From positions 1 through 31,404 of the IMG/VR virus record IMGVR_UViG_3300008050_000013: a stretch of DNA of 31,404 nt, one strand, 5' to 3'. Every line of letters starts with the position of its first letter. Positions within the stretch are counted from its first letter, which is position 1. Made by a program: the position numbers and the translations under genes. This stretch comes from a virus. Below are positions 1 through 31,404 of the stretch, in pieces. Under the pieces are notes generated by a model, which did no database searches, was not told where the DNA came from, and saw only the letters and a list, made by a program, of their open reading frames with translations.

Positions 1-104
1 GATAGTGAGGGGTATGATTTATGTGCGTCACAATATGATTTAACTCTATTCGGGTGGGAATTATTCAAAGGCAACACTATGATTGATGAAGGGTTTGCTT
101 TCAA
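1..104. repeat. Left copy of 104-bp terminal direct repeat
   Basis: Bases 1-104 are identical to bases 31301-31404, with no mismatch seen. The repeat lies inside a reading frame that runs unbroken from 31028 through the joint to 168. This is what an assembler leaves when it walks once round a circular or circularly permuted genome. A genuine short physical terminal repeat is possible but less likely. Confidence 0.95.
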
Positions 105-168
105 AACCCGACCCGAAGCATGGGAAGCCGCAGTTAAAAAGTTAAACGAAATACTGAACGAGAAATGA
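1..168 (+). CDS. 3' part of a 146-aa hypothetical protein crossing the circular joint
   Basis: This is the C-terminal part of the gene that starts at 31028. Joined at the terminal repeat, the frame gives 146 residues and stops at TGA 166-168. The part here ends in a lysine- and glutamate-rich helix (KKLNEILNEK). The protein has many aromatic residues and no membrane segment, and I recognise no domain. The stop overlaps the next start as ATGA, so it is probably translationally coupled to the small membrane protein at 165. The function is unknown. Confidence 0.8.
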   Translation, partial: DSEGYDLCASQYDLTLFGWELFKGNTMIDEGFAFKTRPEAWEAAVKKLNEILNEK

Positions 169-296
169 AACGATACCAGATAAGACGATGGGATAAACGG
201 AACACCATGAGGTTCTGGAGGGTAGCAATTCCGTTTATGGTGTCTGCGGTAGTTATTATCACAGGCATAGTGCTATCAGTTATTTATTCCAATTGA
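165..296 (+). CDS. Small single-pass membrane protein (43 aa)
   Basis: This 43-residue ORF starts at ATG 165, overlapping the upstream stop as ATGA. The N-terminus is strongly basic (MKRYQIRRWDKRN). One hydrophobic segment, about residues 18-40, runs to a short polar end. The positive-inside rule places the N-terminus in the cytoplasm. The family is not recognised. It lies between an unknown early-type gene and the ParB-like gene, well away from the lysis block, so a holin role is not favoured. Superinfection exclusion or membrane tethering would be guesses. Confidence 0.6.
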   Translation: MKRYQIRRWDKRNTMRFWRVAIPFMVSAVVIITGIVLSVIYSN

Positions 297-309
297 TTAC
301 ATTTGACAC

Positions 310-951
310 ATGGGGGCAGCAAAACCAGACTTTAAACTGGGCAAGATCGAGGTAGTTAAAATCAGCGACCTAAAGATCAATCCAGAGAATCCGCGATTCA
401 TACGGGACGAAAAATTCAAACAGCTAAAAGAAAGGCTCAAAAGCCATCCGGAACACTTAGGACAGAGACCAATCATAGTGGACTCTGATTTGATGATCTT
501 AGGTGGCAATATGAGGTATCGGGCAGCCAAAGATCTTGGATGGATAGAGATACCCATCTCCAGAGCAGAGAACTGGAAACCAGAGGATCTAAAAGAGTTC
601 ATCATAACGGACAATCTTGGATTTGGTGAATGGGATTATGATCTCCTGTACAATGAATGGGATGCTGACTATCTGGAGGGCATAGGAATGGATCTGCCTC
701 ACTCGGCTGATGACAGGGAGGAGATGGGCAACCCAGAGAATGAGCAATCTGAAAAACCTTTCGCAACAGAATTGGATCAGGAGAGCAACTATATAGTTTT
801 GAAGTTCACAAAGGATATAGATTGGATTCAAGCAAAGACTCTTTTTGGTATTAAAACAGAAACAGCCAAAAGACCCAATGGCAAAGCATGGAGTTCTGGT
901 GTTGGCAGAGTGATTGAGGGAGTGGAAGCAATCCGCAAATTGCAGAAATGA
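310..951 (+). CDS. ParB/sulfiredoxin-fold nuclease-like domain protein
   Basis: This 213-residue protein has an N-terminal ParB-like domain, about residues 13-115. Visible hallmarks are a first strand followed by ISDLKINPENPR, then QRPIIVDSDLMILGGNMRY and RAAKDLGWIEIP, which correspond to the GG-H/N-RR-AA core of the family. The C-terminal half is not recognised. Family members bind DNA or nucleotides, and some phage members sit next to methyltransferases or DNA-modifying enzymes. Here the next gene, overlapping by ATGA, is a TET-associated-type glycosyltransferase, and terminase follows. A role in marking or choosing DNA sites for modification or packaging is inference. No helix-turn-helix typical of plasmid partition ParB is seen. 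Confidence 0.8.
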   Translation: MGAAKPDFKLGKIEVVKISDLKINPENPRFIRDEKFKQLKERLKSHPEHLGQRPIIVDSDLMILGGNMRYRAAKDLGWIEIPISRAENWKPEDLKEFIITDNLGFGEWDYDLLYNEWDADYLEGIGMDLPHSADDREEMGNPENEQSEKPFATELDQESNYIVLKFTKDIDWIQAKTLFGIKTETAKRPNGKAWSSGVGRVIEGVEAIRKLQK

Positions 952-1688
952 AAATAGCCTACTTTTCTCCATCTTACAAACGACCAGAGGGAACAACTAC
1001 CCAGAAGATATTTCCGGTTTTCGATATGTTGGTGCATGAGGATGAGGTTGAGGAATATAAGAGCAACGGGATCAGATGTATATCATTACCCAATGAAATA
1101 AAAGGAAACATCGCAAGAGTAAAGAACTACATTCTGGATAAGTATCTGGATGATTATGATTGCATCCTCATGGCTGATGATGATATAAGCAAAGTGGTTA
1201 GGTGGCAGGGTGGTGAAACACTGGAGTACAACAATAATGAGTTGCAGGAGTTCACTGAGCAATCTACAATGATGTGTCTGGAGTGGGGGTTCAAAATGTG
1301 GGGAGTGAATCCATTGAGTGACAAAGGATCATATAGAGAGTACACGCCATTCTCAACGAAAAACTATATGAGCAGTAGCTTTATCGCCCATGTGAAAGGA
1401 TCGGAGGTACGATATGATGAGAACTTCCCACTAAAGGAGGATTATGATATTGTCCTGCAACACTGTTTGAAATATGGAGGCTGTCTGCGGTTTAATATGG
1501 TGAACTTTTATGCAAAGCAATCAGAGCAGGAGGGAGGTTGCGCCACTTATCGTAACTTAGACAGAGAGAAGCAGCAGTTTTTTGCATTGCAAAAGAAATG
1601 GGGCAAGGATGTGATAGTGAGAGATACGGGCAGCAAGAGATCATTCGACTATAATCCTGTTCTAAAAGTTCCACTAAAAGGAGTTTAG
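948..1688 (+). CDS. Glycosyltransferase resembling TET-associated (TAGT/GREB1-type) family
   Basis: This 246-residue protein looks like a GT-A-fold glycosyltransferase. The N-terminus (MKIAYFSPSYKRPEGTTT) has the pattern of a nucleotide-sugar-binding first strand. MADDDI (residues 75-80) is a DxD-type metal/nucleotide-sugar motif. KEDYDIVLQHCLKYGG (from about 163) and FYAKQSEQEGG (187-197) resemble conserved blocks of the TET-associated glycosyltransferases predicted to glycosylate hydroxymethylated pyrimidines in phage DNA. I find no TET/JBP oxygenase, hydroxymethylase or other pyrimidine-modifying enzyme in the genome, so the acceptor is unknown. It overlaps the ParB-like gene by ATGA and ends just before the terminase genes. 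Protein or cell-surface glycosylation remains possible. Confidence 0.7.
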   Translation: MKIAYFSPSYKRPEGTTTQKIFPVFDMLVHEDEVEEYKSNGIRCISLPNEIKGNIARVKNYILDKYLDDYDCILMADDDISKVVRWQGGETLEYNNNELQEFTEQSTMMCLEWGFKMWGVNPLSDKGSYREYTPFSTKNYMSSSFIAHVKGSEVRYDENFPLKEDYDIVLQHCLKYGGCLRFNMVNFYAKQSEQEGGCATYRNLDREKQQFFALQKKWGKDVIVRDTGSKRSFDYNPVLKVPLKGV

Positions 1689-1690
1689 CT

Positions 1691-2029
1691 ATGACTAAAG
1701 TTTTCCGAAAATCCGAACTAAAAAAAGCAATCAATGGTTCTGGAGGTTATATGAGTCAGATTGCAAGGCAGCTAAATTGTGATTGGCATACAGCTAAAAA
1801 GTATATTGATCAGGATGAGGAGTTGGTAAGGTTGGTGCATGATGAGGATGAGAAACTGAATGACCTGACAGAGATGAAATTGATAGATAATATCAAAGGA
1901 GGGGACACCACAGCCATTATATTCCGGTTGAAAACGAAAGCAAAGGCGAGGGGATATATTGAGACAAGGGAATTGAAAGTTGAAACACCTATCTTCAAAG
2001 GATTGGATCTGGATAATGAGGAGAAATGA
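1691..2029 (+). CDS. terS: Terminase small subunit-like DNA-binding protein
   Basis: This 112-residue protein would recognise phage DNA and recruit the packaging motor. The N-terminal half holds a helix-turn-helix-like stretch (GGYMSQIARQLNCDWHTAKK, about residues 16-35). It is followed by an acidic helical region and the segment GDTTAIIFRLKTKAKARGY, which is typical of many phage small terminases. It starts two bases after the glycosyltransferase stop and is followed within four bases by the large subunit. No pac or cos site could be pinned down nearby. Confidence 0.75.
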   Translation: MTKVFRKSELKKAINGSGGYMSQIARQLNCDWHTAKKYIDQDEELVRLVHDEDEKLNDLTEMKLIDNIKGGDTTAIIFRLKTKAKARGYIETRELKVETPIFKGLDLDNEEK

Positions 2030-2032
2030 TCA

Positions 2033-3214
2033 ATGCTGCAAAAAACGACAGCACAAAAGAAGATCTCCAAACTCCGGAAACGTTTCAGAATAGTACAGGG
2101 AGGCACATCAGCCAGTAAAACATTTTCCATCATTCCAATGCTGATCCATTATGCGATCAGCACACCAAGATCAGAGATCTCTATTGTGTCAGAAACCTAC
2201 CCACATTTAAGGCGTGGGGCATTTCGCGATTTCCAAAAAATCATGGTCTGGAGTGGGAATTGGAATGATAAGAACATGAACCGGTCAACGATGATCTATA
2301 CATTTGGCAATGGATCATATATTGAATTTTTTAGCGCAGATGACCCTGCCAAAATAATGGGGGCGAGGAGAGATGTCCTGTTCATAAATGAGTGCAACAG
2401 ATTACCTTTTGAGACATTCAATCAACTGGCGGTACGGACGAGAAAATTCATCTATCTGGATTACAACCCTACGAGTGAATTCTGGGTGCATGAGGAGTTG
2501 AAGGATGACGAGGATGCAGGATTCATTGTATTGACCTACAAAGACAATGAGGCTCTGGAGGAGTCATTGGTCAAAGAGATAGAGAAAGCAAAGGAGAGGG
2601 CAAAAACGAGCAAATATTGGGAGAATTGGTGGAGGGTGTTTGGTCTGGGTATAGTTGGAGAGATTGATGGGTTGCTGTTTACGAATTGGAAGCAGATCGA
2701 TAAGATTCCAGAGGAGGCAAAGCTGTTGGGATATGGGATGGATTTTGGATATGTCAAAGATCCTACGACAATCACAATGGTTTACAAGTGGAATGGTAAG
2801 CACCTATACGATGAGATTTGTTACGAGACAGGATTGGGGGCAAAGGATATAGTGGAGAGATTGAAAAGAGGGAACGTAAGCAAGGCAGCGTTGGGGGTTG
2901 CGGATAGTTCTGATCAACGGTTGATCGATGATCTGAACAAGAACTTCGGTTATAATATACAACCCTGCAAAAAAGGGCAGGGATCAGTGATGTATGGCGT
3001 GAAGTTGTTACAGGAGGAGGAGTTCATGGTGACGAAAAATAGCATCAATTTCATTGAGGAGTTGAGGAACTATTGTGAAGACACAGACAAATATGGAAAA
3101 CCAACAGGGCAGCCGATTGATGCGTACAATCATTGCATCGATGGAATCCGATACTTTGAAACGCTAAAAAGGCTCAAATATTCTGGACGAAAAAGGATCA
3201 GAACCTACGGCTAA
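2033..3214 (+). CDS. terL: Terminase large subunit (packaging ATPase and nuclease)
   Basis: This 393-residue protein is of usual length for a Terminase_3/6-type motor. The ATPase domain has Walker A QGGTSASKT (22-30), Walker B DVLFINE (114-120) with the catalytic glutamate, and a coupling motif DYNP (143-146). The RNase H-fold nuclease shows GMDFG (D237), VADSS (D291) and a final acidic pair in DAYNHCIDGIRY (D363, D370). It converts ATP hydrolysis into DNA translocation into the prohead and cuts the concatemer. The start at 2033 follows a GAGGAG stretch, one of the few Shine-Dalgarno-like sites here. Confidence 0.95.
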   Translation: MLQKTTAQKKISKLRKRFRIVQGGTSASKTFSIIPMLIHYAISTPRSEISIVSETYPHLRRGAFRDFQKIMVWSGNWNDKNMNRSTMIYTFGNGSYIEFFSADDPAKIMGARRDVLFINECNRLPFETFNQLAVRTRKFIYLDYNPTSEFWVHEELKDDEDAGFIVLTYKDNEALEESLVKEIEKAKERAKTSKYWENWWRVFGLGIVGEIDGLLFTNWKQIDKIPEEAKLLGYGMDFGYVKDPTTITMVYKWNGKHLYDEICYETGLGAKDIVERLKRGNVSKAALGVADSSDQRLIDDLNKNFGYNIQPCKKGQGSVMYGVKLLQEEEFMVTKNSINFIEELRNYCEDTDKYGKPTGQPIDAYNHCIDGIRYFETLKRLKYSGRKRIRTYG

Positions 3215-3232
3215 ATTGCTACATTTGGTTTG

Positions 3233-3958
3233 ATGTTTCATTTCACTCTGGACATTGGGGGCAAGTCAGAGGAGATCGCGATACCAAATTCATGGGGCGA
3301 TCTTAATTGGATCACTTACATAGAGATTGAAAAGGTAATTGCTGCGGAGGGATCGGAGGATCTCGAATTTTTAGAGGTGCTAACGGGTATCTCAAAGGAT
3401 GTCATCAGCAGGATGATTCCAGAGCATTACAATCTACTGATCGGCTTAGCATCATTCTACAAAGACCCGTTATCCATTGAAAGGATTCCGGACAACATCA
3501 AACAGATAGACATAGGGCAGGAAACGTGGGAGAAATTGATCCATGCGCAGGATGAGTTCAAAAAGGTATCTAAACAGGGAGGCGTAGATTTGGAGGCATT
3601 ACGGGGCATTGTATTGATTTATACAGATGAGGATCTGGAGGAGATGGAGTTGATGTTGGCAAGAGGATATGCGGATCACTTTTTTGCACAATTCGTGAAG
3701 TGGTCTGAGGATTTCCGGAGTTTGGGGGATGAGCCGGACGATAATGAGATAGCGGCAGGAATAGATCGCATACAAAACTTTGGATGGTTTGCTACCTTAG
3801 ACACATTGAGCAAAGGCGATCCATTGAAGTATGATGCTATGCTGCAATTACCTGCAATCTCCATATATAGAAAGCAGCAATTAGATAAAGAGTTGCGAGA
3901 GTATGGGGAGAGATTACAAGACTATGAGGAGTTCACAAATAAAAATGAGGAAACATGA
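3233..3958 (+). CDS. Hypothetical protein, tail assembly chaperone-like
   Basis: This gene is about 241 residues long. I prefer ATG 3233 to the in-frame TTG three bases earlier. It starts with a beta hairpin (FHFTLDIGGKSEEIAIPNSW), then helical segments including LEVLTGISKDVI. This layout resembles tail assembly chaperones of Bacteroidota phages, which hold the tape measure during assembly. The C-terminal half is long, helical and charged, and not recognised. It follows terminase by 18 bases and overlaps the next gene by ATGA. The gap upstream contains TACATTTG at 3220-3227, matching the Bacteroidota -7 pattern five bases before the start. The role is inference. Confidence 0.55.
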   Translation: MFHFTLDIGGKSEEIAIPNSWGDLNWITYIEIEKVIAAEGSEDLEFLEVLTGISKDVISRMIPEHYNLLIGLASFYKDPLSIERIPDNIKQIDIGQETWEKLIHAQDEFKKVSKQGGVDLEALRGIVLIYTDEDLEEMELMLARGYADHFFAQFVKWSEDFRSLGDEPDDNEIAAGIDRIQNFGWFATLDTLSKGDPLKYDAMLQLPAISIYRKQQLDKELREYGERLQDYEEFTNKNEET

Positions 3959-4422
3959 GAGACATAATTGATACAGTGATAAATAAAGGAGGGAGAGTGA
4001 TCCGGAAATGGACAGGCAACCTAAAGATCTCGGATGTTCTGGACATCAGACCATTGTACAGAGTGAAAGGCTATGGTGACATCCATATACCTATCACTAA
4101 AATCCAGAGGGGAGGGAATGTCCGGATGAGGAATTGGCATACAGGCAAAGTGATCAATACGCATTACAGCAATTTGACCTCTTTAGGGCGCACTATTTTT
4201 CACAAAGAGGATGGAACTTACATACATTTGTTGGATGGTTTTGATAACCTACTTGCTAAATATGGAGAGAGAGAGGTGAGTGAGGGGGAGGTTGAGTTGG
4301 GAGATGTATGCCCAGACTATCATCCTCTGGAATTTAAAGAGTACCATTTGAAAAGGGTTGTCAGTTGGTACAACCAAGTGATAAGAAAAGCAAACGAGGC
4401 TAAGGATCAGAGCAAAAAATGA
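3955..4422 (+). CDS. Hypothetical tail-region protein (155 aa)
   Basis: This 155-residue protein overlaps both neighbours by ATGA, so the block is probably translated as a coupled series. It is basic at the N-terminus (INKGGRVIRKWTG), has mixed beta content, and ends in a lysine-rich helix. No signal peptide, membrane segment or known motif is visible. Its place between a chaperone-like protein and neck/tail completion proteins suggests a virion or assembly role, but the function is unknown. Confidence 0.6.
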   Translation: MRDIIDTVINKGGRVIRKWTGNLKISDVLDIRPLYRVKGYGDIHIPITKIQRGGNVRMRNWHTGKVINTHYSNLTSLGRTIFHKEDGTYIHLLDGFDNLLAKYGEREVSEGEVELGDVCPDYHPLEFKEYHLKRVVSWYNQVIRKANEAKDQSKK

Positions 4423-4835
4423 CCTTTCAAGAAATCATAAACATGATAAGGACAACGGCTGAGACCGTTAACCCAACAGGATCATTTATTCATGGGAGGA
4501 ATTCAGATGCAGCGAATACTCCGGAGAAAGCATACCCACGCATTCATCTTTACCCATTCAAAAGGAAAAGGGCAAAAAATAACATTCATCATAGGACAAG
4601 TGATTTATTGATTGCATTTGTGAAGCAAGACAGTGGGGATAATGATGTGGAGGAGAGAGAGGAGATCATCGCGGAGATGGATGTGCTTTGTGGCGCATTC
4701 CTTGAAAGTCTGGAGGATGTATATGATACAGCAATACAATTCGATGATATTACAGAAGAACCACAATATAACATATTGGAGGGAGTCTCTGGATATGCTT
4801 TGCAGTTACGGATCATAACTATCAACGGATGCTGA
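4419..4835 (+). CDS. Putative tail terminator/completion protein
   Basis: This 138-residue protein has an N-terminal helix (FQEIINMIRTTAETV), a basic loop, a strand (DLLIAFVKQD), a long acidic helix (EEREEIIAEMDVLCGAFLES) and C-terminal strands ending LQLRIITINGC. This order fits the alpha/beta fold of phage tail terminator and gpU-like proteins. It directly precedes an HK97 gp10-like gene, the usual neighbour, and overlaps it by seven bases. The assignment rests on predicted fold and position, not on a diagnostic motif. Confidence 0.5.
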   Translation: MTFQEIINMIRTTAETVNPTGSFIHGRNSDAANTPEKAYPRIHLYPFKRKRAKNNIHHRTSDLLIAFVKQDSGDNDVEEREEIIAEMDVLCGAFLESLEDVYDTAIQFDDITEEPQYNILEGVSGYALQLRIITINGC

Positions 4836-5329
4836 CACCAAGCGAGGAAATGGTGTTAAGATCCTTTGCTGAAAAGATGATGGCGAAGATGCAGGAGGCG
4901 GTTAGGTCAAAGCCTGTGACAAAGCATGGCGCAGTGAATTCCTCTGGGAATCTGGCTGATAGTTTTGAGATAAAGATGACAAGTACGGGATTCCAGATAC
5001 TTGCAAACCACTACATCTACTATCTGTTATATGGGCGCAAAAATGGTAAAGCACCACCAATAAGTGCAATACGATCATGGATTGAGGAGAAAGGCATCCA
5101 GAGTGAGTTACCGATTGATAGTCTGGCATTCCTGATTGCGAGAAAAATAGCAAAGAAAGGGACGACCATATATCAGACATACGGTGGTAGCAATTCCGGT
5201 CTGTTGGAGGATGCGATGGGAGAGGATGACATTGATGGATTAGTGGATGAACTTGGAGACTCTGTGCAGATGCTAATATCTTCACAAATAATGGACATCT
5301 TTGAAACATCTGGATTAGCAGTACAATAA
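4829..5329 (+). CDS. HK97 gp10-like neck/tail completion protein
   Basis: This 166-residue protein has an N-terminal amphipathic helix. It is followed by SGNLADSFEIKMTSTGFQI, then NHYIYYLLYGRKNGKAPP and a helix that reads as a wing (ISAIRSWIEEKGI). The pattern of a buried strand pair plus a helix around LAFLIARKIAKKGT is common to HK97 gp10-like neck proteins, which join the connector to the tail. The C-terminus is acidic and helical. It belongs to a tightly packed tail block. Confidence comes from the central pattern and the neighbouring terminator-like gene. Confidence 0.6.
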   Translation: MLTPSEEMVLRSFAEKMMAKMQEAVRSKPVTKHGAVNSSGNLADSFEIKMTSTGFQILANHYIYYLLYGRKNGKAPPISAIRSWIEEKGIQSELPIDSLAFLIARKIAKKGTTIYQTYGGSNSGLLEDAMGEDDIDGLVDELGDSVQMLISSQIMDIFETSGLAVQ

Positions 5330-5333
5330 TGAT

Positions 5334-6110
5334 ATGGCATTAATAGATCCGAATTTATGGAATAGCATACACAGACCGGTGATCTACCGGTACACCTTTA
5401 CCTCTTGGGCATTTGCTGTTGTGAATGATGATGGCACTGGACAGGCAGAGGTGGTGGTCGGATTGGCATGGGTATTATTCCAAGCAGGATCGCAAGTATA
5501 TATACCAAGTGGAATATATGCAGGCAATTGGGTGATAGAATCCACAGATACAAACGTGATAGTGTTGAACAGATCCTACATAGGCACAGATAGTGGAACG
5601 GTACGACAGATAACGACCATGAGTGCCGAACTCTGGGCAGGGTATCAGTCCACACATGAGGGATATGTGGATCACCCTTGGCGAAAAATAGCTGACTTCA
5701 CTGGAGTGCCGAACATGGATGGGGAGATTGAGATGGACGTCTCCGGCTATTTGCGATCAATGTTCAAAGAGATACAACCACCCAGAATAGGTCACGACTT
5801 TACGATGTCTGTGCCTTTCCGGTTGGTGGCAGAAGACCCTATCACAGGATCACCATTGCCGCAGACAGATAGGTATGGATTGAATGGGACATTTGATCAG
5901 GTAGCGTTACAGAGCTATGATGACTATCACAAGGTTTTGAATGCCAGAGAGCCGATTCATTTTGTTGATGGGGTTTGTGTTTATTCGATGATATGGCAAG
6001 ATACCACACAGCATGGAGAGCATATCTTTAATGTACTTGGTATCAATGGAGATGGCAGTCCGGGCGGATTAGGGTTTGATGCAATAGGAACGACATTTAC
6101 AGTGGGATGA
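5334..6110 (+). CDS. Tail-region structural protein with inserted beta module (258 aa)
   Basis: This 258-residue, beta-rich protein has no signal peptide. Residues about 30-92 (from VVNDDGTGQAEVVV to SGTVRQITT) look like a self-contained small beta module similar to the FCCH-type modules found in phage structural proteins. The C-terminus is glycine-rich. It starts four bases after the gp10-like gene and overlaps the next gene by ATGA. It is probably a tail or tail-tip component. I do not recognise the family, and the function is inferred only from place and composition. Confidence 0.55.
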   Translation: MALIDPNLWNSIHRPVIYRYTFTSWAFAVVNDDGTGQAEVVVGLAWVLFQAGSQVYIPSGIYAGNWVIESTDTNVIVLNRSYIGTDSGTVRQITTMSAELWAGYQSTHEGYVDHPWRKIADFTGVPNMDGEIEMDVSGYLRSMFKEIQPPRIGHDFTMSVPFRLVAEDPITGSPLPQTDRYGLNGTFDQVALQSYDDYHKVLNAREPIHFVDGVCVYSMIWQDTTQHGEHIFNVLGINGDGSPGGLGFDAIGTTFTVG

Positions 6111-6793
6111 GTTTAAACAGATTTTACAAGGTGTTTGAGATGGGATTCATTCCAGATGAGTTGGAGGAATTCGATCTGACACATCATTACGAATATACAG
6201 GAACACTTCCGGCATGGTTCAACAAGCACGCATTGGGTTTGTTATTTCCTGATAAATACTACCCTACATTTGACTTCCTACCTCCAGAAGGAACAAGTGG
6301 CACGTTTACATTTGGGGTTAAGAAATATCTATTTAACACAGGAACATTGGTTGATACGGGGATCATTACGATCAATGTGCAGGAGTTTGTGGCAGATCCT
6401 TATGTGATAGATTTTTGCAACTCGGGAACACTTGTCTGGATAGACCCCTCCGGAGGTTGGGAGAGTTATACCTTTTTTGGCAAACAACAGGCATTCCAAG
6501 ATGGAGGCAGTGGGATCTCGTTTATTAATGGGGATGGTGAAAAGAGATGGCAGAGCAGAGATGGAGTTCATCAGGGAGTGATGCAATCAACAGGAAATAT
6601 CAACAGGACACATTCTGATTTTATTGCTGACCTATTCAAGTCGGTGCAAGTGTATTTGATGCAGGGGGGGAATGTATTTGTGCCGATCATTATTGACCCA
6701 AATACGTTCCGAAAACCAAAGAGCAGATTACCATTTGCAAGATACGAGTTTGAATTCCGGTATGCTGTGGAGGATGTGATCCAAACGCAGTAA
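6107..6793 (+). CDS. Tail-region structural protein (228 aa)
   Basis: This 228-residue protein is rich in aromatic residues, glycine and beta structure. It has an acidic N-terminal helix (MGFIPDELEEFDL) and a C-terminal region ending in alternating charged and aromatic strands (ARYEFEFRYAVED). There is no membrane segment or signal peptide. It overlaps the gene before by ATGA and precedes the baseplate-like gene by two bases. It is likely a structural tail protein; the family is not recognised. Confidence 0.55.
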   Translation: MSLNRFYKVFEMGFIPDELEEFDLTHHYEYTGTLPAWFNKHALGLLFPDKYYPTFDFLPPEGTSGTFTFGVKKYLFNTGTLVDTGIITINVQEFVADPYVIDFCNSGTLVWIDPSGGWESYTFFGKQQAFQDGGSGISFINGDGEKRWQSRDGVHQGVMQSTGNINRTHSDFIADLFKSVQVYLMQGGNVFVPIIIDPNTFRKPKSRLPFARYEFEFRYAVEDVIQTQ

Positions 6794-6795
6794 GG

Positions 6796-8985
6796 ATGCC
6801 GAACACACAGCTATTCATAGATTATACGGAATGCGAGTTACGTGGTACGGAGACTGTGGCACTATCTTATGCTGTTAATCGGTTGACAGATATACAAAGC
6901 AGGCAGGGTGTTTACTCAAACACATTCAGCCTACCAAGCACAACGATCAATAGAAACATCTTCGGATTGCCAACTCAATTGAATATGATTGATGAAAGGC
7001 GATGGGAGAGGTTGGTCTGTTGGATCAAACAGGATGGCATAGTGGTTGTCTATGGGTTTGCACAATTACAGACTTGTACAAACAAAGAGTTGTCTATTGT
7101 CGTCAAGGCACAGAACAGTGAATTTATTGATGACATCAGGGACAAACAGTTGTCAGATCTTGACCTCTCTGACTTGGATCATATTGTGAACTTAGCCAAC
7201 GTGGAGGCGAATAGATTCAATGACTATACATCGGATTATGTTTATCCGGATATTGATTACAATCTATTGAGGGGAGTTACGGGCGATGTGCCGTATTGGT
7301 TTCTGTTTCCTGCGGTATTTGCTCGGAGGGTATTGATTCAAATAGTGGAGGATGCAGGATATACGTTGCAGGGAGATATTCTGGATGATGCCACATTGAA
7401 AAGGATGATCATACCATTTTCACGTAGTTTCCTACGGGTGGCAGAGGGGTATGTGATAGATAACCAATTTTTCGCGAATATGATTGCGGAGACATTATCT
7501 CTACCATTTCCATCCACAGCATCAATCAATGCAGCAGGGTTTGACACAACAACGGCAGGGTATTATGATAACTCTGGCTATTTTACGGATGGTGTCTGGG
7601 GATCATTCACACCAAATGCGTTCTATCAACCTACCGAGATAATTAACCAGACACTGAGATTCTCATGCAATTTTACTGTGTCTGGATGGGGGGCAAATAC
7701 AACTCTATCCATTAAGATAAAAGGAGTTACGGCAACTGTACCTCCAGAGACAACCGGAGAGTATATCCATGAGGATAATGGAGATGCTGATGGCTATTTC
7801 TCCATCGACATCTATGTGGAACAGGGGGACATTCCTGCATCATCAAACTACATAGAGGTATTGCTTGGCAATGATGTATATGATGCAGGCTATACTGTAC
7901 AAATGCACAGTGGAGTTTTCTGGAATGAGGTAAATGAGCAATACTATGATTTGAATCCGTTGGATATGGCAGCGAATCTTCCAGATATGTTGCAGAGTGA
8001 TTACTTGAAGTACATAGTAAATCTCTTTAGCTTATTGATGGTAACGGATAAGCAGGCAGGCACATTGACCTTACATTACTTTGATGACGTTCCAACAAAC
8101 CCTCCAATAGATTGGAGTGGTAAAATTGATCTGACAGAAGATCCAACATTCACCCCAAATTACGGAGATTACTCATTGGAGAACGTGATCACTTATGATA
8201 ATAATGAGGATGATGAAGGATTGAAAAACGACACAACTTATGCGGAACATACAATAGTGAAGGATGTAGCACCAAAGGGTGCAAAGGTGATGTATGTTGC
8301 GCCATTTTCAGCAAGCAAATCTGTTGCTGAGAATCCAAATCTTATGTTCATCCATGTATCAGACTCAGCGAATAGGAGGACACATACAATGACAATGACA
8401 TTGAATCTGGGGATCATGTATGCGGTAGTTTCCTCCACCACAAAAATGAGTTCCGGAGATCCTGTGATCTTTAGAGGATTATCACACGCCACAACGCAGG
8501 ATGGGGTTCTATTGGATGGCAAGAAAGGGGTGACGATTGATGAGATCATAAGTGATACGGAGTTTACGATCGGAGGGGTTGTCTTGAATATTTCAACCTC
8601 TGGAGATGTGATCCATATTGATAGCGAGACAACGAATGATCCATCACCACGAATTGCAATGCATGATGTGATTGATGGTGCAGCAGTTGGAACTATTCAA
8701 TTGATAGGAGGATCTACGGTCACACAGGCGAGTAGAGTAACCTTTACGGAGTTGGAGTGGGAGGAGGCTGTGGATAGGAGTTGGAGTGTGTTGGAGGCGA
8801 TCATCCAATCACCGCAACAAGTTTCCTGTTTGATGAGGTTATCTCCATCGGATGTGAACCAGTTGGATTTTACGCAGCCTATCTGGGTTGATCATTTTGG
8901 TTGCTATTTTTATATCTCCTTTGTCGAGCAATATAAAGTGGATGAAGTAGATAGCACGATGGTTGAATTAATTAAATTACCGTAA
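6796..8985 (+). CDS. Large tail-tip/baseplate-like protein (729 aa)
   Basis: This 729-residue protein has an N-terminus (LSYAVNRLTDIQSRQGVYSN, then TFSLPSTTINRNIFG) of the kind shared by large tail-tip proteins of Bacteroidota phages. In that pattern an SFTKTF-like phrase precedes a hub domain. It is beta-rich throughout. A short module about residues 535-610 (YAVVSSTTKMSSGDPVIFRG onward) resembles the FCCH-type insert seen in the capsid protein. Its stop overlaps the tape measure start as TAATG, which suggests assembly at the same tail end. Exact function in the hub or baseplate is inference. Confidence 0.6.
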   Translation: MPNTQLFIDYTECELRGTETVALSYAVNRLTDIQSRQGVYSNTFSLPSTTINRNIFGLPTQLNMIDERRWERLVCWIKQDGIVVVYGFAQLQTCTNKELSIVVKAQNSEFIDDIRDKQLSDLDLSDLDHIVNLANVEANRFNDYTSDYVYPDIDYNLLRGVTGDVPYWFLFPAVFARRVLIQIVEDAGYTLQGDILDDATLKRMIIPFSRSFLRVAEGYVIDNQFFANMIAETLSLPFPSTASINAAGFDTTTAGYYDNSGYFTDGVWGSFTPNAFYQPTEIINQTLRFSCNFTVSGWGANTTLSIKIKGVTATVPPETTGEYIHEDNGDADGYFSIDIYVEQGDIPASSNYIEVLLGNDVYDAGYTVQMHSGVFWNEVNEQYYDLNPLDMAANLPDMLQSDYLKYIVNLFSLLMVTDKQAGTLTLHYFDDVPTNPPIDWSGKIDLTEDPTFTPNYGDYSLENVITYDNNEDDEGLKNDTTYAEHTIVKDVAPKGAKVMYVAPFSASKSVAENPNLMFIHVSDSANRRTHTMTMTLNLGIMYAVVSSTTKMSSGDPVIFRGLSHATTQDGVLLDGKKGVTIDEIISDTEFTIGGVVLNISTSGDVIHIDSETTNDPSPRIAMHDVIDGAAVGTIQLIGGSTVTQASRVTFTELEWEEAVDRSWSVLEAIIQSPQQVSCLMRLSPSDVNQLDFTQPIWVDHFGCYFYISFVEQYKVDEVDSTMVELIKLP

Positions 8986-11600
8986 TGGCAGGAGAGGAGA
9001 AAAAGGTCGTAATTGATATTGACATCAAAGCGGAGGACATTCTGGCGGCTAAGGATGCAATGGACAAAGCAACGGATTCAATGGCTGAATACCGTAGCGA
9101 AGCAGATAAGTTGAAAGGAGAGCAGAAGCAACTCAATACCCAATTAAAGGAGGGAGAGTTGACGATGGAGGAATATAGAGCAGAGCAGGCAAAGATCACT
9201 CTCCAACAAAAAGAGGTGTCTAAAAATCTACGGGAATCATCCAAAAGCTTTGCAGACAACAAGCGGATAATAGATGCAACGAAGGGTTCTAATGAGCAGC
9301 TAAGGGCGAGGCTTTCAGTCCTAACGAAGCAGTACAACGGTTTGTCCAAAGAGCAGAGAGAAAACAGTGCAGAGGGCAAGAAAATGGGTAGCACCATGAA
9401 ATCTCTGACCGATAAGCTAAAAGAGAATGAGAGTGCGGTGGGAGATAACCGGAGGAATGTGGGGAACTATCAGGAGGCGATTGAGAATGCTCTTGGATCG
9501 GTTAATGTAATGGGCGTGAATGTTGGAGGGTTGGTCAAGCAATTGAAAACGCAAAAAGAAATCCTGCAAAAGATGGTTGTCGCGCAGAAGGCGAGCAATG
9601 TGGCGACAGGCGTAGGGACAAAGGCTATGCGAATTTTCAAGATAGCATTGGCATCAACGGGGATCGGGTTACTTATTGTTGCATTGGGCAGTTTGGTTTC
9701 CTTTTTCACACAGACAAAGCGAGGTGTTGAATTGATGGATCAGGCATTGGCAGGGATCAGGGCAACGGTGTCTGTTCTGGTTGATCGGTTGAGTATGTTG
9801 GGAGAGGCATTGGTTAAAGTATTCGGGGGAGACTTTGAAGGTGCAGCAGAACAGGCAAAGAGTGCAGTGAGTGGAGTGACAGAGGAGATAGTGAAGGAAA
9901 CGAAAGCGGCTGCGGATCTAGAGAAACAAATGCAGAAATTGACAGATGCAGAGAGAGCGTTGACTGTTGAGAGAGCCAATTCCAGAGCAGAGATCAAACG
10001 GCTGAATCTGATCGCAGAGGACACTACGAAGTCATTAAAAGAGAGAGAGGAGGCGGCACAGTCAGCGATTGACATAGAAAAAAGGCTGATGGCAGAATCC
10101 ATTCGACTCGCACAGGAACGGGTTGATATTATTACAAAGCAGAATGAGCAAGGCGAAAGACTGAGAGAGGATCTGGACAAGCAGGCAGAGGCAGAGAAGG
10201 TGTTGGCAGACATAAAGATGGAGAGTCTGGAGATGCAGACAACCTTGAATAATAAGCTAAATACTATCCGGCAACAGGAACACGCCAAACACAAAAAGAT
10301 CCAAGACGAGAAACTGAAAGCAACGGAAAAGGAGAGAAAGGCAGAGGAGAAATTGGAAAAGGAACGGAAAAAACGCAGGGAGGAGTTCCGGTTGGAGAGT
10401 CTGGAGGAGATAGAGAGAGAGAAAGCGAAAGCGATAAAAAAGGCGAAGATCTGGAGAGAGAGTGGAGTGGATGAGGAAAAGGTGAATGCGTTTCTAAGCA
10501 AGAAGCTGATAGAAATAGACCGAGATGAGAGAAAGGCGAGGATTGATGAGAAGCTAAAATTCTATGACGAGGAGGCAGAATTGGCGCAGCAGAAAGCCAT
10601 CCAGAATATCGAGGATGAGGAGGTAAGAACTCTGACATTAGCGGAGATAGAGCGAAGCAGATTAGAGGCAAGGGCGCAGTTATTGGATCTGGAGGCGATG
10701 CAGTATCAATCCAACAAGGATGCGTTAGGCGTTATTGATGAGGAATTCCAGAGGGAGATGCTGTTGCAGAAGGAGGTGGCAGATGCCGAGTTGGTGGCGT
10801 TGGATAGAGAGAAAACAGATGCGCTGATTGAACACACAGGAGAGGTCAAAGCGGAACAGATGGCTGCGTTACAGGCATCGGGGAATTTGGTTGGAGATAT
10901 ACTTGGAGGGATCAAAGGGATGATGGATGACAACATCGCCCGTATGACAGAACAAGCGAAAGCAGCAGGAAAAACAGAGGAGGAGAACGCCCAGATAACA
11001 AAGAAAGCCAGAAAGGAGGCTCACCAAATGGAGATAGCTATGGCTATTGTCCAGACATTGCAAGCGGCTATTTCAGCGTACAGCGCAGGATCAGCAGTAC
11101 CTATTGTTGGTGTGGCATTAGGACCGATTGCAGCAGCCGCAGCGATGGCGTTTGGATTTGCTCAGGTAGCACAGATGAGTAAGCAGAAATTTGCAAAGGG
11201 TGGTGTGTTGAAAGGTCGGACACATGGACAGGGAGGCATACCTATTTCTGTCAATGGGAGAGGAGGATATGAGGCAGAACACAATGAGATAGTGCTAACA
11301 AAGGGCGTGTACCAGAATCCAAGACTGAGGAGGGCGGCAAGCGATCTGAATGTGTTGGGTGGTGGGCGCAGTTTATTGAGTTCAGAGAGTACGGGACACT
11401 TTGCCGCAGGGGGGGTTCTAAACCAGAACAGTACCTTTACAGCAAGACAACATTCCTCTGGGATGGGATTAACGAGGAGAGATATTACTGATGCAATGGG
11501 AGAGGCTGTGAGGCAGATGCCTCCTCCACAAGTGAGTGTTGGGGAGATTGAGAGAGTATCAGCGAGGAAACAAAAAGTGCAAGTAACATCCGAAATATAA
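8985..11600 (+). CDS. Tape measure protein
   Basis: This 871-residue protein is of the type that sets tail length and passes through the host envelope. The N-terminal 160 residues are highly charged coiled coil, followed by the GNYQEAIENALG phrase common in tape measures. A hydrophobic segment lies at about 217-241. A long lysine- and glutamate-rich coiled coil spans about 310-680, a second hydrophobic region about 684-730, and a glycine-rich tail with KFAKGGVLKGRTHGQGGIPI follows. At about 0.15 nm per residue this predicts a tail near 130 nm, consistent with a siphovirus. It overlaps both neighbours as TAATG. Confidence 0.9.
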   Translation: MAGEEKKVVIDIDIKAEDILAAKDAMDKATDSMAEYRSEADKLKGEQKQLNTQLKEGELTMEEYRAEQAKITLQQKEVSKNLRESSKSFADNKRIIDATKGSNEQLRARLSVLTKQYNGLSKEQRENSAEGKKMGSTMKSLTDKLKENESAVGDNRRNVGNYQEAIENALGSVNVMGVNVGGLVKQLKTQKEILQKMVVAQKASNVATGVGTKAMRIFKIALASTGIGLLIVALGSLVSFFTQTKRGVELMDQALAGIRATVSVLVDRLSMLGEALVKVFGGDFEGAAEQAKSAVSGVTEEIVKETKAAADLEKQMQKLTDAERALTVERANSRAEIKRLNLIAEDTTKSLKEREEAAQSAIDIEKRLMAESIRLAQERVDIITKQNEQGERLREDLDKQAEAEKVLADIKMESLEMQTTLNNKLNTIRQQEHAKHKKIQDEKLKATEKERKAEEKLEKERKKRREEFRLESLEEIEREKAKAIKKAKIWRESGVDEEKVNAFLSKKLIEIDRDERKARIDEKLKFYDEEAELAQQKAIQNIEDEEVRTLTLAEIERSRLEARAQLLDLEAMQYQSNKDALGVIDEEFQREMLLQKEVADAELVALDREKTDALIEHTGEVKAEQMAALQASGNLVGDILGGIKGMMDDNIARMTEQAKAAGKTEEENAQITKKARKEAHQMEIAMAIVQTLQAAISAYSAGSAVPIVGVALGPIAAAAAMAFGFAQVAQMSKQKFAKGGVLKGRTHGQGGIPISVNGRGGYEAEHNEIVLTKGVYQNPRLRRAASDLNVLGGGRSLLSSESTGHFAAGGVLNQNSTFTARQHSSGMGLTRRDITDAMGEAVRQMPPPQVSVGEIERVSARKQKVQVTSEI

Positions 11601-11965
11601 TGGCAACAACGATCTACACAGGGCAATCAGAATTAGTAACAGTCACGCATAATGATGTGAATGATGTAGCAATACCACACGCAAGCATAGAGGATGTGAG
11701 GTATATTCTGGAGGATGAGAGAGGAAATGTACTATTGAAGTTCCGGAAAACATCGCCATCAGATTGGGATGAAGTCACGACAGAGGCAGGAGATGGGGTG
11801 TTCAGTTTTGAGGTACAGGAAAAGCACAGCAAGGTATGGACAAAGGGCAAAGTTTATTTGGTGTGGCAAGTGAAACTGACTGATGCCGATTTTGTAGATG
11901 GCTACAAGCCTATGGGCAAAGTCCATTTGTTTAATGTGGAGGAGGTGAAATACGCAGGCTTCTGA
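11600..11965 (+). CDS. Small beta-sandwich virion protein (121 aa)
   Basis: This 121-residue protein is predicted to be all beta. It has a repeating pattern of strands (VRYILEDERGNVLLKFRK, then VYLVWQVKLTDADF) and no signal peptide. The composition fits an Ig-like or baseplate upper-protein fold that presents or anchors adhesins. It lies between the tape measure (TAATG overlap) and the adhesin-like protein (two-base gap), so a role linking the tail tip to the adhesin is a reasonable inference. Confidence 0.55.
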   Translation: MATTIYTGQSELVTVTHNDVNDVAIPHASIEDVRYILEDERGNVLLKFRKTSPSDWDEVTTEAGDGVFSFEVQEKHSKVWTKGKVYLVWQVKLTDADFVDGYKPMGKVHLFNVEEVKYAGF

Positions 11966-11967
11966 TC

Positions 11968-13464
11968 ATGTCGAGCATTACAATAACACTGGAGTCACGA
12001 CCATCAATTGATGTAACCTTAGCAGCACAGACAACAGTTGATATAACAGCAACGCAGTGTACCGTATCAGCAGGAGATGCTACGGTGGAAAACCAAGCAG
12101 CAGATTACTCTGAGACAGTAGCCGCAGGAGGCACACATACGCTGCCTTTCATGAAGGTCAAGCAATCAGATGGGTCAACGGTAAACAACGTAGATTACAA
12201 ACAGGCAATTGATGGGTTTGCATTTGAAGCTGATATTTGTCCGACTCCTGCGGATGCGACAGTCGAGAATCAGGCAGCAGATTATTCTGAAACGGTAGCA
12301 TCTGGAGGTACACACACTTTACCTTTTATGAAGGTTAAGCAGTCCGATGGATCTACGGTGACCAATGTAGATTATAAGCAGGCGGCAGATGGATTCGCAT
12401 TTGAAGCTGATCTTTGTGGCGCAGGAGGGTTAATTGTTTCTGTTGGTTTGTCTGACACCACACCAAACTTTGGTGATTCCGTTACCATTACAATCACAAG
12501 TTCCGGAACACCTACGAGTTATCGCTTTTGGTTGCCTGTTCCGGATGGTTATCAGTTAATAACACAAGCATCAAATACCTATGTTTGGACAGTTGGTGCG
12601 GTTGGTTCTGTGACCGTACATGGAGGCGCAAATGAAGCAACAGCAACAGGCTATTCAATAGCAGGCGTATCAGCAACGGTAACAGGCTATCTTCTGGATG
12701 GTCTGATAAATGAACCGAACAAAGCGACAAGTTTCCGATTACTTACAACGGCTTATGCAGCATTGCCTATTGTGAATATCCGGAGGAGTTCGGACAACGC
12801 AACGGCTGATTTCACAGCAGCCGAGATAACCGATGGAACACTAACGACATGGACAGGGGCAAATGATGGTCTGGTAACACGTAGATATGATCAGGCAGCA
12901 TTAGGGCATGATGACTTCCAGACAACAGCCGCATATCAACCTAAATTAGTCAGTGCAGGAACGTTGATAACAGACTCAAATGGCAATCCGGTTGGAGAGA
13001 TAGTCAGTACCACACAGGCAATGAGGTTCTATGCGTTCGCACAGGGCGAGGCAGGGACAGTTTACGCAAGCTACAAGCCATTGGGAGGGGCACATGCAGG
13101 GAGGTACTATTACGTAGTTTCCAAAGATGCAAACCCACGTATTGGAATGAGTGATGACAATGAGACATCGACACTGGCGACCTCAACAAGTTCCGGAACT
13201 CCCACAACAAAGGTCAATGGATCAGAGATCTCTCCAGAACAGGCAGGGGCAATGGGTACGGCAACACTGAACAATGAGTGTATTGTCACTATAAAAGACA
13301 TCGATTGGTCGGGACATATTCAATGGATCAGTGCAATTCCGGAGATCTTTGAGTGGTGTGATGTTGGTAGCAACATTGGAGACATGATACTTTATATCAA
13401 TACCGGAACAGAACAACAAGCCTATATTGAGGCAGAAATGAATGCTTACTATGGCTATTACTAA
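11968..13464 (+). CDS. Receptor-binding-like tail adhesin with tandem modules
   Basis: This 498-residue protein begins with about 36 residues of threonine-rich beta structure. Two tandem copies of a 55-residue module follow (residues 37-91 and 96-150, period 59), then an Ig-like stretch (GLSDTTPNFGDSVTITITSS). The C-terminal half contains IVNIRRSSDNATADFTAAEI and LVTRRYDQAALGHDDFQTTA. These recall the concanavalin-A/arabinofuranosidase-B-like lectin domains of Bacteroidota phage and surface proteins. It is the best candidate for host-surface recognition. It overlaps the small gene at 13451 by 14 bases. Confidence 0.65.
   Translation: MSSITITLESRPSIDVTLAAQTTVDITATQCTVSAGDATVENQAADYSETVAAGGTHTLPFMKVKQSDGSTVNNVDYKQAIDGFAFEADICPTPADATVENQAADYSETVASGGTHTLPFMKVKQSDGSTVTNVDYKQAADGFAFEADLCGAGGLIVSVGLSDTTPNFGDSVTITITSSGTPTSYRFWLPVPDGYQLITQASNTYVWTVGAVGSVTVHGGANEATATGYSIAGVSATVTGYLLDGLINEPNKATSFRLLTTAYAALPIVNIRRSSDNATADFTAAEITDGTLTTWTGANDGLVTRRYDQAALGHDDFQTTAAYQPKLVSAGTLITDSNGNPVGEIVSTTQAMRFYAFAQGEAGTVYASYKPLGGAHAGRYYYVVSKDANPRIGMSDDNETSTLATSTSSGTPTTKVNGSEISPEQAGAMGTATLNNECIVTIKDIDWSGHIQWISAIPEIFEWCDVGSNIGDMILYINTGTEQQAYIEAEMNAYYGYY
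12076..12417 (+). repeat. Tandem 55-residue coding repeat with strong synonymous divergence
   Basis: Two 165-base units, 12076-12240 and 12253-12417, encode modules beginning DATVENQAADYSETVA. By hand alignment only four of 55 residues differ, while about 27 other codons differ at silent positions. The duplication is therefore old or came from a divergent allele, and the protein sequence has been held nearly fixed. Confidence 0.9.
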
Positions 13465-13615
13465 AAAATTACACTTTGAAACGGAGGAGGAACGGGATGC
13501 TTATAATGCAGCCGAAGCCATGTATTTCGGTTGTGATATGGAATCAACCGTTGAGTGGTTCGCATGGGGTGAAGATGAAATCGGCTACTTTGTGGAGTGG
13601 GAATCCTTTGAGTAG
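13451..13615 (+). CDS. Small acidic hypothetical protein (54 aa)
   Basis: This 54-residue ORF starts at ATG 13451, inside the last codons of the adhesin gene, and stops at TAG 13613-13615. It is strongly acidic and aromatic (TEEERDAYNAAEAMYFG near the start, WFAWGEDEIGYFVEWESFE at the end), which does not look like random translation. Its end overlaps the convergent minus-strand regulator by 31 bases. No domain is recognised. It could be a small regulatory or anti-host protein, but there is no direct evidence. Confidence 0.5.
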   Translation: MAITKKLHFETEEERDAYNAAEAMYFGCDMESTVEWFAWGEDEIGYFVEWESFE

Positions 13616-13758
13616 TTTCTGATCATCCTGCGCATTGCATGACTTTGACTCTCGCCTGTATCTTTGAGTGATTTCTGGAATTGCTCTCTGGTGTCTGGGT
13701 CAACACGTACTTTTATTTCTGACCAATTCCTAACCTTATTTTTGTCCTTTTCAGGCAT
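13585..13758 (-). CDS. Ribbon-helix-helix (Arc/MetJ-like) regulator
   Basis: This minus-strand protein is 57 residues long. The open frame extends upstream to 13806, but I choose ATG 13758 (MPEKDKNK) because a -7-like box (TATATTTG, 13797 to 13790) would otherwise lie inside the gene. The core WSEIKVRVDPDTREQFQKSL, then a helix with SQSHAMRRMIRNY, fits the beta-helix-helix fold of small dimeric DNA-binding repressors. It faces the protease gene across a short divergent region containing GTAC-N5-ACTTAG, its likely operator. It is one of only two credible minus-strand genes. Confidence 0.7.
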   Translation of the reverse strand: MPEKDKNKVRNWSEIKVRVDPDTREQFQKSLKDTGESQSHAMRRMIRNYSKDSHSTK

Positions 13759-13789
13759 TTGTGGGCGCACAATGGGAATGAAGTTTAAG

Positions 13790-13797
13790 CAAATATA
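13790..13797 (-). promoter_or_regulatory. Candidate -7 box for the ribbon-helix-helix gene
   Basis: Read on the minus strand this is TATATTTG, an exact match to the Bacteroidota TAnnTTTG -7 element. It would start transcription about 25 bases ahead of ATG 13758. No clear TTG/TTTG element lies 19-21 bases upstream, so the promoter may be weak or depend on an activator. Confidence 0.5.
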
Positions 13798-13812
13798 GTA
13801 CAACATACTTAG
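13798..13812. promoter_or_regulatory. Candidate operator GTAC-N5-ACTTAG
   Basis: GTAC (13798-13801), five bases, then ACTTAG (13807-13812) sit between the minus-strand -7 box and the plus-strand TAGTTTTG box. A very similar element, GTAC-N6-ACTTAG, occurs at 23375-23390 next to the only other minus-strand gene. Binding by the ribbon-helix-helix protein is inference. Confidence 0.4.
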
Positions 13813-13817
13813 TTTTG
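13810..13817 (+). promoter_or_regulatory. Candidate -7 box ahead of the prohead protease
   Basis: TAGTTTTG matches TAnnTTTG and lies only four bases before ATG 13822. If it is active, the transcript would begin at or very near the start codon. No convincing -33 element is present. The box overlaps the candidate operator. Confidence 0.35.
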
Positions 13818-13821
13818 GTGC

Positions 13822-14988
13822 ATGGAGAGTCCGGTGATCGTATTGGATAGAGATATTGCACAGTTCGACATTTTCGCGGAGATGTTTGACGAGGCGCAGC
13901 CAGTATTCAGTGCAACCACACTTTCCGATTTCCTCAATGAGAACAAGGATGCCACAGAGATAATTGTGGACATACGAAGTGATGGAGGCAGCACAAGTGA
14001 GGCGAGGATCATCTATGACATGCTGAAAAATTGTGGCAAGAAGGTCATCACTAAAGGATACAAGGTCAACAGTTCTGCCGTTGTCGTTTTCTTAGCAGGC
14101 GATGAGAGATTGATTGCGGAAAATTCCGACTTTCTGATTCATCCAGTATGGATTGATGCAATGGGATTGCCTTGGATGTTAACGGGGGACGATCTACAAG
14201 ACTTCGCTAATGAGATCAAAAAGGAGGAAGCTAAATTGCTTGACCTTTATATGAGCGTTATTGGTGAAGATAACAGAGGAGAGGTGTCGTTACTAATGGA
14301 GGGATCTACTAATTTAAGTGTGGATCAGTGTATGAATCTGGGATTTGCAACAGGCAAATTAGAGGAGGCAGGATTGAAGTCCGAAAACAAAAGAGCAGTT
14401 ACATTCAATAATCGAATGGCAGCATTGGTATTAAAAAACAAAAATCAAAGCAATAACGATATGAAGATCGCAGACGCATTAAAGAACCTAACAGGATCAA
14501 TTGAAAAACTCATAAACAAAAGCGAGGGGGAAGGATCTCCAGAGCCTACAAATATGAGTGTGGAGGTTGATGGAGGTGATGCTATCCATTTTGATGGTAC
14601 AGAGATCAGTGAAGGGACAGCAGTATTTACTGATGAAGGGATGGAGAGTCCGGTTGCGGATGGAGATTACACATTGGCTGATGGTCGCAAGATCTCTGTT
14701 GCTGATGGATTTATCACAGGGATAGAGGTTGCAGAGCCGGTTGATGATGGGGAAGCGGTGAATGCGAAGATCGATGCTCTGGAGAGTTCATTGGAGAGCA
14801 AGATAACAGAGCAGAATGATCACATCACTGAATTGGCAGAGAACTTGGCTAACTTGGTCGATACTTTGGCAGAGTTTAAAAACTTAGTTCCTGCGGATAA
14901 AGGGACAGCTACTCCTGTTAAGACAACACAGAACAAGAAGCCTGCGACAGTTGCGCAAGCGGTTGCAAACAGAGCAAAACAAGATTGA
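13822..14988 (+). CDS. ClpP-type prohead protease fused to scaffold-like region
   Basis: This protein has 388 residues. Residues 1-200 follow the ClpP/S14 fold: VDIRSDGGSTSEARIIYDML (49-68) gives the oxyanion-side strand, KVNSSAVVVFLAG (81-93) holds the probable catalytic serine, and LIHPVW (105-110) the histidine. Residues after about 215 are acidic. They include a small beta part (DGDYTLADGRKISVADGF) and a coiled coil (residues about 315-350), typical of the scaffold that the protease removes during capsid maturation. It lies directly before the major capsid gene, the usual arrangement. It is the first gene of the head block. Confidence 0.85.
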   Translation: MESPVIVLDRDIAQFDIFAEMFDEAQPVFSATTLSDFLNENKDATEIIVDIRSDGGSTSEARIIYDMLKNCGKKVITKGYKVNSSAVVVFLAGDERLIAENSDFLIHPVWIDAMGLPWMLTGDDLQDFANEIKKEEAKLLDLYMSVIGEDNRGEVSLLMEGSTNLSVDQCMNLGFATGKLEEAGLKSENKRAVTFNNRMAALVLKNKNQSNNDMKIADALKNLTGSIEKLINKSEGEGSPEPTNMSVEVDGGDAIHFDGTEISEGTAVFTDEGMESPVADGDYTLADGRKISVADGFITGIEVAEPVDDGEAVNAKIDALESSLESKITEQNDHITELAENLANLVDTLAEFKNLVPADKGTATPVKTTQNKKPATVAQAVANRAKQD

Positions 14989-15023
14989 TAAACCAAGAAT
15001 ATAAACGATAAAAAAAGAACGTA

Positions 15024-16205
15024 ATGGCATTAGCAGACATCAACTTAGTAAGTAACACGTATGCAGGGGATAAACTTGCAGGAATCATTTCCGATGCGTT
15101 ACTCCCGAAAAACGGACTTGCAGAGCGAGGATTGGTAACAGTTCTGGACAATGTGAAAAAGAAAAGAGTGGTACGTAAACTTGACATTGATGTTGAGCTA
15201 GCTGATCCAAGTGCAGACTTTTCCGGTGCAACTGGAGATCTTGGCATGGATGAGACTGTTCTGGATCTGGTGAAATATGAATTTCACAAAGACTTGGATC
15301 TGAATGCGTTGTACACTACTTGGGAGGCAGCCGAGTTGAGGGCAGGATCATTGAATGATGGAGAGCCGCCTGCGGATTTCATGGAGTGGATTGAGAATGC
15401 TATTGCTACTAAGTTGGGTATTGCGAACAGCAAACTTTATACGCTTGGAAAAGCAGGCACAAGTGAGGCTACTTTCACCGCGAGTTATGCCGGTATTTTA
15501 GCAAACATTGAGGCAGCATCTGCATCCAATCTGTTATCTGCCAATTATGGAGAGCAGACAATCTCTGGAATAACGACAGCAGATCCGGGCGTTGTAACAG
15601 TAGGCAGCACATCAGATCTCAACGATGGAGATTTTGTGACACTTGTAGGTACTGATGGGAATCAGCAGTACGATGGTGCAACTATTGAGGGGCAATCATT
15701 CCAGATCAGCGTGTTGAGTTCAACTACATTCTCTCTGGGAGTGGAGATCACAGGGGCGACTCCTGCAACAGAAGGGTTTGCGCAGTTCATTAATGAGGGG
15801 AATGTGATAACACACATGAGCAATGTCTATCGACAGATTCCGGAGGCAGTGAGACCGATGGCGAAGATCTTAGTACCACAGCACGTATCATGGGCATACA
15901 AGTTGGCAACAGCCGCGCCTGCAACTGGATCTGGTGCTTATTATGTTGGAGATCGCACATTGGATTTCTTAGGAAATGCTCTGGAGGAGATGAACCACTG
16001 GACACCGAACAATATTGCTGTTTGGGACCCTGCAAACGTATTCTTAGGTGTTGATGTATTGGGAGAGGATTCCATGCTTAGAATCTTGGATATGAGAGAC
16101 AAGACGAATGAGGATAAGATCCGGATCAAAGCAGCCATGAAATCTGACATCAAAGCAGGATACTATGGCGAGATCGTTATGCTTCGACCAGAGGACGTAA
16201 GCTAA
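15024..16205 (+). CDS. Major capsid protein
   Basis: This 393-residue protein directly follows the protease/scaffold gene. N-terminal arm residues (LVSNTYAGDKLAGIISDALL) and the later HVSWAYKL and NVFLGVDVLGEDSMLRILDM segments fit HK97-type capsid proteins of Bacteroidota phages. Residues about 178-256 (ISGITTADPGVVTVGSTSDL onward) look like an inserted FCCH-type beta module that could project from the capsid surface. The leader is A-rich (ATAAAAAAAGAACGTA before ATG) without a Shine-Dalgarno site, as expected for highly expressed Bacteroidota genes. A terminator-like hairpin follows the stop. Confidence 0.85.
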   Translation: MALADINLVSNTYAGDKLAGIISDALLPKNGLAERGLVTVLDNVKKKRVVRKLDIDVELADPSADFSGATGDLGMDETVLDLVKYEFHKDLDLNALYTTWEAAELRAGSLNDGEPPADFMEWIENAIATKLGIANSKLYTLGKAGTSEATFTASYAGILANIEAASASNLLSANYGEQTISGITTADPGVVTVGSTSDLNDGDFVTLVGTDGNQQYDGATIEGQSFQISVLSSTTFSLGVEITGATPATEGFAQFINEGNVITHMSNVYRQIPEAVRPMAKILVPQHVSWAYKLATAAPATGSGAYYVGDRTLDFLGNALEEMNHWTPNNIAVWDPANVFLGVDVLGEDSMLRILDMRDKTNEDKIRIKAAMKSDIKAGYYGEIVMLRPEDVS

Positions 16206-16218
16206 GACAGAATTGATC

Positions 16219-16240
16219 GGAGGAGGTTCAACCCTCCTCC
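16219..16240 (+). terminator. Hairpin after the capsid gene, probable terminator
   Basis: GGAGGAGG (16219-16226), a six-base loop TTCAAC, and CCTCCTCC (16233-16240) form a perfect 8-bp GC-rich stem, followed by ATATTTTAT. It lies 14 bases after the capsid stop. It may end or reduce transcription, or stabilise the abundant capsid mRNA. Confidence 0.75.
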
Positions 16241-16269
16241 ATATTTTATAACATCTAAAACAAAAGCTA

Positions 16270-16845
16270 ATGAGTTGTGCGAGTACACTTACGACAACAA
16301 CACCAAGTTGTGATGCTCTTAAAAAGAAAGGAGGATTCGACAAACGTTTCTGGATAGGAAACATCAGCGAGTTGGATAGTGTGACCTTCGGAACAGAGCA
16401 AGAGGTAACGGCATTTACTTTCGCAGCCACTAAGGGTCTGAAAACAATCACAGGTAAGAGGTTGAAGCATGGTGCAGCACATAGTCTGGAGGTTGGAGAG
16501 AATGTCTCCATGAGAGTGCAGAACTTCAATGCTGTGCTGTTTGCAAGAAGTGCAGTAGAGAGATTGAGTCTGGAACAACTGATTGATGCAGAGGATGTAT
16601 TCATAGTTGCGGAAGGGAATCACGGACAGATTGAAGTCTTTGGAATCAACAAAGGCGACAATTCACAGTTCGATAACTATGGGTTGATGGTGTCCTCTGG
16701 AGAGAAAAATGATGGCATTTTGCTTAATGATGACACAAGTGCAAAGCTGACATTCACAGGGCAATTTGACAATTGGAATCTTGTTTATGATGAGGGATCA
16801 ACTTTAGCGGTAAACATCGCTGCATTGGACGCACAGGTTGTCTAA
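16270..16845 (+). CDS. Putative major tail (tube) protein
   Basis: This 191-residue protein opens with a cysteine pair and the phrase GGFDKRFWIGNISELDSVTF. This resembles the start of an abundant structural protein of many Bacteroidota siphophages, in which GGIKxVYIANxxD is followed by a threonine-rich beta domain. The remainder is beta-rich with no signal peptide. It stands alone between two hairpin terminators, so it can be expressed at its own level, as suits a tube protein made in many copies. A capsid decoration protein is the main alternative. Confidence 0.5.
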   Translation: MSCASTLTTTTPSCDALKKKGGFDKRFWIGNISELDSVTFGTEQEVTAFTFAATKGLKTITGKRLKHGAAHSLEVGENVSMRVQNFNAVLFARSAVERLSLEQLIDAEDVFIVAEGNHGQIEVFGINKGDNSQFDNYGLMVSSGEKNDGILLNDDTSAKLTFTGQFDNWNLVYDEGSTLAVNIAALDAQVV

Positions 16846-16908
16846 GAATCTACGAGGGGAGATTCTAAAGGCATTACGGTACGGGTTTAGAAATAAACAA
16901 ACAGATAG

Positions 16909-16942
16909 AAACCTCCTCATACAATTGCATGGGGAGGTTTTT
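16909..16942 (+). terminator. Rho-independent terminator after the tube-like gene
   Basis: AAACCTCC (16909-16916) pairs with GGAGGTTT (16933-16940) and runs into a T-stretch (16938-16942). The 16-base loop can form a small inner CAT/ATG pairing. The start of the next gene must lie downstream of it. A longer in-frame extension back to 16838 would translate through the terminator, so I reject that start. Confidence 0.85.
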
Positions 16943-16948
16943 CGTTCT

Positions 16949-16995
16949 AACTTGTGCCCAACTTGTGAAAACGAGCAACTATTGGCGTATATTGA
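16949..16995 (+). promoter_or_regulatory. Candidate regulatory region with paired AACTTGTG
   Basis: AACTTGTG occurs twice (16949-16956 and 16960-16967) with an 11-base period, one helical turn. A box TATATTGA at 16988-16995, close to TAnnTTTG, lies 22 bases after the second TTG. Because a terminator precedes it, a promoter for the portal operon is expected here. The match to consensus is weak. Confidence 0.35.
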
Positions 16996-17026
16996 GTTAA
17001 CGAGATTTAAACAAAATAATTTTATC

Positions 17027-17380
17027 ATGGCAAAAGCAGTTCCAACACCACCAAGCAGCAAATATCGGTTCAACCCAGAGCATGAGGATGCAAGAGTGAG
17101 CATTCCTCTCCGGAGATGGGTTGTGACAGCAGATGAATTGACTGATCAACAGGCAGAGTTCATGTTGAGGAGGGGAACGTATGGCAATTTGATCGTGACC
17201 AAAGCGGAAGCAGAGAAGATCCGCAAAGGAATGGGTGCTAAATCAGCATCGATTGATGGAGGTTATGCAAAGAATACCATTGCAGAGTTGAAGGTAATAC
17301 TTGACGAGGCAGGCGTTGATCATTCTGGTGCAGATCGCAAGGCTGATTATGTTGCTTTGGCAGAAGGAATAGAGGACTAA
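17027..17380 (+). CDS. HeH/LEM-like domain protein (117 aa)
   Basis: I choose ATG 17027 (MAKAVPTPPSSKYRF), after the upstream terminator and an AT-rich leader. This gives 117 residues. The C-terminal 35 residues (NTIAELKVILDEAGVDHSGA, ending DRKADYVALAEG) fit the HeH/SAP-like helix-extended-helix fold, often found at the ends of phage head and connector proteins. It may contact DNA or other proteins. It precedes the portal gene by six bases, so a head-neck role is plausible. The N-terminal part is not recognised. Confidence 0.65.
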   Translation: MAKAVPTPPSSKYRFNPEHEDARVSIPLRRWVVTADELTDQQAEFMLRRGTYGNLIVTKAEAEKIRKGMGAKSASIDGGYAKNTIAELKVILDEAGVDHSGADRKADYVALAEGIED

Positions 17381-17386
17381 ATCCAG

Positions 17387-18748
17387 ATGGCTAAAATGCC
17401 CTCAAATAGCGATAAAAAAGGGAGGGTTGCGAAGTCATTTCTTCCAAAGTGGAACAGAGCCGCAGCCGTTTCACATAACAAGAGCCAGAGGCGATATGAT
17501 TATGGCAAGGATAATTTCCTGCCAAATCAGTTGTTAAAAGCGATTGAGGCGAGTGTTACCGCTACATCATGCCGAGCGAGAAAGTCTGAATTCATCGAGG
17601 GGAATGGGTTATCTGATCAGGCGATTGCTGATCTAATGATCAACCCAAAGCAAACAGCAGACGACTTGATCATGGAGGTTGCTGATGTGGTGTCAATATT
17701 TGAGGCATACTCATTGGTGGTGAAGTACAACAATGTCGGAGAGCCTGCAAACATCTATGTGATACCGTTTGAACTTGTCAGGAAAAATGACGATGGCACA
17801 TATTACTACAATGCGAAGTTGGTCGAGCAAAAGGATAAAAAGGCAGACAGAATAACGTACTTCCAATTTAATCCAAATGAGACTCCATCATCCAGACTCT
17901 CCAGAGTAGATCGCCAGATTGCTTTACATGGTGAGCAAATAGGGGATATTGTTTACATCTACAACAAGAGATCAGGGCAAAAGGAATACCCTATACCGGT
18001 ATCATGGGCAGCGATGGAGGAGGTTGAGGCTGATGCAGCTTTGGGCAAGATGGATTGGAGGAATGTGAAAAAGGGATTTCGTCCAGATGCAATCCTGACG
18101 ACCATTGGCAAAATGGATGATCAGGAGGAGGATGAGAGTGGATTGACAGAGCAGGATGCTTTCGACAAAGAGATGTCGAGGTTTACGGGAGAGAATGCTG
18201 CGCCTATAATGCACATGGAAGTTGCGAGTGCGGATCAGAAGCCACAACTTGACACATTCAGCCAAGAAAAAATCCTGAACTCTACGACAGAGGCGGCTGA
18301 TAGAGTTGGGAGGAGAGTGTGCAGAGGCATGGAAGTTCCGGAGGTATTAGTGCCCGGCTTTGCCAAGCAGGGGCAGTTAGGGAATGTGCAAGAGGTTAAG
18401 AACATTTTGCGGATGTATCAAAAGACCATTGGCAAAAAACAAAGGCTGATAGAGCGAGGCTTATCCATTGTGTTTCCGGATGTGGATTGGACGATTGAGC
18501 CTCTGGAGTTATTGGATGAGTTGCCTGATTGGGTGCAGGATGTAATGACATTACCAGAGAAACGGGATCTGGCAGGCTTAGAGCCTTTGGAGTCATCAGC
18601 CAATCAAGTTGCAGAAGCATTAGGAACAATATCTCCATTGGTAGCCACGAAGGTTCTGGAGAGAATGACTGATACAGAGATCAGAGGAATAGTGGATCTA
18701 CCAGAGAGGGATGAACCGGAGAGTAACCCAGAGCAAGGCGACCTATGA
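17387..18748 (+). CDS. Portal protein
   Basis: This 453-residue protein has the N-terminal phrase NFLPNQLLKAIEASVTATSC, then ARKSEFIEGNGL, seen in portals of Bacteroidota phages. It also has a mixed alpha/beta wing with repeated tyrosines (YVIPFELVRKNDDGTYYYNA) and a long helix-rich crown region (LGNVQEVKNILRMYQKTIGK). The tail is acidic and proline-rich. It would form the dodecameric ring through which terminase pumps DNA. It lies downstream of the capsid gene rather than before the protease, an unusual order. It overlaps the connector gene by ATGA. Confidence 0.8.
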   Translation: MAKMPSNSDKKGRVAKSFLPKWNRAAAVSHNKSQRRYDYGKDNFLPNQLLKAIEASVTATSCRARKSEFIEGNGLSDQAIADLMINPKQTADDLIMEVADVVSIFEAYSLVVKYNNVGEPANIYVIPFELVRKNDDGTYYYNAKLVEQKDKKADRITYFQFNPNETPSSRLSRVDRQIALHGEQIGDIVYIYNKRSGQKEYPIPVSWAAMEEVEADAALGKMDWRNVKKGFRPDAILTTIGKMDDQEEDESGLTEQDAFDKEMSRFTGENAAPIMHMEVASADQKPQLDTFSQEKILNSTTEAADRVGRRVCRGMEVPEVLVPGFAKQGQLGNVQEVKNILRMYQKTIGKKQRLIERGLSIVFPDVDWTIEPLELLDELPDWVQDVMTLPEKRDLAGLEPLESSANQVAEALGTISPLVATKVLERMTDTEIRGIVDLPERDEPESNPEQGDL

Positions 18749-19398
18749 TAACAAAGGAATACATCATTCAGTCAGTAGTTCCGATCAATAAGAATGTGAT
18801 CGATGACAAGCTGCTTCCATATATAGGCAAGGCGATACGGAAATTGCAATCCGTATTTGATGCGGATCTGTTTTCTGATCTGGAGGATCTTGCGGATCTG
18901 GAGTTGATTGATTGGAGTAAGAATAATGCTTATGTGGCAGATGATCAGGTGCTATTCAGCGAGTATGGAGTGGTGAAGGTTTGGAAGTCATTGACGACAA
19001 ACACAAATGAGAAACCATCTACAACCAATACTACAAATTGGGAAGAGGTAGAGTTGGGGACATTATTGGAGGGATATGTGAGACCGTATCTATCGCATGA
19101 CGTATATTGCGCTTATGCTGTCAATTCTGGCATTAATGTCAGTCATCAGGGTTTGCAGGAGATTCAAAATGAATCAGCGCAACAAGTTTCCGGTGTGAAG
19201 TTAGATGCCTACCTTAGCTACTGGCAGAATGAAAAGGCAGCATTAAAAAGATCGCTATACAAGTATTTTAGTGATATGGCTTATACGTTTGACAGTACGA
19301 CTTATGACAGTGTTGATGTTGATAAGCGGAGGACAGGATTTAAAATCAGAGCAACAGGAGTCAATAGACAGTTGCCAAACCAAGACATGATCTCATGA
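18745..19398 (+). CDS. Head-tail connector-like protein with carbohydrate-binding-like insert
   Basis: This 217-residue protein has N-terminal helices (YIIQSVVPINKNVIDDKLLP, then AIRKLQSVFDADLFSDLEDL) and C-terminal helices, as expected for gp6/DUF6712-type adaptors below the portal. Residues about 57-102 (WSKNNAYVADDQVLF, then VVKVWKSL, NEKP and NW) fit the short aromatic beta module of CBM5/12 type. The insert could decorate the neck. It overlaps portal and the following gene by ATGA, so the three are probably coupled. Confidence 0.6.
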   Translation: MITKEYIIQSVVPINKNVIDDKLLPYIGKAIRKLQSVFDADLFSDLEDLADLELIDWSKNNAYVADDQVLFSEYGVVKVWKSLTTNTNEKPSTTNTTNWEEVELGTLLEGYVRPYLSHDVYCAYAVNSGINVSHQGLQEIQNESAQQVSGVKLDAYLSYWQNEKAALKRSLYKYFSDMAYTFDSTTYDSVDVDKRRTGFKIRATGVNRQLPNQDMIS

Positions 19399-19712
19399 GT
19401 TTAACTTTCACAAGGGCAGGCATAAAGGCGCTGTTTGAGACTGGAGATGTTCCTACACAGTCAGATTTCTCAACATTCATCGATGCTTTTCCAATGATAT
19501 ACTCAGAGACAGTCACTCTGGTGGCTGACACTGATATGTCAGTAACGCACGATGCAGGAGAGAAAGCAAGAATAGTGCAAGTACTGAATAGTGATGGGGA
19601 GGAGTTGGGAGTGAGTTGGAGGAGAGATCCGGATGATGAAACAAATAAAGTGATCATAAATTCCGGAGTCAGCAAATCAAATGTGGAAATTAACATACTA
19701 TTGAAAGGATGA
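19395..19712 (+). CDS. Small structural protein (105 aa)
   Basis: This 105-residue protein has the N-terminal pattern ALFETGDVPTQSDFSTFIDA. A similar phrase (GDxPTxxxFxxLIDSF) recurs at the N-termini of virion-associated proteins in Bacteroidota phages. The rest is predicted beta strands (ETVTLVADTDMSVTHDAG onward). There is no signal peptide. It overlaps both neighbours by ATGA. It probably forms part of the neck or a fibre attachment; the precise role is unknown. Confidence 0.5.
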   Translation: MSLTFTRAGIKALFETGDVPTQSDFSTFIDAFPMIYSETVTLVADTDMSVTHDAGEKARIVQVLNSDGEELGVSWRRDPDDETNKVIINSGVSKSNVEINILLKG

Positions 19713-20686
19713 AAAAATTGACATTTTGCTTAATGATGTTGGTGACTGTTCTGGAGGTGTCTGCACAAGATGGACATATCCGATATAGAGAACAGGGCAA
19801 CACAAAGATATTCGGCAGGGATGTGATGGTGCGAACTGACCACACTAATTTAGATACCTTGACAAGTGTTTACAATGGCAGTTTTGCGTATGATACGACC
19901 AACGAGGTGGTGGTGTTTTATGATGGTTCTAAATGGACTGATGTGGCAACCTCTAATGGGGGAACGTGGACTTATGAAGCAGATAGCTTAACGACATCAG
20001 CAAAACTAGTAGGGATAGGAACAACAGCACCAAGTTCAACCTTTCACATTGATGCAGCCGTCACGAATGACACGCCAATAATTACAGTTGAAAATACGGC
20101 AGGAGATGTCCAGATCTTTAGAGTGGACGAGAATCCAGAAGGGACAACGACATCTGGGTCGATTGGTGACATTGCTATTGATGGGACAAATGGCAATATT
20201 TATATTAAACACACAGGCTCAGAAACCAACACCGGTTGGGAGAACATCTACCACTCTGTGCAGATGGGTGAAATTTATAGCGAAACGGAAACAACCATAA
20301 CAGGAAGTAGTTCAACAAAGACGCTGATTGATAACACCACAACATTAAGTAGCAACAGCATGGGTGATTGGGATAGCCCAAGCGATGGGCGGTTACGTTA
20401 TACAGGAACTAAAACCATGACCTTTCATGCAGGAGCAACAATCTCATTCAAATCAACCGCAGGAAACAACCAACAGATTGAGTTGGAAATGAGAAAAAAT
20501 GGGACGAAGATAACAGGCTCAAAAGTATTGTCAACGGCCGATAATGCAGAGTATGCCAGTACGGCAATACACATATTTGCGCAACTTGCGACAAACGACT
20601 ATTTAGAAATCTATGTTATCAATAATACGGGCAGCAATAACGTTGTTGTAAACTCGTTCAACCTCTTTAATATGAGTTTGAGATAA
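19709..20686 (+). CDS. Fibre-like protein with signal peptide (325 aa)
   Basis: This 325-residue protein starts with a typical signal peptide: basic MKK, a hydrophobic core and a predicted cleavage after VSA before QDG. It is followed by phrases seen in trimeric fibres (NGSFAYDTTNEVVVFYDGSK, KLVGIGTTAPSSTFHIDA). The C-terminus looks like a jelly-roll (C1q/TNF-like) head. Export of a fibre by the host secretion system is unusual for a tailed phage. The protein could act in the periplasm or at the surface rather than in the virion. It overlaps its upstream neighbour by ATGA. Confidence 0.6.
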   Translation: MKKLTFCLMMLVTVLEVSAQDGHIRYREQGNTKIFGRDVMVRTDHTNLDTLTSVYNGSFAYDTTNEVVVFYDGSKWTDVATSNGGTWTYEADSLTTSAKLVGIGTTAPSSTFHIDAAVTNDTPIITVENTAGDVQIFRVDENPEGTTTSGSIGDIAIDGTNGNIYIKHTGSETNTGWENIYHSVQMGEIYSETETTITGSSSTKTLIDNTTTLSSNSMGDWDSPSDGRLRYTGTKTMTFHAGATISFKSTAGNNQQIELEMRKNGTKITGSKVLSTADNAEYASTAIHIFAQLATNDYLEIYVINNTGSNNVVVNSFNLFNMSLR

Positions 20687-20913
20687 TGGAGTTTTTCAAG
20701 GATCATAATGGCAAAGACAGCAGCTCGAGGTTGACATCATTCGTGGTGGTGGTCTCTGCATTATTGATGTCCGAGCAAGTGTTGATCTTTGCCTATTTGA
20801 TGAAGTCCGACATAATACTTGCAGCAAGTGCAGCCGGCACGACATTCGTTACTATCGGAGGGGCATCGATGTATTTCATGTATAATCAAAAGAAATCAGA
20901 AACAAACGACTAA
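20686..20913 (+). CDS. Holin-like two-helix membrane protein (75 aa)
   Basis: This 75-residue protein has two hydrophobic segments, about residues 15-39 and 42-66, with charged ends (MEFFKDHNGKDSS and NQKKSETND). This is the size and shape of a class II holin, which would make pores for the endolysin. It starts at the upstream stop (TAATG) and opens the lysis block. Similar short proteins with a KDHNGK-type start are common in Bacteroidota phages. The identity as holin is inferred from topology and place. Confidence 0.5.
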   Translation: MEFFKDHNGKDSSSRLTSFVVVVSALLMSEQVLIFAYLMKSDIILAASAAGTTFVTIGGASMYFMYNQKKSETND

Positions 20914-20925
20914 AAATCAAAGATC

Positions 20926-21306
20926 ATGGCACACGTACACAACGGTACAATAGTTCAACTTCCTGCATCCAGAGTTCCGGATGATTACACATTACCCTCA
21001 ACATCAGAGATCACTGATTGGGAGTATGATAGTGGAGAGAGGGAGTTGAGTGTATTGAAGGCAACGGTAGAGGATAGTGATAAAGCCACGACTCTTGGCA
21101 ATATCATCGACAACGGGACGATCGGAATAGATAAACAAGTGGAGGATCTGATCGCAGCAGAATTCGATGTAACAAATACCGTTACAAGCTATGCTGTTCT
21201 GTCGATGATAAAGAGCAATATTGAGGCTTCTGATAGTACAGACTTCTATAATGACACAGCAGTAAGTTATGTTTGCACAGTCCGGTTTTATGTGAAATCA
21301 GTATAA
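20926..21306 (+). CDS. Hypothetical protein (126 aa)
   Basis: This 126-residue soluble protein has an A-rich leader (CTAAAAATCAAAGATC before ATG). The N-terminal part reads like beta strands (NGTIVQLPASRVPDDYTLPS), with an acidic central helix and a C-terminal strand (YVCTVRFYVKSV). There is no signal peptide or membrane segment. The neighbours are lysis-type genes, but the content looks more like a virion or accessory protein. I do not recognise it. Confidence 0.55.
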   Translation: MAHVHNGTIVQLPASRVPDDYTLPSTSEITDWEYDSGERELSVLKATVEDSDKATTLGNIIDNGTIGIDKQVEDLIAAEFDVTNTVTSYAVLSMIKSNIEASDSTDFYNDTAVSYVCTVRFYVKSV

Positions 21307-21313
21307 CCCTATT

Positions 21314-21337
21314 TGTTAACCTTTGGAACTGTTAACA
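21314..21337 (+). promoter_or_regulatory. Hairpin overlapping a start codon
   Basis: TGTTAAC (21314-21320) pairs with GTTAACA (21331-21337) over a ten-base loop. The last paired A is the first base of ATG 21337. If folded, the stem would partly hide the start of the XhlA-like gene and might delay its translation. Confidence 0.4.
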
Positions 21338-21555
21338 TGGAGGAAATGGATCAGCTTAAAAGAGATGTAGCCGAGATCAAGAGTGCATTGATAGGTAACA
21401 AGGAAATGAACCAGAAAGGATTGGTTCACAAAGTGGATTGCAATGCGCGATACATTGAAAAGGATAAGCAATTCAAGCAGAAAGCCGTTGGAGTTATCGC
21501 AGGCATTCAATTGATGATCGGTGCTTTTGTTACGTGGTTCAAGCTGAAAGTGTGA
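21337..21555 (+). CDS. XhlA-like membrane protein with coiled coil (72 aa)
   Basis: I choose ATG 21337 (MEEMDQLKRDVAEIKSAL) over an in-frame TTG at 21313. The N-terminal two thirds are a charged helix, and the C-terminus has one membrane segment (VGVIAGIQLMIGAFVTWF). This order matches haemolysin XhlA-like proteins, which anchor to the membrane and help holin or endolysin action. It lies in the lysis block, and its TGA stop overlaps the next start as TGATG, so the two are probably coupled. Confidence 0.55.
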   Translation: MEEMDQLKRDVAEIKSALIGNKEMNQKGLVHKVDCNARYIEKDKQFKQKAVGVIAGIQLMIGAFVTWFKLKV

Positions 21556-21776
21556 TGACTTGGCTAAAATCCAACCTAAAGGAGATTTTGGCGGTTTTGA
21601 CAGTTGTGGGTGGTGGTCTGGGATATGTTGCGGATCTTGTCTATGATAATGGGGTGAATAGTGGAACGATTAAAACATCAAAGGAATACCAACCAAAAGT
21701 TGACACACTAAATGCGAAACTCAATCGGGTATCTGGTCGCGCTGCTGTTTGGAAGTTGCAGCTTGACGACTGTTAA
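21555..21776 (+). CDS. Candidate inner-membrane spanin (73 aa)
   Basis: I choose ATG 21555 over an upstream in-frame GTG because it overlaps the previous stop. The 73-residue product has one membrane segment near the N-terminus (LKEILAVLTVVGGGLGYVAD) and then a periplasm-directed helical tail (YQPKVDTLNAKLNRVSGRAA). The 3' end overlaps, in another frame, a gene with a lipoprotein-like signal. This is the architecture of a two-component Rz/Rz1-type spanin pair that would fuse inner and outer membranes in the last step of lysis. The call is inferred from structure alone. Confidence 0.45.
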   Translation: MTWLKSNLKEILAVLTVVGGGLGYVADLVYDNGVNSGTIKTSKEYQPKVDTLNAKLNRVSGRAAVWKLQLDDC

Positions 21777-21999
21777 TGCACAGGACAGGAATGATCTACG
21801 AGGGTATGATCGAGAGCAAAAAGCGATTATCATCTATGACGATGGGAGAGGATCTCCGGTTGATACTGTTCTGGTGAGAGATGTTCTGGAGGTGAACCGG
21901 AATACTCCTGTAAGCAACCAATACATCACGAATGAGGAGATCTTTGAATTGATGGAGGAGGAGGAGTTGATGAGGGAACAACGAGAAATACCAGAATAA
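21712..21999 (+). CDS. Candidate outer-membrane spanin lipoprotein (95 aa)
   Basis: This 95-residue ORF starts inside the previous gene, 65 bases before that gene ends, in the +1 frame. The N-terminus has a hydrophobic core with ALLFGSCS, a lipobox-like cysteine in the style of Bacteroidota lipoproteins. It continues to VNA-QDR, which would also suit signal peptidase I. The mature part is acidic and helical at the end (EEIFELMEEEELMREQREIPE, residues 75-95). With the upstream single-pass protein it fits an overlapping spanin pair. If the cysteine is not lipidated, it would instead be a soluble periplasmic protein. Confidence 0.5.
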   Translation: MRNSIGYLVALLFGSCSLTTVNAQDRNDLRGYDREQKAIIIYDDGRGSPVDTVLVRDVLEVNRNTPVSNQYITNEEIFELMEEEELMREQREIPE

Positions 22000-22000
22000 C

Positions 22001-22480
22001 ATGAGCCATATATTTGGAAAAAAATCACAGGAAAGGATAGACACTTGCCAGAGGGATCTGATCAGCATCATGCAGTTAGCCATACAGAGATCATCTGTGG
22101 ACTTTGGTGTGTCGCAGGGTGCAAGATCATGGGATCAACAGTTGGATTATTTCCAACAGGGCAAGAGCAAGTTAGATCCAAGATTGGAAAAGAACAAGAG
22201 CAGGGCAAAGCATGTAGTGGGGAATGGTTGGAGAGAGTTGAGTGAGGCGGTTGACATCTACATCTACCATCCAGATTATGAAACGCGCAAGAAGTTGGCT
22301 TATGACATTGGATCTCTTTGCTATGTCGCAGGAGTTGTCCAGAGTTGTGCAAGGGAGTTGTTCGACATGGGAGAGATCTCGCATCTGATCCGGTGGGGAG
22401 GAAATTGGGACAAGGATGGAGTCATCCTGCATGATCAGACTTTTGATGACCTTCCACATTTCGAGTTGTACCGACCATGA
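22001..22480 (+). CDS. Endolysin, M15-family peptidase
   Basis: This 159-residue protein is of usual length for VanY/M15-type phage endolysins, which cleave peptide bonds in peptidoglycan. Expected zinc ligands are visible: H71 (RAKHVVGNG), D85 (EAVDIY) and H153 (DLPHFEL), with E155 or a nearby acid as base. WGGNWD (132-137) and a start of the type SQGARSWDQQLDYFQQGKS are also typical. There is no signal peptide, so it depends on a holin. It follows the spanin-like pair by one base and overlaps the next gene by ATGA. Confidence 0.85.
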   Translation: MSHIFGKKSQERIDTCQRDLISIMQLAIQRSSVDFGVSQGARSWDQQLDYFQQGKSKLDPRLEKNKSRAKHVVGNGWRELSEAVDIYIYHPDYETRKKLAYDIGSLCYVAGVVQSCARELFDMGEISHLIRWGGNWDKDGVILHDQTFDDLPHFELYRP

Positions 22481-23136
22481 GAATAGATGCAAAAATGATC
22501 CTGATTGCTGCGTTGATAGCGACAGTGATCGCATTGATCCTTGCTCGGGGTTGCAATCGCCCTCACGATGCCCCCGACAGGATTGATGTACAATTGATCT
22601 ATGATAGCATAACAAGAGTTGTAAGAGCAGAACTTCCATCGCATGACACCATATATCAGATAAAAGAGAGAGAGGTTGTAAGGTGGCAGGAAAAGACCGT
22701 ATTGAGATTTCTCACAGACACCTTTGTTCTGGACAAGAGTGACACTGTGCGAATAGTGGATCACTTTGTGAATGATGCAGTGATCTATGAGCAGACATTG
22801 AGAGATAGCTTATTGGAGGCAACGATCAGAGATACGATCTACCAGAACACTATTGTAGCGAGGGATTTCCGGTATAAGATATTGAAGCCGGTAAGTGAGG
22901 TAACGAACATATATAAGCCGGACAGATTCCAGTTAATTGCATCCTTTCAAACGGGTGCAGCAATCGGGTATGATCAAACCTTTCAAGGGATCTACGTGGG
23001 TGTAGATCTTGGTTTGAAGTTTAAGACCGGAACATATTTCAGTCTGGGATATATGGCAGGGAGTGATCACTTTGCGACCATTCGCGCAGGACAAGTGATC
23101 CGGTTTAAAAAGCGAACTTTTCTGCCCCATCTATGA
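22477..23136 (+). CDS. Membrane-anchored protein with periplasmic helix and beta end (219 aa)
   Basis: This 219-residue protein begins with a short basic part and a membrane segment (MILIAALIATVIALILARGC). A charged, coiled region with repeated DTI/DTV phrases follows, spanning about residues 35-145. The last 70 residues (FQLIASFQTGAAIGYDQTF, then YFSLGYMAGSDHFATIRAG) look like amphipathic beta hairpins of outer-membrane type. It is coupled to the endolysin by ATGA. One protein linking both membranes is the definition of a unimolecular spanin, so it competes with the 21555/21712 pair for that role. I do not recognise the family. Confidence 0.55.
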   Translation: MRIDAKMILIAALIATVIALILARGCNRPHDAPDRIDVQLIYDSITRVVRAELPSHDTIYQIKEREVVRWQEKTVLRFLTDTFVLDKSDTVRIVDHFVNDAVIYEQTLRDSLLEATIRDTIYQNTIVARDFRYKILKPVSEVTNIYKPDRFQLIASFQTGAAIGYDQTFQGIYVGVDLGLKFKTGTYFSLGYMAGSDHFATIRAGQVIRFKKRTFLPHL

Positions 23137-23365
23137 GGGCAACAAGATTGAGTTCATCCATTACGGATGACTCCTCCAATAATTGATCCGGAGATACTTT
23201 CTCTAACTTGGACAAGATCCTGCATAGCAAGATACGGTTGGTTTGAAGCATAGCGGAGTTGATGGATGTTTGATCCAATATGAATCGCTTTGCATCGATA
23301 CCAATAGCACCTGACCCCAATAGAAAGGAGAGGGCGTTGTCCATTTGTTTCTGATCATCTGACAT
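23105..23365 (-). CDS. Hypothetical minus-strand protein (86 aa)
   Basis: This 86-residue minus-strand ORF overlaps the end of the plus-strand 219-aa gene by 32 bases. Without it a gap of over 350 bases would remain. The translation has sensible alternation of helices (MDNALSFLLGSGAIGIDAKR, and LLCRILSKLEKVSPDQLLEE). No domain or membrane segment is recognised. Its upstream side carries GTAC-N6-ACTTAG, also present beside the ribbon-helix-helix gene, so the two may be co-regulated. It may be an early or regulatory protein, but that is a guess. Confidence 0.6.
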   Translation of the reverse strand: MSDDQKQMDNALSFLLGSGAIGIDAKRFILDQTSINSAMLQTNRILLCRILSKLEKVSPDQLLEESSVMDELNLVALIDGAEKFAF

Positions 23366-23503
23366 GAGTGCAATGTACTAAATAACTTAGATGCGATATT
23401 AAAATAAATTCAATATTTATCCACTGAATGCTTGTGCGGTAACTATGGATATATTATATTTGTTCTAAGAAAGTCAAACTAAAAACACCGAAAACACAAA
23501 GCA
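23366..23503. other. Divergent intergenic region, possible origin and early control region
   Basis: This is the largest gene-free, AT-rich gap near the early genes. It holds GTAC-N6-ACTTAG (23375-23390), an AT-rich run (about 23395-23420), a DnaA-box-like TTATCCACT (23417-23425, one mismatch to TTATCCACA) and the early promoter at 23430-23462. The phage encodes a DnaA-domain-IV-like protein. An origin here is possible, but a single imperfect box is thin evidence. Confidence 0.35.
23430..23462 (+). promoter_or_regulatory. Early promoter P1 (GCTTG-N20-TATATTTG)
   Basis: GCTTG (23430-23434), 20 bases, then TATATTTG (23455-23462) fits the Bacteroidota -33/-7 pattern. It is followed by TTCTAAG. 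The same design, with equal spacing, recurs at 27371 and 29384. Expected transcription begins about 23469, some 35 bases before the first early start at 23504. Confidence 0.85.
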
Positions 23504-23698
23504 ATGGAAGCACCAAAAGAAACAGTTAAGGATTACAACGAAGGGTTGGAAGGTATCGAGTTTTTAAGGGGGTTGGTAAAAACGTTCAATTGTAGAAACG
23601 AGTACCTAAACGGGAACAAAACCCCACACCAATTGATGAATGAATATATGAGGTACTTGAAAGATGAAACAGACATTGAGGGAAATAAATTAGACTAA
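23504..23698 (+). CDS. First early gene, hypothetical (64 aa)
   Basis: This 64-residue soluble protein is the first gene after promoter P1. The leader contains AACACCGA (23484-23491) and a second AACAC before the start, the recurring leader of this genome region. The protein looks helical (KDYNEGLEGIEFLRGLVKTF, ending with LMNEYMRYLKDETD), with no known motif. First-expressed small proteins in phages often act against host functions, but nothing here shows that directly. Confidence 0.6.
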   Translation: MEAPKETVKDYNEGLEGIEFLRGLVKTFNCRNEYLNGNKTPHQLMNEYMRYLKDETDIEGNKLD

Positions 23699-23716
23699 CC
23701 ATAAATAATAGGAATC

Positions 23717-23941
23717 ATGACAGCCAAGACACCCAATAATTATGCACGCAGAAATGCGGCAATAACATCTGAAAAGAGAGGATGCTATGAAGTTAGGTAC
23801 GAGTACTATTCTGCATTCATGAGTGTGATTGAGGGGAGAGATGTCTGGAATGTTGCAAATGATTGCTTTGAGACAAAACTGAAAGCATTGAATTTTATCC
23901 GGTTAAGTGATAACCAGAATCACAATACGTTGAAAAACTGA
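23717..23941 (+). CDS. Hypothetical early protein (74 aa)
   Basis: This 74-residue basic and aromatic protein has an A-rich leader (ATAAATAATAGGAATC before ATG). The pattern YEVRYEYYSAFMSVIEGRDV suggests a strand followed by a helix. No domain, membrane segment or signal peptide is seen. It is co-directional with P1 and closely follows the first early gene. The function is unknown. Confidence 0.55.
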   Translation: MTAKTPNNYARRNAAITSEKRGCYEVRYEYYSAFMSVIEGRDVWNVANDCFETKLKALNFIRLSDNQNHNTLKN

Positions 23942-23952
23942 AAAGGAGAGGG

Positions 23953-24183
23953 ATGACAGTTGAACTAACAAGAGCGCAAGCAGTAGCAATCATAGGAACA
24001 TCAGGAGGGATGCTGATGGATTCTGGGACAGCATTGATGCACTTCATCAACCTAAGAGGAATCAACACCTACATTAGAGCAACCAACAAGATCCGGTCAA
24101 GGTTCGGCTATGTCTGCATTAACGAATGGACAAAGGAGGATATTGCTGATGCAGGATATGTGCGTTCACAGGAATTTCATTAA
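23953..24183 (+). CDS. Hypothetical early protein (76 aa)
   Basis: This 76-residue protein has the start MTVELTRAQAVAIIGTSGG. It resembles small N-terminal helices of DNA-binding proteins but without a recognisable helix-turn-helix. The rest (INTYIRATNKIRSRFGYVCI) is basic and mixed. A Shine-Dalgarno-like AAAGGAGAGGG lies seven bases before the start, unlike most genes of this region. The function is unknown. Confidence 0.55.
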   Translation: MTVELTRAQAVAIIGTSGGMLMDSGTALMHFINLRGINTYIRATNKIRSRFGYVCINEWTKEDIADAGYVRSQEFH

Positions 24184-24203
24184 AAACTAAAAATCAAATT
24201 AAC

Positions 24204-24422
24204 ATGAAAATGAGATCTAAATTTACAGAGGCGAATATCCGGAAACTGGAGAAAGCCTTGCCGTATAATGCAAAGAAGATAATCGCAAAAAGGTTGGAGA
24301 TGAGTTACCCAACGGTATGCGATGCTTTTAAGAATATCAGGAAAGCGAGAGAGGATAGAACTCCGATATACCAAACAGCCATCGAAGTATTGAGGGAGAG
24401 GGGACTAACACTGAAATGGTAG
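24204..24422 (+). CDS. Helix-turn-helix DNA-binding protein (72 aa)
   Basis: This 72-residue, strongly basic protein has a probable helix-turn-helix in about residues 20-45 (AKKIIAKRLEMSYPTVCDAF), followed by basic IRKAREDR and a C-terminal helix. It resembles small transcription regulators of Bacteroidota phages and elements. The leader is A-rich. The hairpin directly after its stop (24426-24461) could end its transcript or regulate the next gene. Its target is unknown; the early promoters or the nearby hairpin are possibilities. Confidence 0.6.
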   Translation: MKMRSKFTEANIRKLEKALPYNAKKIIAKRLEMSYPTVCDAFKNIRKAREDRTPIYQTAIEVLRERGLTLKW

Positions 24423-24425
24423 AAA

Positions 24426-24463
24426 AATGGGAGTGCCAAAACACCATGAAGCACTCCCATTGA
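24426..24463 (+). promoter_or_regulatory. Perfect hairpin with five-codon ORF, attenuator-like
   Basis: AATGGGAGTGC (24426-24436) pairs perfectly with GCACTCCCATT (24451-24461), an 11-bp stem with a 14-base loop. The loop contains AAAACACC and ATG 24446, the recurring leader type. This ATG opens a five-codon frame (MKHSH) ending at TGA 24461-24463. A ribosome translating it would unwind the 3' arm. No T-run follows, so a simple terminator is unlikely. Confidence 0.6.
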
Positions 24464-24496
24464 AACCTTGCATGATCAACCTTAAAAATCATACAC

Positions 24497-24817
24497 ATGA
24501 AAAACGAAGTTACATATTTTCCAGAGTTCAAACAAATAACCACCAACAGGCGATCTGAGTTATCTCCAGAAGCGAGAGAGGTATCGCAAAAGATCATCAG
24601 CACATTCAACTTAGGGATTGATGATGATATGAAGATTCAATGCAGCAGCAGGGAGTTGGGGGAGATAGCCAGATTGTTGCAGAAGGATGTTCACAATTTC
24701 GGGGATGGCTATTGGATAGACATCTGGGATGGGATGGCAATGGAGTGTTCCATCACACTGGAAGCAAGCTGCCATTTTGAGGCAGTTGCAGGGGCGTTAC
24801 GACCTCCAATCGACTGA
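24497..24817 (+). CDS. Hypothetical protein (106 aa)
   Basis: This 106-residue soluble protein has an A-rich leader (CCTTAAAAATCATACAC before ATG). Several cysteines are present but without zinc-ribbon spacing. A helical part (LSPEAREVSQKIISTFNLGI) is followed by aromatic and acidic residues (GYWIDIWDGMAMECSITL). It lies before the recombination genes and after the 24426 hairpin, which may control it. The function is unknown. Confidence 0.55.
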   Translation: MKNEVTYFPEFKQITTNRRSELSPEAREVSQKIISTFNLGIDDDMKIQCSSRELGEIARLLQKDVHNFGDGYWIDIWDGMAMECSITLEASCHFEAVAGALRPPID

Positions 24818-24866
24818 AAATTAGTATATTAAACCTAAATAAATAAACACCAAAAATCACAATAAC

Positions 24867-25769
24867 ATGACACAAGTATCACAAGTATCAGCACCAAAAA
24901 CAACAATCCAACTGTTTGGGAACAATACAGTGCAAAAGAGATTCGAAGAGTTGCTTGGTAAGAAATCACAAGGCTTCATTTCCTCCGTATTACAGACCGT
25001 AAACAATTCCAATCTCCTCCAGAAAGCGAAACCCGAAACGATATTGAATGCAGCCGTAACGGCAGCAGCGTTAGATCTACCTATCAACCAGAATCTCGGA
25101 TTCGCGTGGATAGTTCCATACAAGGGCAATGCACAGTTCCAAATGGGTTGGAAAGGATATGTACAGTTGGCTTTGAGAACAGGACAATACAGCCGTATCA
25201 ATGTTACAGAAGTGAGTGCAAATCAATTCGTTTCCTTTAATGAATTAACGGAGGAAATAGATGCGGATTTCAGTATTGAGGGAGATGGCAAAGTGGTGGG
25301 TTACATTGGCTACTTCCGGTTGATCAACAGTTTTGAAAAGACTGTTTTCTGGAGTAGGGCGAAGGTTGAGAAACACGCGAAAAAGTATAGCCAGAGTTAC
25401 AAGAGAGGGCAAGGAGTATGGGCAGAGGGCGAGGATGGATTCGATGCGATGGCAAAGAAAACGGTACTAAAGAACATGATAGCTAAGTGGGGGATCATGT
25501 CCATTGAGATGCAGAGATCAGTTCTGGCTGATCAGGCTGTGATGACAGAGGAGGGATCATACCAATATGCTGACAATGTTCCGGACGTGAATCTGGAGGA
25601 GGAGAATAAGGAGGAGGAGATGAGGCGCATACTTTCTCACATAGAGAAATGTGATACAATGGATGATGTGGAGATCTTGGAGAACTCGATGCCAGACATG
25701 AATCCTGCGATCAGGGAGGCTCTGGATAATAGAGTGAAGATGATTAAAAAGGGTGCAAAGAAAAAGTAA
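24867..25769 (+). CDS. recT: RecT-family single-strand annealing protein
   Basis: This 300-residue protein is a clear RecT homologue. Its core reads LLQKAKPETILNAAVTAAAL, then LPINQNLGFAWIVPYKGNAQ and MGWKGYVQLALRTGQYSRIN, followed by AMAKKTVLKNMIAKWGIMS. The C-terminus (about residues 235-300) is charged and helical. It would pair complementary strands after resection by the adjacent exonuclease. The leader contains AACACCAA (24846-24853). The next gene, 27 bases away, is the matching exonuclease, so the two probably form a two-component recombination system used in replication and repair. Confidence 0.95.
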   Translation: MTQVSQVSAPKTTIQLFGNNTVQKRFEELLGKKSQGFISSVLQTVNNSNLLQKAKPETILNAAVTAAALDLPINQNLGFAWIVPYKGNAQFQMGWKGYVQLALRTGQYSRINVTEVSANQFVSFNELTEEIDADFSIEGDGKVVGYIGYFRLINSFEKTVFWSRAKVEKHAKKYSQSYKRGQGVWAEGEDGFDAMAKKTVLKNMIAKWGIMSIEMQRSVLADQAVMTEEGSYQYADNVPDVNLEEENKEEEMRRILSHIEKCDTMDDVEILENSMPDMNPAIREALDNRVKMIKKGAKKK

Positions 25770-25796
25770 ACAGAAAACAACCTAAAACACCAAACA

Positions 25797-26627
25797 ATGA
25801 AAGCAGTAGATTTCAGCAATCAGTTATTCCGGTGCAGTCAATTGGGGAGGATAATGGCAGGCGTTAAACCTGCATTGACCCAGAGACAGAAGGAAACAAT
25901 GACAGGACTTCTGGAGAAACAGAAAGCCGGCAAGATCACAGAGAAACAGACAATCACTCTGGGATCATTGCTTGACAAGAAAAATGCAAAGCCAGAATTA
26001 TCCACTACGACAAAGAAGTATCTGGATGAGATATTTCTGGAGGTTGTATTCAATAGAAAGCAGGAACTCCGGAATAAGTATCTGGATAAGGGCATCATGG
26101 TTGAGGAGAGCGCGATCACGTTGTACTCAGAAGTTACCGGAACGCTATTCCTGAAAAACAAGGATCGATTAAAAAATGACCTGATCATTGGGGAATGTGA
26201 CAATGCACAGGGCAAGATCAGAGACATCAAAAGCAGTTGGGATCTGTCCACGTTTCCTATGTTTGAGGAGGAGATGAACAATGACATCTATTGGTGGCAG
26301 TTGCAAGGTTATATGCAGTTATGGGATCTGGACGAGGCAGAGTTGGTTTACTGTCTGGTAGATACTCCTGCAATGTTGATCGATGACGAAAAGAGGAGAG
26401 TGAGTTGGCAGGGAGGGTATATTGACCTACCACAGAATCTGGAGGATGAGATCACCGCAAGCATGAGGTTTAATGATATACCTCCAGAGTTGCGTGTGAA
26501 GGTTTACGAAGTGGAGAGGGATGAGGCGGCAATGCAGAGCCTTGAGCAACAGATTGGAAGGTGCAGGGAGTATCTGGTGGAAAAACAGAACAAGATCCTT
26601 AGCAGGCTTAAAACAGATGCAGCATGA
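25797..26627 (+). CDS. YqaJ/RecE-like recombination exonuclease
   Basis: This 276-residue protein is of the PD-(D/E)XK fold. KGIMVEESAITLY (98-110) supplies an acidic residue, IIGECDNAQGK (130-140) the central aspartate D135, RDIKSSWDLSTFP (142-154) the D-x-K motif, and YWWQLQGYM (165-173) the conserved glutamine. This set is typical of exonucleases partnered with RecT. The start is preceded by AACACCAA (25786-25793). The last 50 residues are a coiled, charged tail. The gene overlaps the next small ORF by ATGA. Confidence 0.85.
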   Translation: MKAVDFSNQLFRCSQLGRIMAGVKPALTQRQKETMTGLLEKQKAGKITEKQTITLGSLLDKKNAKPELSTTTKKYLDEIFLEVVFNRKQELRNKYLDKGIMVEESAITLYSEVTGTLFLKNKDRLKNDLIIGECDNAQGKIRDIKSSWDLSTFPMFEEEMNNDIYWWQLQGYMQLWDLDEAELVYCLVDTPAMLIDDEKRRVSWQGGYIDLPQNLEDEITASMRFNDIPPELRVKVYEVERDEAAMQSLEQQIGRCREYLVEKQNKILSRLKTDAA

Positions 26628-26794
26628 TAGAATTTGGAGTACTTATTGACAGGGATCATATTGTATTGATTCCATCTATACATATTTGCTTAAATAATTG
26701 GGGCAACAAGATTCTATTTGCATGGCTTACTTGCACGATTCACGTAGATATATACAAACAAGACCATAGAAATGATAGCGACTCTAAAGGCTAA
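26624..26794 (+). CDS. Small hydrophobic hypothetical protein (56 aa)
   Basis: This 56-residue ORF starts at ATG 26624, overlapping the exonuclease stop by ATGA. It ends at TAA 26792-26794, inside the next gene. The product is hydrophobic and aromatic in the centre (LIPSIHICLNNWGNKILFAW) with a polar end. Without it the stretch 26628-26771 would be an unexplained gap. There is no clean membrane segment. The coupling to the previous gene supports it; the function is unknown. Confidence 0.5.
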   Translation: MIEFGVLIDRDHIVLIPSIHICLNNWGNKILFAWLTCTIHVDIYKQDHRNDSDSKG

Positions 26795-26972
26795 GAATGC
26801 TAATGTGATCAGTATAGAGACTGACAAGAGGCAGAACCCTCACTTTCATAAGATCGGGGCGATGATAGTAAACCTAATGAGAAAATACCGCAAGAGGAAA
26901 TTGGAGGAGGGGGTGATCGAGTTCCGGCATCAGGAGGAGGATGAGCCATTTTACATAGAGGTGTTGGAATGA
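26772..26972 (+). CDS. Small basic hypothetical protein (66 aa)
   Basis: This 66-residue basic protein has a helical centre (IGAMIVNLMRKYRKRKLEEG) and an acidic end (RHQEEDEPFYIEVLE). It overlaps the 56-aa ORF by 23 bases and the nuclease gene by ATGA. The basic helix could contact nucleic acid. No family is recognised. Position between exonuclease and VRR-NUC suggests a role in DNA processing, which is only inference. Confidence 0.55.
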   Translation: MIATLKAKNANVISIETDKRQNPHFHKIGAMIVNLMRKYRKRKLEEGVIEFRHQEEDEPFYIEVLE

Positions 26973-27343
26973 GGAAACGGCTAACAGAGGAGGAGAGGTT
27001 GCAGATCTCCTCCATGCGTTACATCCGGTATCAATACCCAAAAGTGATCAGCTTCCATGTGCGCAATGAAGGGATCAGCGGATCCAAAGGGCAGAGGATG
27101 GCTTATGGATCTAAAAGCAAACAGATGGGGGTTCTGGCAGGAGTTTCTGACATAATCATCCTGCAACCATCTGGAGACTATCATGGCTTATTGATAGAGT
27201 TGAAAGCCAAAAAGGGGAGAGTACAACCCACCCAGACTGTTTTTCTGGAGAGGGCGCAAAACGCAGGATACAAGACCGCAATATGCAGGGAATTGGATGA
27301 GGTTGTGGCGTTGGTTGACGAGTATCTCCAGAACAATACTTAA
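26969..27343 (+). CDS. VRR-NUC domain nuclease
   Basis: This 124-residue single-domain protein has the VRR-NUC order. HVRNEG (30-35) comes first, then GVLAGVSDIIILQPSGDYHG (54-73) with D61, then LLIELKAKKGRVQP (74-87) holding the E-x-K motif, then Q89 and the closing helix DEVVALVDEYL. Such stand-alone phage proteins act on branched DNA in the manner of Holliday-junction resolvases and may cut replication or recombination intermediates before packaging. The start overlaps the upstream gene by ATGA. It is the last gene of the P1 operon before promoter P2. Confidence 0.85.
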   Translation: MRKRLTEEERLQISSMRYIRYQYPKVISFHVRNEGISGSKGQRMAYGSKSKQMGVLAGVSDIIILQPSGDYHGLLIELKAKKGRVQPTQTVFLERAQNAGYKTAICRELDEVVALVDEYLQNNT

Positions 27344-27370
27344 AATAAATCTAAAAATAACGAGAGAAAT

Positions 27371-27403
27371 GCTTGACACGTATTGCTTTGCATATTAGAT
27401 TTG
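27371..27403 (+). promoter_or_regulatory. Early promoter P2 (GCTTG-N20-TAGATTTG)
   Basis: GCTTG (27371-27375), 20 bases, then TAGATTTG (27396-27403) and TTCTAAA. It shares ATGCTTG, the spacing and the TTCTAA after the box with P1 at 23430. It lies in the gap between the VRR-NUC gene and the gene at 27441. Confidence 0.85.
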
Positions 27404-27440
27404 TTCTAAATAATAAGTCACTAAACAAACACACCGAATC

Positions 27441-27635
27441 ATGGAAAGTACAGTATTGATAGAGAATGAAAATGTAGAGCAGTTCAAAAGTCTCCTACGA
27501 GAGTTTGATCTGGAGGATAATTTGAGTGAGGTCAATGAGTTAGACTTCCGGACTAATTTCCATTTTGTGATGTTGGAGAGTGATCAAGAGGATCTGGTGA
27601 ATTCATTGAGTGAGAATCTTACTAAAAACCACTAA
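27441..27635 (+). CDS. Acidic early protein (64 aa)
   Basis: This 64-residue, very acidic protein is the first gene after promoter P2. Its leader ends ACACCGAATC directly before ATG, and the next gene has the same leader. The sequence alternates acidic helices (VEQFKSLLREFDLEDNLSEV) with a short strand (FRTNFHFVMLESDQEDL). High acidity and early position are features of DNA-mimic or anti-host proteins, but there is no specific motif. Confidence 0.6.
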   Translation: MESTVLIENENVEQFKSLLREFDLEDNLSEVNELDFRTNFHFVMLESDQEDLVNSLSENLTKNH

Positions 27636-27647
27636 ACACACCGAATC

Positions 27648-27914
27648 ATGAAAGCAATAGATCTAATTAAAAGTTTCAAAGGGCAGGCTACATGGGGGCA
27701 GAATGCTTCCGATGGCAGACCGTTTGAGGGCATCAAATGGTTGTCAGTTAAACAGCAGAACTTCCTCTGGTCGCTGTGCAAAAAAGAAGATCCGGAGGGC
27801 ATTGATTTCTTTTCGGAATTTACGTGGGATGTTGATGGGTATAGGGTGAAGATGGGGAGGAAAGCACCAAACGGTTGCTTAGTTATGACATTCACAAATA
27901 CAAAGGGAGAGTAA
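27648..27914 (+). CDS. Hypothetical early protein (88 aa)
   Basis: This 88-residue protein follows the same ACACCGAATC-ATG leader as its upstream neighbour. It is aromatic and basic (GIKWLSVKQQNFLWSLCKKE) and ends in beta strands (GYRVKMGRKAPNGCLVMTF). No domain is recognised. The phrase WLSVKQQNFL resembles short phrases in uncharacterised phage proteins, which is not enough for a call. It is co-transcribed from P2. Confidence 0.6.
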   Translation: MKAIDLIKSFKGQATWGQNASDGRPFEGIKWLSVKQQNFLWSLCKKEDPEGIDFFSEFTWDVDGYRVKMGRKAPNGCLVMTFTNTKGE

Positions 27915-27916
27915 TC

Positions 27917-28111
27917 ATGGCAGACTCACAAACAACAATAGAGAGGCACGTATGCACAGAATGTGGATCAGTGAGCTATGAAATAGTTCCGGATGAATGC
28001 GAGTGCATGGTTGATCAGAATGATGATGATCAGCCTACGTATGAGGAAATCATGAGGAGTCTGGAGATAGCAAAGAAACAGTTAAACAATTATAAAACAC
28101 CGAAAGCATGA
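27917..28111 (+). CDS. Small zinc-ribbon-like protein (64 aa)
   Basis: I choose ATG 27917 (MADSQTTIERHVC) rather than an in-frame TTG 42 bases earlier, because it follows the previous stop and avoids overlap. The 64-residue product has two pairs of cysteines (CTEC and CEC, about 13 residues apart), which suits a short zinc ribbon. An acidic linker and a basic helix (MRSLEIAKKQLNNYKTPKA) follow. It overlaps the next gene by ATGA. It may bind nucleic acid or protein; the family is not recognised. Confidence 0.55.
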   Translation: MADSQTTIERHVCTECGSVSYEIVPDECECMVDQNDDDQPTYEEIMRSLEIAKKQLNNYKTPKA

Positions 28112-28851
28112 AAGTATCAGAGCAGAGAATCAAAGAGCAAAAGGATCTGGATAGGAAATATGACATCCTGCAAAAGTTGGAGGATGCAACAACGGAAAAA
28201 GATCTCCAGAGATTGAATCCAATTTACTATCACCACAGCAATGGGTTGGGGTTTGGAACTCTCACCGACAATAAAATCAGGACATCCAAAGATGTGCAAT
28301 TGATCATGGATGCTTTTCCGGTTAATGGAGACAATTACGAGAGGAGGTATGCAGGGAGGGAGAGTGATCCATCACATCATCCAATTGCAATCCATTGGGC
28401 GAATCCTGATAGAGTGATACCTGATCAATTCCGCGACTTTCGGATCAAATATCCAAGCGGAGACGTGGAGATCAGCATCATAGTGCAGTCTGAGTATTTC
28501 GGGGAGTTCCTTAAAAGGGCGAGTAGGAGTGTGAGAACAGGAGGAACAGAAGCAAATCCAAGATACAAGTGGTACAGTGATTATAATATAATAGCACCTT
28601 ACAGATCCTTTAAATGGGGAGGAGTGACAGGCTCATGCGTGATGTATTACGAGGATGCCTGTGGAGATGTGGAGGAGTGGGTGCGATTCATTAGAGAGGG
28701 GGGAGATTATGTACCGAGAGCAAAGAGATGTTCTGGAGGTAAGATCTCTGACTGTTGCTCTGCTCATCCAATATTGGATAGCGAGGATCTTGGGATCTGT
28801 ACTGATTGTAAAGAGCATTGTGAATATATCACTAACGAGGAGGAATCATGA
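28108..28851 (+). CDS. Hypothetical protein with C-terminal zinc ribbon (247 aa)
   Basis: This 247-residue protein is the largest unrecognised early gene. The first 40 residues are a charged helix. The centre is beta-rich with aromatic residues (WANPDRVIPDQFRDFRIKYP). The last 40 residues hold DCCSAHP, then DLGICTDCKEHC, a four-cysteine zinc ribbon seen at the ends of various phage proteins. The leader has AACACCGA 10 bases before ATG, within the upstream gene. It is coupled by ATGA to both neighbours. The function is unknown. Confidence 0.6.
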   Translation: MKVSEQRIKEQKDLDRKYDILQKLEDATTEKDLQRLNPIYYHHSNGLGFGTLTDNKIRTSKDVQLIMDAFPVNGDNYERRYAGRESDPSHHPIAIHWANPDRVIPDQFRDFRIKYPSGDVEISIIVQSEYFGEFLKRASRSVRTGGTEANPRYKWYSDYNIIAPYRSFKWGGVTGSCVMYYEDACGDVEEWVRFIREGGDYVPRAKRCSGGKISDCCSAHPILDSEDLGICTDCKEHCEYITNEEES

Positions 28852-29075
28852 GCATGGAACTAAGATGCGTATATGGATCAGAACATAGCCCAGATGTCGT
28901 TTACGTTTACGATGATTGGTATGCTGTGGATGGGGCATCAATTGTGAATCTGGCATCAGATAAGACCGATTGGCAGCATGGAATAGATGTGGAAATGGTT
29001 GAGGATGTGGATTGCTTTACGTGGTCTGATCCTATCCATTCATTACAAGAACTTATAAAAGCCGTTGAGTCATGA
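28848..29075 (+). CDS. Acidic hypothetical protein (75 aa)
   Basis: This 75-residue acidic protein is coupled to both neighbours by ATGA overlaps. The sequence is mostly strands with many tyrosine and aspartate residues (SPDVVYVYDDWYAVDGASIV), then a short helix at the end. No domain is recognised. It is one of a run of small acidic proteins in the P2 operon. Confidence 0.55.
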   Translation: MSMELRCVYGSEHSPDVVYVYDDWYAVDGASIVNLASDKTDWQHGIDVEMVEDVDCFTWSDPIHSLQELIKAVES

Positions 29076-29389
29076 ATAAGCTAAAAAAACTATTGAGCAA
29101 TCTCCAGATGAGAGGCGACAGCCTTCAATATTCAGAGGTGAAGATCATCCGGACAAGGTTGGAGGTGATATGTGAGACGATGGATCTGGTAATGAATTGC
29201 GAGAGTGATCAGGTGACTCTGGTAGGTGGGGTGCATTTGGAGTGGATAGTAACGATTGATGCACTGGAGTCTCTCTGGGTTATTCTGGAGAGGGATGTGG
29301 AGATCCATGAGCCAAAGGGGTTACTTGATTACCATTTTATGATGGTAACAGGAGACAAACTCTCTATCACCTTCAAAACTTTGGCTTGA
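29072..29389 (+). CDS. Hypothetical protein (105 aa), last gene before P3
   Basis: This 105-residue protein starts by ATGA overlap. The N-terminus is basic and helical (MNKLKKLLSNLQMRGDSL), the rest alternates strands and helices (VKIIRTRLEVICETMDLVMN). No domain or membrane segment is recognised. Its last codons overlap the GCTTG element of promoter P3 (29384-29388), so its 3' end doubles as promoter. Confidence 0.55.
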   Translation: MNKLKKLLSNLQMRGDSLQYSEVKIIRTRLEVICETMDLVMNCESDQVTLVGGVHLEWIVTIDALESLWVILERDVEIHEPKGLLDYHFMMVTGDKLSITFKTLA

Positions 29390-29416
29390 TTATGTGGATT
29401 ATCTCGATTAGTTTTA
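29384..29416 (+). promoter_or_regulatory. Early promoter P3 (GCTTG-N20-TAGTTTTA)
   Basis: GCTTG (29384-29388), 20 bases, then TAGTTTTA (29409-29416), one mismatch to TAnnTTTG. It has the same GCTTG and spacing as P1 and P2. A DnaA-box-like TGTGGATTA (29393-29401, inverted) lies between the two elements. It would drive the replication genes starting at 29571, through the structured leader. Confidence 0.6.
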
Positions 29417-29457
29417 ACCATGCGTTGGATGTCTAACCAATGCCAGTAAACACCGAT

Positions 29458-29571
29458 ATGCAAAAACTATTTATAATCTGGAGAGGAAATGAGGCTACAC
29501 ACTTTTCGGTGGGTGTTGGCTTTGGAGGAGTGACTTCCTCCTCCTCTCCAGTAATTAACAAACACCGATAA
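29458..29571 (+). CDS. Possible leader peptide (37 aa)
   Basis: This 37-residue ORF starts right after AACACCGAT, the leader type used by real genes here. It ends with TAA overlapping the next start as TAATG, so its translation could be coupled to the gene at 29571. The sequence (MQKLFIIWRGNEATHFSVG, then serine- and glycine-rich) shows no known family. The whole frame contains the predicted three-way junction at 29478-29551, so translation and RNA folding would compete. It may be a regulator peptide or not made at all. Confidence 0.35.
   Translation: MQKLFIIWRGNEATHFSVGVGFGGVTSSSSPVINKHR
29478..29551 (+). ncRNA. Predicted three-way-junction RNA element
   Basis: CTGGAGAGGA (29478-29487) pairs with TCCTCTCCAG (29542-29551), a perfect 10-bp closing stem. 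Inside, GGAGGA (29524-29529) pairs with TCCTCC (29536-29541), which abuts the closing stem. GCTACAC (29494-29500) pairs with GTGTTGGC (29513-29520) with one bulge and a wobble pair. The result is a compact three-stem structure 19 bases before the start at 29571. A cis-regulatory leader or small RNA is inferred. Confidence 0.5.
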
Positions 29572-30248
29572 TGGCAGAGGGCAAGAAATCATTTGTAGCT
29601 TACGTTGATTGGATTGAGATTTTTGAGGAGTTATCCGATGAGGAGGCAGGCAAGTTAGTGAAACACCTTTTCAGATATGTCAATGATCAGAATCCAGATG
29701 CACCGGATAGGATGACTAAGATGTGCTTTATCAACATTAAACAAGCATTGAAACGTGACCTCCAGAAATTTGAGATCATTAAGAATAAGCGAAGGGAAGC
29801 AGGGAGAAAGGGAGGAAAGCAAACCCAAGCAAACCAAGCAAATGCTTCTTTAGCTTCTCGCAATCAATCAAATCAAGCTGAGAGTGTTAATGATAATGTT
29901 AGTGTAATTGATATACAAAAAGAGAGTGCGCAGCCTTATTTTAAAAATTCAAAATTGAATGATCTATTCTCCAGATGGCTAAAGATGAGAGTAGAGAGTG
30001 GTGCGAGGCAGTTGTCGAGGTCATCTATTGAAGCGTTACAGATGAAAATGAACTATCAATCCATTGAGCAGAATCTGGAGGAGGTCAAGCAATCGCTTGA
30101 AAATGGTTGGTTGAAATTGGTACAGATTGACAAAAAGACTTACAAGAAAGGAGAGGAGAAAGTGACATATACACCTCCTCCGGAAATGATGCGAAGCATG
30201 AAAAAATTAACATCTAACATTGGAAACACTAAAAACACCAAATCATGA
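29571..30248 (+). CDS. DUF6291-like protein of the replication region (225 aa)
   Basis: This 225-residue protein has an N-terminal region (KKSFVAYVDWIEIFEELSDE, then AGKLVKHLFRYVNDQNPDAP and a basic stretch KNKRREAGRKGG). It has the pattern of DUF6291 proteins of Bacteroidota phages. A low-complexity asparagine/glutamine-rich linker follows (about 83-115), then a helical C-terminal half. Such proteins are usually next to replication initiators, as here, and are suspected helicase-loader or DnaD-type factors. The start has AACACCGA upstream. It overlaps the initiator gene by ATGA. Confidence 0.65.
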   Translation: MAEGKKSFVAYVDWIEIFEELSDEEAGKLVKHLFRYVNDQNPDAPDRMTKMCFINIKQALKRDLQKFEIIKNKRREAGRKGGKQTQANQANASLASRNQSNQAESVNDNVSVIDIQKESAQPYFKNSKLNDLFSRWLKMRVESGARQLSRSSIEALQMKMNYQSIEQNLEEVKQSLENGWLKLVQIDKKTYKKGEEKVTYTPPPEMMRSMKKLTSNIGNTKNTKS

Positions 30249-30697
30249 AAGCTAAGAGAATCATAGAACTAACAGCGGAGGTATCTGGATTAACGTATGA
30301 ACAGATCCATAGAAGTTATAGCAAGACCAGAAAACAGGAGATAGTTCTGGTGCGAAATATGGCTATGTGGTTTGTCAAGCATCATACGGGTGTGAAGTTT
30401 GCCGATGTTGCGGAGTCTGTTGGGTTCACATCAGAGCAGAGACATTCCTGTGCCCATCATGGGGTGAATAGACACGCCTGTGATAAGGATGCAAACTATA
30501 AGGGAATAGGGGATCTACATAGAGAGGTGGCGATGCACATTATCTGGGAATTCACAGATGAACAGCGTAGAAAATTAGAGGTGATCACTAAGCAGAATGT
30601 ATTCCTGACATCTGCACCGGATGTGTTTTCTGATATGCAAATAACGAAACCAAACGAGACACTGAATAACCTAAACCAAATCAACATAAGATCATGA
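30245..30697 (+). CDS. DnaA domain-IV-like replication initiator (150 aa)
   Basis: This 150-residue protein has a core that matches DnaA domain IV. SYSKTRKQEIVLVRNMAMWF (24-43) is followed by TGVKFADVAESVGFT (48-62), a helix-turn-helix, and RHSCAHHGVNRH (66-77), standing for the DHSTV recognition motif. The ATPase domain of DnaA is absent, so it can bind origin boxes but not open DNA alone. It could recruit host replication proteins to the phage origin. The leader contains AACACCAA. Candidate boxes are at 23417 and 29393. Confidence 0.75.
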   Translation: MKAKRIIELTAEVSGLTYEQIHRSYSKTRKQEIVLVRNMAMWFVKHHTGVKFADVAESVGFTSEQRHSCAHHGVNRHACDKDANYKGIGDLHREVAMHIIWEFTDEQRRKLEVITKQNVFLTSAPDVFSDMQITKPNETLNNLNQINIRS

Positions 30698-31023
30698 GTA
30701 CAGCATTGCAACAAACAGGAGTAAGCATACGGGAGGCGTTTGATCAGTTCCATGAGAACAATCCAGAAGTTTACAAGAAGGTAGAGGCTCTGGCATTCAA
30801 AGCAATCTATAAAGGGAAGCAGAAGATTTCTATGAGGTTGATCATTGAGGTCATCCGGTGGGAGGTATTTATGGAGACGAATGAACAGTTGACAATCTGG
30901 GATGGGGAGGAGGATAGAGCATTCAAGATCAACAATAACTACATCGCGTATTATGCAAGGAAGTTCCAGAAGCAGAATCCAGACCATGCAGAGAAATTAA
31001 TCACAAGAGGTTTAAGAGCATAA
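30694..31023 (+). CDS. Conserved phage hypothetical protein (109 aa)
   Basis: This 109-residue protein is helical with the phrases DQFHENNPEVYKKVEALAFK, then KISMRLIIEVIRWEVFMETN and FKINNNYIAYYARKFQKQNP. This pattern (FHxxNPxVY, then IRWE and FKINNNYxAYYAR) is shared by an uncharacterised family found in many phages and plasmids. The function is not established. It overlaps the initiator gene by ATGA, so it may support replication. Confidence 0.7.
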   Translation: MSTALQQTGVSIREAFDQFHENNPEVYKKVEALAFKAIYKGKQKISMRLIIEVIRWEVFMETNEQLTIWDGEEDRAFKINNNYIAYYARKFQKQNPDHAEKLITRGLRA

Positions 31024-31027
31024 GACC

Positions 31028-31404
31028 ATGAGCGTAGAGGACATAAGAAAGGAGTACGAAGAAGAATATCAAAGATTTGATAGAGGCTACATTCGCTATT
31101 CAGAGTGGCTTGAAGATAAACTAATACAAGCCAACCAACAGAAGGAGAAACCCCAACAGCAGAGCAGCGTTCAAGAAGATTATAAACTACAAGAAAAATT
31201 TGAGAAGTGGTACGTAGATACATACGAAGCAAACCCCTACCTACCAACGTTTTATGCGCTTGGATCGTCATTCCAATGGGGAGTGCTTCAGCTATTCGCG
31301 GATAGTGAGGGGTATGATTTATGTGCGTCACAATATGATTTAACTCTATTCGGGTGGGAATTATTCAAAGGCAACACTATGATTGATGAAGGGTTTGCTT
31401 TCAA
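31028..31404 (+). CDS. 5' part of a 146-aa hypothetical protein crossing the circular joint
   Basis: The gene starts at ATG 31028 and runs in frame to 31300, then continues at base 1 and stops at 168; 31301-31404 is the repeated copy. The N-terminal half is a charged coiled coil (VEDIRKEYEEEYQRFDRGYI), followed by a glutamine-rich stretch and an aromatic domain (FEKWYVDTYEANPYLPTFYA). No family is recognised. It is the last gene of the replication operon and is followed by the small membrane protein. Confidence 0.8.
   Translation, partial: MSVEDIRKEYEEEYQRFDRGYIRYSEWLEDKLIQANQQKEKPQQQSSVQEDYKLQEKFEKWYVDTYEANPYLPTFYALGSSFQWGVLQLFADSEGYDLCASQYDLTLFGWELFKGNTMIDEGFAF
31301..31404. repeat. Right copy of 104-bp terminal direct repeat
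   Basis: This copy is identical to bases 1-104. It closes the circle and gives a unique genome length of 31,300 bp. The reading frame of the 146-aa protein passes through it unchanged. Confidence 0.95.

Follow-up and report, generated by a model that had tools for sequence, protein, structure and literature searches.

Start-associated sequences (SAS) are known from Cluster K mycobacteriophages, and similar SAS occur in Cluster EF Microbacterium phages (PMC3203893, PMC7302621). They are 13 bp long, have a core that resembles a Shine-Dalgarno sequence (AGGAG in Cluster K), are present in about 10-19 copies and are often tied to extended upstream sequences, which in Cluster K are inverted repeats; their function is unknown, and a role in translation is suspected (PMC3203893, PMC7302621). 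For Bacteroidota, the published rule of initiation is an A at -3, -6, -12 and -13 (PMC6847099, PMC9976891). The way in which their ribosomes select a start codon when no Shine-Dalgarno pairing guides them is not settled. In T4, RegA acts on about 30 mRNAs at unstructured sites that abut the AUG or overlap it and have poly(A) on the 5' side (PMC3014915). Here, we describe a short RNA word, roughly AAACACCGA, that stands just 5' of nine early genes in a virus record and compare it with these systems.

The window analyzed covers a whole virus record, 31,404 bases in length. Its first 104 bp recur at its end as a direct repeat (1-104 = 31301-31404), so that it probably represents a complete genome, about 31.3 kb in size. 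The + strand carries every assigned gene. The left three quarters encode a ParB-like protein, a glucosyltransferase-like protein, terminase, tape measure, head protease, portal, and endolysin, while the region from 23504 on encodes RecT, an exonuclease, a VRR-NUC nuclease, a DUF6291 replication-like protein, a DnaA C-terminal-like protein, and many small unknowns. At 310-1688, adjoining the terminase, the ParB-like protein lies together with a match to a phage glucosyltransferase family (PHROG 842), a gene pair that might possibly serve DNA modification. Among named phages, the terminase is closest to those of Flavobacterium phages (55% identity) and RecT to those of Leeuwenhoekiella and Riemerella phages (63%). 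The record probably belongs to a phage that infects an uncultured member of Bacteroidota; promoters of the form TTG-N20-TAnnTTTG and the lack of Shine-Dalgarno enrichment agree with such a host.

Occurrence of the motif at early gene starts

A preliminary description of this DNA had listed nine starts preceded by AACACC(G/A)A or a close form. We found ACACC(G/A)A upstream of all nine, with seven reading AACACC(G/A)A and two, those before 27441 and 27648, the variant CACACCGA (CACACC). The first base of ACACC is at -10 for four starts and at -11, -9, and -8 for three more, so that seven of the nine fall within 4 nt of each other (-8 to -11), while it is at -19 for 23504 and at -20 for 24867 (Table 1). 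At 28108, 29571, and 30245, the motif falls inside the preceding gene, at the end of its coding sequence, and so it tracks start codons and is not an intergenic by-product. All eight copies of AACACCRA in the window are on the + strand, and the eighth, at 16299, is within a late coding sequence.

Table 1. Motif sites, putative promoters, and the hairpin in the early region
Feature	Position	Strand	Sequence	First base of ACACC	Context
Bacteroidota-type promoter	23432-23468 (promoter 23432-23462)	+	TTG-N20-TATATTTG, then TTCTAA		upstream of 23504
Motif	23484-23491	+	AACACCGA	-19	before start 23504
Hairpin, perfect, 11-bp stem, 14-nt loop	24426-24461	+	CAAAACACCATGAA (loop)		loop shows motif and AUG
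Motif	24846-24853	+	AACACCAA	-20	before RecT gene 24867
Motif	25786-25793	+	AACACCAA	-10	before exonuclease gene 25797
Bacteroidota-type promoter	27373-27409 (promoter 27373-27403)	+	TTG-N20-TAGATTTG, then TTCTAA		upstream of 27441
Motif, variant	27430-27437	+	CACACCGA	-10	before start 27441
Motif, variant	27637-27644	+	CACACCGA	-10	before start 27648
Motif	28096-28103	+	AACACCGA	-11	before start 28108; within upstream ORF's end
Motif	29449-29456	+	AACACCGA	-8	before start 29458
Motif	29561-29568	+	AACACCGA	-9	before DUF6291 replication-like gene 29571; within end of upstream short ORF
Motif	30234-30241	+	AACACCAA	-10	before start 30245 (DnaA C-terminal-like protein); within upstream ORF's end

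The motif had also been described as missing before the late structural genes, and the counts agree: ACACC(G/A)A is found no more than 20 nt from the start in 9/21 early genes and 0/29 late genes (Fisher p = 1.2e-4). This contrast is confounded in part, since most late genes run into the gene before them or directly adjoin it. When we kept only starts preceded by 10 or more non-coding nt, the early genes had the motif in 6/10 cases and the late genes in 0/8 (p = 0.013).

Against shuffled sequence, AACACCRA was observed 8 times with a shuffle mean of 1.94, and none of 100 shuffles reached 8. An equal frequency in A-rich DNA away from starts had been named as grounds for discarding the idea, and we therefore counted ACACC[AG]A in all 22-nt stretches of the early region with 9 or more A. 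It was present in 9/18 leaders and in 1/163 non-start stretches; A-richness does not explain the motif, although this p value (1e-9) belongs to a motif chosen after looking, so a blind test of all 7-mers matters more. In that scan AAACACC came out on top with 7 leaders, more than the best 7-mer in every one of 300 dinucleotide shuffles. With the starts of an automatic gene caller the result was weaker (5 leaders; 11/200 shuffles as high), because the caller overlooks the short gene 29458 and sets some starts at the wrong place. The start-associated pattern is real.

Relatives, host-phylum genomes, and other collections

We gathered 80 relatives through the terminase and compared their leaders, as the preliminary description had recommended. 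The outcome was mixed, with variants in a few phages and no repeated motif copies in most. The distantly related phage L006, whose terminase is 51% identical, has AAACAC(G/C) or a near form before about eight genes upstream of the terminase; of 25 AAACACG in this locus, 6 are in leaders (p = 4e-4 against its own background), an enrichment that is moderate because AACACG is dense throughout L006. Several relatives carry AAAACACGAA before terS, the gene adjoining the terminase, which from its position and sequence would be the terminase small subunit. Directly before terS, CACCGAA is repeated in tandem, in two copies with differing spacers, in L172 (about 9660-9685), L204 (about 2185-2212), and L216 (about 165-195). 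Another phage with a related terminase, L008, has AAGGAG-rich leaders (9/39 genes) and appears to use Shine-Dalgarno sequences.

For the early region itself, the phage collection contained no close relatives, and viral scans gave only L219 and L220, both without the motif, and distant ones. L220 is a phage from the metagenome series that also yielded the near-identical L005; its homologue of the 27648 gene, judged by eye, has an A-rich leader without ACACC. Variants in some relatives and absence in most suggest an element of this phage lineage and its cousins, which appears to have been gained and lost gene by gene.

To place the leader in the host phylum, we counted the leader-plus-ATG pattern in 395 genomes spread over Bacteroidota, with the reversed pattern as a control. 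No clear enrichment was seen in the 395 genomes: most had one to four matches per Mb, near the reversed-pattern control, whereas a direct reading of the phage gave five matches in 31 kb (about 160 per Mb). Nor was there enrichment of the G variant AAACACGA in 296 genomes. A host-wide leader was thus rejected at the sampled level, and since the phage's own host may lie outside the 395-genome sample, the case against a host signal is strong and not final.

The motif matched no Rfam element. The exact 16-mer ACACCGAATCATGAAA was found in only two other IMG/VR contigs, neither of which has a gene start there in its ORF listing, and the idea that the motif is common in other viruses was rejected on this count. 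Among the leader 7-mers of annotated Leeuwenhoekiella, Flavobacterium, and Riemerella phages, there was nothing comparable beyond A/T-rich words.

Possible roles of the motif

Shine-Dalgarno-like sequence precedes 19% of this phage's starts against an 18% background, in keeping with the expectation that such pairing is little used, and Shine-Dalgarno leaders were rejected. A is at its maxima at -3/-4 and at -11 to -14 of the phage starts, which agrees with the Bacteroidota rule (PMC6847099, PMC9976891). In the nine motif leaders, it occupies -13 in nine, -12 in seven, and -3 in seven, but -6 in only three, where many have C. These leaders are also nearly unstructured, with one exception; the mean MFE was -1.9 for motif leaders, -2.5 for other early starts, and -4.2 for late starts (p = 0.016). 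Two putative promoters, equally spaced and identical in their downstream end TTTGTTCTAA, precede 23504 and 27441 and suggest that there are two or more early operons. The motif is found directly behind both promoters and also deep within operons, with little change in its distance to the ATG, and this argues for action in the mRNA at initiation.

Taken together, the motif has a preferred position before the ATG and a single orientation, is enriched at starts, is restricted to early genes, and is not enriched in the sampled host-phylum genomes. We hypothesize, with a probability of about 0.5, that it is a start-associated sequence of this phage lineage that works in the mRNA and tags early and replication genes so that they share a level or timing of translation. 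Its fixed core, ACACC(G/A)A, would have been built onto the initiation region of Bacteroidota, which is rich in A, unstructured, and free of Shine-Dalgarno sequence. In the resulting leader, an A-tract would cover about -11 to -14 and ACACC about -10 to -6, with a further A around -3 to -4. The motif probably tunes or regulates early-gene translation, and we infer that its effect is to raise or coordinate initiation and not to serve a repressor. The earlier proposal of a phage-specific translation signal or a target of an early regulator stands insofar as the motif is lineage-specific, tied to starts, and confined to early genes; it may be either of the two, and no regulator was identified.

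Several observations stand against the start-associated reading. Many leaders have C at -6, where the published optimum is A; since it is often the ACACC core that sets this C, the motif needs a reason beyond the Bacteroidota rule, either as a positive element or as the operator of a regulator. The motif is 8-10 nt further upstream at 23504 and 24867 than elsewhere, most relatives lack it, as does the 27648 homologue in L220, and the host may belong to a clade that itself bears the leader.

The best-surviving alternative, which we regard as a serious minority possibility, is an RNA operator. An RNA-binding protein of the phage or of the host would bind it and so shut off or coordinate the early mRNAs, much as RegA does in T4, and the hairpin at 24426 would be a high-affinity or decoy site. 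The motif does have the positional and structural traits of a RegA site (PMC3014915), and the strongest hairpin of the genome, the only perfect inverted repeat in the window whose arms reach 9 bp or more (loop 3-20), follows directly after the small gene 24204-24422 and displays AAAACACC-AUG-AA in its loop, the motif being at 24440-24445 as first described. This single case is suggestive of a recognized RNA word. However, neither RegA nor another RNA-binding family was matched in Pfam or PHROG among the early proteins scanned, the hairpins of the relatives examined show no ACACC motif in the loop, and none of the leader sites is itself a hairpin. As an intrinsic terminator, the hairpin at 24426 was rejected, because no T-run follows it on the + strand, and on the - strand, where a T-run does follow, no gene is assigned.

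We consider it possible, a shade more tentatively, that ACACC(G/A)A is a sequence-specific tag in the mRNA for ribosome recruitment or for regulation, independent of Shine-Dalgarno pairing and read by a ribosomal or phage factor, which prioritizes phage early mRNAs. Phages would have evolved such a tag for ribosomes whose anti-Shine-Dalgarno is locked away.

It is unlikely that an ancestral leader was simply copied along with gene starts by duplication or recombination, leaving an ACACC core of no specific function. In several motif genes the similarity does run past the ATG (ATGAAAGCA, ATGAAAGCT, and ATGAAAGTA), and 25797 and 27648 share CACC..ATGAAAGCA(G/A)TAGAT(T/C)T. Yet the ACACC core is conserved where spacing and flanks vary (29458, 29571, and 28108), and in different relatives the variants are found at other genes.

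Even less support goes to an ordinary A-rich Bacteroidota leader whose core is shared by coincidence, a reading we hold to be improbable. The leaders are A-rich as in Bacteroidota generally, and single host-phylum genes with the leader AAAACACCAAATCATG exist, but the matched A-rich control (p about 1e-9), the 7-mer shuffles, and the 395 host-phylum genomes without clear enrichment all disfavor it.

A DNA element, either an operator or a promoter part for an early transcription regulator, is very improbable. Such an element would account for the restriction to early genes and could be reconciled with the TTTGTTCTAA end common to the two promoters; the motif, however, is non-palindromic and in a single orientation, its distance is fixed to the ATG and not to the promoter, and the operon-internal copies have no promoter match nearby.

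Finally, we give almost no credence to a same-sense mimic of the 16S rRNA 3' tail (GGAACACCUCC) that fills the bS21/bS18/bS6 pocket and anchors the mRNA on the 30S platform: Flavobacteriaceae 16S ends in GGCTGGAACACCTCCTTTCT, which makes AACACC identical to positions 1531-1536, and the pocket binds A1534-U1544 (PMC9976891), but the likeness was noticed after the fact, only ACC matches the pocket-bound stretch, the CACACC and AACACG variants break it, and ACACACCG also occurs elsewhere in 16S.

Comparison with described systems

In a literature search of incomplete coverage, no such element was found described for Bacteroidota phages. If the start-associated reading is true, the phage element would offer a compact probe, open to direct testing, of Bacteroidota initiation or of a new phage translational regulator, and it would extend the SAS idea, which this search found only in papers on actinobacterial phages, to a phylum that initiates independently of Shine-Dalgarno pairing.

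The A-rich, Kozak-like region of Flavobacterium johnsoniae (PMC6847099) resembles the phage leaders in having A at -3 and -12/-13, little structure, and no Shine-Dalgarno sequence, but it has no fixed ACACC core and prefers A at -6, where the phage motif often has C. The RegA operators of T4 are similar to the phage motif in lying immediately 5' of the AUG, or overlapping it, in many early mRNAs, with a poly(A) 5' part and no structure; they are A+U rich with a weak consensus, whereas the phage core is strict and contains C.

The likeness to SAS goes further. Both are short asymmetric repeats, almost always in one orientation and a few nt before the ATG, and both are confined to non-structural genes, which here rests on 9/21 early and 0/29 late starts and is partly confounded by gene overlap. 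SAS are essentially absent from the host genome, and the phage motif is not clearly enriched in 395 Bacteroidota genomes, a sample that may lack its own host. The phage motif is shorter than the 13-bp SAS, with ACACC(G/A)A as its core; where SAS have extended upstream sequences, there is here one hairpin, away from the motif-bearing gene starts. Unlike SAS, it has no Shine-Dalgarno core (AGGAG), as expected for Bacteroidota, which are blind to such sequences, and for this reason we call it a variant of SAS and not a member. From these comparisons, SAS are the closest known kind, alike in position, strand, gene class, and probable mode of action.
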